A stretch of DNA of 64,000 nt, taken from assembly GCA_003666485.1 (NCBI GenBank), contig CP032931.1, positions 1,240,001 through 1,304,000 on the forward strand. The letters are read 5' to 3'. A program made the translations under genes and the position numbers. Below the pieces are notes generated by a model that saw only the letters and a list, made by a program, of their open reading frames with translations, did not search any database and was not told the DNA's origin. The DNA is from Levilactobacillus brevis. GTDB lineage: Bacteria; Bacillota; Bacilli; Lactobacillales; Lactobacillaceae. Shown piece after piece: positions 1 to 64,000 of this stretch; within the stretch, counting starts at the first letter, position 1; each line of letters opens with the position of its first letter.

Positions 1-746
1 ACCTCGACCAAAATGAAAAGCCTAACGCCAGTCACGGTGGCCCACACGGCTTTACCTTTGCCAACTGGGACGCCACGACGAAGCAAACGGCCGACACGGC
101 CAGCGTGGTCTTGACCCATACGTCTACGGAAGCCGACGACAAGTACCCTGGCACCATGGACACGACCATCACGTATACCTTGACGGAAGAAAACCGTTTG
201 GACATCACCTTTGACGCCAAGAGTGATGCCGCTACGTTGTTCAACCCAACGATTCACACCTACTTTAACGTCACCGACGGCCAACACAGCCTGGATGATC
301 AATGGCTGAAGCTGTCTGGTGACAAGCGATTGGTCTTGAACAGCGAAAAGATCCCCACTGGTGAAATGGCCAAGACGGCCGGCACCGGTTACGACTTCAG
401 TAAGCCACGGACCATCAAGGATGGCTTGGACCAGTTGCATCAAACGGGTCAGGTCGAATACGATGATGCCTTTGTCGTGGAACCTAGCAAGGATACGCCA
501 ATCGCCACGGTCGGCGATGAAGCCGGTCACCGCGAAGTCCAAGTCTTCTCTGACCGCAATGGGTTAGTGGTCTTCACGGCCAACCCAACGGATGCTAAGC
601 GGGCCGATGCACGGGATTACAATGCGTTGGCGATGGAAGCACAGACCTTACCGGATGCGATTCACCATGCCGACTTCGGCGACGTCATCTTACCTGCCAA
701 CCAACCCGTCACCCACTTCATCAGCTACCAATACGTGCGTAAATAA
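1..746 (+). CDS. galM: Aldose 1-epimerase (mutarotase), 3' part
   Basis: The gene is cut by the window edge. The open frame runs from base 3 with no start codon needed, and reads through NASHGGPHGF close to the edge, a typical mutarotase segment. The rest shows the family's NPTIHTYFNV block and a C-terminal AMEAQTLPDA stretch, ending in TAA at 744-746. The enzyme interconverts alpha- and beta-galactose (or glucose) in the cytoplasm, feeding galactokinase. It lies before pgm and the other Leloir genes, which fits. A start at the internal GTG at 105 would remove conserved sequence, so it is not a real start. No terminator is seen directly after it; a structured repeat follows. Confidence 0.9.
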   Translation, partial: LDQNEKPNASHGGPHGFTFANWDATTKQTADTASVVLTHTSTEADDKYPGTMDTTITYTLTEENRLDITFDAKSDAATLFNPTIHTYFNVTDGQHSLDDQWLKLSGDKRLVLNSEKIPTGEMAKTAGTGYDFSKPRTIKDGLDQLHQTGQVEYDDAFVVEPSKDTPIATVGDEAGHREVQVFSDRNGLVVFTANPTDAKRADARDYNALAMEAQTLPDAIHHADFGDVILPANQPVTHFISYQYVRK

Positions 747-770
747 CGGCTAGTCGCGAATTACCGCTTC

Positions 771-950
771 GGCGGCCAGGTAGCTCCACCCTGTGGGGCA
801 ACCCCGGAAGCCGAAAAGCGGTCTTCCGAGGCGCTTGAAGCCTCACTAAACCCGTGAGTCTTCAAGACGTCCCTGTTTCTAAGGCCGGGGAAATCACCCG
901 ACCTAAGAAACACGACACAGGCATCCGCACCTACCCACCAGCAGCTCAGA
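771..950 (-). repeat. Family A structured repeat, divergent copy 1
   Basis: Read on the minus strand this stretch has the order of the family A elements: hairpin 2 (GTTTCTTAGG.. / ..CCTTAGAAAC), hairpin 3 (CTTGAAG / CTTCAAG), hairpin 4 (CGGAAG / CTTCCG) with the loop ACCGCTTTTCGG, and the right-end sequence CTGGCCGCC. Its stems differ from those of other copies but pair internally. The closing stem is less clear here than in the better copies. Confidence 0.65.
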
Positions 951-1148
951 CTAGTGTATGTCATTTACAATAGTGGTCCGCTGCTTCGTGGGTGATGCTG
1001 GCTTGATCTGCTGAGTAGTGAGGGCTGGATGGTGGTGGCTTAACTATTTGGCCCTCGTGGCTACTTATGAGTTGGCATTGGCTGGGAGCATGCTATGATT
1101 AGGTGTGGCTGCTCTGCCTTGGGTCTCATTTTGGCCTTTGATGGTCGT

Positions 1149-1378
1149 TGGGCTCAGGTTACTTCAATGGGAAAACGATAACTTGAGCCGGAGGAGGTCA
1201 GGGGTGGAGCCAGCTGTGTCGACGGTGTTGGCTGAGGTTTTGTCTCAGCCTACAGCGTGGGGCGGCTTTGGAGACTGGCGGGCTTTGTCAGGCTTCAAAG
1301 CGAACCGGAAGCCCGCACTTTGGCTGAAGGTGTCCCCCATAGCAGGCGGAACCCCTGACAGCCGCAGGCGACTGGTTT
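1149..1378 (+). repeat. Family A structured repeat, divergent copy 2
   Basis: A closing stem GTCAGGGGT (1197-1205) pairs with ACCCCTGAC (1351-1359). Inside are a hairpin GGCTGAG/CTCAGCC, a hairpin GCTTTG/CAAAGC and the conserved CCGCACTTTGGCT loop segment, then CAGGCG at the right end. An extra hairpin, GGCTCAGGTTA.. with TAACTTGAGCC, lies just before it (1149-1190). Copies 1 and 2 fill most of the gene-free stretch between galM and pgm. Confidence 0.55.
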
Positions 1379-1427
1379 CCACAATTTATTATCAATGAAC
1401 ATTAAAAAAACAAGGAGAGATTGAACA

Positions 1428-3161
1428 ATGAGTTGGCAAGATAATTATCAAGTTTGGCAACAACAACCAACGATGATTCCTTACATTAAGCATGACTTGG
1501 ATGCCATCGCCAATGACGATAGCGCCAAGAAGGCAGCCTTTAGTGCGCCAATGAGCTTTGGGACCGCGGGGATGCGTGGTGTCGTGGGCCCAGGAATCGG
1601 GCAAATGAACGTCTACACTGTCCGTCAAGCGACCGAAGGGGTGGCCCGCTATTTGGACACCTTGGATGACGCGACCAAGCAACAAGGGGTGGCCATCAGT
1701 TTTGATTCGCGGTACCACTCTCGGGAATTTGCCCACGAGGCGGCTCACGTCTTGGGTGCCCACCACATTCCGAGCTTTGTCTTCGACGACATGCGGCCCA
1801 CGCCTGAATTGTCCTTTGCCGTGCGGCACCTGCACACGGCCATGGGCATCATGATCACGGCCAGCCACAACCCGAAGCAATACAATGGGTTCAAGATCTA
1901 CGGGCCCGATGGCGGGCAAATGCCACCGAAGGCCTCTGACATGATCACGGATTTCGTGCGGTCAGCGAAGGACGTCTTCGCCATTGCCGTGGCCGACGAA
2001 CAGGCTTTACGTGCGGACAAGACGCTCCAGATCATTGGTGAAAACGTCGACCAACCTTATTTGCAAAATGTTGAGAGCGTCACCATCAACCATGACTTGG
2101 TCAAGTCCGTGGGGAAGACCATGAAGCTGATCTACACGCCACTGCACGGGACCGGGAAAGTCATCGGCGAACGGGCCTTACGGGGGGCTGGCTTCCAGAA
2201 CTTTACCATGGTGCCCGAACAAGCCATCGCCGATCCGGAATTTCCAACGGTGCCGTTCCCGAACCCTGAGTTCGCTCAGGCCTTTGACATGGCGATTGCC
2301 TTGGGGAAGAAAGAGGGCGCTGACCTGCTAGTTGCCACTGACCCTGACGCTGACCGGCTGGGTGCCGCCGTGCGTCAACCTGATGGCGAGTACCAACTAT
2401 TGACGGGGAACCAGATTGCCTCGATCTTGCTGGCCTACATTTTAAAGGCCCGCAAGCAAGCTGGCCAATTGCCGGCTAACAGTCGCGTGGTCAAGTCCAT
2501 CGTGTCGACCGAACTGGCGACTAAGATTGCGGCGGCCTATGGCGTAGAAATGAAGAACGTCTTGACCGGCTTCAAGTTTATCGCCGAACAGATTCACGAG
2601 TACGAAACGTCCGGCGACCACACCTTCCTGTTTGGCTTCGAGGAAAGCTACGGCTACCTGATCAAGCCATTCGTCCGTGACAAGGATGCCATTCAGTCAA
2701 CGGTCCTGTTGGCCGAAGTGGCGGCGGACTACAAGCAACGCGGGATGACCCTGTACGACGGCATCGAAGAACTCTACGCGACCTACGGCTACTTTGCCGA
2801 AAAGACCACGTTTGAGGAATTCCCTGGTGTCGATGGCGCTGACCAAATGGCCCACCTGATGAGCGAATTCCGTGAGAACGCGCCTAAGTCCTTTGCTGAC
2901 AGCCAGATTGAAACGGTCGAAGATTTCTCGACCAGCACCAAGACTGAGGCTGATGGCACGACCAGCACGATTGATCTGCCACAATCCAACGTCTTGAAGT
3001 ACTGGCTAAGTGACGGCACCTGGATCTGCATCCGGCCATCTGGGACTGAACCCAAGGTCAAATTCTACATCGGGACCAGTGACCAAACGGACGCCGCAGC
3101 CCAAAAGCGGTTAGCCAGTTACGAAACAGCGTTGAAGCAGTACGTCGATTCCGTCAAATAA
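1428..3161 (+). CDS. pgm: Phosphoglucomutase / phosphosugar mutase
   Basis: This cytoplasmic alpha-D-phosphohexomutase of 577 aa interconverts glucose 1-phosphate and glucose 6-phosphate, the exit step of the Leloir pathway. The phosphoserine loop TASHNP is present with the active Ser at residue 146. The metal site DPDADRLG, the sugar loop GFEESYGY and the phosphate-binding RPSGTEPK near the C-terminus are also present, and the length is usual for PgcA-type enzymes. The ATG at 1428 follows AAGGAGAG at good spacing. It sits between galM and the galactose transporter operon and ends in its own terminator, so it is probably a separate transcript. Confidence 0.95.
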   Translation: MSWQDNYQVWQQQPTMIPYIKHDLDAIANDDSAKKAAFSAPMSFGTAGMRGVVGPGIGQMNVYTVRQATEGVARYLDTLDDATKQQGVAISFDSRYHSREFAHEAAHVLGAHHIPSFVFDDMRPTPELSFAVRHLHTAMGIMITASHNPKQYNGFKIYGPDGGQMPPKASDMITDFVRSAKDVFAIAVADEQALRADKTLQIIGENVDQPYLQNVESVTINHDLVKSVGKTMKLIYTPLHGTGKVIGERALRGAGFQNFTMVPEQAIADPEFPTVPFPNPEFAQAFDMAIALGKKEGADLLVATDPDADRLGAAVRQPDGEYQLLTGNQIASILLAYILKARKQAGQLPANSRVVKSIVSTELATKIAAAYGVEMKNVLTGFKFIAEQIHEYETSGDHTFLFGFEESYGYLIKPFVRDKDAIQSTVLLAEVAADYKQRGMTLYDGIEELYATYGYFAEKTTFEEFPGVDGADQMAHLMSEFRENAPKSFADSQIETVEDFSTSTKTEADGTTSTIDLPQSNVLKYWLSDGTWICIRPSGTEPKVKFYIGTSDQTDAAAQKRLASYETALKQYVDSVK

Positions 3162-3178
3162 ATTCATAATGCTTGATT

Positions 3179-3214
3179 GCAGCCAACGTGGACCTTGTCG
3201 TTGGCTGCTTTTTT
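3179..3214 (+). terminator. Rho-independent terminator of pgm
   Basis: GCAGCCAACG (3179-3188) pairs with CGTTGGCTGC (3199-3208), followed by a run of six T. Confidence 0.9.
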
Positions 3215-3328
3215 GTTGTCTTTCAGTGATTTTCATGCGGGTGGGGTCGCGCAATAACGGCAAAAAGCTGAATCTTCGCATTTTATTGCAACCTTTACTA
3301 AATTTTTTATCAAGAAAAAGCAACCGGT

Positions 3329-3342
3329 TGCAATCGCTTACA
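3329..3342 (+). promoter_or_regulatory. Candidate cre site upstream of the gal transporter operon
   Basis: TGCAATCGCTTACA resembles the CcpA cre consensus (TGWAARCGYTWWCA) with two deviations. It lies about 50 bases upstream of the -35 box, in the 346-base gap between pgm and the next gene. Confidence 0.5.
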
Positions 3343-3389
3343 GTTGCGTTGCTACGAGATATTTAGAATATTTTTCACAATGAAAAAGG

Positions 3390-3439
3390 TTGCATTTATC
3401 CGGATAGGTCCTTAGAATAATGACTGTAAAGCGCTTACA
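3390..3439 (+). promoter_or_regulatory. Promoter plus LacI-family operator of the transporter operon
   Basis: A -35 TTGCAT (3390-3395) and a -10 TAGAAT (3413-3418) are separated by 17 bases. An imperfect palindrome TGTAAAGCGCTTACA (3425-3439) covers the expected transcription start. A repressor bound there would block initiation; GalR (encoded at the end of the cluster) or CcpA are the candidates, and the sequence alone does not separate them. Confidence 0.65.
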
Positions 3440-3508
3440 TTTTAGTTAAAGTTAAGTGCGATTTTACCGAATTTATTATTCTATTTTAGAAATCAGAGGT
3501 GTTTCAAA

Positions 3509-3751
3509 ATGGCTAAGAATGACAAGATTACGTTAGACCCCGCTGAGTTCGCTGCGGCTGTTTTGGGTGGTAACGCGCAATATCCCGATGAGGAGAACAA
3601 GTTGTACATCAAACGGCAACTGACCCTTTATTTGGAAGCCACGTTACTGGCGCAAGACTTCAACAAGCTGGAAGAATCCCAGTTTGATATGGCCAAGGCC
3701 CAACAACGGGAAGACGTTCTCTCTAAGATTATTGAACGCCGGTATCACTAG
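3509..3751 (+). CDS. Conserved-looking 80-aa protein, first gene of transporter operon
   Basis: I do not recognise this family. The 80-aa product is soluble, with no membrane segment or signal peptide, and its second half is predicted helical (YIKRQLTLYLEATLLAQ). The ATG at 3509 follows AGAGGTG at good spacing. It is the first gene after the operator-controlled promoter and lies 61 bases before the sugar symporter, so both are probably co-transcribed and repressed together. Codon use matches its neighbours. Its position suggests a link with galactose uptake, but nothing in the sequence shows the mechanism. Confidence 0.75.
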   Translation: MAKNDKITLDPAEFAAAVLGGNAQYPDEENKLYIKRQLTLYLEATLLAQDFNKLEESQFDMAKAQQREDVLSKIIERRYH

Positions 3752-3812
3752 TCCTTACTGGTGGCCGTTACTTGTTAGCTAAGATTCCCGTTGAAAGGTG
3801 TGGAAGAACACA

Positions 3813-5252
3813 ATGATTAAGCAATATCTCTCATATGCTTTAGGGGCATTCGGACACGATGCCTTCTACGCAACACTTAATACTTATTTTGCTATTTTTG
3901 TTACCAGTGCCTTGTTTGTCGGTAAAGGTTCAGCGGCTGAGGCCGGGATCGTTACTACGATGGTTGTTGTCATTCGGTTGATTGAAATCGCGTTTGACCC
4001 GATGATTGGTGGGATGGTCGATAACACCGACACCAAGATGGGGAAGTTCAAGCCATGGTTACTGGCCGGGGCCATTGTCAGTTCCGTCGGCTTGATTCTG
4101 ATGTTCTCTAGTCTGTTTGGTTTAGCGGACTCCAACGCCTCGCTTTACTTCCTGGTATTCGGGATCGTCTTCGTCATCATGGATATCTTCTATTCATTCA
4201 AAGATATTTCGTTCTGGTCCATGTTGCCTGCCTTGAGTGTTGATACCAAGGTTCGTAACCGGTTTGGGACAGTTGGTCGTTTCGGTTCTACCTTAGGTTC
4301 TCAAGGGGTCATCATCGTGGTTACCCCATTGGTTATCTACTTCTCACAACAATTCTCTGGTACGCACGGCAGTACCCAGACCCGTGCCGGTTGGTTAGGG
4401 TTTGCGACCGTTATCGGGTTAGTTTCTCTGTTAGGGGCTTTGGCTACCTTCTTTGGTACCAAAGAAACCAAGAACTTGATTCGTGAAAACACTGAACGGA
4501 CCCGGTTCCGCGATGTCTTCAAGGTTATCGGTGAAAATGACCAATTGATGTGGTTAGGGCTATCTTACTTACTGTTTGCCTTGAGCTACGTGGTTACGAA
4601 CTCGCTGTTGATTTACTACTTCCGTTACGTCATCGGTAACGCGGCGGCTTACAGTGTTATCGGGGTGGTTACCGCCATTCTCGGGATCATTTCTGTACCA
4701 CTGTTCCCAATCATCGTTGCTAAGATTACGCGGCGTGGGGTTTACGTCGGCGGTATCTGCATGATGTTAGTCGGCTACATTCTGTTTAACTTCGCCGGTG
4801 ATAGTGCCATCATGATGTATATCGCTGATGCGATCTTCTTCTTCCCATACCCAATGATCTTCTTGGCCGCCTTGATGACCATCACTGACAGTGTGGAATA
4901 CGGGCAATGGAAGAACGGCACGCGGAACGAATCCGTGACGCTGTCAGTTCGGCCTTTGATTGATAAATTAGCCGGTGCCTTCTCCACTGGGATCGTCGTT
5001 ATCGCCGCCGTTCACGCGGGCATGACTGGTAACGCTAAGCCTAGTGACATTACCAGCCACGGTATGTTTATTTTCCACTCATTCATCTTCTACATGCCAA
5101 TGATCTTGTTGGTCGTTGCCGCTTTGATCTACCAATTCAAGGTGACCTTGTCCGAAAAGAAGCACGCGGAAATCGTTAAGAAGTTGGAAAGCAAGTTGGA
5201 AACTGAAAAGGTTGAAGAAGAAGCCGAAGAAAAAGCTGATTCCGCTAACTAA
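3813..5252 (+). CDS. GPH-family sugar:cation symporter (galactose/galactoside type)
   Basis: The 479-aa integral membrane protein shows about twelve hydrophobic segments and the N-terminal SYALGAFGHDAFY pattern of the glycoside-pentoside-hexuronide:cation symporters (LacS/XylP/MelB). It lacks the C-terminal EIIA domain of streptococcal LacS and ends in a Lys/Glu-rich tail (about residues 445-479). Position before galKET suggests galactose or a galactoside as substrate, which is inference. I chose ATG 3813 because GGAAG lies six bases upstream; a GTG at 3798 would sit almost on its own ribosome site. A terminator follows at 5261. Confidence 0.85.
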   Translation: MIKQYLSYALGAFGHDAFYATLNTYFAIFVTSALFVGKGSAAEAGIVTTMVVVIRLIEIAFDPMIGGMVDNTDTKMGKFKPWLLAGAIVSSVGLILMFSSLFGLADSNASLYFLVFGIVFVIMDIFYSFKDISFWSMLPALSVDTKVRNRFGTVGRFGSTLGSQGVIIVVTPLVIYFSQQFSGTHGSTQTRAGWLGFATVIGLVSLLGALATFFGTKETKNLIRENTERTRFRDVFKVIGENDQLMWLGLSYLLFALSYVVTNSLLIYYFRYVIGNAAAYSVIGVVTAILGIISVPLFPIIVAKITRRGVYVGGICMMLVGYILFNFAGDSAIMMYIADAIFFFPYPMIFLAALMTITDSVEYGQWKNGTRNESVTLSVRPLIDKLAGAFSTGIVVIAAVHAGMTGNAKPSDITSHGMFIFHSFIFYMPMILLVVAALIYQFKVTLSEKKHAEIVKKLESKLETEKVEEEAEEKADSAN

Positions 5253-5260
5253 TTAAAATT

Positions 5261-5289
5261 GGGCCTCAGGATAAATGCCTGGGGCTTTT
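5261..5289 (+). terminator. Terminator after the sugar symporter
   Basis: GCCTCAGG and CCTGGGGC arms around ATAAATG, followed by TTTTG. Confidence 0.75.
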
Positions 5290-5328
5290 GTGTAGGGTGG
5301 GGTGCTTGGATGCTAGAACTGGTCTACA

Positions 5329-5378
5329 AGAAAGCGCTTCACAAAATCGTTGACAATGTCGTGTCAAACGACTATGAT
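5329..5378 (+). promoter_or_regulatory. galK promoter with adjacent operator
   Basis: A consensus -35 TTGACA (5350-5355) and -10 TATGAT (5373-5378) have the optimal 17-base spacing. Just upstream, AGAAAGCGCTTCACA (5329-5343) shares the AAAGCGCTT core with the operator before the transporter operon, so the same LacI-family repressor may act on both. Confidence 0.75.
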
Positions 5379-5424
5379 AATTACAGTAAAGTTTTACTAA
5401 AAATTTATTAAGGAGTTAATCGCC

Positions 5425-6594
5425 ATGGATTTCGCCAGCTTAGCAACTGAATACCAAGAAAAATTTGATGTCGCACCACAACGGGTGTTCTTCTCCCCCG
5501 GCCGGATCAACCTGATCGGTGAATACACCGACTTCAACGGTGGTCACGTCTTCCCAGCTGCCATCAGCATGGGAACTTACGCCGCTTACTCAGCGCGTGA
5601 TGACAAGCAATTCCGTGTTTACTCGGCTAACGTGCCGGACGCCGGGATGTTGACGTTCTCATTGGACAATTTGGAATTTGACAAGGCTGACAACTGGGCC
5701 AACTACCTCAAGGGGATGTTGTTCGAGCTGGCTAAGCAGAACTTAACCATCGACCATGGCTTTGACCTCTTCGTTCATGGGAACCTGCCAGATGCATCCG
5801 GCTTATCCTCATCCGCTTCGATGGAAATGTTGATGGGCGAAATTCTTCACGCCGCTTACGGGATGAAGTTGGATGAAGTTGAAATGGTTAAGGTTGGCCA
5901 ACAAGTTGAAAATGATTACTTCGGTTTGAACACCGGGATCATGGACCAATTTGCGATTGGCATGGGTAAGAAGGATCAAGCCATCTTGCTCGACACTAAC
6001 ACCATGGATTACGAATACGCACCCCTAGAATTGGGCGACAACGTGGTCGTCATCATGAACACCAAGAAGCGCCGGGAATTGACCGACTCCAAGTACAACG
6101 AACGTCGGGCCCAATGTGAAGAAGCCTTACGTCGTCTGCAAACGAAGTTGGACATCAAGACCTTGGGTGACTTGAACGAAGACCAATTCGATCAAAACGC
6201 TTACTTGATCAACGACGAAACCTTGATCAAGCGGGCCCGTCACGCCGTCTTCGAAAACCAACGGACGTTGAAGGCCTTCAAGGCATTACAAGACAACGAC
6301 CTGGAAACCTTTGGCCACTTGGTTAACGCTTCTCACATTTCCCTGAACTATGACTTTGCCGTTACGGGTAAGGAACTGGATACGTTAGTTGAAACCGCTT
6401 GGAAGCAACCTGGTGTCTTAGGTGCCCGGATGACTGGTGCCGGCTTCGGTGGCTGTGCGATTGCCATCGTCAAGAAGGAAAACGTCGAGGACTTTGAAGC
6501 AAAGGTCGGTAAGGTCTACGAAGATACCATCGGCCACAAGGCTGAATTCTACGTTGCAGAAATTGCGGACGGCCCTAAGGAATTAACGAAGTAA
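5425..6594 (+). CDS. galK: Galactokinase
   Basis: The 389-aa cytoplasmic GHMP kinase phosphorylates alpha-D-galactose to galactose 1-phosphate using ATP. Visible signatures are the galactokinase motif GRINLIGEYTDFNGGH near residue 30, the ATP loop ASGLSSSASMEM near residue 130 and the C-terminal MTGAGFGGCAIA. ATG 5425 follows AAGGAG. The gene has its own strong promoter, and is separated from galE by a 238-base gap holding a structured repeat, so galK and galET may be partly independent transcripts. Confidence 0.97.
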   Translation: MDFASLATEYQEKFDVAPQRVFFSPGRINLIGEYTDFNGGHVFPAAISMGTYAAYSARDDKQFRVYSANVPDAGMLTFSLDNLEFDKADNWANYLKGMLFELAKQNLTIDHGFDLFVHGNLPDASGLSSSASMEMLMGEILHAAYGMKLDEVEMVKVGQQVENDYFGLNTGIMDQFAIGMGKKDQAILLDTNTMDYEYAPLELGDNVVVIMNTKKRRELTDSKYNERRAQCEEALRRLQTKLDIKTLGDLNEDQFDQNAYLINDETLIKRARHAVFENQRTLKAFKALQDNDLETFGHLVNASHISLNYDFAVTGKELDTLVETAWKQPGVLGARMTGAGFGGCAIAIVKKENVEDFEAKVGKVYEDTIGHKAEFYVAEIADGPKELTK

Positions 6595-6752
6595 AAGAGT
6601 GGTACGAAGGGCGGTTAGCCGGCGAGCATTAACGTCACTAAGTCAGAAATTCTGGTTTTGGATTTCGGGCTTAGTGGGGTTAAACGGAACCGGCCGCCCG
6701 GTAGTGGCACGTTTCAGCCAGCCAATTGGCCGGTCGAAACACCTTAACACAA
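6595..6752 (+). repeat. Family B repeat, divergent copy
   Basis: It begins GAGTGG..GGGCGGTTAGC and keeps GGCGAGCATTAA and GGAACCGG, like the family B copies at 20585, 25097 and 28021. The inner hairpin here is CACTAAG/CTTAGTG instead of CTGATAAGC/GCTTATCAG, and the outer stem pairs GGGCGG with CCGCCC and GCCGGC with its partner. A second hairpin, GTTTC..GAAAC, closes the right part. It fills the galK-galE gap. Confidence 0.6.
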
Positions 6753-6832
6753 ATAAGCAATAAGTTTAGACTTACATTGCGGGTCGTGCGTAAGCGATTC
6801 GTGATGTTACATAATTGAGGAGGAATTGATCA

Positions 6833-7834
6833 ATGACAGTTTTAGTCTTAGGTGGTGCCGGTTATATCGGTTCTCACGCCGTAGATCGTTTGGTACAAAA
6901 GGGTTACGATGTTGCCGTTGTCGACAACTTGGTCACAGGACACCGGGCCGCAGTCAACAAGAAGGCCCGTTTCTACGAAGGCGACGTCCGGGATCAAAAA
7001 TTCTTGAACGACGTCTTTGATAAAGAAGATATCGAAGGGGTTATTCACTTCGCTGCCTTCTCCGTGGTCCCAGAATCCATGGAAAAGCCATTGAAGTACT
7101 TCGACAACAATACGGCCGGCATGGTTTCTCTGCTGGAAGTCATGAACAAGCACAACGTTAAGCGCATCGTCTTCTCATCGACGGCCGCGACTTACGGTGA
7201 ACCCAAGCAGATTCCCATCAAGGAAACGGATCCTCAGATTCCAACCAACCCTTATGGTGAAAGCAAGTTAATGATGGAAAAGATCATGCACTGGTCCGAC
7301 CAAGCTTACGGCATCAAGTTTGTGGCGTTACGCTACTTCAACGTTGCCGGTGCGAAGGAAGACGGGAGCATTGGTGAAGACCACCATCCTGAAACCCACC
7401 TGGTCCCAATTATCTTGCAAGTCGCTGCTGGCGAACGCAAGGAATTGTCGATCTTCGGTGATGATTACCCAACCAAAGACGGAACCAACGTTCGTGACTA
7501 CGTGCACGTCGTTGACTTAGCCGATGCTCACATTTTAGCCTTGGAATACCTGAAGGCCGGTCACGACAGTGATGCCTTCAATCTTGGTTCTTCAACTGGG
7601 TTCTCCAACAAGGAAATGCTGGAAGCCGCTCGTAAGGTCACGGGCAAGGAAATCCCTGCCAAGATGGCCCCACGGCGTGCTGGTGATCCAAGCACGTTGA
7701 TTGCCGCTAGTGACAAGGCCCGTGAAGTCTTGAACTGGCAACCACAATTCGACAACGTGGAAGACATTATTCGCACGGCCTGGAACTGGAAGCAAACGCA
7801 TCCACAAGGCTACAACGATCGGGAGACGAAGTAA
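6833..7834 (+). CDS. galE: UDP-glucose 4-epimerase
   Basis: The 333-aa extended short-chain dehydrogenase fold enzyme interconverts UDP-galactose and UDP-glucose with bound NAD. The dinucleotide motif GGAGYIGSH is at residues 7-15, the catalytic Y141xxxK145 (YGESK) is present, and SSTAATYG carries the partner Ser/Thr. ATG 6833 follows GAGGAGGAA. It is separated from galT by two bases, so the pair is co-translated. It completes recycling of the uridine nucleotide and also supplies UDP-galactose for wall polymers. Confidence 0.97.
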
Positions 7835-7836
7835 AA

Positions 7837-9300
7837 ATGGCTAAAGACACAATTCAAACTTTCATTGATCACGTCGTTGCCTCCCCAGCACCATACACGG
7901 AGCTGGACCGGCAGTACGTCACCAACCGCATCTTTGCCTTGATTGGCGATGGTGTGGCCCGCGCGGCGGCTTCCGGTGAACCCATTGATCTAGTCAACGC
8001 CATGATCGACACGGCGATTGCCAATGGCAAGATTGAAGACGCCCCAAGTCCCAAGGAAATCTTGGAAGCCGACTTGATGAACTTCATGACGCCACTGCCA
8101 TCCGCCGTGAACCGGGGCTTCTGGGACCGGTATCAATCAAGTCCCAGCAAGGCGACCGACTGGTTCTACCAGTTGAGTCAGGCCAATAATTACATTAAGA
8201 CGCGCAATATTGCCAAAAACGTGGTCTTTCCTGCCCAGACACCTGCTGGCGAACTTGAAATCACCATCAACCTGTCCAAGCCAGAAAAGGACCCCAAGGC
8301 GATTGCCGCTGCCTTGAAGAGCAAGAGTACCAGCTATCCGTTGGACCAATTATGCATGACCAACGAAGGGTACGAAGGGCGCTTGGGTTATCCTGCCCGC
8401 AGTAATCACCGGATCATCCGGATGACGCTGGGTGGCGAGACCTGGGGCTTCCAATACTCGCCGTACGCTTACTTCTCCGAACACGCCATCTTCTTGGCCA
8501 AGGAACACCGGCCAATGATCATCAACCAGCATACGTTTACCAACCTATTGGAAATCGTGCGGACCCTGCCAACGTACTTCGTCGGTAGTAACGCTGATCT
8601 GCCAATCGTGGGTGGGTCTATGCTGACCCATGACCACTACCAAGGCGGCAAGCACAACTTCCCAATGATGAAGGCACCTATCGACCGCAAGATTGATTTG
8701 GGTGTGGCTGGCGTCACTGCTGGGGTCGTCGCTTGGCCAATGACCGATATTCGGCTGACCGGGAGTCAACCGGAGCCACTGATCAATGCCGCTACCAAGG
8801 TGTTAAACAGCTGGATCGGCTATTCCGATGAATCCGTTGATGTGCGGGCCTACACGGGTGATACGCGTCACCACACGATTACGCCAATCGCTTACCGTGA
8901 TGGTGATGACTACGTCTTGGATCTAGTCTTGAGAGACAACCAGACGTCCAAGCAGTATCCTGACGGCATTTTCCATCCGCATCAGGATGTCCAACACATC
9001 AAGAAGGAAAACATTGGATTGATCGAAGTCATGGGCCGTGCCATTTTGCCAGCCCGACTGAAGGCTGAAATGGCCGAGGTCACCAAGTACTTGCTGGACC
9101 AACCGAACCAAATTGCGGACATGCACAAGGCTTGGGCCGATGAGATCAAGCAAAACCACCAGTTGACGCCAGAGAACGTCACTGAGGTCTTGCACCAAGA
9201 AATTGGTAACGTCTTCGCTCGGGTACTGGCTGATGCCGGTGTCTTCAAGCGTGACGCAACTGGTCAAGCCGCTTTGGACAAGTTCATTGCCCAAATTTAA
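7837..9300 (+). CDS. galT: UDP-glucose-hexose-1-phosphate uridylyltransferase, class II
   Basis: The 487-aa length and sequence place it in the Gram-positive class II GalT family rather than the ~350-aa histidine-triad class I. It exchanges UMP between UDP-glucose and galactose 1-phosphate. The motif GGSMLTHDHYQGGKHNFPM near residue 265 contains the conserved histidines. It starts two bases after galE, inside the same operon, and is followed by galR after a long inverted repeat. Confidence 0.96.
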   Translation: MAKDTIQTFIDHVVASPAPYTELDRQYVTNRIFALIGDGVARAAASGEPIDLVNAMIDTAIANGKIEDAPSPKEILEADLMNFMTPLPSAVNRGFWDRYQSSPSKATDWFYQLSQANNYIKTRNIAKNVVFPAQTPAGELEITINLSKPEKDPKAIAAALKSKSTSYPLDQLCMTNEGYEGRLGYPARSNHRIIRMTLGGETWGFQYSPYAYFSEHAIFLAKEHRPMIINQHTFTNLLEIVRTLPTYFVGSNADLPIVGGSMLTHDHYQGGKHNFPMMKAPIDRKIDLGVAGVTAGVVAWPMTDIRLTGSQPEPLINAATKVLNSWIGYSDESVDVRAYTGDTRHHTITPIAYRDGDDYVLDLVLRDNQTSKQYPDGIFHPHQDVQHIKKENIGLIEVMGRAILPARLKAEMAEVTKYLLDQPNQIADMHKAWADEIKQNHQLTPENVTEVLHQEIGNVFARVLADAGVFKRDATGQAALDKFIAQI

Positions 9301-9323
9301 CGTGAATTAAATTGATTCTTGTC

Positions 9324-9381
9324 CATGGGGTTGTCGTGGCTGGGTGTGGCAGTAGCCGTGCCGAGCGGCATCAACCCCATG
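9324..9381 (+). promoter_or_regulatory. Long inverted repeat between galT and galR
   Basis: CATGGGGTTG (9324-9333) and CAACCCCATG (9372-9381) are perfectly complementary across 38 bases that contain a further GC-rich hairpin. No T-run follows, so it is not a standard terminator. It could be an attenuating or RNA-stabilising structure reducing galR expression relative to galET. Confidence 0.55.
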
Positions 9382-9402
9382 TGACGTCTTATGGTAAAAT
9401 GA

Positions 9403-10437
<1,035 letters not shown>

Positions 10438-10582
10438 CTATGAGATGAGTGGGTTACAGCGTCATATTGAAGGCTGGCCGCCTACCGTTTGGGAACGCTG
10501 GGGTGGACAGGTCGAGAAGCAGTCTTGACAGTTAGTGAACTTCACTCTTAGTTATGTAGTTATTGACGAGTTAAATTTGAAT
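10438..10582 (+). other. Intergenic stretch with family A fragment
   Basis: Bases 10471-10520 match, on the minus strand, the right end of a family A element (CCCAGCGTTC then GGTAGGCGGCCAGCC). The rest of the element is missing. No gene is visible here. Confidence 0.5.
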
Positions 10583-10680
10583 TGACAGGGAGTCTGGACT
10601 ACAGGTCCGGGCTTTTTGTATTTTAGGGTAAAGCTACTTTCTCATACCCAGCTAATAAAGTCAACGGTATTAATTATATA
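10583..10680 (+). repeat. 98-bp direct repeat, left copy
   Basis: This matches 11823-11921 along its whole length with about a dozen substitutions and a few single-base indels. It contains a terminator hairpin (CTGGAC..GTCCGG then TTTTT, 10592-10617) and an AT-rich tail ending TTAATTATATA. Together the two copies bracket the secreted-peptide cassette. Confidence 0.85.
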
Positions 10681-10834
10681 AGCATGCTAATAAATAGAAA
10701 GTTGGTAAGCACCTAATAACTGATTGTCTATGATTACCTCATCAAATAAATTGGTTCGGTAATTTTGGAAATACTAATATTAGCAATACGCGATAATATT
10801 AGTATCTTGCTATGAATGAGGCATCCATAAATAA

Positions 10835-10861
10835 TTGACAAAATTGATTTATAGTTATAAT
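10835..10861 (+). promoter_or_regulatory. Promoter of the secreted-peptide cassette
   Basis: TTGACA (10835-10840) is followed by TATAAT (10856-10861, spacer 15) or the overlapping TAATAT (10858-10863, spacer 17). This leaves a short leader to the ATG at 10892. A TTG codon inside the -35 box opens the same frame but is therefore not the translation start. Confidence 0.7.
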
Positions 10862-10891
10862 ATTAATGCTGTAAAAAGGGGGATGGATTAT

Positions 10892-11452
10892 ATGTTTTGT
10901 AAAAAATATGTTTTTCCATATTTAGTTTCAGGGGCATGTGTATTGGCAATTTCTAGTACCTTAGTATGTGCAGGCGGACAAGTAGTAGCAAGTGCAGATA
11001 CCGTTAATACCAATGAAGTTACATCAACGATTGTTGACGATAGTTCTGGTGGTGTAGTGGCACCTATTGATTCCAATGTTGAACAGGTTGATATGACTAA
11101 CGCTGAATTGTTGCAAAGACTACAAGTATTAGATCCAATTGGCTATAGTAAGATGCCACAGTCTTATATTCAAGGTTTATTGCGACAAGATATGATGCGT
11201 CAGGGAACGACTAAATATGTTAAAGAGAAACATGGTCATTACCGCATCTACATCAACAGTGCAATTGTTAAGGGTATTAAATATGGCTATATCGGGGTAG
11301 CGGCCTATTTAGTTGCAATTTCACCGTTGTCAGCTGGAACATCTGCGGCAGTAGGTGCTGTGATTGGAAGTGCACTTGGAAGTATCCCATCTAATAAAGG
11401 CGCATGGTTTGAATTCAGCAAATCAAAGTTAGTGAAGTATGGTCAACAATGA
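10892..11452 (+). CDS. Secreted protein of unknown function, bacteriocin-like arrangement
   Basis: The 186-aa product has a Sec signal peptide (basic MFCKK start, hydrophobic core, likely cleavage after VVASA near residue 33). The mature part is acidic then basic, and its C-terminal third is hydrophobic and Gly/Ala-rich (IGVAAYLVAI, GTSAAVGAVIGSALG), like membrane-active peptides. AAGGGGG lies nine bases before ATG 10892. Base composition is far more AT-rich than the neighbours. The stop overlaps the start of a 47-aa membrane protein, an order typical of bacteriocin plus immunity genes. I do not recognise the family, so an adhesin or wall protein is possible. Confidence 0.7.
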   Translation: MFCKKYVFPYLVSGACVLAISSTLVCAGGQVVASADTVNTNEVTSTIVDDSSGGVVAPIDSNVEQVDMTNAELLQRLQVLDPIGYSKMPQSYIQGLLRQDMMRQGTTKYVKEKHGHYRIYINSAIVKGIKYGYIGVAAYLVAISPLSAGTSAAVGAVIGSALGSIPSNKGAWFEFSKSKLVKYGQQ

Positions 11453-11592
11453 CAGTTAACAAGAAAAAGCTTATCTTGTCGATTTTAACTTGGACATTTT
11501 TGTCAGCTATATTTCTGCTCTTCAATTTAAACGCGTTATTCATTGGAGTATCTGTTGGATGGATTGTATATCTGGTGAAGATTCTCAAGTAA
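11449..11592 (+). CDS. 47-aa membrane protein, immunity-like position
   Basis: ATG 11449 overlaps the previous stop (ATGA), so translation is probably coupled. The protein starts MTVNKKK and then has two hydrophobic segments (LILSILTWTFLSAIFLLF and ALFIGVSVGWIVYLV), ending KILK. Size, topology and position resemble small immunity proteins of bacteriocin loci; that role is inference. It has the same AT-rich composition as its partner. Confidence 0.65.
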   Translation: MTVNKKKLILSILTWTFLSAIFLLFNLNALFIGVSVGWIVYLVKILK

Positions 11593-11822
11593 GCGTGTTG
11601 GTGGTTGTAAATCTTTTTGATTATTGTGAAATGAAAAAGAGACTGTCTCCAAGCGGATTGCTGATTTTTAGCAATACTGTATCCGCTAAAGACTGCTGCC
11701 AAATCAGCTGCTAACTGAGGCTAAAACGACTGTTATTAGCCAATATTTGGCGGGTAGGCGGCCAGTTCTCACTAAGAAACTGAAAACGACTAATCTTAAC
11801 ACCATGAGTTGAATATTGAATA
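11593..11822 (+). other. AT-rich stretch after the cassette with family A fragment
   Basis: A hairpin GCGGAT..ATCCGC (11654-11686) follows the 47-aa gene and may stop transcription weakly. Bases 11738-11765 are the right end of a family A element (AGCCAATATTTGGCGGG, then AGGCGGCCAG). No gene is visible. Confidence 0.45.
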
Positions 11823-11921
11823 GACAAGGAGTCTGGACAACTGGTCCAGGCTTTTTCGTATTTTGGGGGTAAAGCTACTTTCTCATATCCAACTAAGAAA
11901 GTCAATGGTGTTAATTATATA
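11823..11921 (+). repeat. 98-bp direct repeat, right copy
   Basis: Second copy of the repeat at 10583-10680. Its terminator hairpin (CTGGAC..GTCCAGG then CTTTTT, 11831-11855) differs in the loop but keeps its stem. Confidence 0.85.
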
Positions 11922-12397
11922 AATAAAATTATATTCTCCAGCTAGCTACTGCCCACAGACGCTCTCAGCGGCTGCGTCAGCCATTTTCCTACCATTACTA
12001 GTCAGCATCCTCGCCGGGGACTGTCCGGCGACTCACAGCTTGTCAGGCCCCGTGACGCGCCAGTGAATGGGCCACCCACTACCATATTTAGGCGTCGACA
12101 GGAGGTTGCCCCTAGATATGGTAGGTGGACGTCAATATTTGGGGCAGTTAGGTTGCTGACTGACCAGACGAAAATTTTTTTATTTTGTTCGCAGCTGATT
12201 CACCAACTTGATTGGCCAGGACTGTGGGTAGTTTACTACCGCCGAGTGTCGGTCGTTTGTCTGGGCCAGACGGGGCGTTCTTGTAGGGAGCAGCGTCATT
12301 GTCCAATTACAATTAATTGGGCGGACAAAAAAAGTTGCATTTTAAGCCAAATTTGTTAGTAGCGGCTCGTTTGAAAATGTCTAGGGACAATTTACTT
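11922..12397 (+). other. Gene-free stretch upstream of the ribonucleotide reductase
   Basis: There is no convincing ORF. A hairpin with arms CCACTACCATAT (near 12075) and ATATGGTAGGTGG (near 12116) is present. I looked for a cobalamin riboswitch, expected before a B12-dependent enzyme, and did not find its B12 box. Confidence 0.4.
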
Positions 12398-12445
12398 TTT
12401 CCATATATTGTATTTGATTGGCGAATGCGATACCATATGTGGTAC
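12398..12445 (+). promoter_or_regulatory. Pair of NrdR boxes
   Basis: Bases 12398-12413 (TTTCCATATATTGTAT) match most of the NrdR consensus ACACWATATATWGTGT. Bases 12430-12445 (ATACCATATGTGGTAC) match its core less closely. Centres are 32 bp apart, three helical turns, the arrangement known for NrdR operators before ribonucleotide reductase genes. They lie 27-74 bases before the start codon. Confidence 0.7.
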
Positions 12446-12471
12446 AAGCTTAAAGAACGGGAGAGATTGAT

Positions 12472-14724
12472 ATGATGAACGTAGAAACCGCTGCGCCAGT
12501 ACGTCTGACGCCTGAATTTATCGCCAAAATTGAAAATGAGGTAACACCACATTGGGGTGAACTCGGTTGGGTGACCTACAAGCGGACCTACGCGCGCTGG
12601 CTCCCGGATCAACAACGTAATGAAGAATGGCCAGAGACCGTTCAACGGGTCGTTGAGGGGAATATCAACTTAGACCCCCGCTTGCAGGCCAAGGACGTTG
12701 ACCCCCAAGTGATTGCTGATCTGACGCAGGAAGCCCAAAAGCTGTTCCGGCTGATCTATGGTCTGGCCGCAACGCCTTCTGGTCGGAACCTGTGGATCTC
12801 TGGGACCGACTACCAACACCGTAATGGCGATGCCTTGAACAACTGCTGGTTCATCGCCGTGCGACCACAACCCTACGGCGACAGCCACATCATCCCAAGT
12901 TACCTCAAGCCGCAACAGGTCGCTGCTTCGATGCCATTTTCCTTCATGTTCGACCAATTGATGAAGGGCGGCGGCGTTGGGTTCTCCGTAACGCCAGATA
13001 ATGTACAACAAATGCCAAAAGTCGATAATGCCGTGGATCTGACGGTGGTCATTGATTCTGAAAGCGAGTCTTACGATGCGTCTGTTAAATTAGGCGCCGT
13101 GGACCGGTCCGAATGGATGCACGGCCACTCCTTAGCCGATGCGCGTTACTACCGCTTGCCGGATACCCGTGAAGGCTGGGTCTTGGCCAACGCCAACATG
13201 ATCGATGCCCACTTTGACAGCACCAATCCCGATGGCAAGACCAAGGTCGTCTTAGACATCAGTGATATTCGGCCCAAGGATGCACCGATTCATGGGTTTG
13301 GCGGTACGGCTTCCGGCCCAATGCCATTAGTTGAAATGCTCTTTGATATCAACACCATCCTGAACGGTGCCGTGGGCCGCAAGTTGACGGCCGTTGACTG
13401 CACGGACATGGGCAACATGATCGGCAAGACCGTCGTGGCCGGTAACGTGCGGCGCTCCGCTGAACTGGCGCTCGGTGGTGCCGAAGACGATGACTTTATT
13501 ACCATGAAACAAGACAAGGACAAGCTCTACCATCACCGGTGGGCATCTAATAACAGTGTGGCCGTGGACAGTGCCTTCACTGATTACCAACCAATTGCGG
13601 ATTCCATCCAACACAACGGTGAACCAGGTATTGTCAACCTGGGTCTGTCTCGCAACTACGGCCGCTTGATCGATGGCCGTCAAGAAGGCATTGATGAGGC
13701 CGTGGAAGGGACCAACCCGTGTGGTGAAATTTCCTTAAGCAACGGGGAACCTTGCAACCTGTTTGAAATCTTCCCGAGCGTGGCCGAAGAACAGGGCTGG
13801 CAGCTCGAAGACGCCTTTGGTTTGGGCGCCCGGTACACCAAGCGCGTCACGTTTAGTCATTACGACTGGGAAGTTTCACGCGACGCTATTCAAAAGAACC
13901 GGCGGATTGGGGTCTCCATGTCCGGGATTCAAGACTGGATCTTAAAGACCTTCAAGCAACGCGTGGTCACGGGCTTTGAAGCCAAGCATGACGCGGAAAC
14001 GGGCAAGACGTTCATGGCACCAATTTACAACCAGGCGGCTGTGAAGCGGGTCAGTGCCCTCTACGATGCCGTTGTGCAAGCCGACAAGGACTACTCACAC
14101 ACGTTGGGTTGCCAACCATCGATCAAGCACACGACCGTGAAGCCATCCGGGACTGTGGCCAAGTTAGCCGGGGTCTCCGAGGGGATGCACTTCCACTACG
14201 CCCGTTACCTGATTCAACGGATTCGTTTCCAGGACAGCGACCCCTTACTGCCTGCCCTGGAAGCCAGTGGCTACAAGGTCGAACCCGACGTTTACAGCCA
14301 AAACACGATGTGCGTGGAATTCCCAGTGAAGGCCGCTCACGCCGACAACGCTGCTTTTGCGTCCGCTGGGGAAGTGTCGATTGCTGAACAATTTGCCACC
14401 CAGGCCTTCCTGCAGACGTACTGGTCTGACAACGCGGTCAGCTGCACCGTCACCTTCCAACCAGAAGAGGGCGACCAGATCAGCGACCTGTTGCTCCAAT
14501 ACCGCAACACCATCAAGTCCACGTCCCTGTTGCCATACAGCGGCGCCGACTTCAAGCAAGCACCGAAGGAACCTATCACCGCTGACACTTACGCGGCTAA
14601 GCGCGCAGAAATCACGGCCGATGTTGCCGAAACGTTTGCGGCCATGACCGGGAACCACGACCAAAAGGATATCGAACTGGTCGACCAATCCGACTGTGCC
14701 GGTGGGGCTTGCCCAATTCGGTAA
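12472..14724 (+). CDS. nrdJ: Adenosylcobalamin-dependent ribonucleoside-triphosphate reductase (class II)
   Basis: The 750-aa monomeric enzyme of the L. leichmannii RTPR type reduces NTPs to dNTPs with a thiyl radical made from adenosylcobalamin, without oxygen or an iron centre. The redox cysteines are recognisable: C125 (NNCWF), C417 (NPCGEISL) and C428 (CNLFEIFP), spaced 11 apart like C408/C419 in L. leichmannii. The C-terminal shuttle pair is C742/C747 (DCAGGACPIR). ATG 12472 or 12475 follows GGGAGAG. Two NrdR-like boxes precede it and a cobalamin adenosyltransferase gene follows. Confidence 0.96.
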   Translation: MMNVETAAPVRLTPEFIAKIENEVTPHWGELGWVTYKRTYARWLPDQQRNEEWPETVQRVVEGNINLDPRLQAKDVDPQVIADLTQEAQKLFRLIYGLAATPSGRNLWISGTDYQHRNGDALNNCWFIAVRPQPYGDSHIIPSYLKPQQVAASMPFSFMFDQLMKGGGVGFSVTPDNVQQMPKVDNAVDLTVVIDSESESYDASVKLGAVDRSEWMHGHSLADARYYRLPDTREGWVLANANMIDAHFDSTNPDGKTKVVLDISDIRPKDAPIHGFGGTASGPMPLVEMLFDINTILNGAVGRKLTAVDCTDMGNMIGKTVVAGNVRRSAELALGGAEDDDFITMKQDKDKLYHHRWASNNSVAVDSAFTDYQPIADSIQHNGEPGIVNLGLSRNYGRLIDGRQEGIDEAVEGTNPCGEISLSNGEPCNLFEIFPSVAEEQGWQLEDAFGLGARYTKRVTFSHYDWEVSRDAIQKNRRIGVSMSGIQDWILKTFKQRVVTGFEAKHDAETGKTFMAPIYNQAAVKRVSALYDAVVQADKDYSHTLGCQPSIKHTTVKPSGTVAKLAGVSEGMHFHYARYLIQRIRFQDSDPLLPALEASGYKVEPDVYSQNTMCVEFPVKAAHADNAAFASAGEVSIAEQFATQAFLQTYWSDNAVSCTVTFQPEEGDQISDLLLQYRNTIKSTSLLPYSGADFKQAPKEPITADTYAAKRAEITADVAETFAAMTGNHDQKDIELVDQSDCAGGACPIR

Positions 14725-14744
14725 AAATTAATTTGATTTTTTGG

Positions 14745-14779
14745 GAAGCATTGATTGTATCTGATCAATGCTTCTTGTA
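14745..14779 (+). terminator. Terminator after nrdJ
   Basis: GAAGCATTGAT (14745-14755) pairs with ATCAATGCTTC (14764-14774), followed by TTGTATT. The T-run is imperfect, so some read-through into the next gene is possible. Confidence 0.7.
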
Positions 14780-14826
14780 TTATCAGAATTGTAAGCGAAA
14801 ACATTTAATGAAGGTGGCCCAGGAAA

Positions 14827-15423
14827 ATGAAAATTTATACACGAGTTGGCGATCAAGGTATGACCAAGCAGGTCAGCGGTAAGATGGTCTCGAAGACCGA
14901 TGCCCAAATCGTGACGCTCGGTGACATTGACGAATTTCAGTCGTACTTAGGGGTGGTCGTGGCCAGTCTGAGTGCGCACCCAGACCTGGTCGATGAGCTG
15001 AGTGAGGTTCAACGAAAGCTCTACATGTTGGAAGCAGATATTAGTGTCAAGCGCCACCAAGAGATAACCTTGGATGACACGACCCATTTGGAAGAACGGG
15101 TGGACTATTTCATGGCCAACACACCAGAATTGACTGAATTCATCCTACCAGGCGGCTCCACGGCAGGGTCTCAACTGCAGTACGCCCGGACAGTCGCCCG
15201 GCGTGCGGAACGATCGGCGGTTGCCTTGAATCTGGAACAACCACTGGAGCCGGCCATCTTAAATTACCTGAACCGGTTATCCGATTATCTGTTTGCCATG
15301 GCACGGTACGTCAACCATTTGGATGGCTATCAAGAAGTGCCAAGCAACAAGGAAAAGGCGGAGCAAAAGGCCGCCCGAGCAGCTCGGCGTGCGGCGAAGG
15401 CGGCGGAAAAGGCTAAGGATTGA
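14827..15423 (+). CDS. PduO-type ATP:cob(I)alamin adenosyltransferase
   Basis: The 198-aa protein begins KIYTRVGDQGMTKQ, the ATP-binding signature of PduO/MmaB enzymes, and contains RRAERSAVAL and NYLNRLSDYLFAMAR, the conserved helical segments. It transfers the adenosyl group of ATP to cob(I)alamin, making the cofactor for the adjacent class II reductase. The last 30 residues are a Lys/Ala-rich tail (EQKAARAARRAAKAAEK) not needed for the fold. AAGGTGG precedes ATG 14827. No other B12 genes lie nearby, so the corrinoid is probably salvaged. Confidence 0.93.
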   Translation: MKIYTRVGDQGMTKQVSGKMVSKTDAQIVTLGDIDEFQSYLGVVVASLSAHPDLVDELSEVQRKLYMLEADISVKRHQEITLDDTTHLEERVDYFMANTPELTEFILPGGSTAGSQLQYARTVARRAERSAVALNLEQPLEPAILNYLNRLSDYLFAMARYVNHLDGYQEVPSNKEKAEQKAARAARRAAKAAEKAKD

Positions 15424-15659
15424 GGTTGAAAGCCCAGCGAAGTTCGCCTGACTCTCAGGTTGTTCTATCCAGTAATCTAGAAAAAACGCCATCTAACTTG
15501 ATGGACATAGTTGTCGCTGACGGCTGGCTAATTCCAATGAATCGGCGCTAAGCAGTGGCACTGGATCAGGTCAAACTAGACTATAGTTCACCCACTACCA
15601 GAAATTTTCAGTAGGTGGGAGAAAACGAGTTGTACTGATAACCACTAGCGTAGCCGGGA

Positions 15660-15845
15660 GTCCGCCAAATATGAGCTCAGCCGTGGGAGTTTTCTAAGCG
15701 GGTTCATGTCGCTTAGAAAACTGGCGTCTTTGAGACGTGGTCTTTCGGCTCAAAGGCGAGGTGTCGAGACCGTACTTTGGCTCGACCCGTCCGCCCACAG
15801 CGTTCCGGCTCATATTTGGCGGACGGGAGGCGGCCAGCACGCGCC
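15660..15845 (+). repeat. Family A structured repeat, type copy
   Basis: A perfect 17-bp closing stem GTCCGCCAAATATGAGC (15660-15676) pairs with 15808-15824. Inside are GTGGG/CCCAC, hairpin GTTTTCTAAGCG/CGCTTAGAAAAC, hairpin CTTTGAG/CTCAAAG, and hairpin GTCGAG/CTCGAC with the loop ACCGTACTTTGG. The right end is GGAGGCGGCCAGC. It lies between two convergent genes. The remaining 15424-15659 has only a small hairpin (CCACTAC..GTAGGTGG near 15594) and no gene. Confidence 0.85.
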
Positions 15846-15875
15846 TAAGTCGTCAGCCACTAAAAACATTTAAAC

Positions 15876-15920
15876 CAAAAAGGGTAGCCGCGAGAATTTC
15901 TCGTAGCTACCCTTTAATTT
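15876..15920 (-). terminator. Terminator of pepO, likely bidirectional
   Basis: AAGGGTAGC (15880-15888) pairs with GCTACCCTT (15906-15914), with a further inner CGAGAA/TTCTCG pairing. A-rich sequence on the left and TTTAATTTT on the right let it act in both directions. Confidence 0.85.
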
Positions 15921-15935
15921 TAGACAAAGTTGAAT

Positions 15936-17894
15936 TTACCAGATCTTGACCCGCTTGTCAGGTGCCAAGTACATGTTGTCCGTTGGCTTAACATCAAAGG
16001 TCGTGTAGAAGTCGTCGAGGTTCTTGACCTGCACGTTGGCCCGTAACTTGGCCGGAGCGTGAACGTCGATCGACAGTAGCAGTTGCATGTATTCCGTCGT
16101 GGCCTTCATCCGCCAAACGTTGGCCCAGTTGATGAAGAAAGCCTTCAGATCGATTTCGCTGGCTGACTTGGCGGCCTCTAGAGCACAGCTCAAGCCACCG
16201 GCGTCGGCGATGTTTTCGGAAACGGTCAGCTTGCCGTTGACCTTCTGCCCGGCGAAGTCGATGCCATCGAACTCGTCGATCATGGCCTTGGCCAGGTCTT
16301 TGAAATGGGCCAGGTCAGAGTCGGTCCACCAGTTATTGATGTTCCCGAACTCATCGAACTGTGACCCGTTGTTGTCAAAGGCGTGGGAGATTTCGTGGGC
16401 GATAACGGCCCCGATGCCCCCGTAGTTAGCACTGCTGGATTGCTCCAAACTGTAAAATGGCTTTTGCAGGATGGCAGCGGGGAAGACGATTTCGTTGTTG
16501 TCAGGAGAATAGTAGGCGTTGACCGTGTTGGCGCTCATATCCCAGCGCTTCCGGTCGACCGGTTGCCCCCAGTGGCCGAAGTGATGCTTGATAGCAATCT
16601 CAGAAATTTGCTGGAGGTTTTCAAATAATGAGGCGTGCTCGTCGATCTTAAATTGTTGGTAGAGCGGGTCGATTTCATCTGGGTAGCCCACCTTAATGGT
16701 CAGCTTCTGTAGCTTGACGATGGCCTTTTCCCGGGTAGCGGCGCTCAACCAATCGTTGGTTTTTAATCGCCGCTGGTAAACGGCCGTCATCTTCAGGACC
16801 ATGTCACGGACATCAGCCTTGGCCTTTTCACCAAAGTACTTACGGCCGTAGTAGTCGCCAACGACTTGGCCAAAGGTGCCTGTTGCCAGGTAGTAAGCGG
16901 CCTTCTTTTGCGAACGGGCTTCCTTTTGGCCAGACAGTGCCCGGCGGTAGGTGCCACCGACTTGACGGAATTCTTCGGTCAGGGCACCGGTCCCGTCAAA
17001 GACCGTGTCAACTAACATCCAGCTCTTTAAGTTTTCAAAGTTGTCAGGCGTCAGTAAGCCGTCTAACGCGTCGAAGTAGGTTGGTTGTGGCAAGATAACT
17101 TGAGCTGGTGTATCGTTGATCAAGCCCTTGATGGCGCCGGTCAGGTCCAGTTGACTTGTCTTGGCATCGACGTCGGCCAGTGGGAATGGGTTGTACATCT
17201 TCACGTAGTCGGCGGATTCCTCGGCAGACTTCACGTGAGGGGCGATTTGGGCATCGAAGGCCTTGGCTTGGGCCACGATGGTCTTGGCGCGGTCTTCACT
17301 GTAGCCGCAGAGTTGTAAGAGCTTTTCGGCGGTTGACGTGAAGATTGGCAAGAGCTGCTTGGCCGCCGGATTGTCCTTGGCGTAGTAGGTCTTGTCAGGC
17401 AGAATCAGACTCGGTGCGTCCAAATACAGGGCGTAGTGGTCGGTGTCCTTCATATCGGGTTCCACACCAATCGTGACGGGCGTTGGCAGCCCAGTTAGGT
17501 ACCATTCGGTGAGGTGCGCACTCAAGTCAGCCAGGTCGGTCAAGTTTTCAATCTTGTCCAGGTAAGGCTTCAAGGGTGCCACGCCGTCAGCTTCACGTTT
17601 GTCAAAGTTCAGGGCTAACGTGTAGAGCTTCTTGAACTCAGCCATTTCATCATTGGCCGGCGTGAGTTTGCCAGCTAACAGGTCGTCGAAGTCGTGCATT
17701 AGGGTGTGTTCGATGTTGTCGACCAGATCCATGAAGCCCCCAGTCGAGGAGTGGTCCCCCGGGATGGTGGCTTGTTCAGCCCACTTGCCGTTGACGGCCT
17801 CGTAGAGATCATCAGTCAGCCGGTCGGTGTCCACCGGAAAGCCGCTCGCCATGGTCGGCAGGGTTTGGTTGGACGAATAATTGTCAAGTCGCAT
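15936..17894 (-). CDS. pepO: PepO-type M13 zinc endopeptidase
   Basis: The 652-aa protein is a neprilysin-like oligopeptidase. The zinc motif H500-EIS-H504 (VIAHEISHAFD) and the downstream ENIADAGG, which supplies the third zinc ligand and an Asp, are both intact. The length is normal for the lactic acid bacterial enzyme. No signal peptide is visible, so it acts in the cytoplasm on imported oligopeptides. The start follows AAGGAGGA on the minus strand. It appears monocistronic. Confidence 0.96.
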   Translation of the reverse strand: MRLDNYSSNQTLPTMASGFPVDTDRLTDDLYEAVNGKWAEQATIPGDHSSTGGFMDLVDNIEHTLMHDFDDLLAGKLTPANDEMAEFKKLYTLALNFDKREADGVAPLKPYLDKIENLTDLADLSAHLTEWYLTGLPTPVTIGVEPDMKDTDHYALYLDAPSLILPDKTYYAKDNPAAKQLLPIFTSTAEKLLQLCGYSEDRAKTIVAQAKAFDAQIAPHVKSAEESADYVKMYNPFPLADVDAKTSQLDLTGAIKGLINDTPAQVILPQPTYFDALDGLLTPDNFENLKSWMLVDTVFDGTGALTEEFRQVGGTYRRALSGQKEARSQKKAAYYLATGTFGQVVGDYYGRKYFGEKAKADVRDMVLKMTAVYQRRLKTNDWLSAATREKAIVKLQKLTIKVGYPDEIDPLYQQFKIDEHASLFENLQQISEIAIKHHFGHWGQPVDRKRWDMSANTVNAYYSPDNNEIVFPAAILQKPFYSLEQSSSANYGGIGAVIAHEISHAFDNNGSQFDEFGNINNWWTDSDLAHFKDLAKAMIDEFDGIDFAGQKVNGKLTVSENIADAGGLSCALEAAKSASEIDLKAFFINWANVWRMKATTEYMQLLLSIDVHAPAKLRANVQVKNLDDFYTTFDVKPTDNMYLAPDKRVKIW

Positions 17895-18080
17895 ACAGAA
17901 TCCTCCTTAAAAACTATTTGTTAACAACAGGTTAACCCTTTCAAGGGCAAAAGAAAACTGTTTTATCACGTAATTTTAATAAAGGGTGAATATCAGCGTG
18001 GTTGTCAGGTTAGTTGGCGGGGTTGGGATGGACTGCGGGAGGTTAAACCAATATCCAAGGTCGTTTAACCCAGGGTAACA

Positions 18081-18110
18081 CAAAGGGGGCCGGGTATTGT
18101 CCCGCCCCCG
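18081..18110 (-). terminator. Terminator of the MarR gene
   Basis: GGGGGC and GCCCCC arms lie around a GGGTATTGTCC-containing loop. Reading on the minus strand, the hairpin is followed by TTTGTGTT. Confidence 0.7.
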
Positions 18111-18137
18111 ATAGTGATTACGTTGCAGCCAAGCAAG

Positions 18138-18641
18138 TTAATCTTTCCCCGCGGTCTTCTTCTTGGCCCGCAGTACTGGACGACGGAACTTCGGCCGTGT
18201 CCGGTCCCAAATCGCAACGTTGCGTTGATACTGCGTAAAGAATTCATTGATGTCAGCGCCACTTAAATTGGAAGGAATTTCTTCCCAAGTCGTGGCACTT
18301 TGCAGAAAGGCTTGCCGGATTTCGTGTTCCACGTTGGCCCCCTTGGTGGTCAACCGCAGATACTTAACTCGGCGGTCGTCCATCTTTGCTTCCTGTTCCA
18401 CGAATCCGTCGAGCAACAGCGCCCGCAGTTTACGGGCAGCAGCGGAACGGGTCGTCCGCGTTGAATCAGCCAGTTCACTTAACGTAATGTTGCGTTGCTC
18501 GTGAATCTGTTTCAGCAACAAATATTGTTCGAAGCTAACCGAATATTGGCTGGTAATTTGTTCGGCCGCATTAATCAGCACACGAAAGATTTCGCGGTAC
18601 TGGCGAAGAAACGTCTCAAATACCCTTTCTTCGTTTTGCAT
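18138..18641 (-). CDS. MarR-family transcriptional regulator
   Basis: The 167-aa protein has the winged-helix layout of MarR: ITLSELADSTRTTRSAAARKLRALLLDGFV is the recognition region, written here as about residues 53-82, and MDDRRVKYLRLT is the wing with its DxR core. The C-terminal 20 residues are strongly basic (RAKKKTAGKD). AGGGGGAG precedes the start. It stands alone between pepO and a lipoprotein, so its targets cannot be deduced from context. Confidence 0.88.
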   Translation of the reverse strand: MQNEERVFETFLRQYREIFRVLINAAEQITSQYSVSFEQYLLLKQIHEQRNITLSELADSTRTTRSAAARKLRALLLDGFVEQEAKMDDRRVKYLRLTTKGANVEHEIRQAFLQSATTWEEIPSNLSGADINEFFTQYQRNVAIWDRTRPKFRRPVLRAKKKTAGKD

Positions 18642-18873
18642 AAAAAACTCCCCCTAGAAAAACGAATGTAGCCGGATTAGTAAAGTTGGGCAGGTCAATG
18701 ACGGCTCATCTTCACTACCTCAGCATACCGTTATTATGCGGCCTGACGAGTGGAGATAAAAACAATTGCGCTTGGAGACAGTGGATAAGATAAGTCAGTT
18801 TGTATTCAGATGCAAAAAGGTAAGTGATTGTTTCGCACTAAAACGGGGATGGTGGTCAGGTGTTTCGGCGCGC

Positions 18874-18908
18874 AAAAAAACGAGACTGGCCAACGCCGAG
18901 TCCCGTTT
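18874..18908 (-). terminator. Terminator of the lipoprotein gene
   Basis: AAACGAGACT and AGTCCCGTTT arms lie around GGCCAACGCC, with a seven-A run on the left that becomes a T-run on the minus strand. Confidence 0.85.
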
Positions 18909-18920
18909 AGAAGTAGACTA

Positions 18921-19805
18921 TTATTTGGTGATGTAGATGTACAGATGGTCGGTTGAGAAGCCAGTGTTGAACCGGATACCATTGGAGCGAATCGTCTTGG
19001 TAGTCGTCGAGGAACTGTTCTTCTTGGCATCCTTCAGGACCTTTTCAAACTTGTTGATAACGACCTTAGGTTTGGCCTTCAACGTGGTCCCTAACAGGGC
19101 AAAGGTCGTCCCGAAGGCTTTTTGACCAGCCTTGGTCTTCATTTGCTTGGTGGGCACGATTAGGGACAAGCCCATCAGCTTGCCGTGTTGCACGTTGCCC
19201 CGAACGGTGACGTCCTTGGTAGCGACCAGGTTCTTTAGGCCCGCTTTGGTCGTGGTGGGAAACAGCTCATCTTTGGCTTGTTTCTTGGCCGTGGCCATTT
19301 GTGCTTGTAGCTTTTTGGCGGTAGCCTGTTGTTGCTGAGCCGCGACAGCCGCAGCGGCTGGGTCCGTCTTCGCCAGTGCCGTCAATTTTTTCTTAGTAGC
19401 GGCTTGGGTCTTTTGGGCTTGTTGTAGCTGCTGTTGGACCTTAGTTGGCAAATGACTGGCAATCACCATCTGGTTATACTTAGCCGCAAATGTCTTGTAG
19501 GTTGCCAGTGCGTTGACCTTCTTGACCGTGACCGTCTTGGTGGCGTTGCCCGCGGTTAGCTTGACCGTTTGGTTTTTCGTGGACGCCGGTACCTGGAAGA
19601 AGTACGTGCCCCCGTCGGCTTTGACCTGGTGCTTGGCACCACCGTTGATTTGGTAAGTGATCGTCTTAGCTTTGGCGCTTCCTTTAATCACCGCGGTCAT
19701 CGCCGTTGGGTGGTAGCTGGTCTTGTTCGTCGTCAGAGCGTTGTTCGAGCAGCCGGCAAGGGTCAAGGCAAGCAGACCCAGGGCGCCCAACAGAATTTTT
19801 TTCAT
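18921..19805 (-). CDS. Putative lipoprotein of unknown function
   Basis: The protein (294 aa from MKKILL) has a lipoprotein signal peptide with the lipobox LAGC, so it should be anchored to the outer face of the membrane. An Ig-like stretch (about residues 30-90) is followed by an Ala/Gln/Lys-rich helical region (LQQAQKTQAATKKKL, AAQQQQATAKKLQAQM), probably coiled coil. The C-terminal half resembles uncharacterised Lactobacillus surface lipoproteins; I know no function. I chose the MKK start; a start four codons earlier lies too close to the ribosome site GAGGGATGG. Confidence 0.8.
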   Translation of the reverse strand: MKKILLGALGLLALTLAGCSNNALTTNKTSYHPTAMTAVIKGSAKAKTITYQINGGAKHQVKADGGTYFFQVPASTKNQTVKLTAGNATKTVTVKKVNALATYKTFAAKYNQMVIASHLPTKVQQQLQQAQKTQAATKKKLTALAKTDPAAAAVAAQQQQATAKKLQAQMATAKKQAKDELFPTTTKAGLKNLVATKDVTVRGNVQHGKLMGLSLIVPTKQMKTKAGQKAFGTTFALLGTTLKAKPKVVINKFEKVLKDAKKNSSSTTTKTIRSNGIRFNTGFSTDHLYIYITK

Positions 19806-20057
19806 ATTGATATCCATCCCTCAGTGATTAATTTACTTGCACTATCTTACCACAATCCGGGGTATTTTGTAGGGACAAACCCTAAGCCACTAATTTGTTA
19901 CGGGGGACTATGAGAATTGGCTAACATTTCGTGGACGAGCCTAAAAATCTCGTGATAAATTAAGCAAAAGGCTTCCCGGCACTGGTCAGAATTGGTATGA
20001 TGAAGTTGTGGAAAACGATACCACATGGATGGTTTACTATAGGAAGGACGGGATATT

Positions 20058-20483
20058 ATGTATGAACGGATCTTAGTACCAATGGATGGTAGTAAAAACG
20101 CGCACGCAGCACTGCTTGAGGCCACGAAATTAGCCAAGGAGCTGGGGTCTAAATTGTTCATCGTTTCCGTCGCCAGTGATCAGACCTATGCCCACTACGG
20201 CGCGGAATTCGGTAGCGAAATCGTGACGCATTTCAAAGATGCCGCTAGCAAATTCTTGGAGAGTGCGGTCAAAGAGGTCAAGGCACAAGGCGTTCCCGTG
20301 GAAACCAGATTCCAAGTGGGCTTACCAAAACCAACGATTGCCAAGACGTTGCCAACTGACTTGCACACGTCCTTGACGGTAATCGGCCGTTCCGGGGTTC
20401 ATGGCTTGGGTCGCGCCATCATGGGGTCAACTACCAGTTACGTGGTTCACAACTCCGAAACCAGCGTCTTGGTCGTGGACTAA
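20058..20483 (+). CDS. Universal stress protein, UspA family
   Basis: The 141-aa single-domain Usp has the N-terminal YERILVPMDGSKNA strand-loop and the ATP-binding signature GRSGVHGLGRAIMGST ahead of SVLVVD. Such proteins bind nucleotides in the cytoplasm and help survival under acid or starvation stress. ATG 20058 follows AGGAAGGA. It has its own terminator and appears monocistronic. Confidence 0.93.
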   Translation: MYERILVPMDGSKNAHAALLEATKLAKELGSKLFIVSVASDQTYAHYGAEFGSEIVTHFKDAASKFLESAVKEVKAQGVPVETRFQVGLPKPTIAKTLPTDLHTSLTVIGRSGVHGLGRAIMGSTTSYVVHNSETSVLVVD

Positions 20484-20524
20484 CAGCAGTTAACAGGTGT
20501 GTCTTAATTAAATAGCTATTATCC

Positions 20525-20557
20525 GGGACTGCAGGAACACGAGGCAGTCCCTTTTTT
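20525..20557 (+). terminator. Terminator of the usp gene
   Basis: GGGACTGC (20525-20532) pairs with GCAGTCCC (20544-20551), then six T. Confidence 0.92.
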
Positions 20558-20584
20558 GGTACACTGAATTTAGACCAAAATAGA

Positions 20585-20756
20585 GAGAGTGGGACAAAGG
20601 GCGATTAGCTGGCGAGCATTAAGGCTGATAAGCGAATAATCCCGGGTTTGGATTGTTTGCTTATCAGTTTTAAGCGGAACCAGCTGCCTTTTGTCCCAGG
20701 TTTCAACACCAGATATTCGGAGACACAAAGGGCCTGAGACTTTTGTCCTAGGCCCA
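20585..20756 (+). repeat. Family B repeat, full copy
   Basis: The element starts GAGAGTGGGACAAAGGGCG and ends CTAGGCCC. The outer stem pairs GGGACAAA..TTAGCTGG with CCAGCTGCCTTTTGTCCC. The inner stem CTGATAAGC/GCTTATCAG encloses AATCC..GGATT. A second half holds GGGCCT..AGGCCC. It is nearly identical to the inverted copy at 25097-25268. Confidence 0.85.
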
Positions 20757-20760
20757 AAAT

Positions 20761-20789
20761 AAAACGCACCGACAGTGTCAGTGCGTTTT
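20761..20789 (-). terminator. Terminator of the 38-aa protein gene
   Basis: AAAACGCAC and GTGCGTTTT arms lie directly downstream of the minus-strand small gene. It can also serve the opposite strand. Confidence 0.75.
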
Positions 20790-20807
20790 ACGGTATTGGC
20801 GTTCAGC

Positions 20808-20924
20808 TTACTTCTTGTTCTTTAACCAACGTTGTAAGTCTGAAATTTCGTCGCGGCGCTTCCGGTCCTTTTTACGGTTAACCTTCCGACGGCCTTGTAC
20901 GCCATTTGGATGTGCTTTTCTCAT
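20808..20924 (-). CDS. 38-aa highly basic protein
   Basis: The frame MRKAHPNGVQGRRKVNRKKD.. to ..WLKNKK contains more than a dozen Lys/Arg. The start follows GAGGGTTTTTACA on the minus strand at good spacing and a terminator follows the stop, so it is a well-formed short gene. No hydrophobic segment is present. The charge suggests RNA, ribosome or nucleoid binding, but that is inference and I do not recognise the family. Confidence 0.75.
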   Translation of the reverse strand: MRKAHPNGVQGRRKVNRKKDRKRRDEISDLQRWLKNKK

Positions 20925-21150
20925 TGTAAAAACCCTCGCTTAATTAAAATAACAATCGACTGTAAGTGTACTGGTTTTTAAGCCAAAATGCAAGGCTTTC
21001 ACGGGATTTCGCTAGACTTTTCCGGTCAGGAGGGTTGACAGCCCGCGGGTTCCTGTGATTTTATTAAAATTTTTGGTAACGGGAATTTAACCTGTCAGAG
21101 AGTGGTATATTAGATTCGTTGTCACAAAATAGCAAGAAAGGGACGGGAAC

Positions 21151-22266
21151 ATGCAATTCTTAAAGACAAACCGGGGGCGTGCGCTGGCCTGGTTAGTGAC
21201 GCTACTACTGGGCGGCTTGATCGTCTGGGGGACGCAGCACGATGCGGCGTTGTACCACGACCCGATCATGCAGGTCACACAGGTCACGACGGGGCAGCCG
21301 AGCAAGGAAACCGATGATTTCCACAACACGGATACCCAGACCAAGCAGACCTTGCACGGTAAAATTTTAAACGGCCGTTATCGTGGCCAACGCCTGACCG
21401 TGACCAATACGTACTCGCGTTCCGGCGCCATGGATCAGCGTTACCGCGTGGGCAGCCAACTCTTCGTGGTGGTCCATGATCATCAGAGTGCTCACCTGAC
21501 GGCCACGGCCAAAGACTTGAAGCGGGATACGCCGTTGCTTTTCATGATCTGGCTAGTCGTGGGCTTATTGTTGTTGATCATGCAATTCAGTGGTTTCATG
21601 GCCTTTCTAAGTGTGGCGGCCAACGGCGTCCTGTTCTTGATCGCGATTCTGCTAAATGGTTCGACGCAAGGCGCTCAGGTCTTGTGGATCTTCGGTAGCC
21701 TGGCCGTGGTCTTTGCGGCGCTAACGCTATGGTTGGTGCTCGGTGCCAATCGGCAAATGCTGATCACCCTGGCGACGACGCTAGGGGGGACCGCCATCGC
21801 CATTGTGGTTGCGTTGCTAGTCTTTCATTTTACCCATGAGCGGGGGATGTTCTACGAATCCATGCAGTACGTCACCCAATTGCCGCGGCCGCTATTTTTG
21901 GCCGAGACCTTACTGGGATCCCTGGGAGCGGTCATGGACGAGTCGACCGACATCATTTCCTCGTTATTCGCGTTGAAACGGGAACGGCCGGAGCTCTCAG
22001 CCGCGCAGGTGTTCAAGTCCGGCCGGCAGATTGGCAGTACCATCATGGGGCCGCTGATCAACGTGCTGTTCTTCATCTTCGTGGCCGACACCTTCCCGAT
22101 GGCCATGTTATATCTGAAGAATGGTAATAGCTGGGGCTATACCTTCTCGATGAACATGTCGATGGGGGTCGTCCAAAGCCTGATCAGTGGGATCGGTATC
22201 GTCTTGGCCGTGCCACTTGCCAGTTTCTTAGCCAGTCGTTTCATGGAAAAGAAGGTGCGCGCATGA
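21151..22266 (+). CDS. YibE/F-family membrane protein (first of pair)
   Basis: The 371-aa protein has an N-terminal membrane anchor, an extracytoplasmic stretch of about 110 residues (residues 30-140; TLHGKILNGRYRGQRLTV is a typical YibE segment) and then several hydrophobic helices. This is the layout of YibE/F proteins, whose biochemical role is unknown. AGAAAGGGACGGG precedes ATG 21151. The 3' end overlaps the next gene by ATGA, so the two are translationally coupled and probably form a complex. Confidence 0.85.
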   Translation: MQFLKTNRGRALAWLVTLLLGGLIVWGTQHDAALYHDPIMQVTQVTTGQPSKETDDFHNTDTQTKQTLHGKILNGRYRGQRLTVTNTYSRSGAMDQRYRVGSQLFVVVHDHQSAHLTATAKDLKRDTPLLFMIWLVVGLLLLIMQFSGFMAFLSVAANGVLFLIAILLNGSTQGAQVLWIFGSLAVVFAALTLWLVLGANRQMLITLATTLGGTAIAIVVALLVFHFTHERGMFYESMQYVTQLPRPLFLAETLLGSLGAVMDESTDIISSLFALKRERPELSAAQVFKSGRQIGSTIMGPLINVLFFIFVADTFPMAMLYLKNGNSWGYTFSMNMSMGVVQSLISGIGIVLAVPLASFLASRFMEKKVRA

Positions 22267-23048
22267 GTACGATCAATGTGTTGGGGCTAGTGTTACTGGT
22301 CTTGATGATTCTGGTGGGTGGCAAGGCTGGGGCCCAATCGTTTCTGGCGTTACTGCTGAACTTTGGTCTATTGTTCTTAGCCATCGTCTTGGTGGCCTTT
22401 CAATTTCCACCGCTGATCGTGACGTTGGTCGTGGGCATGCTGGTTTTGGCACTGACCATTTTCATGAGCAGTGGCGACGACCTCTCCAGCACGGTGGCTT
22501 TTATCGCCTCTGCGGTGGTCCTGGTGGTCTTGGTCCTGTTGATCGTGCCGGTCGAGCACTGGGCGCTGGTCCAGGGATTCGGCCCTGAAGATAGTGAGGA
22601 CTTGGAAGGCCTGTCCGTCTTAGTTGGCGTCAACTTTGTCCAGGTGACCACCGCTACGGCCATTTTAAGCACGTTAGGGGCGATTGCTGAGGCAGCCATG
22701 GCAATTGCTGCAGGGCTCAGTGAAATCCTTGAGCAGCACCCACAGGTCACTTTAAAGAGCTTGCTGGGGGATGGCATCGCCGTGGGCAAACAAATTATCG
22801 GGACGACCTTTAATACCCTGTTCTTCGGTTTCTTCGGTGGCTTCCTCGCGCTGTTCATCTGGTTCACCGGCGTCCATTACTCAGTGGGTGAAATCTTAAA
22901 CGATAAAATCTTTGTGTCAGAAATCCTCATGATCCTCTTCGCCATGGTCAGCGTAATCCTGACCGTACCCATCACGACCTGGGTCATGACGCGGGCCGTC
23001 GCGGGTCAACGCAAGCGAGCGGCTAAAAATGCGTCTGCGGATAAATAG
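22263..23048 (+). CDS. YibE/F-family membrane protein (second of pair)
   Basis: This 261-aa protein is almost entirely hydrophobic, with about seven membrane segments, and it corresponds to the membrane half of YibE/F. It overlaps the preceding gene by four bases. The motif NTLFFGFFGGF is similar to NVLFFIF in the partner, suggesting an ancient duplication. Transport of an unknown substrate is often supposed for this family but is not shown. Confidence 0.85.
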   Translation: MSTINVLGLVLLVLMILVGGKAGAQSFLALLLNFGLLFLAIVLVAFQFPPLIVTLVVGMLVLALTIFMSSGDDLSSTVAFIASAVVLVVLVLLIVPVEHWALVQGFGPEDSEDLEGLSVLVGVNFVQVTTATAILSTLGAIAEAAMAIAAGLSEILEQHPQVTLKSLLGDGIAVGKQIIGTTFNTLFFGFFGGFLALFIWFTGVHYSVGEILNDKIFVSEILMILFAMVSVILTVPITTWVMTRAVAGQRKRAAKNASADK

Positions 23049-23074
23049 GGGATGCACCTAACCAATTAATTGAG

Positions 23075-23118
23075 AAAGACGTAGGCGAGTGATAGTGATT
23101 GCTGGTCTACGTCTTTTT
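23075..23118 (+). terminator. Terminator of the YibE/F operon
   Basis: AAAGACGTAG (23075-23084) pairs with CTACGTCTTT (23107-23116) and continues into TTTT. Confidence 0.85.
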
Positions 23119-23194
23119 GGGCATTGTAAACTGAGAAGTATTATTGTCGTCCAACTCAGTGCGATAAGACGGGTTATTCGCCGCCGCATGGTCC

Positions 23195-23392
23195 GAACTG
23201 GCCGCCTCCCGTTCGCCAAATATGGGTCGGAACGCGGTGGGCGGACGGGTCGAGCCAGAGGGCGGTCTCGACGCCTCGTCTTTGAGCCGAAATTCACGTC
23301 TCAAAGACGCCAGTTTTAAAAGCGGCATGAACCATGTCGCTTTTAAAACTCCCACGGCTGAACCCATATTTGGCGAACTCCGGCTATGGGGA
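23195..23392 (-). repeat. Family A structured repeat, minus orientation
   Basis: A perfect 17-bp closing stem GTTCGCCAAATATGGGT (23211-23227) pairs with 23362-23378. Read on the minus strand it has hairpin GTTTTAAAAGCG/CGCTTTTAAAAC, hairpin CTTTGAG/CTCAAAG, and hairpin GTCGAG/CTCGAC with loop ACCGCCCTCTGG. Confidence 0.85.
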
Positions 23393-23694
23393 TGATTAAC
23401 CACCAATCAGTTTAATGCTGGGTAGCAGGTGGGTTACAGAAACGCTGGCCCAATTCAGTTTCACCGAGAAGTACCGATTCGCTGAAGTCGGCTGGTATTC
23501 AGTGGCGCAAGTGAACCGGAAGCCCATTTTCCTAGAGCAGACAGAGCTTTTGGTTTAGCGGTTAGAAGGCCATTCGACCAGGACTTATGGCTTAAGCATC
23601 CGCCACCGCTAGCTATCTCAGGTTAGGGCGCTCACGAAGTTAATCAGACTATCGTTGTGAAATGACAACGTTCAGCTACGTTAGTGGGGTAGTC
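23393..23694 (+). other. Gap between two family A elements
   Basis: No gene is visible. A small hairpin CGTTGT..ACAACG lies near 23653-23671. The two flanking family A elements face opposite ways. Confidence 0.4.
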
Positions 23695-23700
23695 TACCAC

Positions 23701-23890
23701 GTAGCCGTGAGCGAGCTAAATTTGGACTCAGCCGTGGGCGTTTTCAAGTGACCTACTTGGAAACGGGCGTCTTCGAGACGTGGTTTTCGGCTCGAAGCGA
23801 GTTTGAAGACCGCACTTTGGCTTCGACTGGTCCTTACCATAGCGTCACGGTCCAAATTTGGCGAACGGCAAGGCGGCCAGCGCGATACAG
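23701..23890 (+). repeat. Family A structured repeat
   Basis: The closing stem GCTAAATTTGGAC (23715-23727) pairs with GTCCAAATTTGGC (23850-23862) with one G-U. Inside are GTTTTCAAG/CTTGGAAAC, and CTTCGAG/CTCGAAG where the T-A of other copies is replaced by C-G. The conserved ACCGCACTTTGG loop and GGCGGCCAGC end are present. Confidence 0.85.
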
Positions 23891-23916
23891 TGTCGCAGCC
23901 AAAGAACATTGTCGTC

Positions 23917-23954
23917 AAAAAAACGGCCACCCGGAAAACTCCGAGTGGTCGTTT
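23917..23954 (-). terminator. Terminator of the amidase gene
   Basis: AAACGGCCAC and GTGGTCGTTT arms lie after a seven-A run, which gives a T-run on the minus strand. Confidence 0.88.
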
Positions 23955-23969
23955 GATTTAACCGTTAAA

Positions 23970-25052
23970 TTAGTTGCTGCTAGCACTGCTAGTTGCCGTG
24001 GTGCTGCCGCTGGCACTGGATGCCGCTGCGGTGGCAACGCTGCTAGAACTGGCGGAGCTGGAACTTTCGCTGGTCGTGGTTGGGACATTCTTCACGCCAG
24101 ACAAGTTCTTGGAGTAGACCCAGTAACGCGTCTTACTCTTGGTGTTCTTGGAAGGCTTGATCCGGTACCACGTTTGGCCCGTGCTCTTCTTACCAACCAT
24201 GTCGATGTAGTACGTCTTGCCAACCTTAGGGGAGATCTTAGACCAACTTTGACGCTTGGCGTTCTTGTTGGCACCCTTCAGGTGGTTGTACAGGTAGTAC
24301 TTCTTGTATTTCTTGCTTAACGTGGCTTGCTTGTTCACAGAGGTGTACTTGGCTGAGACCAGCTTGGTGTGTGACACGTTCATGGCGTTGTAGTACTTTT
24401 TAACCATCGTGTAGAACATTGCCATGGTGTACTTTTGCCCAAAGTACTTGCTGCCGGCACTGGCATAGTAGCCAACGGGGTCGGTATGCGTGGAGCCGCC
24501 CAGGTGCTTAGCGACGGAACCATGGGACCAAACCGTGCCTTTGCCATCGTAAGCGGCATCGTTAGGCTTCAGGTTGTATTCATTCAACAGGTAAGCCGTG
24601 TACCAAGAAGCGTTAGCGATTTCGTGGGCAAAGGCGGACTTGCTGTGAACTTCGACTTGTTCAAATTGAACGAAGCGCGCGTTGCCAGGGAAGCCGACAC
24701 CCCAAGCCAGGTAATCGGTGTTGGCGATGTTAATGATCCGTGAACCATCAACGAAACTGTGGACGAACGCGTTGTTGTAGTTACGCTTCATATAGGCGAT
24801 TTCGTTGTAAATGGTGGAGGAAGGGTTGGCCGTTTCGTGAACGACGACACCCTCTGGCTTGGCCTTACCGTGACGGTATTTGTTCTTAGGGAAGCCACTC
24901 CAGATCGACTTGGTCACCTTGGCTGGCTTGATGTCTTGGCTATCAATATAGCTGTTGACCTTAGAAGTAGCGGCAGAAGCCGTCGTCGTTGATAAACCTA
25001 AGATTCCGGCAGCACCTAACGTGGCCAGTGCAGTTAAAACAAATTTGTGCAT
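23970..25052 (-). CDS. Secreted N-acetylmuramoyl-L-alanine amidase with wall-binding domain
   Basis: The protein (360 aa from MHKFVL) has a Sec signal peptide ending TASA. An amidase_2/PGRP-type domain follows (about residues 50-200): GVVVHETANP gives the first zinc histidine, FVHSFVDG the second region, and GSTHTDPVGYY the C-terminal His and Asp. Next comes an SH3-like wall-binding segment (residues 240-320, YYLYNHLKGANKNAK) and a Ser/Ala/Thr-rich tail. It would cleave the stem peptide from muramic acid in peptidoglycan. The MHK start follows AGGGTG; the longer MIRVK start lies on the ribosome site. Confidence 0.88.
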   Translation of the reverse strand: MHKFVLTALATLGAAGILGLSTTTASAATSKVNSYIDSQDIKPAKVTKSIWSGFPKNKYRHGKAKPEGVVVHETANPSSTIYNEIAYMKRNYNNAFVHSFVDGSRIINIANTDYLAWGVGFPGNARFVQFEQVEVHSKSAFAHEIANASWYTAYLLNEYNLKPNDAAYDGKGTVWSHGSVAKHLGGSTHTDPVGYYASAGSKYFGQKYTMAMFYTMVKKYYNAMNVSHTKLVSAKYTSVNKQATLSKKYKKYYLYNHLKGANKNAKRQSWSKISPKVGKTYYIDMVGKKSTGQTWYRIKPSKNTKSKTRYWVYSKNLSGVKNVPTTTSESSSSASSSSVATAAASSASGSTTATSSASSN

Positions 25053-25096
25053 TTTCACCCTGATCATCCCTCATATCTTTCTAGTCATTTTTACGA

Positions 25097-25268
25097 CGGG
25101 TCTAGGACAAAAGTCTCAGGCCCTTTGTGTCTCCGAATATCTGGTGTTGAAACCTGGGACAAAAGGCAGCTGGTTCCGCTTAAAACTGATAAGCAAACAA
25201 TCCAAACCCGGGATTATTCGCTTATCAGTCTTAATGCTCGCCAGCTAACCGCCTTTTGTCCCACTCTC
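25097..25268 (-). repeat. Family B repeat, inverted copy
   Basis: Its reverse complement is almost identical to 20585-20756, including AATCCCGGGTTTGGATT in the inner loop. The stretch 25269-25550 that follows holds no convincing gene. Confidence 0.88.
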
Positions 25269-25551
25269 GCTCAGTCGTCTTCGATTAATATCCGATATCA
25301 ACTATATACATTATCAGCGGCCACGACAAGCGCCAGACGGGGCTTCATGGCCAATATTACGATGGTAATAACGATAGCCACGGCTTTTGTTCGGGGTGTT
25401 TTCAAAAAGATTAAAACTTAACGACACCTGTAATGTGGCTGTAACATTGCCGTGGCGGGGCTGAATGGCTCTTTCATGAAAATCCTTGTGAAAGGAACCA
25501 GGCCTTGACTTGGTAACGGTTCAGTAAATTTATTCCGGTGATGGCCACACG

Positions 25552-25583
25552 AAAAAAGGGGCCAAGACGAGTGCCCTGGCCAC
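25552..25583 (-). terminator. Terminator of perR
   Basis: GGCCA and TGGCC arms around AGACGAGTGCCC. The A-run on the left is a T-run on the minus strand. Confidence 0.75.
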
Positions 25584-25612
25584 CTAACGGATTGTTTATG
25601 TGATTGACGGAC

Positions 25613-26110
25613 TTAGAGGTGATTGGCCTCCTGAGCCCATTTTTGCCGTTCCGGGTCAATGTGGAGCTTTTGTTGACACTCCGGACAGAGACCGTAGACC
25701 TCAACGTGATTACTGGTTACCAGGTAGCCAGTCTGTGCGCTGGCCTGTTGGTTCAGTTCATTTTCAATCTTAGAAAAGTCAGGCGTAAAGACGTCGGTGA
25801 TCTTACCACAATTTTCGCAGATCACGTGGTAGTGGGGCCGACCGTAAAAGTCGTAGCGAATCCCACCGTTGTCGTTGGGAAGCTCGATCACGATGCCCAG
25901 GTCCACGAACAGATTCAAGGTGTTGTAGACCGTGGCCATGCTGAGGTTAGGCGCCTCAACGGCTAAGGCGTTAAAAATCGTATCCACGGACGGGTGATTG
26001 TGGTGCGTCACCAGGTAGGTCAGAATGGTCTGCCGCTGTGGCGTCACCCGAACGTGGTGGTCTTTTAAGGTTTGTAAAGCATGAGTAAGAAGCTGCTGCT
26101 GACCAGCCAA
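25613..26110 (-). CDS. perR: Peroxide-responsive Fur-family repressor PerR
   Basis: The 165-aa protein has the Fur winged helix (RVTPQRQTIL, SMATVYNTL) and two CxxC zinc pairs (C98/C101 and C142/C145). The regulatory metal ligands of B. subtilis PerR (H37, D85, H91, H93, D104) all have equivalents here at H39, D87, H93, H95 and D106; the final Asp, rather than Glu, supports PerR over Fur. It should sense peroxide by metal-catalysed histidine oxidation. The start is TTG after AAGGAGGGA. Metal transporter genes lie divergently upstream. Confidence 0.9.
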   Translation of the reverse strand: MAGQQQLLTHALQTLKDHHVRVTPQRQTILTYLVTHHNHPSVDTIFNALAVEAPNLSMATVYNTLNLFVDLGIVIELPNDNGGIRYDFYGRPHYHVICENCGKITDVFTPDFSKIENELNQQASAQTGYLVTSNHVEVYGLCPECQQKLHIDPERQKWAQEANHL

Positions 26111-26521
26111 GATAAATCCCTCCTTGGATTGAACGTGTTACTGTCAGTAAAGGGTCAGTGGTTCACTACTGAGGGGATGACCCCTCAGTCACGGGCGTTG
26201 CCACTGGAAAGGACAACTTGACCATTATAACCATCTCCGGCGCAAACGCAAAGCGCTTTTTGAGAATCACTCTAGCCTGACTCTATTAAACCACACCTGG
26301 CCGAGACTTCCAGTAAAACGACTTATTTAGAATGAATCGCAATTAATTTCAAAATATGGGAATTGAGAGTTTACATTTCCCGAGTGGATGATTACAATGG
26401 GTCTAGCGACAGATAATAATGATTCTAAAGTAGCTAATATTATTAGTTATCCCGAACTTTTATTTCGAACAGTGTTAGAATAAAAAAGGATGTAACAAAA
26501 CTTATCTGGGGGCGGATAGCA
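26111..26521 (+). other. Divergent perR / VIT1 intergenic region
   Basis: The region holds a 13-bp palindrome TTACTGTCAGTAA (26138-26150) just upstream of perR, a perfect 9-bp hairpin ACTGAGGGG-ATGA-CCCCTCAGT (26166-26187), and the PerR-box-like site at 26414. No gene is visible. Confidence 0.55.
26414..26428 (+). promoter_or_regulatory. Candidate PerR box
   Basis: TAATAATGATTCTAA matches the PerR consensus TTATAATNATTATAA at 12 of 14 defined positions. It lies about 95 bases upstream of the first VIT1 gene. Confidence 0.55.
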
Positions 26522-27208
26522 ATGGAGAGAACGAAGAAACCAGCCACCTTGGCACAACGCATCAACGTGTTGCGGGCCAGCGTGATGGGCGCAAATGATG
26601 GGATTTTATCAGTGGCCGGCATTGTCATTGGTGTGGCCGGTGCGGCAACGAGCAGCTATGCCATCTTTATTTCGGGAATCGCCGGGATGATCGCCGGGAC
26701 GGTATCCATGGCCATGGGCGAATACGTTTCGGTCAATACGCAAAAGGATGCGCAGCGTAAGGCGATTCAAACGCAGACCAATGCGTTGGACCGGGATTAC
26801 GACACGGAATATGGCTTTGTTCGGGACAAGTACCTGGCTAGCGGTATCAAGCCGGAACTGGCCGAACAAGCGACCCACGAAATGATGACCAAGGATCCGT
26901 TGAAGACCACGGTGCGGGAGCGCTTTGGCTTCAACGTGGGGGAGTATACCAATCCATTTTCCGCGGCGATTGCCTCGATGATCTCATTTCCAACCGGGTC
27001 GATCTTGCCGCTGGTCTCCATCAGTCTCTTGCCGAAGAGCTGGCGGATCATTGGCACGTTCTTGGCCGTCGTGATCGCACTGTCGATCACCGGCTACGTG
27101 GCCGCCATTTTGGGCAACGCTAACCGGCGCAATGGCACGGCGCGTAACGTGATTGCCGGTATCTTGACCATGCTGGTCACTTACGGCATCGGCCGATTAT
27201 TTGCCTAG
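26522..27208 (+). CDS. VIT1/CCC1-family metal transporter (first)
   Basis: The 228-aa membrane protein has the VIT1 signature RASVMGANDGILSVAGIVIG at the N-terminus, the SMAMGEYVSVNTQKD segment whose acidic residues line the metal path, a soluble helical metal-binding region, and three further membrane segments. Members move Fe(II) or Mn(II) across membranes; direction and metal are not shown here. GGGGGCGGATAGC precedes ATG 26522. It is followed after 13 bases by a paralogue, and a PerR-like site lies upstream. Confidence 0.92.
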   Translation: MERTKKPATLAQRINVLRASVMGANDGILSVAGIVIGVAGAATSSYAIFISGIAGMIAGTVSMAMGEYVSVNTQKDAQRKAIQTQTNALDRDYDTEYGFVRDKYLASGIKPELAEQATHEMMTKDPLKTTVRERFGFNVGEYTNPFSAAIASMISFPTGSILPLVSISLLPKSWRIIGTFLAVVIALSITGYVAAILGNANRRNGTARNVIAGILTMLVTYGIGRLFA

Positions 27209-27221
27209 GGGAGGGTTCTAA

Positions 27222-27929
27222 ATGGTAGCCAATCAAGAATTACACACGAAAAAAGTTAAGCAACACCAAACGATGGATGAAAAACTGAATACGTTACGGG
27301 CCGGGGTGCTTGGGTCCAATGATGGTATCCTGACCGTCGTGGGGGTCCTGTTCAGTGTCGCCGCAGCCACGAACAATCAGTTTACGATTTTCATTGCCGG
27401 CTTGTCCGACCTCTTGGCCTGTGCCTTTTCCATGGCGTCGGGGGAATACGCCTCCGTCAGCACGCAAAAGGATACGGAAAAAGCGGCCGTGGATAAGGAA
27501 GCGCGACTGTTGAAGAGCAATTACGCCGATCAGCAGGCGGCTGTTCAAAAGTTCTACGAGGACCGTGGTGTGACCGCGGCCACGTCGCTAGCCATCGCTA
27601 AGGACTTGATGGCCAAGGACGCCTTGGGTACGGTGGTCAACGTCAAGGATGATATCCAGCTCGGGCACTACATGAATCCGTGGGACGCGGCGTTTTCTTC
27701 ACTGTTTGCGGCGTCCATGGGCGGTATCTTTCCGCTGGCGGCCATGACCTTGTTCCCGGCCGCGACGCAGTGGCCTGCAACCATCGTAGCAGTCCTATTG
27801 TCCGTGACCTTGACCGGGTTTCTGAGTGCTAAATTAGGGCACGGTCTGGTCAAGACAGCCATTATCCGCAACGTGATCGTCGGCATTATTACCATGTTTA
27901 TTCACTACTACGTCGGTCAATTCTTCTAA
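27222..27929 (+). CDS. VIT1/CCC1-family metal transporter (second)
   Basis: The 235-aa paralogue of the preceding gene has RAGVLGSNDGILTVVGVLFS and SMASGEYASVSTQKDTE in the same positions. The two are clearly diverged, so they may form a heterodimer or have different metal preferences. GGGAGGG precedes ATG 27222. Co-transcription with the first gene is likely from the 13-base gap. Confidence 0.92.
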   Translation: MVANQELHTKKVKQHQTMDEKLNTLRAGVLGSNDGILTVVGVLFSVAAATNNQFTIFIAGLSDLLACAFSMASGEYASVSTQKDTEKAAVDKEARLLKSNYADQQAAVQKFYEDRGVTAATSLAIAKDLMAKDALGTVVNVKDDIQLGHYMNPWDAAFSSLFAASMGGIFPLAAMTLFPAATQWPATIVAVLLSVTLTGFLSAKLGHGLVKTAIIRNVIVGIITMFIHYYVGQFF

Positions 27930-28020
27930 GCAGATTATTCTCACTTTCTTATTGCATTGTCAGATAGCAAGTGTACAATGTATCGAACACGTCAAATGGG
28001 TGAACCAATGTGTGTGCGTT

Positions 28021-28150
28021 TGGAGAGTGGGACAAAAGGCGGTTAGTTGGCGAGCATTAAGGCTGATAAGCGGAACCAGCTGCCTTTTGGCCCAGGTTTC
28101 AACACCAGATATTCGGAGACACAAAGGGCCTGAGACTTTTGTCCCAGACC
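28021..28150 (+). repeat. Family B repeat with internal deletion
   Basis: Both ends match the full copy at 20585, but the inner hairpin is missing. The sequence jumps from GGCTGATAAGCG straight to GAACCAGCTG, consistent with a deletion between two AAGCG repeats present in the full copies. The right end runs up against the start region of the permease gene. Confidence 0.85.
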
Positions 28151-28240
28151 CCACGCGCTATTATTCGGAAACACCGTGAACCGGGGGAATCAGACCCGGT
28201 CCCATTTGGCGGATTATTTTTTGAAAGTGAGGAATTTGGC

Positions 28241-29830
28241 TTGAAGCGCAAGATGAGTTTATTCTCTCTAGTCATGCTAACGCTGAGTGCCATCATTGGC
28301 TCGGGGTGGTTGTTTGGGGCTGGAATGGCAGCCCAAATCGCTGGCCCAGCCGCAGTTTTATCATGGATTTTAGGGGCCATTGTCATTGGCCTGATTGCAT
28401 TGAATTACATTGAATTGGGGACCATGTTTCCCACGAGTGGCGGGATGAGCCAGTACGCCGCCTTCTCCCACGGACCGTTACTGGGGTTCGTGGCCGGATG
28501 GGCCAACTGGCTATCCCTGCTGACGATTATTCCCATCGAAGCCGTGGCGGCCGTGCAGTACATGGCGTCGTGGCCATGGGCGTGGGCCAACTGGACGCGA
28601 GGATTTATTCGACAGGGCAACATCACCAACGAAGGCTTGATCGTGGTGTTCCTGTTCATCCTGGCATTCACGCTGCTTAACTTTTGGTCGGTGAAATTAC
28701 TGACGCGATTCACCAGTTTTATCTCAATCTTTAAGCTGTTGATTCCGACCGTCACGATCATCGTCTTGATCTGGACCGGCTTTGACGTGCACAACTTCAG
28801 TCAGACTGCGGGATTCATGCCCGGGGGAACGGCTTCGATCTTCTCAGCTACCACGGCGGCCGGGATTATCTTTTCGTACAACGCCTTTCAAACGACTATC
28901 AACATGGGCAATGAAATCGAGCATCCCGAGCGCAACATTCTCTGGGGCATCGTCATTGCCTTTGGTATCAGTACCGTGATCTACACGCTGCTTCAGGTGG
29001 CCTTCATTGGGGCCGTGCCACAGGGTAAATTGCTGCAGGGCTGGCAAGGGGTCAACTTCCAGTCACCATTTGCGGACCTGGCCATTCTCTTGAATCTAGG
29101 TTGGCTATCGACGTTGCTTTATCTGGATGCCTTCGTGTCGCCCTTTGGAACAGGGGTCTCATTCGTGGCCACGACCAGTCGCGCTTTAGCGGCGATGACG
29201 GGGACTAAGCACATGCCGACACGGCTGGGTGAAGTCAACCGCAAATACCAAACGCCTCGGCGCGCCATGGTCGTCAACATGCTCCTGGGAGTCGTCCTGG
29301 TGGCGGGCTTCCGGAATTGGAGTGCGCTGTCCAACGTGATTTCCACGTCGACGCTGATCGCCTACCTGACTGGGCCGGTGACGGTCGCAGCTCTTCGGCG
29401 ACAGGCGCCACAGTTCGCGCGGCCATTTCACCTACACGGCCTGCGTGGCTGGGCCCCCTTGGCTTATGTCCTGGCGAGTCTCGCCATTTACTGGGCCAAG
29501 TGGCCGACGACCATTGAAGTCTTTGGCGTGATTGCCCTGGGACTGGTCTTCTACGTGTATTACGAGGTACGCCGGCCCGCGGGGTGGCAAGCCTTGCGCG
29601 CCAGTCTCAAGGGCAGTCGCTGGTTGCTGGTCGAAATGGTCTGGCTAACGGTCATGTCGTTAGCTGGGAGCCACGAGTTCGGTGGCGCGGGCTGGTTGCC
29701 ATACCCACTGGACTTCGTGTTCGTTGCGGTCGGTAGTCTAGCCTGTTACTATCTGGGCGTGCGGGATGCGTATGTCAGTGAATCCTTTGAAATTGCAGAA
29801 GAATTAAATCAACGGGTGAGCGAGGACTAG
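28241..29830 (+). CDS. APC-superfamily amino-acid permease
   Basis: The protein (about 529 aa) begins with the APC segment SAIIGSGWLFGAG in its first membrane helix and has about twelve to fourteen membrane segments with the conserved GNEIEHPERN loop near residue 260. Substrate cannot be read from sequence. The start is uncertain: TTG 28241 has AGTGAGGA seven bases upstream and gives MKRKMSLFS. The frame is open back to TTG 28139, which lies inside the family B repeat and has no ribosome site. ATG 28253 is another option. Confidence 0.85.
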   Translation: MKRKMSLFSLVMLTLSAIIGSGWLFGAGMAAQIAGPAAVLSWILGAIVIGLIALNYIELGTMFPTSGGMSQYAAFSHGPLLGFVAGWANWLSLLTIIPIEAVAAVQYMASWPWAWANWTRGFIRQGNITNEGLIVVFLFILAFTLLNFWSVKLLTRFTSFISIFKLLIPTVTIIVLIWTGFDVHNFSQTAGFMPGGTASIFSATTAAGIIFSYNAFQTTINMGNEIEHPERNILWGIVIAFGISTVIYTLLQVAFIGAVPQGKLLQGWQGVNFQSPFADLAILLNLGWLSTLLYLDAFVSPFGTGVSFVATTSRALAAMTGTKHMPTRLGEVNRKYQTPRRAMVVNMLLGVVLVAGFRNWSALSNVISTSTLIAYLTGPVTVAALRRQAPQFARPFHLHGLRGWAPLAYVLASLAIYWAKWPTTIEVFGVIALGLVFYVYYEVRRPAGWQALRASLKGSRWLLVEMVWLTVMSLAGSHEFGGAGWLPYPLDFVFVAVGSLACYYLGVRDAYVSESFEIAEELNQRVSED

Positions 29831-30080
29831 GTCTGACGCTCGTTCTGGGTCGTCCACGGGGCGGCCTTTTTTCTTGGGGTGCGTTTTGTTAGGTTAGCGA
29901 ACGGTCAGGCGGCCAGCACGGACCAAGGTGCATTCAAAGACTAGTTTTATCCCCGTAAACCCTGGTGTCACCATAAATCTGGCTACTTTCGAGCTTGCAA
30001 CCTTTAGTTATCGATTCGCTAGCTGTGTCGTTCCGGTCAGCTGGCGTTTCTTGCCAGTTTTTAAACCGCAGTTAGTTGAA
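29831..30080 (+). other. Gene-free stretch with family A fragment
   Basis: Bases 29895-29922 match the right end of family A (TAGCGAACGG, then CAGGCGGCCAGCACGG). The remainder of the element is absent and no gene is visible. Confidence 0.5.
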
Positions 30081-30083
30081 CGA

Positions 30084-30113
30084 AAAAAGGACGTTTGCAA
30101 TTGGCAAACATCC
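30084..30113 (-). terminator. Terminator of the GNAT-like gene
   Basis: GGACGTTTGC (30089-30098) pairs with GCAAACATCC (30104-30113), with a six-A run on the left. Confidence 0.8.
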
Positions 30114-30184
30114 TGATGACTATTTTGTTTAAAAATTACTGCATGGCCGCCGGTGAGCAGTGAGGCAATCCAGAAGAGACGGGG

Positions 30185-30628
30185 TTAAGCGCGCCACTGC
30201 CAGGAATCTGCGTGTTTCTGGAAGCCCGCGGCGGCTAGGACGGCTGTGTCTAATTTGCCAGCGTCGGCGAGTGTTAGCGTGGTCAGCTGTAATTCTTCAT
30301 GACCAAAGTGCACCAGGCGGTCGACGATTTCTTGTTGCTCGCTGGCCGGCAGGCGTTTGCCATAAAAGCCGATCTTACCTGTGTGGGCGGTCAGGTCCAA
30401 TTCGCGAAAGCCGCCCCAGGCGACCAGTTTGTGGATGCGCCGGCGTTCGATACCCCAGGTCAACGCCGTCCGGTTCATGGTGTCATGCATGGTGGTATTG
30501 ACCCAATCGGCGGTGGCACCGAGGTCGTTGCCAGTCAGGTCGGCAACATTTTTCAACTTGAACTGAGTCAGCCAATCGAAACGAAAGAGGGGGGTCAGTA
30601 GGGGATGATACCCTTCAAAACTAGACAT
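30185..30628 (-). CDS. GNAT-like acetyltransferase-fold protein
   Basis: The 147-aa protein resembles the C-terminal part of the RimJ/RimL-type GNAT fold: an alternation of strand and helix and the ending LAAAGFQKHADSW, like the usual final 'GF' segment. The classical Q/RxxGxG/A acetyl-CoA loop is not obvious, so activity is uncertain. The start follows AAGGACCC on the minus strand. It is monocistronic and faces the lactonase gene divergently. Confidence 0.6.
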   Translation of the reverse strand: MSSFEGYHPLLTPLFRFDWLTQFKLKNVADLTGNDLGATADWVNTTMHDTMNRTALTWGIERRRIHKLVAWGGFRELDLTAHTGKIGFYGKRLPASEQQEIVDRLVHFGHEELQLTTLTLADAGKLDTAVLAAAGFQKHADSWQWRA

Positions 30629-30767
30629 GTGTGGTGGGTCCTTTCAAATAGTGTTTATCTTCATTGTACCGGTCTTTACAGATTTCTACCAGTGACTTCC
30701 TCGGTGTTTACCCGCGAGCTGTGCTATACTTAAAAGTGATAGTGACAAGTTGAAAGGGGCAGCACAC

Positions 30768-31808
30768 ATGACGGAAGATTTTTACATTGGAACTTATACC
30801 AAGCGCATTAGTCGCGGGATCTACCGGATCAGCGTGGACACCGCAGCACCTAAGCTCATGGATTGTGAATGGTTAGCTTCAGCTGGAAGCCCAACCTACA
30901 TTGCCAAAGCCGCAGCCAAACGCTTATACGTCATCAACAAGAAGGAAACGGATGGCGAGACCCACGGTGGGTTGATCATCTATGACGTTTCCGAAGAAAA
31001 GCCACGGGCCATCCAACAGGTCTTGGATCCAGGGTCGTCACCAGCCTACGTGGCGGTCGACGAAGCCCGGCAATTGGTCTACACGGCCAACTACCACACG
31101 GCCGCAGTCACGGTTTACGCCATCGCTGAAGACGGAACGTTGACCGAAGCGGATAAGGTCATTGATTCTGATCCAGTTGGCCCAGCACCAGAACAAGCTG
31201 ATGGCCCGCACCCCCATTTCGCTGACCTGACGCCGGACAACCGGTTAGTCGTCTGCGACTTGGGTTCAGACCGCGTTTACGTGTACGACGTGTCCGCAGC
31301 TGGTAAGCTGTCCCCAGTCAGTCAATTGGAAATGCCCGCAGGTTACGGCCCACGGCACATCGTCTTTGACGATAAGAAGGGTGTGGCTTACCTGGTCGGC
31401 GAACTCAGCAGTAACGTGGCCACATTAAGCTACGATCCTGCCACTGGCAAATTTGCTGTGAAAGAAATCACCTCAACGATTCCCGCTGACTGGACGACTC
31501 ACAACGGTGCCGCAGCCATTCGGTTGAGTAGCGATGGCCGGTTCGTTTACGTCTCCAACCGGGGCAACAACTCGCTGGCTGTCTTTGCCAGTGACGACGC
31601 CGGCAAATTGACGTTGGTACAACGCATCTCCACGGAGGGGGACTTCCCGCGTGACTTCAACTGGACGTCAGACCAAAGCTTGGTCGTCGTGGTCAACCAA
31701 AACTCAGACAACGCAACGTTGTACAAGCGTGACGCGCAGAGCGGTAAGTTGACGCTGATTCAAAAGGACTTCATGGTTCCAGAAGGCGTTAGCGTCTTAC
31801 CCGCTTAA
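30768..31808 (+). CDS. 6-phosphogluconolactonase-type beta-propeller lactonase
   Basis: The 346-aa protein is of the YbhE/Pgl lactonase family, a seven-bladed propeller: it starts DFYIGTYTKRISRGIY and contains the repeated blades with GSSPAYVAVD, GPHPHFADLTPDNR and GYGPRHIVF. It would hydrolyse 6-phosphogluconolactone in the oxidative pentose phosphate route, which carries the main sugar flux in heterofermentative lactobacilli. ATG 30768 follows AAAGGGG; an earlier in-frame TTG at 30750 overlaps that site and is not used. Confidence 0.9.
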   Translation: MTEDFYIGTYTKRISRGIYRISVDTAAPKLMDCEWLASAGSPTYIAKAAAKRLYVINKKETDGETHGGLIIYDVSEEKPRAIQQVLDPGSSPAYVAVDEARQLVYTANYHTAAVTVYAIAEDGTLTEADKVIDSDPVGPAPEQADGPHPHFADLTPDNRLVVCDLGSDRVYVYDVSAAGKLSPVSQLEMPAGYGPRHIVFDDKKGVAYLVGELSSNVATLSYDPATGKFAVKEITSTIPADWTTHNGAAAIRLSSDGRFVYVSNRGNNSLAVFASDDAGKLTLVQRISTEGDFPRDFNWTSDQSLVVVVNQNSDNATLYKRDAQSGKLTLIQKDFMVPEGVSVLPA

Positions 31809-31824
31809 TTTAAATAAGATTAAT

Positions 31825-31868
31825 TCAAAAGCCACAGTCGGTTGAAAATTACTGACTGTGGTTTTTTT
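31825..31868 (+). terminator. Terminator of the lactonase gene
   Basis: CCACAGTC (31832-31839) pairs with GACTGTGG (31854-31861), then seven T. Confidence 0.92.
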
Positions 31869-31974
31869 ACGTCATGGTTGGGGTCTCTGTCCGCCTATGA
31901 CAGGCTAGGCTAATCCGTAATTTAGGAAATGAAGTAGCAATGACTGGTAGGCGGGCAGACTAACGCTATCGCCA

Positions 31975-32892
31975 CTAGACTGGATAATGGGCTTTGAAGT
32001 AAGCGGCCATCGTTTGCAGGTGGTGCTCCAGGCTCAAGCGCTTGACCACGCCTAGGCCGGGGAAGTGTTGCTGGTCATGGTATGCCGCCAAAGCCTGGGC
32101 TGCTGGCGTTTGGACCGCCGCATCTTGCTCGGGCAACCACTGCGCCAATTTGGCCACGGCCTGGAAGAACTTTTCCTTGGGGTGGCGGAAGTCGTCGCGG
32201 TCGTCGGAAACGAATTGGTGAATCCGCAACTGGTCGCCGGCAAAGTAGGTGAGATGGAGGGTGACGGCCCGAGCGGGATAGCCGTGCTCGCTGTAGTGTG
32301 CGCCGCCAATGGTGTAATCACTGACGCCTTGGTAGCCATCGAGGGCAGCCAATGCCCAGTCATCGCTGAAAAAGCCGTCCGTGATGTCGGCGTAGCTGCG
32401 GTCGTGCTCGGGCAGCCAGGCGTGGTCAAATAAACTCACGCTGGGCCGGTCAATCAACTGCCGAATCCGGGCTTCCGGTGGGACCAACAAATAGGTCGGG
32501 GCCGCTAGCCAACCGGCCTGTTTGGCGGCGACCAGTTCGTCGTATTGCCGCGCCACCAGTAGCGTTCGGTGGTCAGCCGTTGGCGTCAGGCTATCCGGAA
32601 TCGTGGTTGGCGTGAGCACGTGGCCCACGATGAGCTGGGGATTGGTCGCGTAGGGCCGCCAATCATAGAGCTTCTGCTGGGTCAAGGCGTAGTCACTGAC
32701 GGTCGGATTGGCAATGACCACGAGTGGTTGGTCGTGCGTGACGAAGGCCGCCACGGTTTGGGGGAGCGCGCGAATGTCACGGACAGGTTCGATGATGGGA
32801 ATAATGTTGGGTGGCAGGATATGTTGCTGGGCAATATTTTTCAAAGCCAATAGGTCATACTGCCGCCCACGAAAGTAAGGAAAATAAATCAT
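31975..32892 (-). CDS. sce7725 / T4-Beta-protein-like family protein
   Basis: The 305-aa protein begins MIYFPYFRGRQYDLLALKNI, the characteristic N-terminus of the sce7725 group within the T4 Beta-protein family. That family is a TIM-barrel-like group of unknown function, often found in accessory or defence-like loci. PIIEPVRD follows. No signal peptide or membrane segment is seen. Its ATG overlaps the preceding stop (ATGA), so it is the third, translationally coupled gene behind a helicase and a nuclease-like protein. Confidence 0.75.
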   Translation of the reverse strand: MIYFPYFRGRQYDLLALKNIAQQHILPPNIIPIIEPVRDIRALPQTVAAFVTHDQPLVVIANPTVSDYALTQQKLYDWRPYATNPQLIVGHVLTPTTIPDSLTPTADHRTLLVARQYDELVAAKQAGWLAAPTYLLVPPEARIRQLIDRPSVSLFDHAWLPEHDRSYADITDGFFSDDWALAALDGYQGVSDYTIGGAHYSEHGYPARAVTLHLTYFAGDQLRIHQFVSDDRDDFRHPKEKFFQAVAKLAQWLPEQDAAVQTPAAQALAAYHDQQHFPGLGVVKRLSLEHHLQTMAAYFKAHYPV

Positions 32893-33581
32893 GACTGCGA
32901 CTCCTTTAGCTGTTGCTGGAGCTGGTGGCGTTCGAGGTTCAGCGCGTCAATTTCGCTCTGCAAGGCCGTGACCGCCGCGGACTGGGTATCTTCAATGAAC
33001 TGGTCGTAAAAATTGGCATCCGGGTCGTAAATATCATAATGTTGATGACGCTTTTTTAATTCCTGGTATAACCGTTCGGTGCTGTATTGTTTTAAGCCCG
33101 TGGCCATCTGTTTGGCCTTACCGACCTCACGCGCTTGGGAAGCGATAAAGCGCGTGGTCAACTCGGATTCGGGGACCTGCAAGTCCTGGCGTCGTGGTGG
33201 ACGGGCGACGGTCAAATAGCCCGGTGTGCTGGGCGCTTCCGTTGCGGTGGCCAACAGGGCGGGATCAAAGGGCCGGTAGATCAGGACGCCAATTTTAGCC
33301 GGAATTTCGTCCGCAACTTCCTGATAGAGTTTGAGCGGCAAGACGAAATAGTTGTAGTGACCGATGAAGGACAATTTGGCCTTGGAGTGAAAATCACTCT
33401 TGGTGACCTTCAGCTCGTAGCAGCGCCATTCGATGGACTTGTCCGGCATCTCCTGGTAGCTGAGCGTGTCGACGATACCCTGGTCATCGGGCATGGTGAC
33501 TTCCTCGACGGCAAAGGCACCGGCTTCGCGGCAATAGGCGTAGAGTGTGGCCTCGAGGGCTAACGTTAATTTGGTTTTCAT
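32889..33581 (-). CDS. PD-(D/E)xK-like (MmcB-like) protein
   Basis: The 230-aa protein has, around residues 65-95, the pattern DTLSYQ..WRCYELKVTKSDFHSKAKL followed by HYNYFVLP. This resembles the core of MmcB-like PD-(D/E)xK proteins, where the Asp and the ExK form the metal site. That assignment rests on motif pattern only. The last 30 residues are a heptad-like coiled coil (ALQSEIDALNLERHQLQQQ). It overlaps both neighbouring genes by four bases. Confidence 0.6.
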   Translation of the reverse strand: MKTKLTLALEATLYAYCREAGAFAVEEVTMPDDQGIVDTLSYQEMPDKSIEWRCYELKVTKSDFHSKAKLSFIGHYNYFVLPLKLYQEVADEIPAKIGVLIYRPFDPALLATATEAPSTPGYLTVARPPRRQDLQVPESELTTRFIASQAREVGKAKQMATGLKQYSTERLYQELKKRHQHYDIYDPDANFYDQFIEDTQSAAVTALQSEIDALNLERHQLQQQLKESQS

Positions 33582-35941
33582 TGCGGAACCTCCTGATGCC
33601 AGAAATTTTGCACGGCGGTCGTCAGCTGTTCGGGCCGATAGAGTCGTCGAAAATGTTGCCAGTGCCGGGGATACAGATCGGTGTAGCGGGGGCTGGCAAA
33701 CCGTTGATCCATGAGTAAAATGATGCCCACGTCTTTGGACCCGCGAATCAGTCGACCGGCGGCTTGAAAGACGTTGTTCAACCCGGGAATCTGATAGGCA
33801 AACGCAAAGCCACGGTGGGACTGTTCATCAAAGTAGTCGCGCAGCAGGTCCGTTTCGGGATTGATACCGGGCAGACCCACACTGACGATACCCACGCCAA
33901 TCAGCCGGTCGGATTTGAGGTCGATGCCCTCGGAGAAGATACCGCCGAGAATGGCAAAGCCCACCAGCGTTTCGCTGGGGTCGGCGGTGAAGCTGGCCAG
34001 AAAGGCGGTGCGGTCGGCCTCGGCCATTTTCGCCTCTTGGCAGACGGTCTTGATGTGCGGGTAGGCCAGGTGAAAGGCCTGACTGACGGTTAAGAGGTAG
34101 CTGTAGGACGGCAGGAAGATCAGGTAGTTGCCAGTCTTGCCGTCGACCAGCGTCTTGATGGCCAGCAGGATCTTGGCCAGGTTGGCGTCGCGTTGCTTGT
34201 AAGTGGTCTGGATGTAGTTGGTGACCAAGATGGCTTGGTGTTCGGGTTCAAAGGGCGAGTCCAATTGGTAGGCCAGACTGTCCTGATCGCCGCCCAACAC
34301 CGTTTGGTAGTAAGTCATGGGCGACAGGGTCGCGGAGAAGAGCACGGCGCCGTGGCCCAATGCCAGGCTGTCGGCCAAAAAGGCGCTGGGATCCAGGCAC
34401 AGTTCCTTGAGCGTAATGTTGCCGTCCGCCACTTCCAGCCGCATGCGGTAGGTGTCGTCGAAATATTCGCCGATACGCTGGTAGCTGATAGCGGCAAAAT
34501 AGTAGTCCAGAATGGCCTGGGTAAAGGGCGTCTGCGGCTGGTCGACCAGCCAATCGTGAATGGCTTCGACCAGGCGAGCGAGGTCGTGGTCAAAGTTTTC
34601 TGGCGGCAACAAAAAGGTCTTGTCGGTCTCGCCGTCAGCCAGCATCGGTTGGGCCACGTCATGAAAGGTGGCCCGCAAGTCTTGGAGTCGCCGTCGTAGT
34701 TTGGGTGTGGCTTGGGCCAAATCGCGGCTCTCGTCGATCAGATGGTCCAGCGGGCGACTGGTAATGGCCGCCGAATACATGTCCCGTGAGCGGCTGACCA
34801 GGTTGTGGGCCTCGTCGATCAGGAAAAAGTTGTCGGGGTCTTCCGTCGCAAAAAAGCGTTGGAGATGGACCTGGGGGTCGAACAGATAGTTGTAATCGCC
34901 AATGATGACGTCACAAAAGAGGCTGGCGTCCAGTTGAAATTCAAACGGGTCCAGCGTGTGTTTGCGAGCATAGTCCTCGATAACGGGGCGGGTGAGTTGG
35001 TCATTGTGCTGAATCAGATCCAGTAGTGCCGGCTTCAACCGGTCGTAATACCCCAGCATGTAGGGATTCTCCTCGGGGGTCAGGTCGGCTTCTTCGGGAA
35101 ACATGATCTTATCCTTGGCCGTCAGGGTGATGCTCTTGAGTTTTAACCCTTGGCTGGCCATCAGGCTCACGGCTTCCTCGGCCACGCGCCGAGTGCTTTG
35201 TTTGGCTGTTAAATAAAAAATGCGTTGGATGACGCCTTCGCCAATTGCCTTGATGCTAGGAAAGAGCGTAGAAATCGTTTTCCCGGTTCCCGTGGGTGCT
35301 TCGGCAAACAGCCGTTTACTGGTGAGAATCGTCTTGTACACGGCGACGGCCAGTTCGCGTTGTCCTGGCCGATAAGCACCGAAGGGAAAGTCGAGCTGCT
35401 GGATGGTCGGGTCACGCCGGTCGCGTAGGTCAGAACGAAATTTCAGCCAGGTCACATACTCCGCGATGACCTGATTGAAGAAGGCCGTCGCCTCGTCTCG
35501 CGTGATGACTTGGTCCGTCTGGGTGGTGGTTTCCGTATTAGTCTGGAAATAAGTCAGGGTCAACGTGACCTGGTCGAGGTCAGTCTCCTTGGTCATTAGT
35601 AGGTAGGCGTAGATCTTGACCTGCGCCCAGTAGAGCGTCAGTGTGTTGTCGCTGAGCTGGTCGAAGACGGTTTCGGACGTCTTGATTTCCTCAATGCTGG
35701 CGGCCTTTTCCGTCAGGGTCACGCCATCAGCTCGGCCGTGAATCAGGTAGTCGTCGCCGTTTAAGGTGAGCGCCTGTTCTAAGTAATATTCCTTTTGGTA
35801 GTTTTCGCCGCGCTGTTTTTGCAGGCGACGGTGGATCTGCGCGCCGAGTAGCGCGGTGTTCTGGCTGCCTGAGGTGGCACTGAGGTCACCAGTACGCAAG
35901 GTGAACTCCACCAACTCACGTACGCCTAATTTAATTGGCAT
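33578..35941 (-). CDS. Cas4-like nuclease fused to XPD/DinG-type helicase
   Basis: The protein (787 aa from MPIKLG) starts with a RecB/Cas4-like PD-(D/E)xK domain: GRADGV, IEEIKTSE and QVKIYAYLL lie within residues 80-140. An SF2 helicase of the XPD/DinG type follows, with Walker A APTGTGKT near residue 215, LIDEAHNL and the C-terminal QAAGRLIRG. The region that normally carries four Fe-S cysteines has none of them (KDKIM, EENPYM, LDPFEF). It would unwind DNA and trim ends, perhaps in repair. AATGGAGG precedes the start, and TATGAT upstream is the likely -10. Confidence 0.88.
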   Translation of the reverse strand: MPIKLGVRELVEFTLRTGDLSATSGSQNTALLGAQIHRRLQKQRGENYQKEYYLEQALTLNGDDYLIHGRADGVTLTEKAASIEEIKTSETVFDQLSDNTLTLYWAQVKIYAYLLMTKETDLDQVTLTLTYFQTNTETTTQTDQVITRDEATAFFNQVIAEYVTWLKFRSDLRDRRDPTIQQLDFPFGAYRPGQRELAVAVYKTILTSKRLFAEAPTGTGKTISTLFPSIKAIGEGVIQRIFYLTAKQSTRRVAEEAVSLMASQGLKLKSITLTAKDKIMFPEEADLTPEENPYMLGYYDRLKPALLDLIQHNDQLTRPVIEDYARKHTLDPFEFQLDASLFCDVIIGDYNYLFDPQVHLQRFFATEDPDNFFLIDEAHNLVSRSRDMYSAAITSRPLDHLIDESRDLAQATPKLRRRLQDLRATFHDVAQPMLADGETDKTFLLPPENFDHDLARLVEAIHDWLVDQPQTPFTQAILDYYFAAISYQRIGEYFDDTYRMRLEVADGNITLKELCLDPSAFLADSLALGHGAVLFSATLSPMTYYQTVLGGDQDSLAYQLDSPFEPEHQAILVTNYIQTTYKQRDANLAKILLAIKTLVDGKTGNYLIFLPSYSYLLTVSQAFHLAYPHIKTVCQEAKMAEADRTAFLASFTADPSETLVGFAILGGIFSEGIDLKSDRLIGVGIVSVGLPGINPETDLLRDYFDEQSHRGFAFAYQIPGLNNVFQAAGRLIRGSKDVGIILLMDQRFASPRYTDLYPRHWQHFRRLYRPEQLTTAVQNFWHQEVPQ

Positions 35942-36044
35942 CCGGCCATCGCCTCCATTTCTGGCAATATCATACCACACTTTCCGCCGAGTTTGAACGC
36001 GTGTTCGCGGAAAGTGGAAAGCTTGTGAAAAAGTTGTAAAAGGA

Positions 36045-36073
36045 TTGGCAAAACGTATGTAATCGCTTACAAT
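36045..36073 (+). promoter_or_regulatory. Promoter overlapped by a cre site
   Basis: TTGGCA (36045-36050) and TACAAT (36068-36073) are 17 bases apart. TGTAATCGCTTACA (36058-36071), a near-palindromic cre-like site, covers the -10 region, so CcpA binding would block the promoter. Confidence 0.7.
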
Positions 36074-36094
36074 AGGATTCAGAGGTGATTATAG

Positions 36095-36367
36095 ATGAAG
36101 ACAATCGGATTTCCATTATACGAAGAAATGCCCACGATCCAAGAAGAGGAAGGGGTAGCCCTGCAACGAATTTGCCAGCGTTACGCCGGGACAGCCAAGA
36201 TTCGGGTCAACGCCAACGTTGAACTGGATCCGCAGCTGGCCCATGAAGTGGCGCAGCTTGCTGAGTATGGTGGCGATTTTGTTCAGGTCGTTGCGGACGG
36301 CCCGGATGAGGCTAAGTTGGCGGCCGCCATTCATCAGCAGCTGGCCAAAGATAAGTATTGTTATTAA
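36095..36367 (+). CDS. Degenerate HPr-like protein
   Basis: The 90-aa protein has HPr-like size, and its C-terminal half (GGDFVQVVADGPDEAKLAAA) aligns by eye with the HPr segment GADVTISADGADEA. In the matching positions, the active-site His (HARPA in HPr) is replaced by QEEEG-like sequence and the regulatory-Ser region (LKSIMGV) by LDPQLAHEV. It could not carry PEP-derived phosphate and might be regulatory, like Crh in part. The similarity is weak and could be chance. AGAGGTG precedes ATG 36095, and the promoter carries a cre site. Confidence 0.55.
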   Translation: MKTIGFPLYEEMPTIQEEEGVALQRICQRYAGTAKIRVNANVELDPQLAHEVAQLAEYGGDFVQVVADGPDEAKLAAAIHQQLAKDKYCY

Positions 36368-36385
36368 CAAGTTAAGGATTAAAAT

Positions 36386-36419
36386 GCGAGGTCGCCGTGT
36401 CTAAGCGACCTCGTTTTTG
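36386..36419 (+). terminator. Terminator of the HPr-like gene
   Basis: GCGAGGTCGC pairs with GCGACCTCG, followed by TTTTT. A second hairpin without a T-run, GTCAGCT..AGCTGAC, lies at about 36437-36472. Confidence 0.9.
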
Positions 36420-36533
36420 CGTAGGTCGCGCCAATGTCAGCTGGCGATGCCAGGCCTTCGGTAGCTGACTGGCGCTTGACGATGGCCGGCCGATTCGCTA
36501 AGCTCAAAGCAAACGGCTAAGGGAGGAACGATT

Positions 36534-36737
36534 ATGGATGAAGCACAAGTGGAACGTCTCTGTCAGATTGCGCCGAAGTACGGTCTGACACTGGAGCACC
36601 AGGGCTTGATAATTACGAAAATTAACGATCAACCCACGACGTTCGATACAGCAAGCTATATGCCCGATCAATTTATTGACCTCTTATCTAAAATGATTGC
36701 GACTAATATGAAGGCTGATTTATGGCAATGGCAATGA
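36534..36737 (+). CDS. 67-aa hypothetical protein
   Basis: I do not recognise this 67-aa soluble protein (MDEAQVERLCQIAPKYGLTL start, ending LWQWQ). AGGGAGGA precedes the ATG at ideal spacing and a terminator follows, so it is likely real. It has no membrane segment or known motif. Confidence 0.65.
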   Translation: MDEAQVERLCQIAPKYGLTLEHQGLIITKINDQPTTFDTASYMPDQFIDLLSKMIATNMKADLWQWQ

Positions 36738-36744
36738 TCAACAG

Positions 36745-36792
36745 AAAAAATTAGCGCCGCAGCTCCTGATGAGTTGACGACGCTAATTTTAT
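36745..36792 (+). terminator. Bidirectional terminator between convergent small genes
   Basis: AAATTAGCG (36748-36756) pairs with CGCTAATTTT (36781-36790), with A- and T-runs on the two sides. Confidence 0.8.
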
Positions 36793-36800
36793 AGACAGAT

Positions 36801-37151
36801 TTATTCTTCTTCCCAACGGTCGAATTCGTTGGGGTGGCTACTCAGATAGCTCATAGCCTCACTGGCTAAGGCGTTGCTAGCAGCGGTAAAGTCGTGGGGG
36901 GCGTCCGCTTCGTCGGCATCGGCTTCGTCATGTAAGAAGCCCTCGGCAAGGTCCAAATACTTGGTCCGTCGGCCAGCACCATCGTCCTTGAACAATTGAT
37001 CCAGTCCGGTTAAATCTGATTTGGCCGCAGCCGCGACCTTTTCGGCTAAATTGGGTTGTTTCCCTAATTTAATAGCGGCATAATCCATCAGGAAGTCATT
37101 CATATCAACGATGATGGCGTGCCGTGAGACTCTTTCTTTTTTGTTTGCCAC
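36801..37151 (-). CDS. 116-aa acidic hypothetical protein
   Basis: The protein is soluble, begins with a basic MANKKERVSRH stretch and ends acidic (DADEADAPHD, FDRWEEE). It starts with GTG after AGAGGTG on the minus strand. I recognise no family. It lies next to the pst operon but is transcribed away from it, so no functional link can be drawn. Confidence 0.7.
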   Translation of the reverse strand: MANKKERVSRHAIIVDMNDFLMDYAAIKLGKQPNLAEKVAAAAKSDLTGLDQLFKDDGAGRRTKYLDLAEGFLHDEADADEADAPHDFTAASNALASEAMSYLSSHPNEFDRWEEE

Positions 37152-37285
37152 TTCTGGTCACCTCTTACCCTTAATTTTAGCCATTATCGGCATATTACGC
37201 AATTAATCACACATTGTTAAGCAATTAATCGTGTTTGTCCCTTAACTATCGGCATAATTGTCAAAAAAATCGGTTTTTGGCAAAA

Positions 37286-37302
37286 TTTACCGAAAATTTA
37301 CA
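37286..37302 (+). promoter_or_regulatory. PhoP-box-like direct repeats before pstS
   Basis: TTTACC (37286-37291) and TTTACA (37297-37302) are spaced 11 bases start to start, as in PhoP boxes of Bacillus and lactobacilli. TATATT at 37321 may be the -10 box. Confidence 0.55.
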
Positions 37303-37332
37303 CGAATGCGACGGAAAATATATATTCACCAC

Positions 37333-37409
37333 GTAGAATCAGGGTTGTAAGTTAAAGGGGAGCACCGCGAAAGTTATTTGGGTCTTCGCTTACGTCGTGG
37401 TGATTCTAC
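37333..37409 (+). promoter_or_regulatory. Structured leader of the pst operon
   Basis: GTAGAATCA (37333-37341) pairs perfectly with TGATTCTAC (37401-37409). Inside, CACC/GGTG and GCGAA/TTCGC form nested stems. It lies between the probable promoter and pstS. No T-run follows, so it might act on RNA stability or translation. Confidence 0.5.
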
Positions 37410-37436
37410 TATCTTAAAAGACATGGAGTGACAGAG

Positions 37437-38330
37437 ATGAATAAGGGATCAAAGTTAGCAATGGGGATTGCGGCAATTAGTTTATTATTAGTTGGTTGTG
37501 GCAAGGCAACGAGTTCGACCAGCAGCAAGAGCAGTAGTAGCGAAGCCTTATCTGGTAAGGTGACGGCAGTGGGTTCCACGGCCTTACAACCTTTAGCAGC
37601 CAAGGCAGGTGCTAATTTCCAAGCCAAGAACAGCAAGGTTAACCTGACCGTTCAAGGTGGTGGTTCTGGGACTGGGTTGAGTCAAGTCCAAGCAGGAGCC
37701 GTTTCAATTGGGAACTCTGATATCTTCGCTGAAGAAAAGGCCGGCATCAAGGCTGATAAGCTGACTGACCACAAGGTTGCTGTTGTCGGCATGGCACCCG
37801 TCGTTAACAAGGATGCCGGTATCAAGAACCTGAAGATGGCCCAAGTTAAGCAAATCTTTACTGGTAAGATCACCAACTGGAAAGAAGTCGGTGGGAAAGA
37901 CCAAAAGATCGTCATCATCAACCGGGCCCAAGGAAGTGGGACACGAGCAACGTTTGAAAATGCTGTCTTGAAGGGTGCCACTGCCGTGAAGTCCCAAGAA
38001 CAAGATTCTAACGGTGCGGTTCAAAAGATTGTGGCCACGACACCTGGTGCCATTAGCTACCTGGCCTTCTCTTACTTCACGAACAAATTACAAGCTGTTT
38101 CCATCGACAACGTCACGCCAACGGACAACAACGTTGAAAACAACAAGTGGAAGATCTGGTCTTACGAACACATGTACACGAAGGGCACGCCTGATAAAGC
38201 CACGACTGCCTTCCTGAAGTACATGGATTCCAAGGCTGTTCAAAACAGTTTGGTTAAGGACATGGGTTACATTAGTATCCATGACATGAAGGTGTCCAAG
38301 GACGCTAAGGGAACTGTTACCCAAAACTAA
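37437..38330 (+). CDS. pstS: Phosphate ABC transporter substrate-binding lipoprotein
   Basis: The 297-aa lipoprotein (lipobox LVGC, Cys 21) is of the short PstS type. GKVTAVGSTALQPLA and GGGSGTGLSQV contain the phosphate-binding Ser/Gly loops, and NRAQGSGTRATF is the third binding loop. It captures phosphate outside the membrane and delivers it to PstCA. The ATG at 37437 follows GGAG at eight bases; GTG 37428 overlaps that site. It is the first gene of pstSCAB; phoU is absent from this cluster. Confidence 0.96.
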   Translation: MNKGSKLAMGIAAISLLLVGCGKATSSTSSKSSSSEALSGKVTAVGSTALQPLAAKAGANFQAKNSKVNLTVQGGGSGTGLSQVQAGAVSIGNSDIFAEEKAGIKADKLTDHKVAVVGMAPVVNKDAGIKNLKMAQVKQIFTGKITNWKEVGGKDQKIVIINRAQGSGTRATFENAVLKGATAVKSQEQDSNGAVQKIVATTPGAISYLAFSYFTNKLQAVSIDNVTPTDNNVENNKWKIWSYEHMYTKGTPDKATTAFLKYMDSKAVQNSLVKDMGYISIHDMKVSKDAKGTVTQN

Positions 38331-38412
38331 GTAATCGCTATTAATGGTCGTAGTCACAGGGGTGGAGGTGCGAATGGAGCACCTTCACTTTTTTTAAAGG
38401 GGGAGTCAATTC

Positions 38413-39366
38413 ATGGAGCAAACAAATTTTCAACTTAAACAACAAAAGACACAGTCTAATGACTGGTCGGCTCGGTTGCATCACGCGACCCGGGCCACCA
38501 GAGAAGACTGGGTCGGTAAAGGTATCAGTTACCTGTGTATCGGCGTCATCATCTTGGTGGTGGCATCCATGTTGTGGTTCATTACGTCTAAAGGAATCGC
38601 CACTTTCACACAAAATCACGTGAGTCTGGGCAAGTTCTTGACCGGGACTGACTGGGCACCTGACCAAGGGAAGACCGGTGCCTTGCCGATGATCGTGGGG
38701 TCATTTGCGGTGACCTTCGCCGCCGCAATCGTTGCCACGCCATTCGCAGTGGGAACCGCCATCTTCATGACGGAAATCTCACCGAACAAGGGTCGCAAAT
38801 TACTGCAACCTGTGATTGAATTGCTGGTTGGGATTCCATCCGTGGTTTACGGGTTCATTGGGTTAGCCGTCGTGGTACCATTCATGCGGAGTATCGTGGG
38901 TGGTTCTGGTTTCGGGATCATCTCGGCCACGTTCGTCCTGTTCGTCATGGTCTTACCAACGATTACGTCAATGACCGTTGATAGCTTACGGGCCGTGCCA
39001 CGGCACTTCAAGGAAGCTTCACTAGCCTTGGGAGCCACGCGTTGGCAAACCGTTTCGCGGGTAATCCTACGTTCCGCAACGCCGGGGATTCTGACCGCCG
39101 TTATCTTCGGGATGGCTCGAGCCTTCGGGGAAGCCTTAGCCGTGCAAATGGTTATTGGGAACGCCGCAATTATGCCGAAAAACTTGATCTCACCGGCTTC
39201 AACGCTGACGAGTCAATTGACCACCGGGATTGGGGACACCATTGACGGGACGTTACCCAACAACGCGTTGTGGTCATTAGCTTTAATCTTATTACTGATG
39301 TCATTATTCTTTAACGCACTCGTACGGGTCATTGCTAAGAGGGGGCAACTCAAACATGAACGCTAA
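38413..39366 (+). CDS. pstC: Phosphate ABC transporter permease PstC
   Basis: The 317-aa permease has an N-terminal cytoplasmic arm, six membrane helices and the EAA-type loop PRHFKEASLALGATRWQT. It pairs with PstA to form the phosphate channel. AAAGGGGGAG precedes ATG 38413. Its 3' end overlaps pstA by 11 bases. Confidence 0.96.
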   Translation: MEQTNFQLKQQKTQSNDWSARLHHATRATREDWVGKGISYLCIGVIILVVASMLWFITSKGIATFTQNHVSLGKFLTGTDWAPDQGKTGALPMIVGSFAVTFAAAIVATPFAVGTAIFMTEISPNKGRKLLQPVIELLVGIPSVVYGFIGLAVVVPFMRSIVGGSGFGIISATFVLFVMVLPTITSMTVDSLRAVPRHFKEASLALGATRWQTVSRVILRSATPGILTAVIFGMARAFGEALAVQMVIGNAAIMPKNLISPASTLTSQLTTGIGDTIDGTLPNNALWSLALILLLMSLFFNALVRVIAKRGQLKHER

Positions 39367-40243
39367 ACGAACGGATTTTCTGGCGACGGTCATCATTGAC
39401 TTAATCGTTGCTACCGTGGTGGGAATTCTGGTATTCCTACTGGCTTACATTCTAATTTCTGGGTTGCCACACGTGAGCTGGTCATTTCTGACCGGAACGA
39501 CCGATGCCTTCAGTGGTGCCGGTGGGATTGGCGTGCAACTGTTCAATTCCTTTTACCTGTTGGTTCTGACTATGGTGATCTCAATTCCCATTTCATTGGG
39601 AGCAGGGATTTATTTGGCGGAATACGCCAAGGACAATTGGCGGACCAGCTTGATTCGTTCCGCCATCGAAGTCTTGAGCTCATTGCCATCCGTGGTCGTT
39701 GGGTTGTTTGGTTTCCTACTGTTCGTGGTGAAGTTCAAGATTGGTTTCTCCGTTATCTCTGGGGCCATCGCGCTGACCTTCTTCAACCTGCCGCTGTTAA
39801 CGCGGAACATTGAAGAGTCACTTAGTGCGGTCTCTCGAAGCCAACGGGAAGCCGGGCTGTCACTCGGTCTGTCCAAATGGAAGACGGAAATCGGTATCAT
39901 CTTACCCGTTGCCTTGCCAGGAATCGTGACCGGGATCGTCTTGAGTGCCGGCCGGGTCTTCGGGGAAGCCGCTGCCTTGATCTACACGGCTGGGCAAAGC
40001 GCCCCCGTCACCAACTTCGCTGACTGGAACCCGATGGATGCGGCCAGTCCGCTGAACCCGTTCCGACCAGCAGAAACGTTGGCGGTTCATATCTGGAAAG
40101 TGAACACGGAAGGATTGGCCTCCAATGCGGCGCAATTGTCCGCGGCGGCTTCGGCGGTGCTGATCATTGCCGTTCTGTTGTTCAACTTGGGCGCACGGCT
40201 ACTGGGAAACTTCCTCTACCGTCGTGTCACGGCCAGCAAGTAA
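39356..40243 (+). CDS. pstA: Phosphate ABC transporter permease PstA
   Basis: The 295-aa partner of PstC has six membrane helices and the loop SRSQREAGLSLGLSKWKT. The ATG at 39356 lies inside the end of pstC and follows GAGGGGG; starts further upstream in the same frame precede that ribosome site. Confidence 0.96.
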   Translation: MNAKRTDFLATVIIDLIVATVVGILVFLLAYILISGLPHVSWSFLTGTTDAFSGAGGIGVQLFNSFYLLVLTMVISIPISLGAGIYLAEYAKDNWRTSLIRSAIEVLSSLPSVVVGLFGFLLFVVKFKIGFSVISGAIALTFFNLPLLTRNIEESLSAVSRSQREAGLSLGLSKWKTEIGIILPVALPGIVTGIVLSAGRVFGEAAALIYTAGQSAPVTNFADWNPMDAASPLNPFRPAETLAVHIWKVNTEGLASNAAQLSAAASAVLIIAVLLFNLGARLLGNFLYRRVTASK

Positions 40244-40255
40244 GGGGGGACTGCT

Positions 40256-41059
40256 ATGTTAAAACAATATTCATTTGAAGAAACTGCGGTGCAGACCTTC
40301 GACGACAAGACGCCATTGGCCATGAAGACGGAGAACCTCCAAGTCTTTTACGGGACCAATCATGCCATGCACGATGCCAACTTGGCCTTTCCTAAGAATC
40401 AGATCACCGCATTGATTGGGGCGTCTGGTTCTGGGAAGTCGACGTACTTGCGGTCATTGAACCGAATGAACGATGGCATCGCCACGGTCACCGGCAAGAT
40501 TTGGTATCACCACGTTGATATCAATGAACCGACCGTTAATATTTACGAGATTCGCCGGCACATCGGCATGGTTTTCCAACGACCTAATCCGTTTGCCAAG
40601 TCGATTCGAGAAAACATTATCTATGCGTTACGGGCCAATGGTCTGAAGAACAAAGCAGAACTAGAAGAACGTGTGGAGAAGAGTTTGCGTGGCGCGGCGC
40701 TGTGGGATGAAGTCAAGGACTCACTGGACAAGAGCGCATTATCTCTGTCCGGGGGTCAGCAACAACGGCTGTGCATTGCCCGGTCAATTGCGATGGAACC
40801 CGATGTGCTGTTGCTAGATGAACCTTGTAGCGCGCTGGATCCCATTTCCACGGTCAAGGTAGAAGAGACGCTGCTAGAACTGCAGAAGAAGTACACGATT
40901 ATTATTGTGACCCACAACATGCAACAAGCTGCGCGGGTCAGCAGTCAATGTGCCTTTTTCCACTTGGGACACGTTATGGAATACACGCCGACGGGAACGA
41001 TGTTTAGCAATCCACAAATTCCAGTCACCCAAGATTATATCGCCGGGAGCTTCGGTTAA
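40256..41059 (+). CDS. pstB: Phosphate ABC transporter ATPase PstB
   Basis: The 267-aa ATPase has Walker [10 protein letters not shown], signature LSGGQQQR and Walker [13 protein letters not shown]. PstB-specific features such as LRSLNRMND and [11 protein letters not shown] are present. It energises phosphate import. AAGGGGGGA precedes ATG 40256, and a strong terminator follows the gene, closing the operon. Confidence 0.97.
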
Positions 41060-41062
41060 TCG

Positions 41063-41104
41063 AGTTCGTGGGTCAGTACAAGACGCTGATCCACGAGCTT
41101 TTTT
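41063..41104 (+). terminator. Terminator of the pst operon
   Basis: AGTTCGTGGGTCAG (41063-41076) pairs with CTGATCCACGAGCT (41086-41099), then TTTTT. Confidence 0.9.
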
Positions 41105-41167
41105 GAGTGCCGTCAAGACCTTGCTTGTCGTATAATGAACATATCAAGGTTTTGGGAGGAATTGCCG

Positions 41168-41998
41168 ATGAATAGGAAAGCGTGCATGGTGGGGGTGGCC
41201 CTCTTGGGCGCGCTGGCTGGCGGAACGGTGACGGCCAATGCTAGCACCCAATATCTGGGAGTCACGACCCACAAATTTTTACAGACCAAACGTAAGATTG
41301 TGACCAAAAATACGGCGAAGACTGCGACCATCACTATCCCCAAGGGGACCGTCGTGCAGATTCAAGCCATCAGTGCCAGCAATGGTAAGACGGCGGTCGG
41401 TCTGAACATTAATCAGTTGAGCTATCACATTCGCAAGACGGACCACCAAAAGGGCCTTATGACCCGGTCGATTGCGGCGACCACGAAGAATTTTAAACAC
41501 GTCTCCGTGCCCAAATACTTAGCATTTTACGCGACACAAAAGACCTATCCCGATGGTGCGTTGCGCAACTACAAGGGTGATGGTAATCTGTTCAAGGGAA
41601 CCAAGTATCCGAAGAATGACACGAAGGCCAAGCTGGCCCGTGTACACATCACGCCGGATGGTTACCTGGAGTATTATAAGCGCAGTGCCTTTATTAATAA
41701 GAAAGTTGACGGCAAGCCCACGACATCGGTCAAGATTACTAAGGCTGTGCGGCCGGGGAAGAGCGGCAAGACGACCCTGTACACCAAGAGCGCGGTGCCC
41801 AAGGCCATTGGGACCAAGGTCAAGACTAGTGGTAAATACCGTTACAAGATAACGATTAAGCGGCTTAAACAGTATTACGCCACCACATTTTATCAGTCCA
41901 AGACCAAGAACGTCTTGAATTCCATTGAGATTGCGGCCGGCTACCAGGTCGGTAAGCAGCAGTACTTCATGAGCGAGTCCACGGTCTACCCAGCTTAA
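41168..41998 (+). CDS. Exported lysine-rich protein of unknown function
   Basis: The 276-aa protein has a Sec signal peptide (MNRKACMV start, cleavage probably after ANA near residue 25). The mature part is very rich in Lys, Thr and Tyr and has no membrane anchor, so it is probably secreted or loosely bound to the wall. GGGAGGAA precedes ATG 41168, and TATAAT at 41131 may be its -10 box. I do not recognise a domain. Confidence 0.75.
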   Translation: MNRKACMVGVALLGALAGGTVTANASTQYLGVTTHKFLQTKRKIVTKNTAKTATITIPKGTVVQIQAISASNGKTAVGLNINQLSYHIRKTDHQKGLMTRSIAATTKNFKHVSVPKYLAFYATQKTYPDGALRNYKGDGNLFKGTKYPKNDTKAKLARVHITPDGYLEYYKRSAFINKKVDGKPTTSVKITKAVRPGKSGKTTLYTKSAVPKAIGTKVKTSGKYRYKITIKRLKQYYATTFYQSKTKNVLNSIEIAAGYQVGKQQYFMSESTVYPA

Positions 41999-42004
41999 CC
42001 AATT

Positions 42005-42054
42005 AAAAAAGCAGCAAGTCCCTCAGCGTTGACTGAGTTGACTTGCTGTTTTTT
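42005..42054 (-). terminator. Bidirectional terminator between exported protein and potD
   Basis: GCAGCAAGTC (42011-42020) pairs with GACTTGCTG (42040-42048), with six A on the left and six T on the right. Confidence 0.92.
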
Positions 42055-43123
42055 AATGATGCATCTTGAATTCCAAGTAGCGGTCGTTGTATAGCTGGAC
42101 CTTGGCTGGCGACAAGTCACGGTAGACCTGCAGGTGGTCAAGGGTGGTTTGCGTCGGGTAGAACTGCCGGTCGTCGCGGACTGACTTGGGTAACAGGGCC
42201 TTAGCCTTGGTGTTCGGCGTGGCGTAACCAATGTAGTCCGCGTTCTGGGCCGCGTTGGTAGGTTTGCTCATGAAGTTCAGGAAGGCGTAAATGGCGTTGT
42301 AGTGTTGCGCCGTCTTGGGGATGACCAGGTTGTCGATCCACAGGTTACTGCCCTCACTCGGCACGACGTAGTGGAGGTGATGGTTGTTGGCCAGCATTTC
42401 TGCCGCCTCACCGGACCAGTCCACCGCGATAGCCGCCTCGTCTTGGGCCATGTACATCTTGATTTCATCAGCCACGATGGCTTTCACGTTGGGCGCCAAC
42501 TGATTGAGCTTCTTCTCGGCAGCCAGCAATTTCTGCGGGTCAGTCGTGTTCATCGACTGATGCTGGGTGACCAGCGCCATGCCCATGATGTCACGAGCCG
42601 AGTCGATCAACATGATTTGGTCCCGGAACTTGGGTGACCAGAGATCTTGCCAATGCTGAACCTGACTGGCTTTGACGAATTTGTCATTGTAAATGATGCC
42701 CAGGGTGCCCCAGAAATACGGCATGGAGTAACGATTGCCGCGGTCGAAGGACTGGTTGAGAAATTGCGGGTTGAAGTTGTGCCAACCGGTCAGACGGCTT
42801 TTATCCAGCGGCTGAAGTAAGTGGGCGCGTTTCATCTTTGCGACCATGTACTCGCTAGGCACGGCCAGATCGTAGTGCGTCCCGCCCTGGTTGATCTTGG
42901 TGTACATGGCTTCATTGCTGTCAAAGGTCTCAACGTTGACGTGATAACCAGTTTCCTTTTGAAATTTCGTCAGGAGGCTGGGATCAATGTAGTCGCCCCA
43001 ATTGTAGAGGTTCAAGACTTTATCACCAGTACTGCCGCTGGAGCGTTCCAGTTGCGAACTGCTATAGGCAAGTAGGCCGCAGATGGCAAGCAGGCCGATA
43101 ATCAGACTCACTAAACGTTTCAT
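42053..43123 (-). CDS. potD: Spermidine/putrescine-binding protein
   Basis: The 356-aa extracytoplasmic binding protein has a single N-terminal hydrophobic anchor or signal (LIIGLLAICGLLAY) with no lipobox Cys, then LNLYNWGDYIDPSLL, the PotD opening segment, and AVPSEYMVAKM. It delivers polyamines to PotBC. It overlaps potC by four bases and is the last gene of potABCD. Confidence 0.94.
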   Translation of the reverse strand: MKRLVSLIIGLLAICGLLAYSSSQLERSSGSTGDKVLNLYNWGDYIDPSLLTKFQKETGYHVNVETFDSNEAMYTKINQGGTHYDLAVPSEYMVAKMKRAHLLQPLDKSRLTGWHNFNPQFLNQSFDRGNRYSMPYFWGTLGIIYNDKFVKASQVQHWQDLWSPKFRDQIMLIDSARDIMGMALVTQHQSMNTTDPQKLLAAEKKLNQLAPNVKAIVADEIKMYMAQDEAAIAVDWSGEAAEMLANNHHLHYVVPSEGSNLWIDNLVIPKTAQHYNAIYAFLNFMSKPTNAAQNADYIGYATPNTKAKALLPKSVRDDRQFYPTQTTLDHLQVYRDLSPAKVQLYNDRYLEFKMHH

Positions 43124-43923
43124 GAGGCCACCTCCCGCTTACGATGCTTACGCTTGCGACTGGCTTGTTGGATCCAGTAGTAGCCGCCCACCAGTAACAG
43201 TGAAAATAAAAACATGACCCCGGAGAGCGCGTTGATCTCCAGGTTGATGCCTTGCCGGGCTCGCGAGTAGATTTCCACGGACAACGTGGAGAAGCCGTTA
43301 CCGGTCACGAAGAAGGTCACGGCAAAGTCGTCTAGTGAATACGTCAATGCCATGAAGAACCCCGCGAAGATGCCGGGCGAAATGAAGGGGATGATGACCT
43401 GTGACAACAGTTGTCGGGTCGTGGCCCCGAGGTCTTGCGCGGCATCCAGCATGGACGACGACATTTCCCGTAGCCGGGGGAGGACCATCAAGACCACGAT
43501 GGGAATCTCAAAGGCAATGTGGCTCATCAGGACCGAGCCAAAGCCCAGGGGAATCTTGAGCATCGTGAAGAAAATCAGGAAGCTGGCCCCGATGATGACG
43601 TCGGGCGAGACCATCAAGACGTTGTTCAGCGTCAGGAGTGAGTCGCGCGTGACCCGCTTGGTGGTTCGGTTGATGCTCAGCGCGCCCAGGGTCCCAATCA
43701 GTGTGGCAATCAATGAGGACAATAGAGCGACTAACAACGTGTTAGCCACGATTGCCAGCATCCGCGCGTCACTGAACAGCGTTTGGTAATGGCGCCAGGT
43801 GAAGCCGTGATAATTGGTCATGGTCTCGCCCTGACTGAAGGAATAGACGATCAGAAAAATAATCGGCGCGTACAGAATAATGAAGACTAGAATCAGGTAG
43901 GCCTTCGCCAATCGTTGTTTCAT
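43120..43923 (-). CDS. potC: Spermidine/putrescine permease PotC
   Basis: The 267-aa permease has six membrane helices and the ABC loop SSSMLDAAQDLGATTRQ. It forms the membrane channel with PotB. Four-base overlaps with both neighbours show coupling within the operon. Confidence 0.95.
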   Translation of the reverse strand: MKQRLAKAYLILVFIILYAPIIFLIVYSFSQGETMTNYHGFTWRHYQTLFSDARMLAIVANTLLVALLSSLIATLIGTLGALSINRTTKRVTRDSLLTLNNVLMVSPDVIIGASFLIFFTMLKIPLGFGSVLMSHIAFEIPIVVLMVLPRLREMSSSMLDAAQDLGATTRQLLSQVIIPFISPGIFAGFFMALTYSLDDFAVTFFVTGNGFSTLSVEIYSRARQGINLEINALSGVMFLFSLLLVGGYYWIQQASRKRKHRKREVAS

Positions 43924-44735
43924 CGTGGTGTCCCTCCCTTCGGCCGTTGATCTCCGGTCAGGGTCATGACGATAATCATGGCGATAATCAGGACCACCCC
44001 AATCGTAGATCCCATGCCCCAGTTCATGGTGGTCAGGAAATGTTCTTCGATCGCCGTCCCTAGGGTGATGACCTTGTTACCGCCAATCAGGCGCGTCAAC
44101 ATGAAGAGGGAGAGCGAGGGGATGAAGACGGCTTGGACCCCAGCCTTGACACCGGGCAACGTCAGCGGGAAGATGACCCGCCGAAAAGTCTGCCAGTTGC
44201 TGGCACCGAGGTCACGGCTGGCGTTGACGAACGCAGGATTCAGGTCGTCGAGCGCGTTAAATATCGGTAGAATCATAAACGGAATCTGGATATAGGTGGC
44301 CACGAAGATAAAGCTGGCATTGGTGAAGAGAATTTGTTGCGGTCCGATGCCGATGAACGTGAGAAACTGATTCGCCAGGCCAGCCTGACTGAAGATGCCA
44401 ATGAACGCGTAGGCCTTCAATAAAATATTGATCCAGGTCGGCAAGATTACCAATAATAGCCAGAACTGACGGTGTTTCAATTGATGGAGAAAGTAGGCCG
44501 TGGGGTAGCTGATCAGCCCGGTAAATAGGGTAATCAGAAAGGCATACCACACGGAGTTCAACGTCATCTTGAGATAGGTGGCGGATTGGAAATAAGTGCT
44601 GTAATTGCCGAACGTGAAGTGGTGGCCCAGATCAAAGAAGGATTGGTAAATGATCAAGGCGACTGGTGCGATGACGAACAGCACCAGCCACAGGCCGTAG
44701 GGGATGAAGTATAGCCAGGTCTTACGTTTCGTCAC
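43920..44735 (-). CDS. potB: Spermidine/putrescine permease PotB
   Basis: The permease (271 aa from a GTG start) has six membrane helices and the loop [21 protein letters not shown] chose GTG 44735 because GGAGG lies nine bases before it. An ATG at 44744 touches that ribosome site, and earlier starts lie deep in potA. The gene overlaps the end of potA by 14 bases. Confidence 0.92.
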
Positions 44736-45831
44736 GGGTCTCATCCTCCGTTTCGTAAGTCTCCAGGCGCGCGTCGAATTCGGCTTCCTTCTCGCCAAAG
44801 CGCATGACGTGCAGGTCTTGGGGGCGGAAGGTAATGCCCACGGCCGCGCCGTCCTCTGCGGGGTTGACTGAGTGGATCAGCCAGTCATTGCCCAGATTGT
44901 CGGTGGCCGCGATTTCATAGTAGTCGCCGCGGAACAGCTGGGTGTTGATGGTTACCGTTAGCTTGGCGTGGTCAGGGTCGGTCAGTGTCAGGTCTTCAGG
45001 GCGAATCACGATTTCGACCGGTTCGTTGACGGGAATCCCAGCGTCAGCACACTCAAACTGGTGGCCGCCGAACGCCACTTGGAAATCGGCAATCATTTTA
45101 CCGGGTAAGATGTTACTCTCGCCGATGAAGTCGGCGACGAAATGGTTGATGGGTTCGTCATAGATGTCGACCGGCGAGCCACTCTGCAAGACCTCGCCTT
45201 GATTCATGACAAAGATCTCATCGCTCATGGCGAGGGCTTCTTCCTGGTCGTGGGTCACGAATAAGAAGGTGATGCCCAGCCGTTGCTGGAGGTCACGCAA
45301 TTCGTATTGCATTTGGCGGCGCAGCTTGGCATCCAGTGCGGACAGGGGCTCGTCTAGCAACAGGACTTGCGGTTCCATGACGATAGCACGGGCAATGGCG
45401 ATCCGTTGTTGTTGCCCCCCGGACAACGCGCTGATTTCACGGTCACCGTAATCGGCAAGTTGGACCAGTTTCAGCGCTTGGGTCACGCGTTTTTCAATTT
45501 CAGGTTTCGGTGTTTTTTTCAAGGTTAAGCCAAAGGCCACGTTTTCCGCCACGGTCATGTGGGGGAAGAGGGCGTAGTCTTGGAAGACAGTGTTGACGTT
45601 GCGCTTGTTGGCGGGCACGGCATTGATTCGCTTCCCGGCAAACAGCACGTCACCTTCAGTCACATCGGTAAAACCAGCAATCGTACGTAAAATCGTGGTC
45701 TTACCGCAGCCTGATGGGCCGAGTAGGGTGTAAAACTTCCCGGGCTCCAACGTCAGGTTAATATTTTTCAAAATCGTATGGGAGCCGTAACGCTTGGTGA
45801 CTTGACGCAATTCAATAATCGATTGGGACAT
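44722..45831 (-). CDS. potA: Spermidine/putrescine ABC transporter ATPase
   Basis: The 369-aa ATPase has Walker [10 protein letters not shown], signature LSGGQQQR and [11 protein letters not shown], then a C-terminal TOBE domain (about residues 280-350). The tail is very acidic and repetitive ([13 protein letters not shown]). AGAGGAGG precedes the MSQSI start. It heads the potABCD operon on the minus strand. Confidence 0.95.
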
Positions 45832-46412
45832 CAGGCGACCTCCTCTAAGATAATTTTGGTTGCGGCCGTAACGGGGCAACCTTTTTGATTATAGCGGGTT
45901 TAGCGGGAAAATGAAACGAAAAAAGATGGCGATTGAATCAGCTAATTTAGACGTGAGATTTAGGGCAGAGACTATCCAAAAACGGCCGAGACCAATGGCC
46001 CCGACCGTGGGATGTTGCCTATAGCCTAACAGGCGCTGACAACAAAGACCATCGTCAGGCTAGTGGATGTGTCTAAAATTAAGCGGACCGTCTAAAACCG
46101 TCGTTCTAAGACGAAGGCGCGTCCGTAAGTTTGCGGTGTGCTGATCGGTGATGTCGCGAACTATCCCAACGAGTTAGCCGCGGTCGGTGGCCCACAACAC
46201 GGTTGAATGTGCGACCGCGGCTAACAGGGGATGCAGCAGTTGATGCTTGAGGTTACGCTGAATATAGCACTTTTTGTTGATGGCGGTTGCAGAGAAAAAT
46301 ACTTTCAATTTATAGTGAAAAAAGTCGCACAAAATGTTGCAATCGTAACAGCTATACCTGATAATTAAGAGGTTTCCTACCCACACTAGCAACAGTGGGG
46401 AGGTGAATCCTT
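45832..46412 (+). other. Gene-free stretch upstream of potA
   Basis: No convincing gene is seen. It contains a perfect 14-bp inverted repeat, GTTAGCCGCGGTCG / CGACCGCGGCTAAC (46174-46226), and a smaller hairpin GGCCGAGACC..GGCC near 45984. No T-run follows either. Confidence 0.5.
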
Positions 46413-46500
46413 ATGTTACAAGTTTTTTTTTGCGCCACTCGTTGTTGGACTCCTGGTTGCCATCTTTACGGACTGGTTGGAACGTAGGCGGCATAGGTAG
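46413..46500 (+). pseudogene. Fst-family type I toxin, frameshifted in a T9 run
   Basis: From 46432 the frame reads APLVVGLLVAIFTDWLERRR.. to TAG, the core of Fst/Lpt membrane toxins (28 aa if complete). The ATG at 46413 (MLQVFF) is joined to it only if the run of nine T at 46423-46431 had eight. As written, the ATG frame ends after 24 unrelated residues. A GTG-AATCC repeat and GGGGAGG lie just upstream. It may be a true inactivation, a slippage-dependent switch or a homopolymer sequencing error. Confidence 0.75.
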
Positions 46501-46544
46501 CTTTAGGTGACTTCTGACCCACCCGTTTATTTAATTTGACGTAT

Positions 46545-46645
46545 AAAAAAGCCTCCGACTAGTCCAATAGTCGGGGGCTTTGGTGAATCCAGTGTTACAA
46601 GCTTCTTTTGTACCTTAAGTATACCACAATTGTCATAGATGACAA
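46545..46645 (-). ncRNA. Antitoxin RNA (RNA II) of the Fst-type locus
   Basis: A convergent promoter reads TTGTCA (complement of 46640-46645), 16-base spacer, TATACT (complement of 46618-46623). The RNA would run to the shared bidirectional terminator (arms 46551-46560 and 46569-46578). It contains the complement of GTGAATCC.AGTGTTACAAG (46583-46601), a direct repeat of the toxin start region (46403-46422), so it can pair with the toxin mRNA in two places, as in the pAD1 par locus. Confidence 0.7.
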
Positions 46646-46802
46646 CTGGCAGGCTCAAAACGAGTCATCCTATGAACAAATATGAAAATTAAAAACTGCC
46701 AGCCGCTAAGCTAACAGTTCCATGTTGCCCCTGCCAAGGTGTGTTTTCAGCGATAGCCGCGCAAAGGCGACTATCTGCGGTGAAGGCAAGTGTACGCGAA
46801 GT

Positions 46803-46863
46803 TGCCATAAAAAAATGAGAACGTTATCGTAGCCACGCTTGGTGCCACCGTTCTCATTACGGG
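46803..46863 (-). terminator. Terminator downstream of tRNA-Ala
   Basis: ATGAGAACG (46807-46815) pairs with CGTTCTCAT (46850-46858). An A-run on the left gives a T-run on the minus strand. Confidence 0.65.
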
Positions 46864-46873
46864 CATTCTTCAA

Positions 46874-46946
46874 TGGACCCTACCGGATTTGAACCGACGA
46901 CCTCCTGCATGCGAAGCAGGCGCTCTCCCAACTGAGCTAAGGGCCC
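46874..46946 (-). tRNA. tRNA-Ala (anticodon CGC)
   Basis: On the minus strand a 73-nt cloverleaf is complete: acceptor GGGCCCT/AGGGTCC, D arm with AGCTCAGTTGGGAGAGC, anticodon stem CCTGC/GCAGG with loop TTCGCAT, and GGTTCAAATCC T arm. The G3-U70 pair is the alanine identity element. The CCA end is not encoded. Confidence 0.95.
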
Positions 46947-47020
46947 ATACCACTTATGCTTTCCATTATATCACGATGATTGAAAATGTTAATGCAAAAG
47001 TGGATTTTGACTTTAAAAAT

Positions 47021-48238
47021 TTAGTGCTTGAACTTCTCGAAGAGGTGTTGCCAAAGGCTTTGGCTATCCGTTTGTAGCATCAACCGCTGGTATTGGCGAC
47101 CAATATAAATGGCGAAGAGGGCCGTTGCCACAATCAAGATAGCCAATGATCCCCATTGCTCGCCCCAACCTGCGGTACCATTGATGATCCGCATCGGCAT
47201 GAAGTATGACGAGAAGAAGGGGACGTACGACAGAATTTTTACGGCCAGCGCATCCATATTGTTTTGGAACGGGAAGGTGGCAAAGAAGCCTAACATCCCC
47301 AACATAACAACCGGTTGGGCGGCCTTAGAGGCATCCTCAGCTTTGGCAACCAAAGCCCCACTGTAGGCGGCCAGAATCGTGTAAATAACCACGCCGAACA
47401 GGAGGTACAGCATGTTTAGATTAAACAGGTTGTGGAACACGCCACTGACCAGGGCTTGATGCGCGACGACCAGCCGGTGAATGCCAGCGTAGTTCATGGC
47501 GATGGCGTATCCCGCCCAGCCACCTAACAGGTAGATGACGATTTGGGTGATGATCATCAGGAGAATCCCGGTAATCTTACCCACAAAGTAGCTGGTCGCC
47601 GTGGTACTGGAGAAGATGATTTCCATAATCTTCGTACCCTTTTCCGAGGCGATTTCCTGGGACGTAATCGAGGAATAGGTGATGAGGATGATATAGATCA
47701 TGGTCACCAGTACCCAGAAGGAAATCAGTCTGACCAGGTTGGAGGTCCCGGCCTTAGTGGCGACGTGTTGTTTCAACACGGGTGTTTGGGCCAGGGCCTT
47801 TTGTTGCTTCGGCGATAAGTTGGCCGTTTGATAGTTTTTGACCTGCTGGTATTGCGTCAGGAAGTTCTTGACCTGCGCCTGTAGCCCATTACTCATGGAC
47901 TTACTGCCATGATAATCGCCGCGTAACCGGGCACCGTCATTACTAAGGGTCAGGTAGCCGGCCAAATGGTTGGCCTTAACGGCTTTTTTGGCGGTGGAGA
48001 CCGTGGTGATCTTGGTATTGATGTTGTCCGAATGCTGCTGCAGATAGCTGGTACGCAGGGCCTTGGTGTTACTGATTACGGCGACTTGGCTACTACTTTG
48101 ATTGCTATTGGCGCTGATATAGCTGATACCGGCCGTTAAGGCAATCATCAGAAAGGGGCCGAGGATCATGAACAGAAAGCTCCAGGATTTGACCTGTCGC
48201 AGATAAGTCTCAAAGGTGACGACCCAGGTTTTAGACAT
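47021..48238 (-). CDS. ABC-2-type exporter permease (NatB-like)
   Basis: The 405-aa membrane protein has an N-terminal helix, a large extracytoplasmic domain (about residues 45-170) and a cluster of five or six C-terminal helices, the NatB/YhaP layout. SQEIASEKGTKIMEIIFSS is the conserved cytoplasmic loop. Substrate is unknown; Na+ or peptide export are known for relatives. The start follows GTGAGGAAC inside the end of the ATPase gene. Confidence 0.88.
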   Translation of the reverse strand: MSKTWVVTFETYLRQVKSWSFLFMILGPFLMIALTAGISYISANSNQSSSQVAVISNTKALRTSYLQQHSDNINTKITTVSTAKKAVKANHLAGYLTLSNDGARLRGDYHGSKSMSNGLQAQVKNFLTQYQQVKNYQTANLSPKQQKALAQTPVLKQHVATKAGTSNLVRLISFWVLVTMIYIILITYSSITSQEIASEKGTKIMEIIFSSTTATSYFVGKITGILLMIITQIVIYLLGGWAGYAIAMNYAGIHRLVVAHQALVSGVFHNLFNLNMLYLLFGVVIYTILAAYSGALVAKAEDASKAAQPVVMLGMLGFFATFPFQNNMDALAVKILSYVPFFSSYFMPMRIINGTAGWGEQWGSLAILIVATALFAIYIGRQYQRLMLQTDSQSLWQHLFEKFKH

Positions 48239-49127
48239 GTTCCTCACCTACTTTCAAGCGGAAAATTTCGTCCAGGGTCGGCGGCTGTTGACTGAATTCT
48301 TCAATGTAGTGGCCCTGCGTCAGTGCGTCAAAAATGGCGGGGCCCGCGGTGGCCGCGGTCAGGTGCAGGATGTAACGGTGACCATGGCGGTGCGTGACGC
48401 TGGCAACACCGGGTAACGCGGCCAGTTGTTCGGTCGACCAACTGGTGGTCACGAAGAGTTCGGTCTTGCCAAATTGTTCGCGAACGTCATCGAGGGTGCC
48501 GTGCAAGACCACGTTGCCCTTGCGTAGCATCACCAGCCGGTCGCACACTGCCGTGACGTTTTCCATGTCATGGCTGGAGAAAATAATGGCCGCCCCCCGT
48601 TGCTTGGCGGTTAAAATGGCCTGCTTCAACAAGTCAGCGTTGACCGGGTCCAGCCCACTAAATGGTTCATCTAAGATGATGAGCTTGGGTTCATGAATCA
48701 GCGTACAGATCAGTTGGACCTTTTGTTGGTTCCCTTTGGAAAGGTCCTTGATCTTACTCTTTCGGGTCCCCTTAACGGCGAAGCGTTGTAGCCAGTCGTC
48801 GATCTGGGGCCGAATGGCCTTGGCCGATTGTCCCTTGAGCCGGGCCAGGTAAACGATTTGCTGTTCAATGGTGAGCTTCGGCATTAAGCTTCGTTCTTCT
48901 GGCAGGTAGCCGATTTGGTCGAAGTCTTCAGCGGACAAGGTGTGGCCTTGCCACTGAATCTGACCGTTGTAGTCAATGAAATTCAAAATACTGTGAAAAG
49001 TGGTGGACTTACCGGCGCCGTTTTGACCGATCAAGCCTAGTATCTGGCCGTCAGGGACATCAAAACTCACGTCATTGAGCGCCTTGACGGGGCCAAATTC
49101 CTTACTGATGTGCTGAATGCTTAACAT
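48231..49127 (-). CDS. ABC transporter ATPase (NatA-like)
   Basis: The 298-aa ATPase has Walker A GQNGAGKST, signature LSKGNQQK (a variant with K in place of the usual G) and Walker B LIILDEPFSGLDP. A C-terminal extension of about 80 residues is typical of exporter ATPases (DrrA/NatA group). It overlaps the permease gene by eight bases. Confidence 0.92.
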   Translation of the reverse strand: MLSIQHISKEFGPVKALNDVSFDVPDGQILGLIGQNGAGKSTTFHSILNFIDYNGQIQWQGHTLSAEDFDQIGYLPEERSLMPKLTIEQQIVYLARLKGQSAKAIRPQIDDWLQRFAVKGTRKSKIKDLSKGNQQKVQLICTLIHEPKLIILDEPFSGLDPVNADLLKQAILTAKQRGAAIIFSSHDMENVTAVCDRLVMLRKGNVVLHGTLDDVREQFGKTELFVTTSWSTEQLAALPGVASVTHRHGHRYILHLTAATAGPAIFDALTQGHYIEEFSQQPPTLDEIFRLKVGEEHV

Positions 49128-49269
49128 GGCATTTTCGCTCCTATCGCGATTGATACTGTTATTATACGCATACCTGGGTTGGAAACTAAAGGCGGGTAGA
49201 CACTTTGTAAGGTTGCTGTCATCTAAGCGCGTTGTACCATAATATTAATTATAATACGGGGGAGAGACT

Positions 49270-49306
49270 AAAACGGCCAACCAGGGCAAAGGGGCCCGGT
49301 TGGTCG
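49270..49306 (-). terminator. Terminator of the purine permease gene
   Basis: ACGGCCAACCAGGGC pairs with GCCCGGTTGGTCGT. On the minus strand it is followed by TTTTAG. Confidence 0.75.
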
Positions 49307-49318
49307 TCTTGAACGTTT

Positions 49319-50689
49319 TTACTTTCTATTCTGCGGTTGCGCAGTACTGTTGACCTGCGCTTGCGCCGGGGCCACTTTACGGGCCGGACGCATGTTGAAG
49401 ATGATGTTGAGCAAGACGGCGGAGAAACTACCGATGACCACGCCGTTGTTCATGACGATCTGTAAGGACTGGGGCAGGGCTTGGAAAATCTGTGGGTAGA
49501 CCGTGACGCCTAAGCCCAAGCCAATCGAGATGGCGGAGACCAACAGGTTGTTGTTGTCCTTGAAATCAACTTGTTGGAGCATCCGGATGCCTTGTACCCC
49601 AACCATCCCAAACATCACGATCATCGCACCACCCAAGACGGGATCGGGAATGACCGTTGCCAATGCCCCAATCTTAGGCAAGAGACCCAGCAGCATCAAG
49701 AAGGCTGCGGAGAAATACAGCGGCTTACGCGTCTTCACGCCGGAGAGTTGGACGACGCCGACGTTTTCAGAGAAGGTTGAGTAAGGGAAGGTGTTGAACA
49801 GGCCGCCCAGAATCACGGCGATGCCTTCTGCCCGGTAACCACGCTTTAGGTCCTTTTCGCCAATTTGCTTGCCGGTGATCTCACCTAAAGCAAAGAAGAC
49901 GCCGGTCGATTCGACCATGGTGGTCAACGAGACTAAGATCATGGTCAGAATCGAGGACCACTCGAACTTGGGCGTGCCGAAGTAGAAGAATTGGGGCAGG
50001 TGGAACCAGCTGGCTTGGCCGACTGCTTTCAACGAGACCATTCCCATGGCCGCCGCAATGAACGTCCCAATCAAGATACCAGCCAGAATCGACAATGACT
50101 TCAGGAAGCCTTTTGCAAAGGCGTTGAGGCCCAAAATGATACCCATGGTCAAGAAGCCGACCAGTAACATCTTGGGGTCACCGAAGCTCTTAGCCGTCGC
50201 GTCGCCGCCACCCAAGTCCTGAAAGCCCACGGGAATCAGGGTGAAGCCAATGATGGTGATGAGAGATCCGGTCACGACTGGCGGGAAGAAATGCTTGATC
50301 TTCGAGAACCAGCCAGCGCTTAAGAAGACGAAGATACCGGCGCTGATGATGGCCCCGTACATGACGCCCACCCCGTACTGATTACCAATGGCACTCAATG
50401 GCGTCACGGCTTGTACCGCACAGCCTAACACGACAGGCAGGCCGATCCCGGTCAACGGGGTGCGCTTGAGCTGCAACAAAGTCGCGACCCCACACATGAA
50501 AATATCGGCACTGATCAGGTAGGCCATTTGCATGGCGTTGAAGTGAAGCGCGCCCCCAATTAGGAGGGGCACAATGACGTCGCCGGAATACATTGCTAAT
50601 AAATGCTGAAACCCTAAGATGGCCGCACGCCATGTGGAAAGTGGCTGGCTGGTCGCTGATGATGTGGACGTTGTTGATTTGGACTGCAA
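49319..50689 (-). CDS. pbuX: NCS2-family xanthine/purine permease
   Basis: The 456-aa membrane protein has the NCS2 pattern: GFQHLLAMYSGDVIVPLL in the first helix, LGLNAFAKGF, and the substrate segment VSLTTMVESTGVFFALGE with the conserved acidic residue. It imports xanthine or a related purine. A guanine-class purine riboswitch with a terminator lies directly upstream, so expression falls when guanine is plentiful. That supports a purine rather than uracil as substrate. Confidence 0.93.
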   Translation of the reverse strand: MQSKSTTSTSSATSQPLSTWRAAILGFQHLLAMYSGDVIVPLLIGGALHFNAMQMAYLISADIFMCGVATLLQLKRTPLTGIGLPVVLGCAVQAVTPLSAIGNQYGVGVMYGAIISAGIFVFLSAGWFSKIKHFFPPVVTGSLITIIGFTLIPVGFQDLGGGDATAKSFGDPKMLLVGFLTMGIILGLNAFAKGFLKSLSILAGILIGTFIAAAMGMVSLKAVGQASWFHLPQFFYFGTPKFEWSSILTMILVSLTTMVESTGVFFALGEITGKQIGEKDLKRGYRAEGIAVILGGLFNTFPYSTFSENVGVVQLSGVKTRKPLYFSAAFLMLLGLLPKIGALATVIPDPVLGGAMIVMFGMVGVQGIRMLQQVDFKDNNNLLVSAISIGLGLGVTVYPQIFQALPQSLQIVMNNGVVIGSFSAVLLNIIFNMRPARKVAPAQAQVNSTAQPQNRK

Positions 50690-50737
50690 GACAATTTCCT
50701 CCTTGATGTGATGTCTATTCGCCCGGTTGATGAAAAC

Positions 50738-50768
50738 AAAAAAACTCCCTTTGCAAAAAGGGGGCTTT
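50738..50768 (-). terminator. Expression-platform terminator of the guanine riboswitch
   Basis: On the minus strand CCCTTT-TTGC-AAAGGG is followed by seven T, between the aptamer and pbuX. Confidence 0.85.
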
Positions 50769-50820
50769 GAAAACTCGCCGACGAACTCTTTTCATCGGCA
50801 AAAAGAGTTTCGTCCTCAAT

Positions 50821-50890
50821 TTGCTTATAGTCCAGAATTTACGGTTCTGGGTAGAAACTCGCCAACCTTATTATGGCATTATATAGGCAA
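50821..50890 (-). promoter_or_regulatory. Guanine-class purine riboswitch aptamer
   Basis: On the minus strand TATATAATGCC, then GTTTCTACC, CCGTAAA and GACTAT occur in the canonical order. P1 is TTGCCTATA/TATAAGCAA and P3 is CCAGAA/TTCTGG. The base read as position 74 (GACTAT) is C, which specifies guanine or hypoxanthine/xanthine rather than adenine. Confidence 0.95.
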
Positions 50891-50957
50891 TCACATATTT
50901 TTAAATTAGAATGACACTTACTTTACCACGTGCTCCTGAAAAAAACAATCCCTGTTG

Positions 50958-51113
50958 TCATTTCCGGATTTTGTGCCAGAGATTTTTCAGAATGTCGCCG
51001 AACCAGTGGAGCACCGGGCCCCAGTCGGCCATTCCGCCCGATGAACTGTACTTCTTGGGATGGACGTGAACCCCGGGAACATAGACTTTGTCGCGATCTT
51101 CGTTTTTTGACAT
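50958..51113 (-). CDS. 51-aa hypothetical protein
   Basis: The frame MSKNEDRDKVYVPGVHVHPK.. to ..LWHKIRK is a short soluble protein with two Trp-rich helical stretches near the C-terminus (WGPVLHWFGDILKNLW), possibly amphipathic and membrane-associated. GGAGAGGATG precedes the start by about eleven bases. I recall similar small proteins in lactobacilli but no function. It is divergent from asparaginase. Confidence 0.65.
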   Translation of the reverse strand: MSKNEDRDKVYVPGVHVHPKKYSSSGGMADWGPVLHWFGDILKNLWHKIRK

Positions 51114-51251
51114 TTATGAGTCATCCTCTCCGAATTCTAACTTAATTTTACCGCAAGTAAGGTACAATGTGGATAACGAGTTTGAGAGAGCTGCCACGCG
51201 GTTCAGTCTCCCAACACCACTCTGATCCTTTGACGAAAGAAGCTGACAGTT

Positions 51252-52226
51252 TTGAAGAAAATTTTAGCCATTCACACCGGCGGCACCATTTCCATGTCGC
51301 AAAATGACCAAGGCGAGGTCGTTCCCAACGCCCAGAACCCGATTGCCCAACAGGAGACCATCCTGGCTGGCCGCGTCGAGTTATTTACCGATGAGATGTT
51401 CAATCTGCCCTCACCGCATATGACGCCCGTGGAAATGCTGCAAATCAAGCAACGCATCGCTCAGGCCGAACGTGACGGCATCGACGGCGTGGTCATCACC
51501 CACGGGACCGACACGTTGGAGGAGACGGCGTACTTCTTAGACCTGACGCTACCCAGTACGATTCCTGTCGTGGTGACAGGGGCTATGCGCTCGTCTAACG
51601 AGGTCGGTTCCGATGGCCTGTATAATTTTCAATCCGCTATCGAAGTGGCCGCAGACGACGCCTCACGGGGCAATGGCGTGATGGTCGTGATGAACGACGA
51701 GATTCACACGGCGCGCTACGTGACCAAGACCCACACCACCAACGTGGCCACGTTCCGGACACCGACCTTTGGCCCGATTGGGATTGTCGCCAAGGATCAC
51801 GCGGTGTATTTCCAAAAATTAATTCGCCAAGACACCTGCGACATCGACCACGTCACGGCCGGCGTATACCTCTTGAAGGCCTACGCGGGGATGGATGGCA
51901 GTTTATTTGATTTTCTCGACAACGACCGGACCACGGGATTAGTCATCGAAGGTCTAGGCGCAGGAAACCTGCCACCGCAAACCTTACCGGCCATTCAGCG
52001 CCTATTGGACCGGCAAATTCCCATCGTCCTGGTCTCACGGTGTTATAATGGCGTCGCCGAAGATATTTACGACTACCAAGGCGGCGGCATCGAACTCCGG
52101 AAAATGGGATTGATGTTGTGCCAAGGCCTTAACGGTCAAAAGGCCCGTATCAAGCTGTTAGTCGGACTGAGCGCCGGTCTGACAGGACAAACACTGGCTA
52201 AATTTCTGAGCACGGCCGTTTCTTAA
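51252..52226 (+). CDS. ansA: L-asparaginase, type I
   Basis: The 324-aa amidohydrolase converts asparagine to aspartate and ammonia. The first catalytic Thr lies in HTGGTIS (residues 8-14) and the second motif is VVITHGTDTLEETA near residue 80. No signal peptide is present, so it is cytoplasmic. The start is TTG at 51252 with only a weak AAGAAG ribosome site, which suggests modest expression. It appears to be a single-gene unit. Confidence 0.93.
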   Translation: MKKILAIHTGGTISMSQNDQGEVVPNAQNPIAQQETILAGRVELFTDEMFNLPSPHMTPVEMLQIKQRIAQAERDGIDGVVITHGTDTLEETAYFLDLTLPSTIPVVVTGAMRSSNEVGSDGLYNFQSAIEVAADDASRGNGVMVVMNDEIHTARYVTKTHTTNVATFRTPTFGPIGIVAKDHAVYFQKLIRQDTCDIDHVTAGVYLLKAYAGMDGSLFDFLDNDRTTGLVIEGLGAGNLPPQTLPAIQRLLDRQIPIVLVSRCYNGVAEDIYDYQGGGIELRKMGLMLCQGLNGQKARIKLLVGLSAGLTGQTLAKFLSTAVS

Positions 52227-52307
52227 GCAACGGTAACGTACTTGACGGGCTATTTCTGTCAATATATGGTAAGATTTTCTGCATAGTAAGAAAAAGGGGG
52301 TCGTCAT

Positions 52308-53471
52308 GTGAATTCAATTGTGAATGACTTAAACCGGGCATTAGATCGGCATTTGCTGGTCAATGTGTACCAAACAAATCAAGATGTGGTTTATACCGGA
52401 TACGTGACGGCAGTTGGCGCAACCGGCATCATCTTAGCCACCTATGATGACTTCGGGATATCCGATGGCGCCGTCTTCTTAGCGTTAAATGTGATCGATG
52501 AAGTTGAGTTTGCTAGCGAAGATTTGGAAAATATGGCGTTTCGGATTCAACTTGCGCGGGATGAACAATTCATTCAAGCGGGTGGCTTGTCCATGACGCT
52601 CGATGGTCGTCGGGACTTGCGGCGACAGGTGTTGAGTCACGCTTGGGTCGACCATTTAGTCTTGATGATCGTCTTGAAAAATGATGAACACTTCTACGAA
52701 GGCCTGGTCACCAGCGTTGCCAGCGACGTGGTGGGGGTCCAGTTGATCAATAAATTTGATTTCAGCGACCAGCCAGCCTTGACGTTGAACCCAGCTGACA
52801 TTGAAGTCATTGAATTTCAAGGCCGCGAGTTGACCCTACAAGGCATCGCGGCGTCACGGCTACGGCAGTTGGCCCATGAGGACCAAGTAGCCGTCACGGA
52901 TGCCGACCAGTTTCACGATACGCTGTCACAACTAGTGGGCAAGGACCCACTGGTGGCACTGATTCCCGAGCACAATCGTGAATTATTCTACGTCGGCCGC
53001 ATCAACGCCCTGACAGACGATGCCGTCATCTTGAGCCTGCTCGACATGACGGGGCAGTTCGGGGGCTACACCCTGATGCGCTTGAGCGAGTTACACGCCA
53101 TCGTGATCGAGTCGGATTACCTGCAGACCATGCGCCTGTTCACGCTCCTCAACCGGGCTCGGCAACAGCCGATTCAGCCGGTATTAAACGACGAGCGGTT
53201 GTTCGATGAGACGGTCGATCAGTTTCAGGCGCGCTTGAGCCAAGCCGCGGCGTTTCAAACCATCGTTCACATCAAACTTAAGGGTGGCGATGACCTGAGC
53301 GGCTATCCCAGTCACGTTGCCGGCGGCCGGTTCATTTTCCACAAGGTGGAAGACGTCGACCTCGACCACGTGGGGACGGTTTATCAGATCAGCGATGTGG
53401 ACGAGATTTCCTTCGGCTACATGGACGCTTACCTGGTCGAACGCCAGTTGCGCATCGAAGGTGAACCTTAG
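52308..53471 (+). CDS. Four-repeat beta-rich protein of unknown function
   Basis: The 387-aa soluble protein contains four related units beginning near residues 25, 125, 225 and 328 (VVYTGYVTAVG, HFYEGLVTSVA, LFYVGRINALT, DDLSGYPSHVA). Each continues into a hydrophobic strand and a closing IDEVEF-like strand (VIDEVEF, DIEVIEF, ELHAIVI, DVDEISF). The strand pattern resembles Sm-like or small-barrel folds, which is inference. GTG 52308 has AAAAAGGGGG seven bases upstream. I know no function; RNA or nucleotide binding is a guess from the fold. Confidence 0.75.
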   Translation: MNSIVNDLNRALDRHLLVNVYQTNQDVVYTGYVTAVGATGIILATYDDFGISDGAVFLALNVIDEVEFASEDLENMAFRIQLARDEQFIQAGGLSMTLDGRRDLRRQVLSHAWVDHLVLMIVLKNDEHFYEGLVTSVASDVVGVQLINKFDFSDQPALTLNPADIEVIEFQGRELTLQGIAASRLRQLAHEDQVAVTDADQFHDTLSQLVGKDPLVALIPEHNRELFYVGRINALTDDAVILSLLDMTGQFGGYTLMRLSELHAIVIESDYLQTMRLFTLLNRARQQPIQPVLNDERLFDETVDQFQARLSQAAAFQTIVHIKLKGGDDLSGYPSHVAGGRFIFHKVEDVDLDHVGTVYQISDVDEISFGYMDAYLVERQLRIEGEP

Positions 53472-53720
53472 ACAGCCGCCTGTCGTTGCGCGAAAGTCTA
53501 GGCTGGAACGCTGGTTAAATTGGCTAAACTGGATGCCTGCGGCTGCTAAAAACTCCACCTGCTATGGGGAACACCTTCAGCCAAAAGGCGGGCTTCCAGT
53601 TCGCTTGTGCTAGGTTACTGGGTCGACACAGCTGGCTACGTTCTTGGCAGCCTCCGGCGGGTTGGTGCGTGAGGGCAACTGGTTCTAAGCGCTGGTTGTC
53701 ATTGACAAGTCTTACTGTAG

Positions 53721-53906
53721 CCGTGAGTGAAGTGAAATCTAGGCTCAGCCGGGGAATTTAGTAGCGATTCTTGCTACTAAATTGGTGACTTTGAGACGTG
53801 GTTTTCGGCTCAAAGCAAGGTCCGAGACCGTTCTTTGGCTCGGGCCGTCCTCCCCCAGCGTTCCAGCCTAGAGCTTCACGTAACGGTAAGGCGGCCGGTC
53901 AGATCT
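53721..53906 (+). repeat. Family A structured repeat
   Basis: The closing stem GTGAAATCTAGGCT pairs with AGCCTAGAGCTTCAC (one bulge). Inside are hairpin AATTTAGTAGC/GCTACTAAATT, hairpin CTTTGAG/CTCAAAG, and hairpin TCCGAG/CTCGGG with loop ACCGTTCTTTGG. It fills most of the gap 53472-53985, where no gene is visible. Confidence 0.85.
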
Positions 53907-53985
53907 ATGTCCAATTTAAAATTTGAATCAAATTGACTAACTGTGGCCGGGATTGCCGGCCACTTACATAAGGAGTTTGTTAAAC

Positions 53986-54330
53986 ATGAAATGGCAAAAT
54001 TTACCGCGCTGGGCACGGGACACGATCTCTGTCGTCGGCGCAATGGCAGTTTTGTTGGTCATCTACGATGCGTTTTTTGCCAAGCACGTTAACTGGGTAC
54101 TGGTACCCATCCAAATCGTGGTGGCATTATTAGCCGTTGGCGTGTGGAGCTACTTTAGCTACCGCAGTCAGCAGAAACGCAAGCTGGCTGAGCAACAGAA
54201 GGCCGAGGCAGCTAAACAGCGCCAAGAAAAGCGCGAAGCCGAAAAGGTGGCCGGTGCCAAGATGGCTGCGGCGACCCGGGAGAAGAACTTGGCGCGCAAC
54301 CAGGCACACCAGCAACGGCGAAACGACTAA
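53986..54330 (+). CDS. Small membrane protein with charged coiled-coil tail
   Basis: The 114-aa protein has two membrane helices (DTISVVGAMAVLLVIYDAF and VLVPIQIVVALLAVGVW). A cytoplasmic tail rich in Lys, Arg, Glu, Gln and Ala (residues 60-114) is probably a long helix. AAGGAG precedes ATG 53986, and a hairpin GTGGCCGG/CCGGCCAC lies just upstream (53943-53963). It is the first of three closely spaced genes ending in a macrodomain protein. No family is recognised. Confidence 0.75.
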   Translation: MKWQNLPRWARDTISVVGAMAVLLVIYDAFFAKHVNWVLVPIQIVVALLAVGVWSYFSYRSQQKRKLAEQQKAEAAKQRQEKREAEKVAGAKMAAATREKNLARNQAHQQRRND

Positions 54331-54342
54331 GGAGGGATCGCG

Positions 54343-54597
54343 GTGGCAGCTGAACTGAAATTTTGTCCGCATTGTGGCGCGGCTGTGAGTGCGACTGATA
54401 CGGTTTGTCCGCAGTGCCAGACCGACCTGCGACCTTACCGGGAGTCCCCCAAGCCGCCAGCTAAGAGTCAGAAATTAAATTTGTCATCGCTGTACGCCAA
54501 CCCGTACCGTGAAGGCATGAAACGTTTGCAGGCCAAAGAAGGGGCTACCACTAGCAAGTCAAAACGGCGCTGGCACTGGCCCTGGTCAAAGGAGTGA
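54343..54597 (+). CDS. Zinc-ribbon protein
   Basis: The 84-aa protein has an N-terminal zinc ribbon C8-x2-C11...C22-x2-C25, then a basic, proline-containing tail ending WHWPWSKE. It may bind nucleic acid or protein. The start is GTG 54343 after AAGGAGG. It lies 12 bases after the membrane protein gene and five bases before the macrodomain gene, so the three are probably one operon. Confidence 0.8.
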
Positions 54598-54602
54598 CAA
54601 CA

Positions 54603-55118
54603 ATGGCTGAATTTGCAGTGATTCGCGGCGACATCACCGAAAGTAAGGTGGATGCCATCGTCAATGCGGCGAACACCACGCTGTTAGGTGGGGGTGGCGT
54701 TGACGGTGCCATTCATCGTGCGGCGGGGCCAGAACTTTTTGCGGCCTGCGTCCCACTGAACGGGTGCCGGACGGGTGAAGCTAAGATCACCCCTGGGTTT
54801 AAGCTACCAGCCAAATGGGTGATTCATACGCCAGGACCGGTGTGGCACGGTGGGCAACAGGGCGAGCCAGAGCTGTTGGCCAGCTGTTACCGCAATAGCT
54901 TACGCCTGGCCATGGCGCACGGGTGCCAGACGGTTGATTTTCCATCGCTGAGTACTGGCGTATACGGTTACCCGCTAGAAGACGCGGCGGCCGTGGCGAC
55001 CCAAACGATTGCGACGGTCTTGGCCAAGAGCAATGATCTCCAGCGGGTCCGGTTAGTGGCGTTTGACGATGCCACTGCGGCGGCCTACCGTGGTGCTTGG
55101 GCGCAAGTTGTCGATTGA
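54603..55118 (+). CDS. Macrodomain protein, O-acetyl-ADP-ribose deacetylase type
   Basis: The 171-aa single macrodomain has the signatures [34 protein letters not shown] and [12 protein letters not shown]. It binds ADP-ribose and removes O-acetyl or protein-linked ADP-ribose groups in the cytoplasm. ATG 54603 follows AAGGAG at eight bases; an in-frame GTG at 54594 overlaps that site. A terminator follows. Confidence 0.93.
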
Positions 55119-55138
55119 ATTAATTTGTAAACAAATAG

Positions 55139-55186
55139 ACGCACCAAAACGTTAGTGGGTTTCCCTAACGTCTTGGTGCGTCTGGT
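55139..55186 (+). terminator. Terminator of the macrodomain operon
   Basis: ACGCACCAA pairs with TTGGTGCGT, with an inner GTTAG/CTAAC. A partial T-run (CTTTTC) follows. Confidence 0.7.
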
Positions 55187-55202
55187 CTTTTCATTCGTGT
55201 TG

Positions 55203-55397
55203 TTAGTGGGGCTTTGTGGCAATGAACCCCTTTAAAGCACTCTGTTCCTCGCTGGTTGGGGCGAGTTCACCGGTCTTGATGGCGTGAAACTTCTCGACGG
55301 ACAGCCGAGAGCCAAAGGCCATTTCTCCATCTGTCTTATCGTATTTCTTTTGGTAGGCGATGATTGCTTCGGCCAAATCGTTTAATTCTTGACTCAT
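55203..55397 (-). CDS. 64-aa hypothetical protein, possible HTH
   Basis: The protein contains a helix-turn-helix-like stretch (FGSRLSVEKFHAIKTGE, residues 28-44) similar to small Lactobacillaceae regulators. GGAGGGAT precedes the start on the minus strand. No partner gene is obvious. Confidence 0.65.
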   Translation of the reverse strand: MSQELNDLAEAIIAYQKKYDKTDGEMAFGSRLSVEKFHAIKTGELAPTSEEQSALKGFIATKPH

Positions 55398-55686
55398 TAA
55401 TATCCCTCCAAATGATAATCCTAATGACTGCTTAAGTTCATTATACTAAACTTTTCAAAAAGCGGTGGAATAAGTCCCGATATCTGGAAGTTTTTTTCAA
55501 TAAAGCTTGCTGAATCGGGAAAAATTGCGTAAAATTAAATGCAATATGAAAACGGGTCGGACTGCGGTTGTCAACCAATGTTGCGAATTTGTTAGAAAAC
55601 TAACGTTAGCCTGTCACAGTTTTGCAATGCGAAGCGGTTAAGCTAGTTATTAGATTATTTTAGTAAGCTGACTGTGAGGTGGCAGG

Positions 55687-55860
55687 GTGAATTTAAGACA
55701 TATTATTGGCAGCCTCATGGCCGCAGTGATCATTTTGGGCGTCGTGAGTGGCCTTGCCTGGTTCACGATGGGCAAACGCACTGTGACGCACCAAAGTACT
55801 ACTCCCGTAGGCGTTTTGGACGCCCCACACGTCCGTAATTTTCGGGCTAGTGTGAAATAA
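55687..55860 (+). CDS. 57-aa single-pass membrane protein
   Basis: The frame starts with GTG (MNLRHIIGSLMAAVIILGVV) after GAGGTGG and gives one membrane helix, then a basic exposed or cytoplasmic tail ending NFRASVK. A 289-base gene-free stretch (55398-55686) precedes it and a terminator follows at 55966. The arrangement supports a real short gene, but I recognise no family. Confidence 0.5.
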   Translation: MNLRHIIGSLMAAVIILGVVSGLAWFTMGKRTVTHQSTTPVGVLDAPHVRNFRASVK

Positions 55861-55965
55861 CGCGGAATTATCCGCCCCGAAGTCGGGTCTCCCGGCTGTG
55901 TCATTTTAAACTTTTGGTAATCATTGTGATTACACACTACAGTCACTTGTAGTTTATCAAGCAGG

Positions 55966-56000
55966 AAAACAGGTCGGCCTTCGGGCAGGCCTGTTTTTCT
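55966..56000 (+). terminator. Terminator after the 57-aa gene
   Basis: AAAACAGG pairs with CCTGTTTT across a GC-rich loop, then TTTC. A second hairpin, AGACCTGTCC/GGATAGGTCT, follows near 56052-56076. Confidence 0.65.
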
Positions 56001-56157
56001 ACACAAAAGTCACGTTGGTATGTAAGGTGACTCAACATTGTCGGGAACTAAAAAGACCTGTCCAGATTAGGATAGGTCTCGTGTGTATTGGTCGTTAATA
56101 GGCTTCTCAGTAGCCTGGTACAGAGAGCTGAACTAATTGTTGATTAACGCTTACTCT

Positions 56158-56349
56158 AGTAGCTGAAACTCTGCCAAATATGGGTTCAGCCGTGGGAGTT
56201 ACCTTAGCGGCAGGTTTTATGCCGGTTAGGTAACTGGCGACTTTGAGACACGTCTTTCGGCTCAAAGTCGAGGAGACGAGACCGAACTTTGGCTCGTCCC
56301 GCCGCCCACCGCGTTCCGACCCATATTTGGCAGACTGCAGGCGGTCAGC
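56158..56349 (+). repeat. Family A structured repeat
   Basis: A perfect 15-bp closing stem CTGCCAAATATGGGT (56171-56185) pairs with 56319-56333. Inside are hairpin GTTACCTTA/TTAGGTAAC, hairpin CTTTGAG/CTCAAAG, and hairpin GACGAG/CTCGTC with loop ACCGAACTTTGG. Confidence 0.85.
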
Positions 56350-56369
56350 ACGGACCGTGTCACTAGCGA

Positions 56370-56732
56370 TTAATTAAAATGAAACCAGTCACTCTGATTG
56401 CGGCGGACATCACTGCGGATACCGAAGAAGTAGATCAGAAAAGCCGCCACGGCCACACCTAGCACCACCGTCCACAGCCAATTTTGCGTGTGGATGAAGG
56501 TGAAGTAGGCAAAGCCCAGGGTGCTGAGGCCAATTAAAATCAAATTAAAGATCAGGTGCTTGCTGTGAATGAAGGCGACAGCAAGCGCCATGACGACGGC
56601 ACCACCAAACATGTTGTCACCACTTAATTTGCTACCAGGATTGCTGAACAGGGCGTACAACTCAATGGCTGCGCCCAGCGCCACAGCCAGGTAACCGAAA
56701 AATTCTAGAAATGTTAAACGTGACGTTTTCAA
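56370..56732 (-). CDS. Four-helix membrane protein of unknown function
   Basis: The 120-aa protein has four hydrophobic segments and a charged C-terminal tail (RSDVRRNQSDWFHFN). I prefer the TTG start at 56732 (MKTSRLTFLEFFGY), which follows AGGTGG; the longer ATG start at 56768 has no ribosome site. No family is recognised. Confidence 0.7.
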   Translation of the reverse strand: MKTSRLTFLEFFGYLAVALGAAIELYALFSNPGSKLSGDNMFGGAVVMALAVAFIHSKHLIFNLILIGLSTLGFAYFTFIHTQNWLWTVVLGVAVAAFLIYFFGIRSDVRRNQSDWFHFN

Positions 56733-56822
56733 AAGTGCCACCTGCTTTCTTTCGTACGGTAGCTCCATTATAACGCTCGTTTAACCGGTTGAAAATACAG
56801 ATGCTGCGTTAGCACCAGTCAC

Positions 56823-57467
56823 TTACCACTTTTCTTGGTCCAACGCCATTTGCCAGAACTGTAATTCATACCAGCTGCTCTTTTTGAAAATCTCTAGTAG
56901 GGCGGCCGTGTTATCTGGCGTGGCGACATAGTTGGCTAAGGCCAGCTGATCGTGCATGGAACTGGTGTAATCATCGGCGTTATAGGTGTCAATCCAAGAT
57001 TGATAGATGGGGACTGGAGAACCCGTGCCCGCCAACGCCTGACCAATTTCCGCGTACAGCCAGTAACATGGTAACAGGCCAGCCACGGCACCCGCGGGCC
57101 CCTGAGTCATCAGCGACCGGTAAATGTGGCTGATGTAGGCGTAACAGGTGGGCGCCGGGGACTGTTGGGCAATCTCTTCGGCCGTGACATTGAGGCGGTC
57201 GAAGAAGGTTTGCCGGACGGCGATTTCACCGTCGCGTAGACTGGCAGCACCCGCCCGGAGCTGTTTGACAACACGGGGGTCGTTGCTTTGGTCGGCGGCC
57301 AGGTCGTGGAGCTTGCCGAATTCGTGTAGGTAGTAATGGTCTTGAATCAAATAATAGCGAAAGGTTGCGGCTGGTAACGTCCCCGCCTGTAGTTGTTGGA
57401 TGAAGGGATGGCGTTTGGACGCGTCCCAGAGGGCTTGGGCATTGGCGTGCGCTTGATCAGTAAACAT
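56823..57467 (-). CDS. tenA: TenA-family aminopyrimidine aminohydrolase / thiaminase II
   Basis: The 214-aa helical enzyme salvages the pyrimidine of degraded thiamine by hydrolysing aminomethylpyrimidine to HMP. The nucleophile C134 (LLPCYWLY) and the C-terminal E201 (SSWYELQFW) match B. subtilis TenA. The YLIQDHYYLHEF segment is typical. It lies directly after ykoC in a TPP-riboswitch operon that imports thiamine precursors. Confidence 0.94.
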   Translation of the reverse strand: MFTDQAHANAQALWDASKRHPFIQQLQAGTLPAATFRYYLIQDHYYLHEFGKLHDLAADQSNDPRVVKQLRAGAASLRDGEIAVRQTFFDRLNVTAEEIAQQSPAPTCYAYISHIYRSLMTQGPAGAVAGLLPCYWLYAEIGQALAGTGSPVPIYQSWIDTYNADDYTSSMHDQLALANYVATPDNTAALLEIFKKSSWYELQFWQMALDQEKW

Positions 57468-57486
57468 ACAAAAACTCCTTTATTTT

Positions 57487-58140
57487 TTAAGGTAGGCCGA
57501 TGAAGAGACCAACTTGAATGGTCACTAGGCTGAGGGCGAAGAGCCACCAGTCGCGGGACCGTAATGCGACCGTGACTGCGTGGGTGCGTGGCGTCCCTTC
57601 CACAAAGCCGTGTGAGGTCATGGCGGCAGCCAACTGGTCGGACCAGTTCATGGCAGCGAGGATGACTTTGAAATACAGTTGCGGCGACCACACGTGCAGC
57701 TCCTGACCACGCATCAACGCGGCTGCCCGAATAGTGGCGACCTCCGCTTGGATCTTGGGCATCAAGTTGAATGCGGCCAGAAAGCCGTAAGCGAATTTCG
57801 CCGGCAGCTTGGCGTTTTGTTCCAGCGAACGGGTTAGCGTCAGAGGATCGGTGGTCTGCGTGAACAGCCCGCCCATGTAAACGTAAACGAACATCCGCGT
57901 GAATAAGACGATGAGAAAGTGGTGGCTGGCCGTGCCTTGCAGGGTCAACGACCAGACCAGGGCGCTGGCGAAGAACAACGGTACCAGCGTCAGCCACAAC
58001 AGCCGTCTGAGCGTGATGTGATTAAAAAGCATCAGCCCGAGGCTCACGATGATGAGGGCCACGTTGACCGCCCAGACCTGCGTGAAGGACACTTCCAGGG
58101 CAATCAACACGACCAGTGCTAATTTCAAACTCGGATTCAT
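57487..58140 (-). CDS. ykoC: ECF transporter T component (thiamine precursor), YkoC
   Basis: The 217-aa membrane protein has about five helices and the EcfT coupling segments AAALMRGQE and ASHGFVEG. It couples the ATPase to the substrate-binding component YkoE. ATG 58140 overlaps the ATPase stop (ATGA). The frame is open further upstream but only inside the ATPase gene. Confidence 0.9.
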   Translation of the reverse strand: MNPSLKLALVVLIALEVSFTQVWAVNVALIIVSLGLMLFNHITLRRLLWLTLVPLFFASALVWSLTLQGTASHHFLIVLFTRMFVYVYMGGLFTQTTDPLTLTRSLEQNAKLPAKFAYGFLAAFNLMPKIQAEVATIRAAALMRGQELHVWSPQLYFKVILAAMNWSDQLAAAMTSHGFVEGTPRTHAVTVALRSRDWWLFALSLVTIQVGLFIGLP

Positions 58141-59549
58141 GTTGTCGCCTCCTGGTAAGTGAGTTGCTGGTGGTCGAGCGCGAGATGCAGCGTGATCAGG
58201 TCGTCCAGGCCGCTGAGTTGGTGGCTGATCATAATCAACGTCAGCTTGAGGTCGCGCTGCACGGTCGTCAAAATCTGCATGACGACTTGAATGGACGCAA
58301 AATCCAGGCCCTTCAAGGGTTCGTCCAGCAGTAAGACGTTTGGCGCCATCATCAGCATGCACAGAAGCTGCAACTTCTTTTGCTGGCCACTACTCAGGGA
58401 GTAAATAACCTGGTCGACGTGGTTGGCGAGGTGCAGCTGGGTCAAGAGGTCCTGCACCCGTTCCGGTGTGAAGTAGGTCTGGTTGCCGAACTTCTGTGAC
58501 AACGCCAGTTCCTCGGCCACGGTCACGTTGAGAAATTGGGCGCTGGCCGACTGGAACATCAGGCCGACCTGCCGCGCGTACCGTTTCCGAGAGAGCTTGT
58601 GAATGTCTTGTCCATCGTAGGTGATGCGGCCTTGGTAGTTGCCCAGCCGTACCAGGGCACGAAACAGCGTGGATTTGCCACTGCCGTTAGGGCCAGTGAT
58701 CAGGGTCGCTTGGTGAGCAAACAACGACAGATCCTGTGGCTGTAATAACTGGCGTTGCGCGTGCCCCAGGGCCAGTTGCGTCCCCTGCAGGCTGACGGTG
58801 AGGTCGTCTGCGGGCAAGGCCACGTGGGTCAGCCGGAGCTTGTCGGGGGTAAAGGCGGCAAAGCGAGCCTGGGTGGCAGCGGGCGACAACAGGGTCAGTT
58901 TACCCGTGTCCAACACGGCCAAGTGGTCCACCCAGCGGTCGTAATTACTCAGATCGTGGTCGGCCAAAATGATGGTCTTGCCGCGTTGCGTACACAACGT
59001 GACCAGCTTTTCCAGCAGGGCCAGCCGAGTGGGCGGGTCGATGCTAGCGAAGGGTTCGTCTAGCAAGATGACGTCGCTGTCCATGGCAACGATGATGGCC
59101 AGCGCGACCTTCTGTTGTTCGCCGCCGGAGAGTTGCATCAGCTGGCGGTCGCGGAGGTCGGTGATGCCGATGAAGTCCAGCGCAGCCGTGACCTTAGCGG
59201 GGATGGCCGCGGGATCGACCTGCTGATTTTCCAGAGCGAACCGTAGCTCGTTGACCACGGTGTCCATGGTGAACTGCGTGCTGGGTTCTTGGAAGAGCAT
59301 GGCAACGGTCGCGGCACGTTTTGCCGGCGCAATCTGCGCCAACGGCTGGCCATCAAAGGTGATGGCTCCGGCGTCGGGGAGTGGGGTGAGTCCCGCAATC
59401 AGCTTGAGTAAGGTGGACTTCCCACCACCGGACACCCCGGTCAGCAGGGAAAATTTGCCGCTGGGAAAGGTCACGTCGAGGTCATCCAAGACCGGCTGCG
59501 TGCGTTTGGGATAGGTAAATGTAAGTGCATGAACGGTTACAGTGGCCAC
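58137..59549 (-). CDS. ykoD: ECF transporter duplicated ATPase, YkoD
   Basis: The 470-aa protein carries two ABC domains in one chain: Walker A GVSGGGKST and GPNGSGKST, signatures LSGGEQQK and LSSGQQKK, and Walker B ILLDEPFASID and LLLDEPLKGLD. This is the YkoD layout of hydroxymethylpyrimidine/thiamine ECF transporters. The start is GTG after GGAGGAA. A 444-base gap holding a family A element separates it from ykoE. Confidence 0.93.
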   Translation of the reverse strand: MATVTVHALTFTYPKRTQPVLDDLDVTFPSGKFSLLTGVSGGGKSTLLKLIAGLTPLPDAGAITFDGQPLAQIAPAKRAATVAMLFQEPSTQFTMDTVVNELRFALENQQVDPAAIPAKVTAALDFIGITDLRDRQLMQLSGGEQQKVALAIIVAMDSDVILLDEPFASIDPPTRLALLEKLVTLCTQRGKTIILADHDLSNYDRWVDHLAVLDTGKLTLLSPAATQARFAAFTPDKLRLTHVALPADDLTVSLQGTQLALGHAQRQLLQPQDLSLFAHQATLITGPNGSGKSTLFRALVRLGNYQGRITYDGQDIHKLSRKRYARQVGLMFQSASAQFLNVTVAEELALSQKFGNQTYFTPERVQDLLTQLHLANHVDQVIYSLSSGQQKKLQLLCMLMMAPNVLLLDEPLKGLDFASIQVVMQILTTVQRDLKLTLIMISHQLSGLDDLITLHLALDHQQLTYQEATT

Positions 59550-59814
59550 GAAAATTCCTCCAATGTGAAACAGGGTTGGTAAAAATAAGGGTAATACATA
59601 GATTGTTTACGTTAGCGGTTTCAATTGCGTGGTGATGGGCATTGGCTGAAAAACGGTGCCAACGACCATCGCCAGTTGTGCGAGTAATCTGGTGCGAGCG
59701 GGTAGACTCTTGTCTACTGAGGTGATTACTAAACGACAATTCGTTTGGTCCTTAGTGTTGTCTGGCTTTACAGTTGGCTTGGGACAGCGTATAGCTACCA
59801 ATCGTAGCCGAGAG

Positions 59815-59990
59815 TGAAGTGAAATCTGGGCTCAGCCGGGGAATTTAGGGGCGATTTTTGCCGCTAAATTGGTGACTTTGAGACGTGATTTTCGGCTCAA
59901 AGCAAGGTCCGAGACCGTTCTTTGGCTCGGACCGTCCTCCCCCAGCGTTCCAGCCTAGAATTTCACGTAACGGCAGGCGGCAGCAGTCTC
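59815..59990 (+). repeat. Family A structured repeat inside the yko operon
   Basis: The closing stem GTGAAATCTGGGCT (59819-59832) pairs with AGCCTAGAATTTCAC (59952-59966). Inside are AATTTAGGGGC/GCCGCTAAATT, CTTTGAG/CTCAAAG, and TCCGAG/CTCGGA with loop ACCGTTCTTTGG. It is very similar to the copy at 53721. It lies antisense to the operon. The rest of 59550-59993 holds no gene. Confidence 0.85.
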
Positions 59991-59993
59991 AAG

Positions 59994-60560
59994 CTACTTA
60001 GTGCTGACGTTAGGTAAGACGTGGGCGCGGGCCAGCAGGTTGGTGATCAGCTTGGTCAGCACGCCACCGAAGAGGAAGACGGAAGCACAACGAACCACGA
60101 ACAAGAGAATCAAGAAGCCGGGATGATAAGCAGCGTAACCACTCCGGAACAGGTCCCAAGCAAAGGTCACAATGGCGGTCGTCAGGCAACTGATGGATAG
60201 ACTGGCCCAGTTGTAACGCTTGTAGCCAGTGGCGGCGAAGCCAATCTCGGCGCCAATCCCTTGAACCGCACCAGAAATTAAGGTGCTGGCTCCCCAGATG
60301 CCGCCTAGAAACATTTCAACCACAGCACCTAGGAACTCGCCAAGTGTGGCGGACCCAGGAATCCGGATGATGAATCCGGCCAAAGGGCCAGCCATGACCC
60401 AGATACCTAGTAGAATTTCATTTGCCAAGGGTTGCAGTCCAAACGGGGCCAGTGCGGCCGCTAGAATCGTGTAGACAGGATTAATGATCCAGAAAATAAC
60501 ACCCATAAAAATTGCGAGAATCGTTACCAGAATAATATCGCGGATATGCCAACTTTTCAT
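59994..60560 (-). CDS. ykoE: ECF transporter S component, YkoE
   Basis: The 188-aa membrane protein has about six helices and the YkoE features GVIFWIINPVY, LLGIWVMAGPLAG and GAVQGIGAEIGF. It binds hydroxymethylpyrimidine or thiamine for import by YkoDC. The MKSWH start follows AGGAGG. It is the first gene after the TPP riboswitch. Confidence 0.93.
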   Translation of the reverse strand: MKSWHIRDIILVTILAIFMGVIFWIINPVYTILAAALAPFGLQPLANEILLGIWVMAGPLAGFIIRIPGSATLGEFLGAVVEMFLGGIWGASTLISGAVQGIGAEIGFAATGYKRYNWASLSISCLTTAIVTFAWDLFRSGYAAYHPGFLILLFVVRCASVFLFGGVLTKLITNLLARAHVLPNVSTK

Positions 60561-60606
60561 AAAATGAAGCCTCCTATGAGAGTATTGACGGGGGTGCCCA
60601 ACGAAT

Positions 60607-60642
60607 AAAAAATCCCCCACTAAAGTTACTTAGTAGGGGTTC
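60607..60642 (-). terminator. Terminator of the TPP riboswitch
   Basis: On the minus strand CCCCTACTAAG and TTTAGTGGGG form the stem, followed by six T. Confidence 0.88.
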
Positions 60643-60659
60643 ATTGATAGCACAAAAGT

Positions 60660-60731
60660 ACGCATTCCCTTCGCTGGTGTTAACCAGAGCAGGTTCAATG
60701 GGTTTGATCTCAGCCGCGAGGCACCCCAGTC
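60660..60731 (-). promoter_or_regulatory. TPP riboswitch
   Basis: On the minus strand the THI box is complete: GGGGTGCC, GGCTGAGATC, ACCC, TTGAACCTG, CACCAGCGAAGGGAA. With the terminator after it, high TPP would stop transcription of ykoEDC-tenA. Confidence 0.97.
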
Positions 60732-60960
60732 GTATTTGATTACCCTTAGCGTAACCAATTTAGCGGGTAAATGCAACCGTGACTGGAAATTATTGTGGCC
60801 AGTCATTGAGTTGTTCAGGATGGAAACGTTTTTTACAATTCAGTTACAAAGCCAGCCGAAGACATCTAAAGCGGTGAACGTGGCTATCGTGGTTAGGGGA
60901 GGCGTGCTATTCTATATAGTTAGTTAGATTAATTATTAAAGGATAGGAAGTATTGAATTT

Positions 60961-62130
60961 ATGAGAAATTTACATCTCAGTCACTGGGCCATGGCAGTTG
61001 GCATGCTGGTCGCGCTGGGCGGTACGGCCACAACCACGGTGCCCGCCGAAGCTGCGGCTTATCACACCGTTAGCACTAAGAAAATCAAGAAGACGGCCTA
61101 TCACAAGAAACACAGTAGCGGGGCCATCTACAATAAAGCGCACACCAAAAAGGTCAGCAGCTTAACGACCCATCCCCACACCACGTGGTACGCCACCAAG
61201 CAGGCCACGCTGAAACACGGCAAGTCCACCGGTATTTACCTGTACGTGCAGAATAGTAAGCACAGTGTGAAGGGCTGGATTTGGCACGGCTACCTGAAGA
61301 AGGGCAAGGCACCATTTGTCTTGACCAAGGCCAAGGCGGCGGTCGCCATGGACGCCAAGACGGGGAAGGTCGTCTGGTCCAAGCACGCCAACACCGCGCG
61401 GCCCATCGCTTCCGTCACTAAAATCATGACATTGTACCTGACACTGAAGAAAATCGATGGCAAGAAGAGTCGCTGGAATCACAAGGTCAAGATTACCAGC
61501 CGCGGATTGGTGTCGATGAGTCGGAGCGCCGATTGTGGCGGTTTTCATTTTAAATTAAATCACCGCTACACTGTTAAACAGCTGTATTACGCGGCCTTCC
61601 TGGATTCATCGAACAACGCCGCGATTGCCCTGGGCAAATGGGTCAGCGGCAGTAATAGCAAGTTTGTCCGGAAGATGAACGCCCAAGCCAAGTCTTGGAA
61701 ACTGGGCAGGGCCCACTTTGTCTCGGCATCGGGTCTGGAAAATAGTGACCTGCGGCGCTTCGGCTATGCTTATGGCAAGGCCAACACCAACAAGGTCTCC
61801 GCCAAGGACGTGGCGTTGATGGCGCGGCACCTGATAACGGCCTATCCCCGCGTCTTAAAGGACGGCAAGATTGGCTCGATGAAGGTGAACGGCCAAGTTT
61901 GTCACAACTACAACAACCTCTTGAAGGGGCGCAAATACTACCGCGCTTCTTTGAAGGTCGACGGCTTGAAGACGGGCTACACGCCAAGCGCGGGCTACTG
62001 CTTCGTGGGTACCGGCCACAAGACGGGCAAACACCGCGTCATCACAGTGGTTTTGCATGACATCAACGAGTTCACGGAGACGCGGTCGTTGATGGAACAT
62101 GCTTACCGGCTGAGTAGTATGAGCAACTAG
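60961..62130 (+). CDS. Secreted D-alanyl-D-alanine carboxypeptidase (S11), first copy
   Basis: The 389-aa protein has a signal peptide (cleavage near residue 32), an SH3-like wall-binding segment (residues 35-115, TTWYATKQATLKHGKS.. WIWHGYLKKGK), then a PBP5-type domain. The active-site S151-V-T-K154, S216-S-N218 and K337-T-G339 are intact. It trims the terminal D-Ala of peptidoglycan. The usual C-terminal PBP5 domain and anchor are missing; the binding module sits at the N-terminus instead. A close paralogue follows. Confidence 0.9.
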   Translation: MRNLHLSHWAMAVGMLVALGGTATTTVPAEAAAYHTVSTKKIKKTAYHKKHSSGAIYNKAHTKKVSSLTTHPHTTWYATKQATLKHGKSTGIYLYVQNSKHSVKGWIWHGYLKKGKAPFVLTKAKAAVAMDAKTGKVVWSKHANTARPIASVTKIMTLYLTLKKIDGKKSRWNHKVKITSRGLVSMSRSADCGGFHFKLNHRYTVKQLYYAAFLDSSNNAAIALGKWVSGSNSKFVRKMNAQAKSWKLGRAHFVSASGLENSDLRRFGYAYGKANTNKVSAKDVALMARHLITAYPRVLKDGKIGSMKVNGQVCHNYNNLLKGRKYYRASLKVDGLKTGYTPSAGYCFVGTGHKTGKHRVITVVLHDINEFTETRSLMEHAYRLSSMSN

Positions 62131-62351
62131 TTCTGCTATGGGGAACGCCCCCAATTAAAGGGCGGGTGATAACCCGTTCAGCAGCAGTGCACGTGAAACA
62201 GGTCAATTGAATCGGTAAACGCGGAATGTCAGGGCGAAAGTAAGGTCCTGGCATTTTTGTGCTTAGGGAAAATTGGCAGATACTTGGCTAGTGTGATAGT
62301 GGTGAGACGAATACCGGGCTATCAGCAATGAAGCTGACTGTTTTCTGTGTA

Positions 62352-62540
62352 GCCGGGAGTTCGCTAGAGATGAGTTCAGCTGTGGGAGTTTTTTTAGCAG
62401 CTTGCTGGTTAGAAAACTGGCAAGTTGGAGACGTGGGTTATCTGCTCCAACTTGAGGTCCAAGACCGATTTTTGGCTTGGGCCGTCCACCCTCAGCGTTC
62501 CAGCTCATCTCTAGCGAACGGTAAGGCGGCCAGTACCACC
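62352..62540 (+). repeat. Family A structured repeat between the two carboxypeptidase genes
   Basis: A perfect 15-bp closing stem TTCGCTAGAGATGAG (62360-62374) pairs with 62504-62518. Inside are a hairpin GTTTTTTTAGCAGC.., hairpin GTTGGAG/CTCCAAC (changed on both sides relative to CTTTGAG/CTCAAAG), and hairpin TCCAAG/CTTGGG with loop ACCGATTTTTGG. Confidence 0.85.
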
Positions 62541-62721
62541 CGTGTTGCCGGTTCAATTTCAGATTGATTAACGCCCCAACTGATTATGGCAAGAAGTGGT
62601 GGATTACGCGAACGTTACGTCCCCAACAAGTTAGTTACAAAGTCGCACGCAGCCTTGTTGCACCGGGATTGCCCGTGTTAGGGTAGTTGTGGAAGCTTGC
62701 ACAAGGAGAGGACAATTCATC

Positions 62722-63888
62722 ATGAAAAAACAGCGTATCAAATGGGCCGCACTGGCGGTCTTATTCACAGCGGCAATGGGAGCTGGTATCAGTGCTGAGA
62801 CTGCCCATGCGGCGGTGTACACCACGGTCTCGACCACGAATGTGACGAAGACCGCGTACCACAAGAAGAGTACGGCCGGTGCCATTTATAACAAGGCCCA
62901 TAACCGCAAGCTGGCGACCATGAAGGGTTATCCCAACACGACTTGGTACGTGACGCAAAAGGCGACGTTGAAGCATGGTAATTCCAAGGGGATTTACTAT
63001 TACGTGGCGAATAAGTCCGGTGCCGTGAAGGGCTGGATCTGGCACGGTTATCTGCAGAAGGGTAAGGCGCCGTTTGGCCTGAAGTATGCCAAAAACGCGA
63101 TTGCCATGGACTATACGACTGGTGAGGCCGTTTGGTCCAAGAAGGCCAACACCGCGCGGCCAATTGCCTCCGTGTCGAAATTAATGACGCTGTATTTGGT
63201 CTTGCAAAAGGTCGGCAGTGGGTCTGGTAGCTGGGACGACGTGGTCGATACCAGCAGCAAGGGCCTGATTGCCATGGGCCAAAGCGCATCGTGTGGGGGC
63301 TTCCTCTTCAAGAGCGGTCACAAGTACACGGTCCAAGACCTGTACTATGCGGCGTTTCTGGACTCCTCTAACAACGCTGCCATCGCGTTGGGCAAATGGG
63401 TCGCTGGGAGCAACGCCAAGTTTATCCAGCAAATGAACGCGCAGGCGAAGAGCTGGGGCTTGGATAAGGCCAGTTTCGTCTCCGCCTCTGGTCTAGAAAA
63501 CAGTGACTTGAAGGCCTTTGGCTACGCTTACGGCAGTGCCAACGCCAACATGGTCTCCGCCAAGGACGTGGCGCTGATTGCCCGACACTTGATCCAGGAT
63601 TACCCCCGGATCTTGACGGACGGCGCCATTGGCTCTAAGACGGTTGATGGTCAGACGGCTTACAACTACAATAACCTGCTGGCAGGCCGGAAATATTATC
63701 AGTCAGCCCTGAACGTGGACGGTTTGAAGACCGGGTACACGCCACTGGCCGGCTACTGCTTCGTTGGGACGGGCCAAAAGACCGGCAAGCACCGGGTCAT
63801 CACGGTTGTGCTTCATGACATCAATGAATTCACGGAAACACGGTCACTGATGAACAAAGCTTACAGTGATAGTAGTATGAATGCTTAA
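62722..63888 (+). CDS. Secreted D-alanyl-D-alanine carboxypeptidase (S11), second copy
   Basis: The 388-aa paralogue of the preceding gene has the same order: signal peptide (cleavage after AHA near residue 30), N-terminal SH3-like segment (TTWYVTQKATLKHG) and S11 domain with ASVSKLMT, DSSNNAA and LKTGYT. ATG 62722 follows AAGGAGAGG. The high similarity of the two proteins indicates a tandem duplication, with a family A element now lying between them. Confidence 0.92.
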   Translation: MKKQRIKWAALAVLFTAAMGAGISAETAHAAVYTTVSTTNVTKTAYHKKSTAGAIYNKAHNRKLATMKGYPNTTWYVTQKATLKHGNSKGIYYYVANKSGAVKGWIWHGYLQKGKAPFGLKYAKNAIAMDYTTGEAVWSKKANTARPIASVSKLMTLYLVLQKVGSGSGSWDDVVDTSSKGLIAMGQSASCGGFLFKSGHKYTVQDLYYAAFLDSSNNAAIALGKWVAGSNAKFIQQMNAQAKSWGLDKASFVSASGLENSDLKAFGYAYGSANANMVSAKDVALIARHLIQDYPRILTDGAIGSKTVDGQTAYNYNNLLAGRKYYQSALNVDGLKTGYTPLAGYCFVGTGQKTGKHRVITVVLHDINEFTETRSLMNKAYSDSSMNA

Positions 63889-63892
63889 TCTA

Positions 63893-63928
63893 AAAAACGG
63901 CAGTCGCTAGATGGGCTGCCGTTTTTGA
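63893..63928 (+). terminator. Terminator after the second carboxypeptidase gene
   Basis: AAAACGGCAG pairs with CTGCCGTTTT, with A- and T-runs on both sides, so it can act in both directions. Confidence 0.88.
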
Positions 63929-63937
63929 TTATCGTTC

Positions 63938-64000
63938 CTAACCTAACCAATCGTTGGGATGGTCAAAGGCGGTTTGGAGGCGACTGAAGAATTGGCTCAC
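63938..64000 (-). CDS. C-terminal end of a further minus-strand gene
   Basis: On the minus strand the frame is open from the window edge for 20 codons, ending ..LQTAFDHPNDWLG and a stop. A shared terminator lies just beyond. The fragment is too short to identify. Confidence 0.4.
   Translation of the reverse strand: MSQFFSRLQTAFDHPNDWLG

Follow-up and report, generated by a model that had tools for sequence, protein, structure and literature searches.

The stretch of DNA analysed here (the window) is a 64-kb part of the 3.1-Mb genome of Levilactobacillus brevis. It carries seven strong copies of a structured sequence, family A1 (146-219 bits with the covariance model R1), and three copies of a sister family, A2, recovered with the model R2. 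R1 was built from 24 sequences, among them all seven A1 copies of the window, and R2 from 11 sequences, among them the copy at 1179; the A1 scores in the window and the R2 score at 1179 are therefore high by construction, and E-values from R1, R2 and the genus-wide model R3 (29 sequences) are rough, as calibration was short. All nine places listed in an earlier note on this DNA are real, seven by R1 and two by R2: the two at the start of the window reach only 38-41 bits with R1 and 97 and 230 bits with R2, which assigns them to A2. The A2 copy at 53519-53666 on the minus strand (90 bits) was absent from that list. The note had taken the 165-200-nt element as the whole unit; it rather forms one of the two arms of a larger unit, and the right end described, GGCGGCCAG, is not where the mobile unit ends. 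The features of the window are the following.

750..953, minus strand: A2 arm (diverged), left arm of the divergent pair with the 1179 arm; R2 97.1 bits, R1 41.4 bits
1179..1385, plus strand: A2 arm, right arm of the pair with the 750 arm; R2 229.9 bits, R1 37.9 bits
15429..15877 (449 bp): inserted unit round the 15649 arm, against 36 bp in genome G030; boundaries approximate, as the short intergenic flanks have diverged and no duplication is readable
15425-15871 (447 bp): the same inserted unit set against genome G033, which has 34 bp
15649..15839, plus strand: A1 arm, the copy on which the earlier note centred; R1 219.4 bits, E 1.5e-58; fold -104.5 kcal/mol, z -6.36
23196..23388, minus strand: A1 arm, left arm of the divergent pair with the 23700 arm; R1 216.3 bits
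23700..23882, plus strand: A1 arm (183-nt subfamily), right arm of the pair with the 23196 arm, 312 nt apart; R1 146.0 bits
53519..53666, minus strand: A2 arm (shortened), left arm of the divergent pair with the 53716 arm; R2 89.9 bits
53716..53900, plus strand: A1 arm, right arm of the pair with the 53519 arm, 50 nt apart; R1 147.7 bits
56158..56350, plus strand: A1 arm; R1 203.3 bits
59803..59985, plus strand: A1 arm; R1 149.8 bits
62348..62535, plus strand: A1 arm; R1 178.2 bits

Other repeats were seen alongside the arms. A second interspersed repeat of about 100-180 bp (GAGAGTGGGACAAA...) lies in the window at 6596-6698, 20583-20754, 25089-25271 and 28023-28151; it is absent at 20583, 25089 and 28023 in G030 and at 20583 and 25089 in G033, and the flanks of the copy at 20583 share AAAATA (read by eye). 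At L104:12880-13087 the second hairpin of an A1 arm is replaced by an apparent piece of this repeat (GAGTGTGACAAC...GCGGAACCAGTTGCC), a repeat within a repeat. Separately, the region 10443-12109 of the window contains two related stretches (10621-10681 and 11862-11922, 89% identical); in G030 this region has an A1/A2 pair instead.

The predicted architecture of the arm, a long closing stem enclosing three hairpins, is given both by the fold of a single copy and by the alignment. Folding of the copy at 15649-15839 gives -104.5 kcal/mol (z -6.4), a value equalled by none of 200 shuffled sequences; its complement folds nearly as well (z -6.9), so that folding energy alone picks no strand. Covariation around conserved loops, the central claim of the earlier note, proved to be very strong in both families, in the R1 and R2 alignments, against shuffles and in the in-place comparison described below. 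The 24-sequence A1 alignment comprises 57 pairs, 27 of them with double changes. In larger alignments, which were fitted to their models and lean towards them, 97.1% of 5214 cells are paired in A1 (95 copies from three species; double changes at 39 of 57 pairs) and 96.3% of 2634 cells in A2 (43 copies; double changes at 43 of 62 pairs). No measure of covariation was reached in any of 500 shuffles for either family, and slid structures, used as a control for A1, gave only 29-46% pairing. A MAFFT alignment of 29 genus-wide sequences (A9), which was not fitted to a model, shows double changes at 39 of 48 pairs. Covariation of this strength with conserved loops argues for selection on a folded strand, and the arms are not merely a decaying repeat. 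The fold is also without a counterpart in Rfam, as the earlier note had supposed: at the gathering score, the window contains only a purine riboswitch, a tRNA and a TPP riboswitch, none of them at an arm, and one arm searched with its flanks at E<=1 returned only a miRNA model (18.6 of 93 bits).

The identity of the folded strand can be approached through the mismatches, since every G-U reads as A-C on the opposite strand and equal counts are expected without strand-specific selection. Among pairs with a Watson-Crick share of 80% or more, G-U exceeds A-C by 73:31 in A1 and 54:16 in A2, or by 30:21 and 28:15 when each pair and type is counted once; per A1 copy, G-U is more frequent in 57, equally frequent in 32 and less frequent in 6. 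This excess indicates that the strand listed is the folded strand. Between closest copies, double changes are far more numerous than expected and nearly always keep the pair: 90 against 9.3 expected in A1, with 84 kept (45 pairs of copies, mean identity 88%), and 40 against 4.5 expected in A2, with 39 kept (17 pairs of copies). At 87-92% identity, 27 of the 36 kept double changes in A1 are transitions, the type that passes through G-U, and 9 are transversions.

Neighbouring arms mostly face away from each other. Among 39 neighbouring arm pairs no more than 700 nt apart, 33 are divergent (5'-to-5'), five tandem and one convergent, a divergent excess with a binomial p of 8e-15 against 25% when copies are taken as independent; all p-values of the analysis assume independent copies or cells, although copies and cells are related. 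Twenty of the 33 divergent pairs join an A1 with an A2 arm, 12 join two A1 arms and one joins two A2 arms, with gaps of at most 248 nt in 28 of them; for 32 of 104 arms, no partner was recognised within 700 nt. Similar divergent spacing was found in G016, G136, G233 and G280, which represent other species and genera. Whole units align poorly outside the arms with MAFFT. Judged by gene calls from a simple hexamer script, 60 A1 arms are intergenic with one overlap and lie in any orientation to genes; a gene usually lies closer to the 3' end of the arm than to its 5' end, one reason being that the second arm lies on the 5' side. At one locus, the arms at 155904 and 156338 (coordinates of the joined own sequence) and those at 54435 and 54711 in G033 appear to have exchanged closest counterparts, one of them inverted, as if arms could flip or recombine within a unit.

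The divergent arrangement would also suit arms that are independent small-RNA genes, each with its own promoter in the spacer and firing outwards both ways, and the weak conservation seen over some 18 nt before the arm (41 copies) is in keeping with this. Set against it, spacers share little sequence save in recent copies, no discrete transcript is known, and two units scanned contain no sigma-70-like promoter (0.2 and 0.5 expected by chance, a weak test), a result by which the promoter was also rejected as the function of the unit. Such free-standing genes are considered improbable. An intrinsic terminator was likewise rejected as the function, as the two units have three and one terminator-like sites (0.7 expected in each), and the right end of the sense arm has none of these.

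Beyond the arms, the units have the ends of a mobile element. The sequence TTGCAACCTTTAGT, or a near match, lies 41-91 nt beyond the 3' ends of 12 arms, and its complement, ACTAAAGGTTGCAA, occurs in this genome, at no more than one mismatch, at 18 forward and 15 reverse sites, compared with 3 and 0 for a reversed-pattern control. Six complete units of 376-617 bp have ACTAAAGGTTGCAA as inverted ends, five of them from the end search and the sixth at L107:16895-17327. Four of the six are flanked by an exact 6-bp target duplication (AAAATA, TAAACA, GAGTTG and TACTTA), one by a duplication that differs by one letter and one by none; these, like those of G016 below, were read by eye first and then checked by script. 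Recognisable terminal inverted repeats are confined to a minority of copies, and most arms have none: at no more than two mismatches, 580 kb of own sequence, with about 104 arms, holds 24 end sites, and 12 of these follow an arm at a distance of up to 300 nt. The exact end is also species-specific, 34 other genomes having 0-2 exact sites apiece and this genome 16. The units of G016, about 610-627 bp long, are bounded by CTGAAGGTTGAAAG and its complement, both ends being recognised in three of six units fetched; two of these units show the duplications TAAGGC and TAAGAT, in one only with a two-base shift. Insertion is also visible against empty sites, as for the unit round the 15649 arm and for the joined own stretch 61461-62020, where 560 bp face 15 bp in G030.

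The two-armed unit is thus a MITE-like element, and the earlier reading that it is not a MITE is not supported in view of the six units with terminal inverted repeats, the four exact 6-bp duplications and the distant relatives in f2, another family of the order, which lie in MITEs of 259-283 bp; 9 of 11 such copies are flanked by an exact 8- or 9-bp duplication (L271 and L279, both among the 11, being one locus in two genomes). The earlier note had set a folded element under selection against a MITE with target-site duplications and a transposase. The MITE and the target duplications are present, a matching transposase was not found in this species, and both readings can hold at once. Complete units of 376-617 bp are too short for a transposase gene, and a search of this genome at no more than one mismatch showed neither facing ends separated by 0.7-4 kb nor an autonomous partner. 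Nor did the search for an autonomous unit with arms round a gene give a signal, as the own sequence sampled has 2 divergent, 12 tandem and 8 convergent cases of neighbouring arms at a distance of 0.7-4 kb. In G056, a 1524-bp element seen twice has a left end that is nearly that of one sort of f2 MITE; its 473-aa frame is a DDE_Tnp_ISL3 protein (PF01610, E 1.9e-53), and R3 finds no arm in it. The ISL3 family fits the f2 MITEs by ends and by 8- or 9-bp duplications. The units of Levilactobacillus differ in their ends and in the length of the duplication (6 bp), so that ISL3 is not established as their mover.

An element of this kind may need its fold for mobility only, as single-stranded DNA or as a shape bound by a transposase, with inserted copies inert and with paired changes that were already present in active source copies or arose by hairpin-templated repair. 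The inverted arms inside units with terminal repeats are consistent with this, and so are the 9 of 36 transversions among kept double changes, which cannot pass through G-U and fit templated repair or recombination between copies. G-T is, moreover, better tolerated than A-C in DNA too. Templated repair, in contrast, would give no preference for G-U over A-C, the terminal repeats and target duplication point to double-stranded, DDE-type transposition, and arms stay paired while recognisable terminal repeats are rare.

The fate of arms after insertion bears directly on this alternative. By a hand tally, 28 sites are occupied in 220 kb, at 17 of which G033 also has an arm and at 11 none; several of the 17 shared sites hold the other arm of what seems to be one ancestral pair. 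Of nine slots compared, six are one-to-one; the other three, at 155904, 217906 and 214014 of the joined own sequence, have arms of another type or orientation (identity 0.72, 0.44 and 0.62) and were left out of the in-place counts. At the six one-to-one loci, arms are 80-94% identical, as opposed to 64-81% for surroundings that have many gaps and include some coding sequence. Six orthologous arms, picked by eye among the 17 shared slots, differ between the two species by 16 double changes against 2.2 expected; 15 of the 16 keep the pair. Single changes break a pair in 12 of 22 cases and keep it in 10. Two arms of usable slots, at 206043 and 48324, were likewise left out of these counts, their G033 counterparts being cut. 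Such compensation indicates that pairing is kept where a copy sits and not in source copies alone. Both the compensation and the higher identity of arms than of surroundings speak against inert insertions, and a fold that serves mobility only is regarded as unlikely.

The family is abundant in this genome and reaches beyond the species. R1 recovers at least 150 A1 copies (reaching down to E 5.5e-39), all on the chromosome contig, and the best 150 are without chromosomal orientation bias (80 on the plus strand). Only 2 of these best 150 lie in positions 1-250000 of the chromosome, other 250-kb bins having 8-21. The contiguous 220 kb round the window contain 41 arms (28 A1 and 13 A2), which extrapolates to an estimated several hundred arms per genome; the estimate was made from this region, as 20 further stretches were partly placed on known matches and their density is biased upwards. 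Among 58 genomes, R1 matches 33, namely 33 of 35 of the genus (this genome included) and none of 23 from other families of the order, two of which (G035 and G056) R3 does match; the genus members G021 and G031 match neither R1 nor R3. Among 295 genomes of the order, R3 matches at least 18: three Levilactobacillus, nine in four genera of the same family and six in family f2. These are lower bounds, as the survey took eight candidates per genome under strict filters, and it found no match in other genera nor in at least one member of a carrier genus, G176. Across 398 genomes of the class, matches were confined to this genome and a single genome of f2. Matches in f2 are weaker, with a best E of 3.5e-9 to 5.5e-4 in each genome, and the membership of these relatives in the arm family is less certain. 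Twelve arms folded from other genera have the same plan with different stems (for example AGCTGTG/CACAGC, AGCCATG/CATGGC and AGTGGTG/CACCAC) and similar loop letters. A pattern derived from the arms matches at least 95 stretches in named genomes, labelled, among the matches listed, as Levilactobacillus, Lactobacillus sp. HBUAS51381 and an uncultured Lactobacillus sp. bin. Searches of plasmids with four different arms and of phages with two arms gave no match in sets from which records near this genome may be absent.

The same survey bears on the movers other than a DDE enzyme. REP/RAYT systems are defined by a GTAG/CGTC foot on a 20-40-bp palindrome, according to the published definition (PMC3733652), and GTAG-footed hairpins moved by a Y1 (TnpA-REP) transposase could be envisaged here: in this species the arms start with GTAG (95-98% per base, 41 copies) and are, like REP and BIME sequences, palindromic and intergenic. 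The foot is not kept across the genus, where TTAG, AAGC and GAGC are found; PF01797 is present in 23 of 35 genus genomes but not in G030, which has at least 44 arm matches; and the size (an arm of about 190 nt) and three-hairpin fold differ. The arms are not a member of this class, and such an origin is very improbable. An element copied from RNA and mobilised by a reverse transcriptase would agree with the strand-specific, RNA-like selection, but RVT_1 occurs in only 10 of 35 genus genomes, and terminal inverted repeats with target duplications indicate DNA transposition, so that this origin is given very little credence. As movers, both Y1 transposase and reverse transcriptase were rejected because neither tracks the element.

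Structured MITEs are a known kind of element. Stem-loop repeat families include Lac-1 (type G) of Lactobacillus johnsonii and Efa-1 and Efa-2 of Enterococcus faecalis, in the description cited (PMC2267715). In the Bacillus cereus group, the intergenic families bcr1-bcr18 include MITE-like members (bcr1-bcr3) and others with a conserved RNA fold (bcr10 and bcr18); transcription in two strains is reported for 84 of 165 and 62 of 155 bcr copies of all families, and a correlation with the half-life of mRNA is described for bcr3 (PMC3446304). As described there, bcr elements are without the two-armed inverted architecture and belong to another host group. BOX, RUP and SPRITE of Streptococcus pneumoniae are folded and MITE-like, BOX being modular and sometimes transcribed (PMC3049150). 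By that description, BOX consists of boxA-B-C modules whose own terminal repeats pair together, without inverted cloverleaf arms (PMC3049150). The Correia elements (CREE/NEMIS) of Neisseria, a MITE, bind RNase III and are cleaved or protected by it (PMC2649163, PMC10969869), and they serve as a model for the function proposed here for the arms. We know of no covarying arms in Correia elements, the size and single-body fold of which differ from those of the arms. The literature searched contains no paper describing a two-armed family, and the absence from print refers to that search. New features are the pairing of two unlike cloverleaf arms in inverted orientation, covariation of such depth, occurrence in five genera, the preference for one strand and the in-place compensation.

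Taken together, the arms are best read as parts of a non-autonomous, MITE-like family with paired arms that is spread by a DDE transposase and whose fold acts as RNA on neighbouring transcripts, a reading to which we assign a probability of roughly 0.6. Complete copies measure about 376-620 bp, and each unit has two structured arms, usually one A1 and one A2, about 190-207 nt long. The arms are inverted, with their 5' ends facing each other over a spacer that mostly measures 50-250 nt, and short terminal inverted repeats enclose the whole. This anatomy, the copy number, the covariation, the strand preference, the gain or lack of whole units between species and the conservation in place were observed directly. 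Units would be spread in trans by a DDE-type transposase, and selection would act on the arm as RNA. As the arms point outwards, read-through from either neighbouring gene would pass, as the last arm, one in the sense, foldable orientation, and the RNA would leave the unit with one stable cloverleaf-like fold. This fold may be recognised by a host RNA-binding factor or ribonuclease, to our knowledge not yet matched by any trans-acting protein, and would then set the 3'-end processing or the stability of neighbouring transcripts, a role that could make insertions tolerable and later useful. A processing or stability function is favoured on the precedents of RNase III cleavage and mRNA half-life for MITE RNA, and is put at about one chance in two; a purely transpositional fold or free-standing small RNAs have lower odds. 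Broken pairs are somewhat rarer in copies with an upstream gene in sense (2.2%, 33 copies) than in others (3.7%, 26 copies), a trend that is not significant per copy (p = 0.14) and makes for a weak link to read-through.

A more far-reaching and quite tentative proposal, which we rate as rather doubtful, is that of a mobile bidirectional RNA device: an outward-facing cloverleaf pair, carried by a transposon to hundreds of sites and selected site by site, might have built a post-transcriptional network that spans the genus and is read by a single host factor, while unrelated transposon ends would carry its distant relatives in another family. If the preferred reading of a MITE-like family with an RNA-acting fold is true, common fermentation bacteria would carry several hundred copies per genome of an undescribed structured RNA without an Rfam model. 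Natural copies with stems paired or broken in known gene contexts would make it possible to test whether MITEs in bacteria are junk or have been exapted as RNA regulators, with one fold at hundreds of loci that may be scored together.
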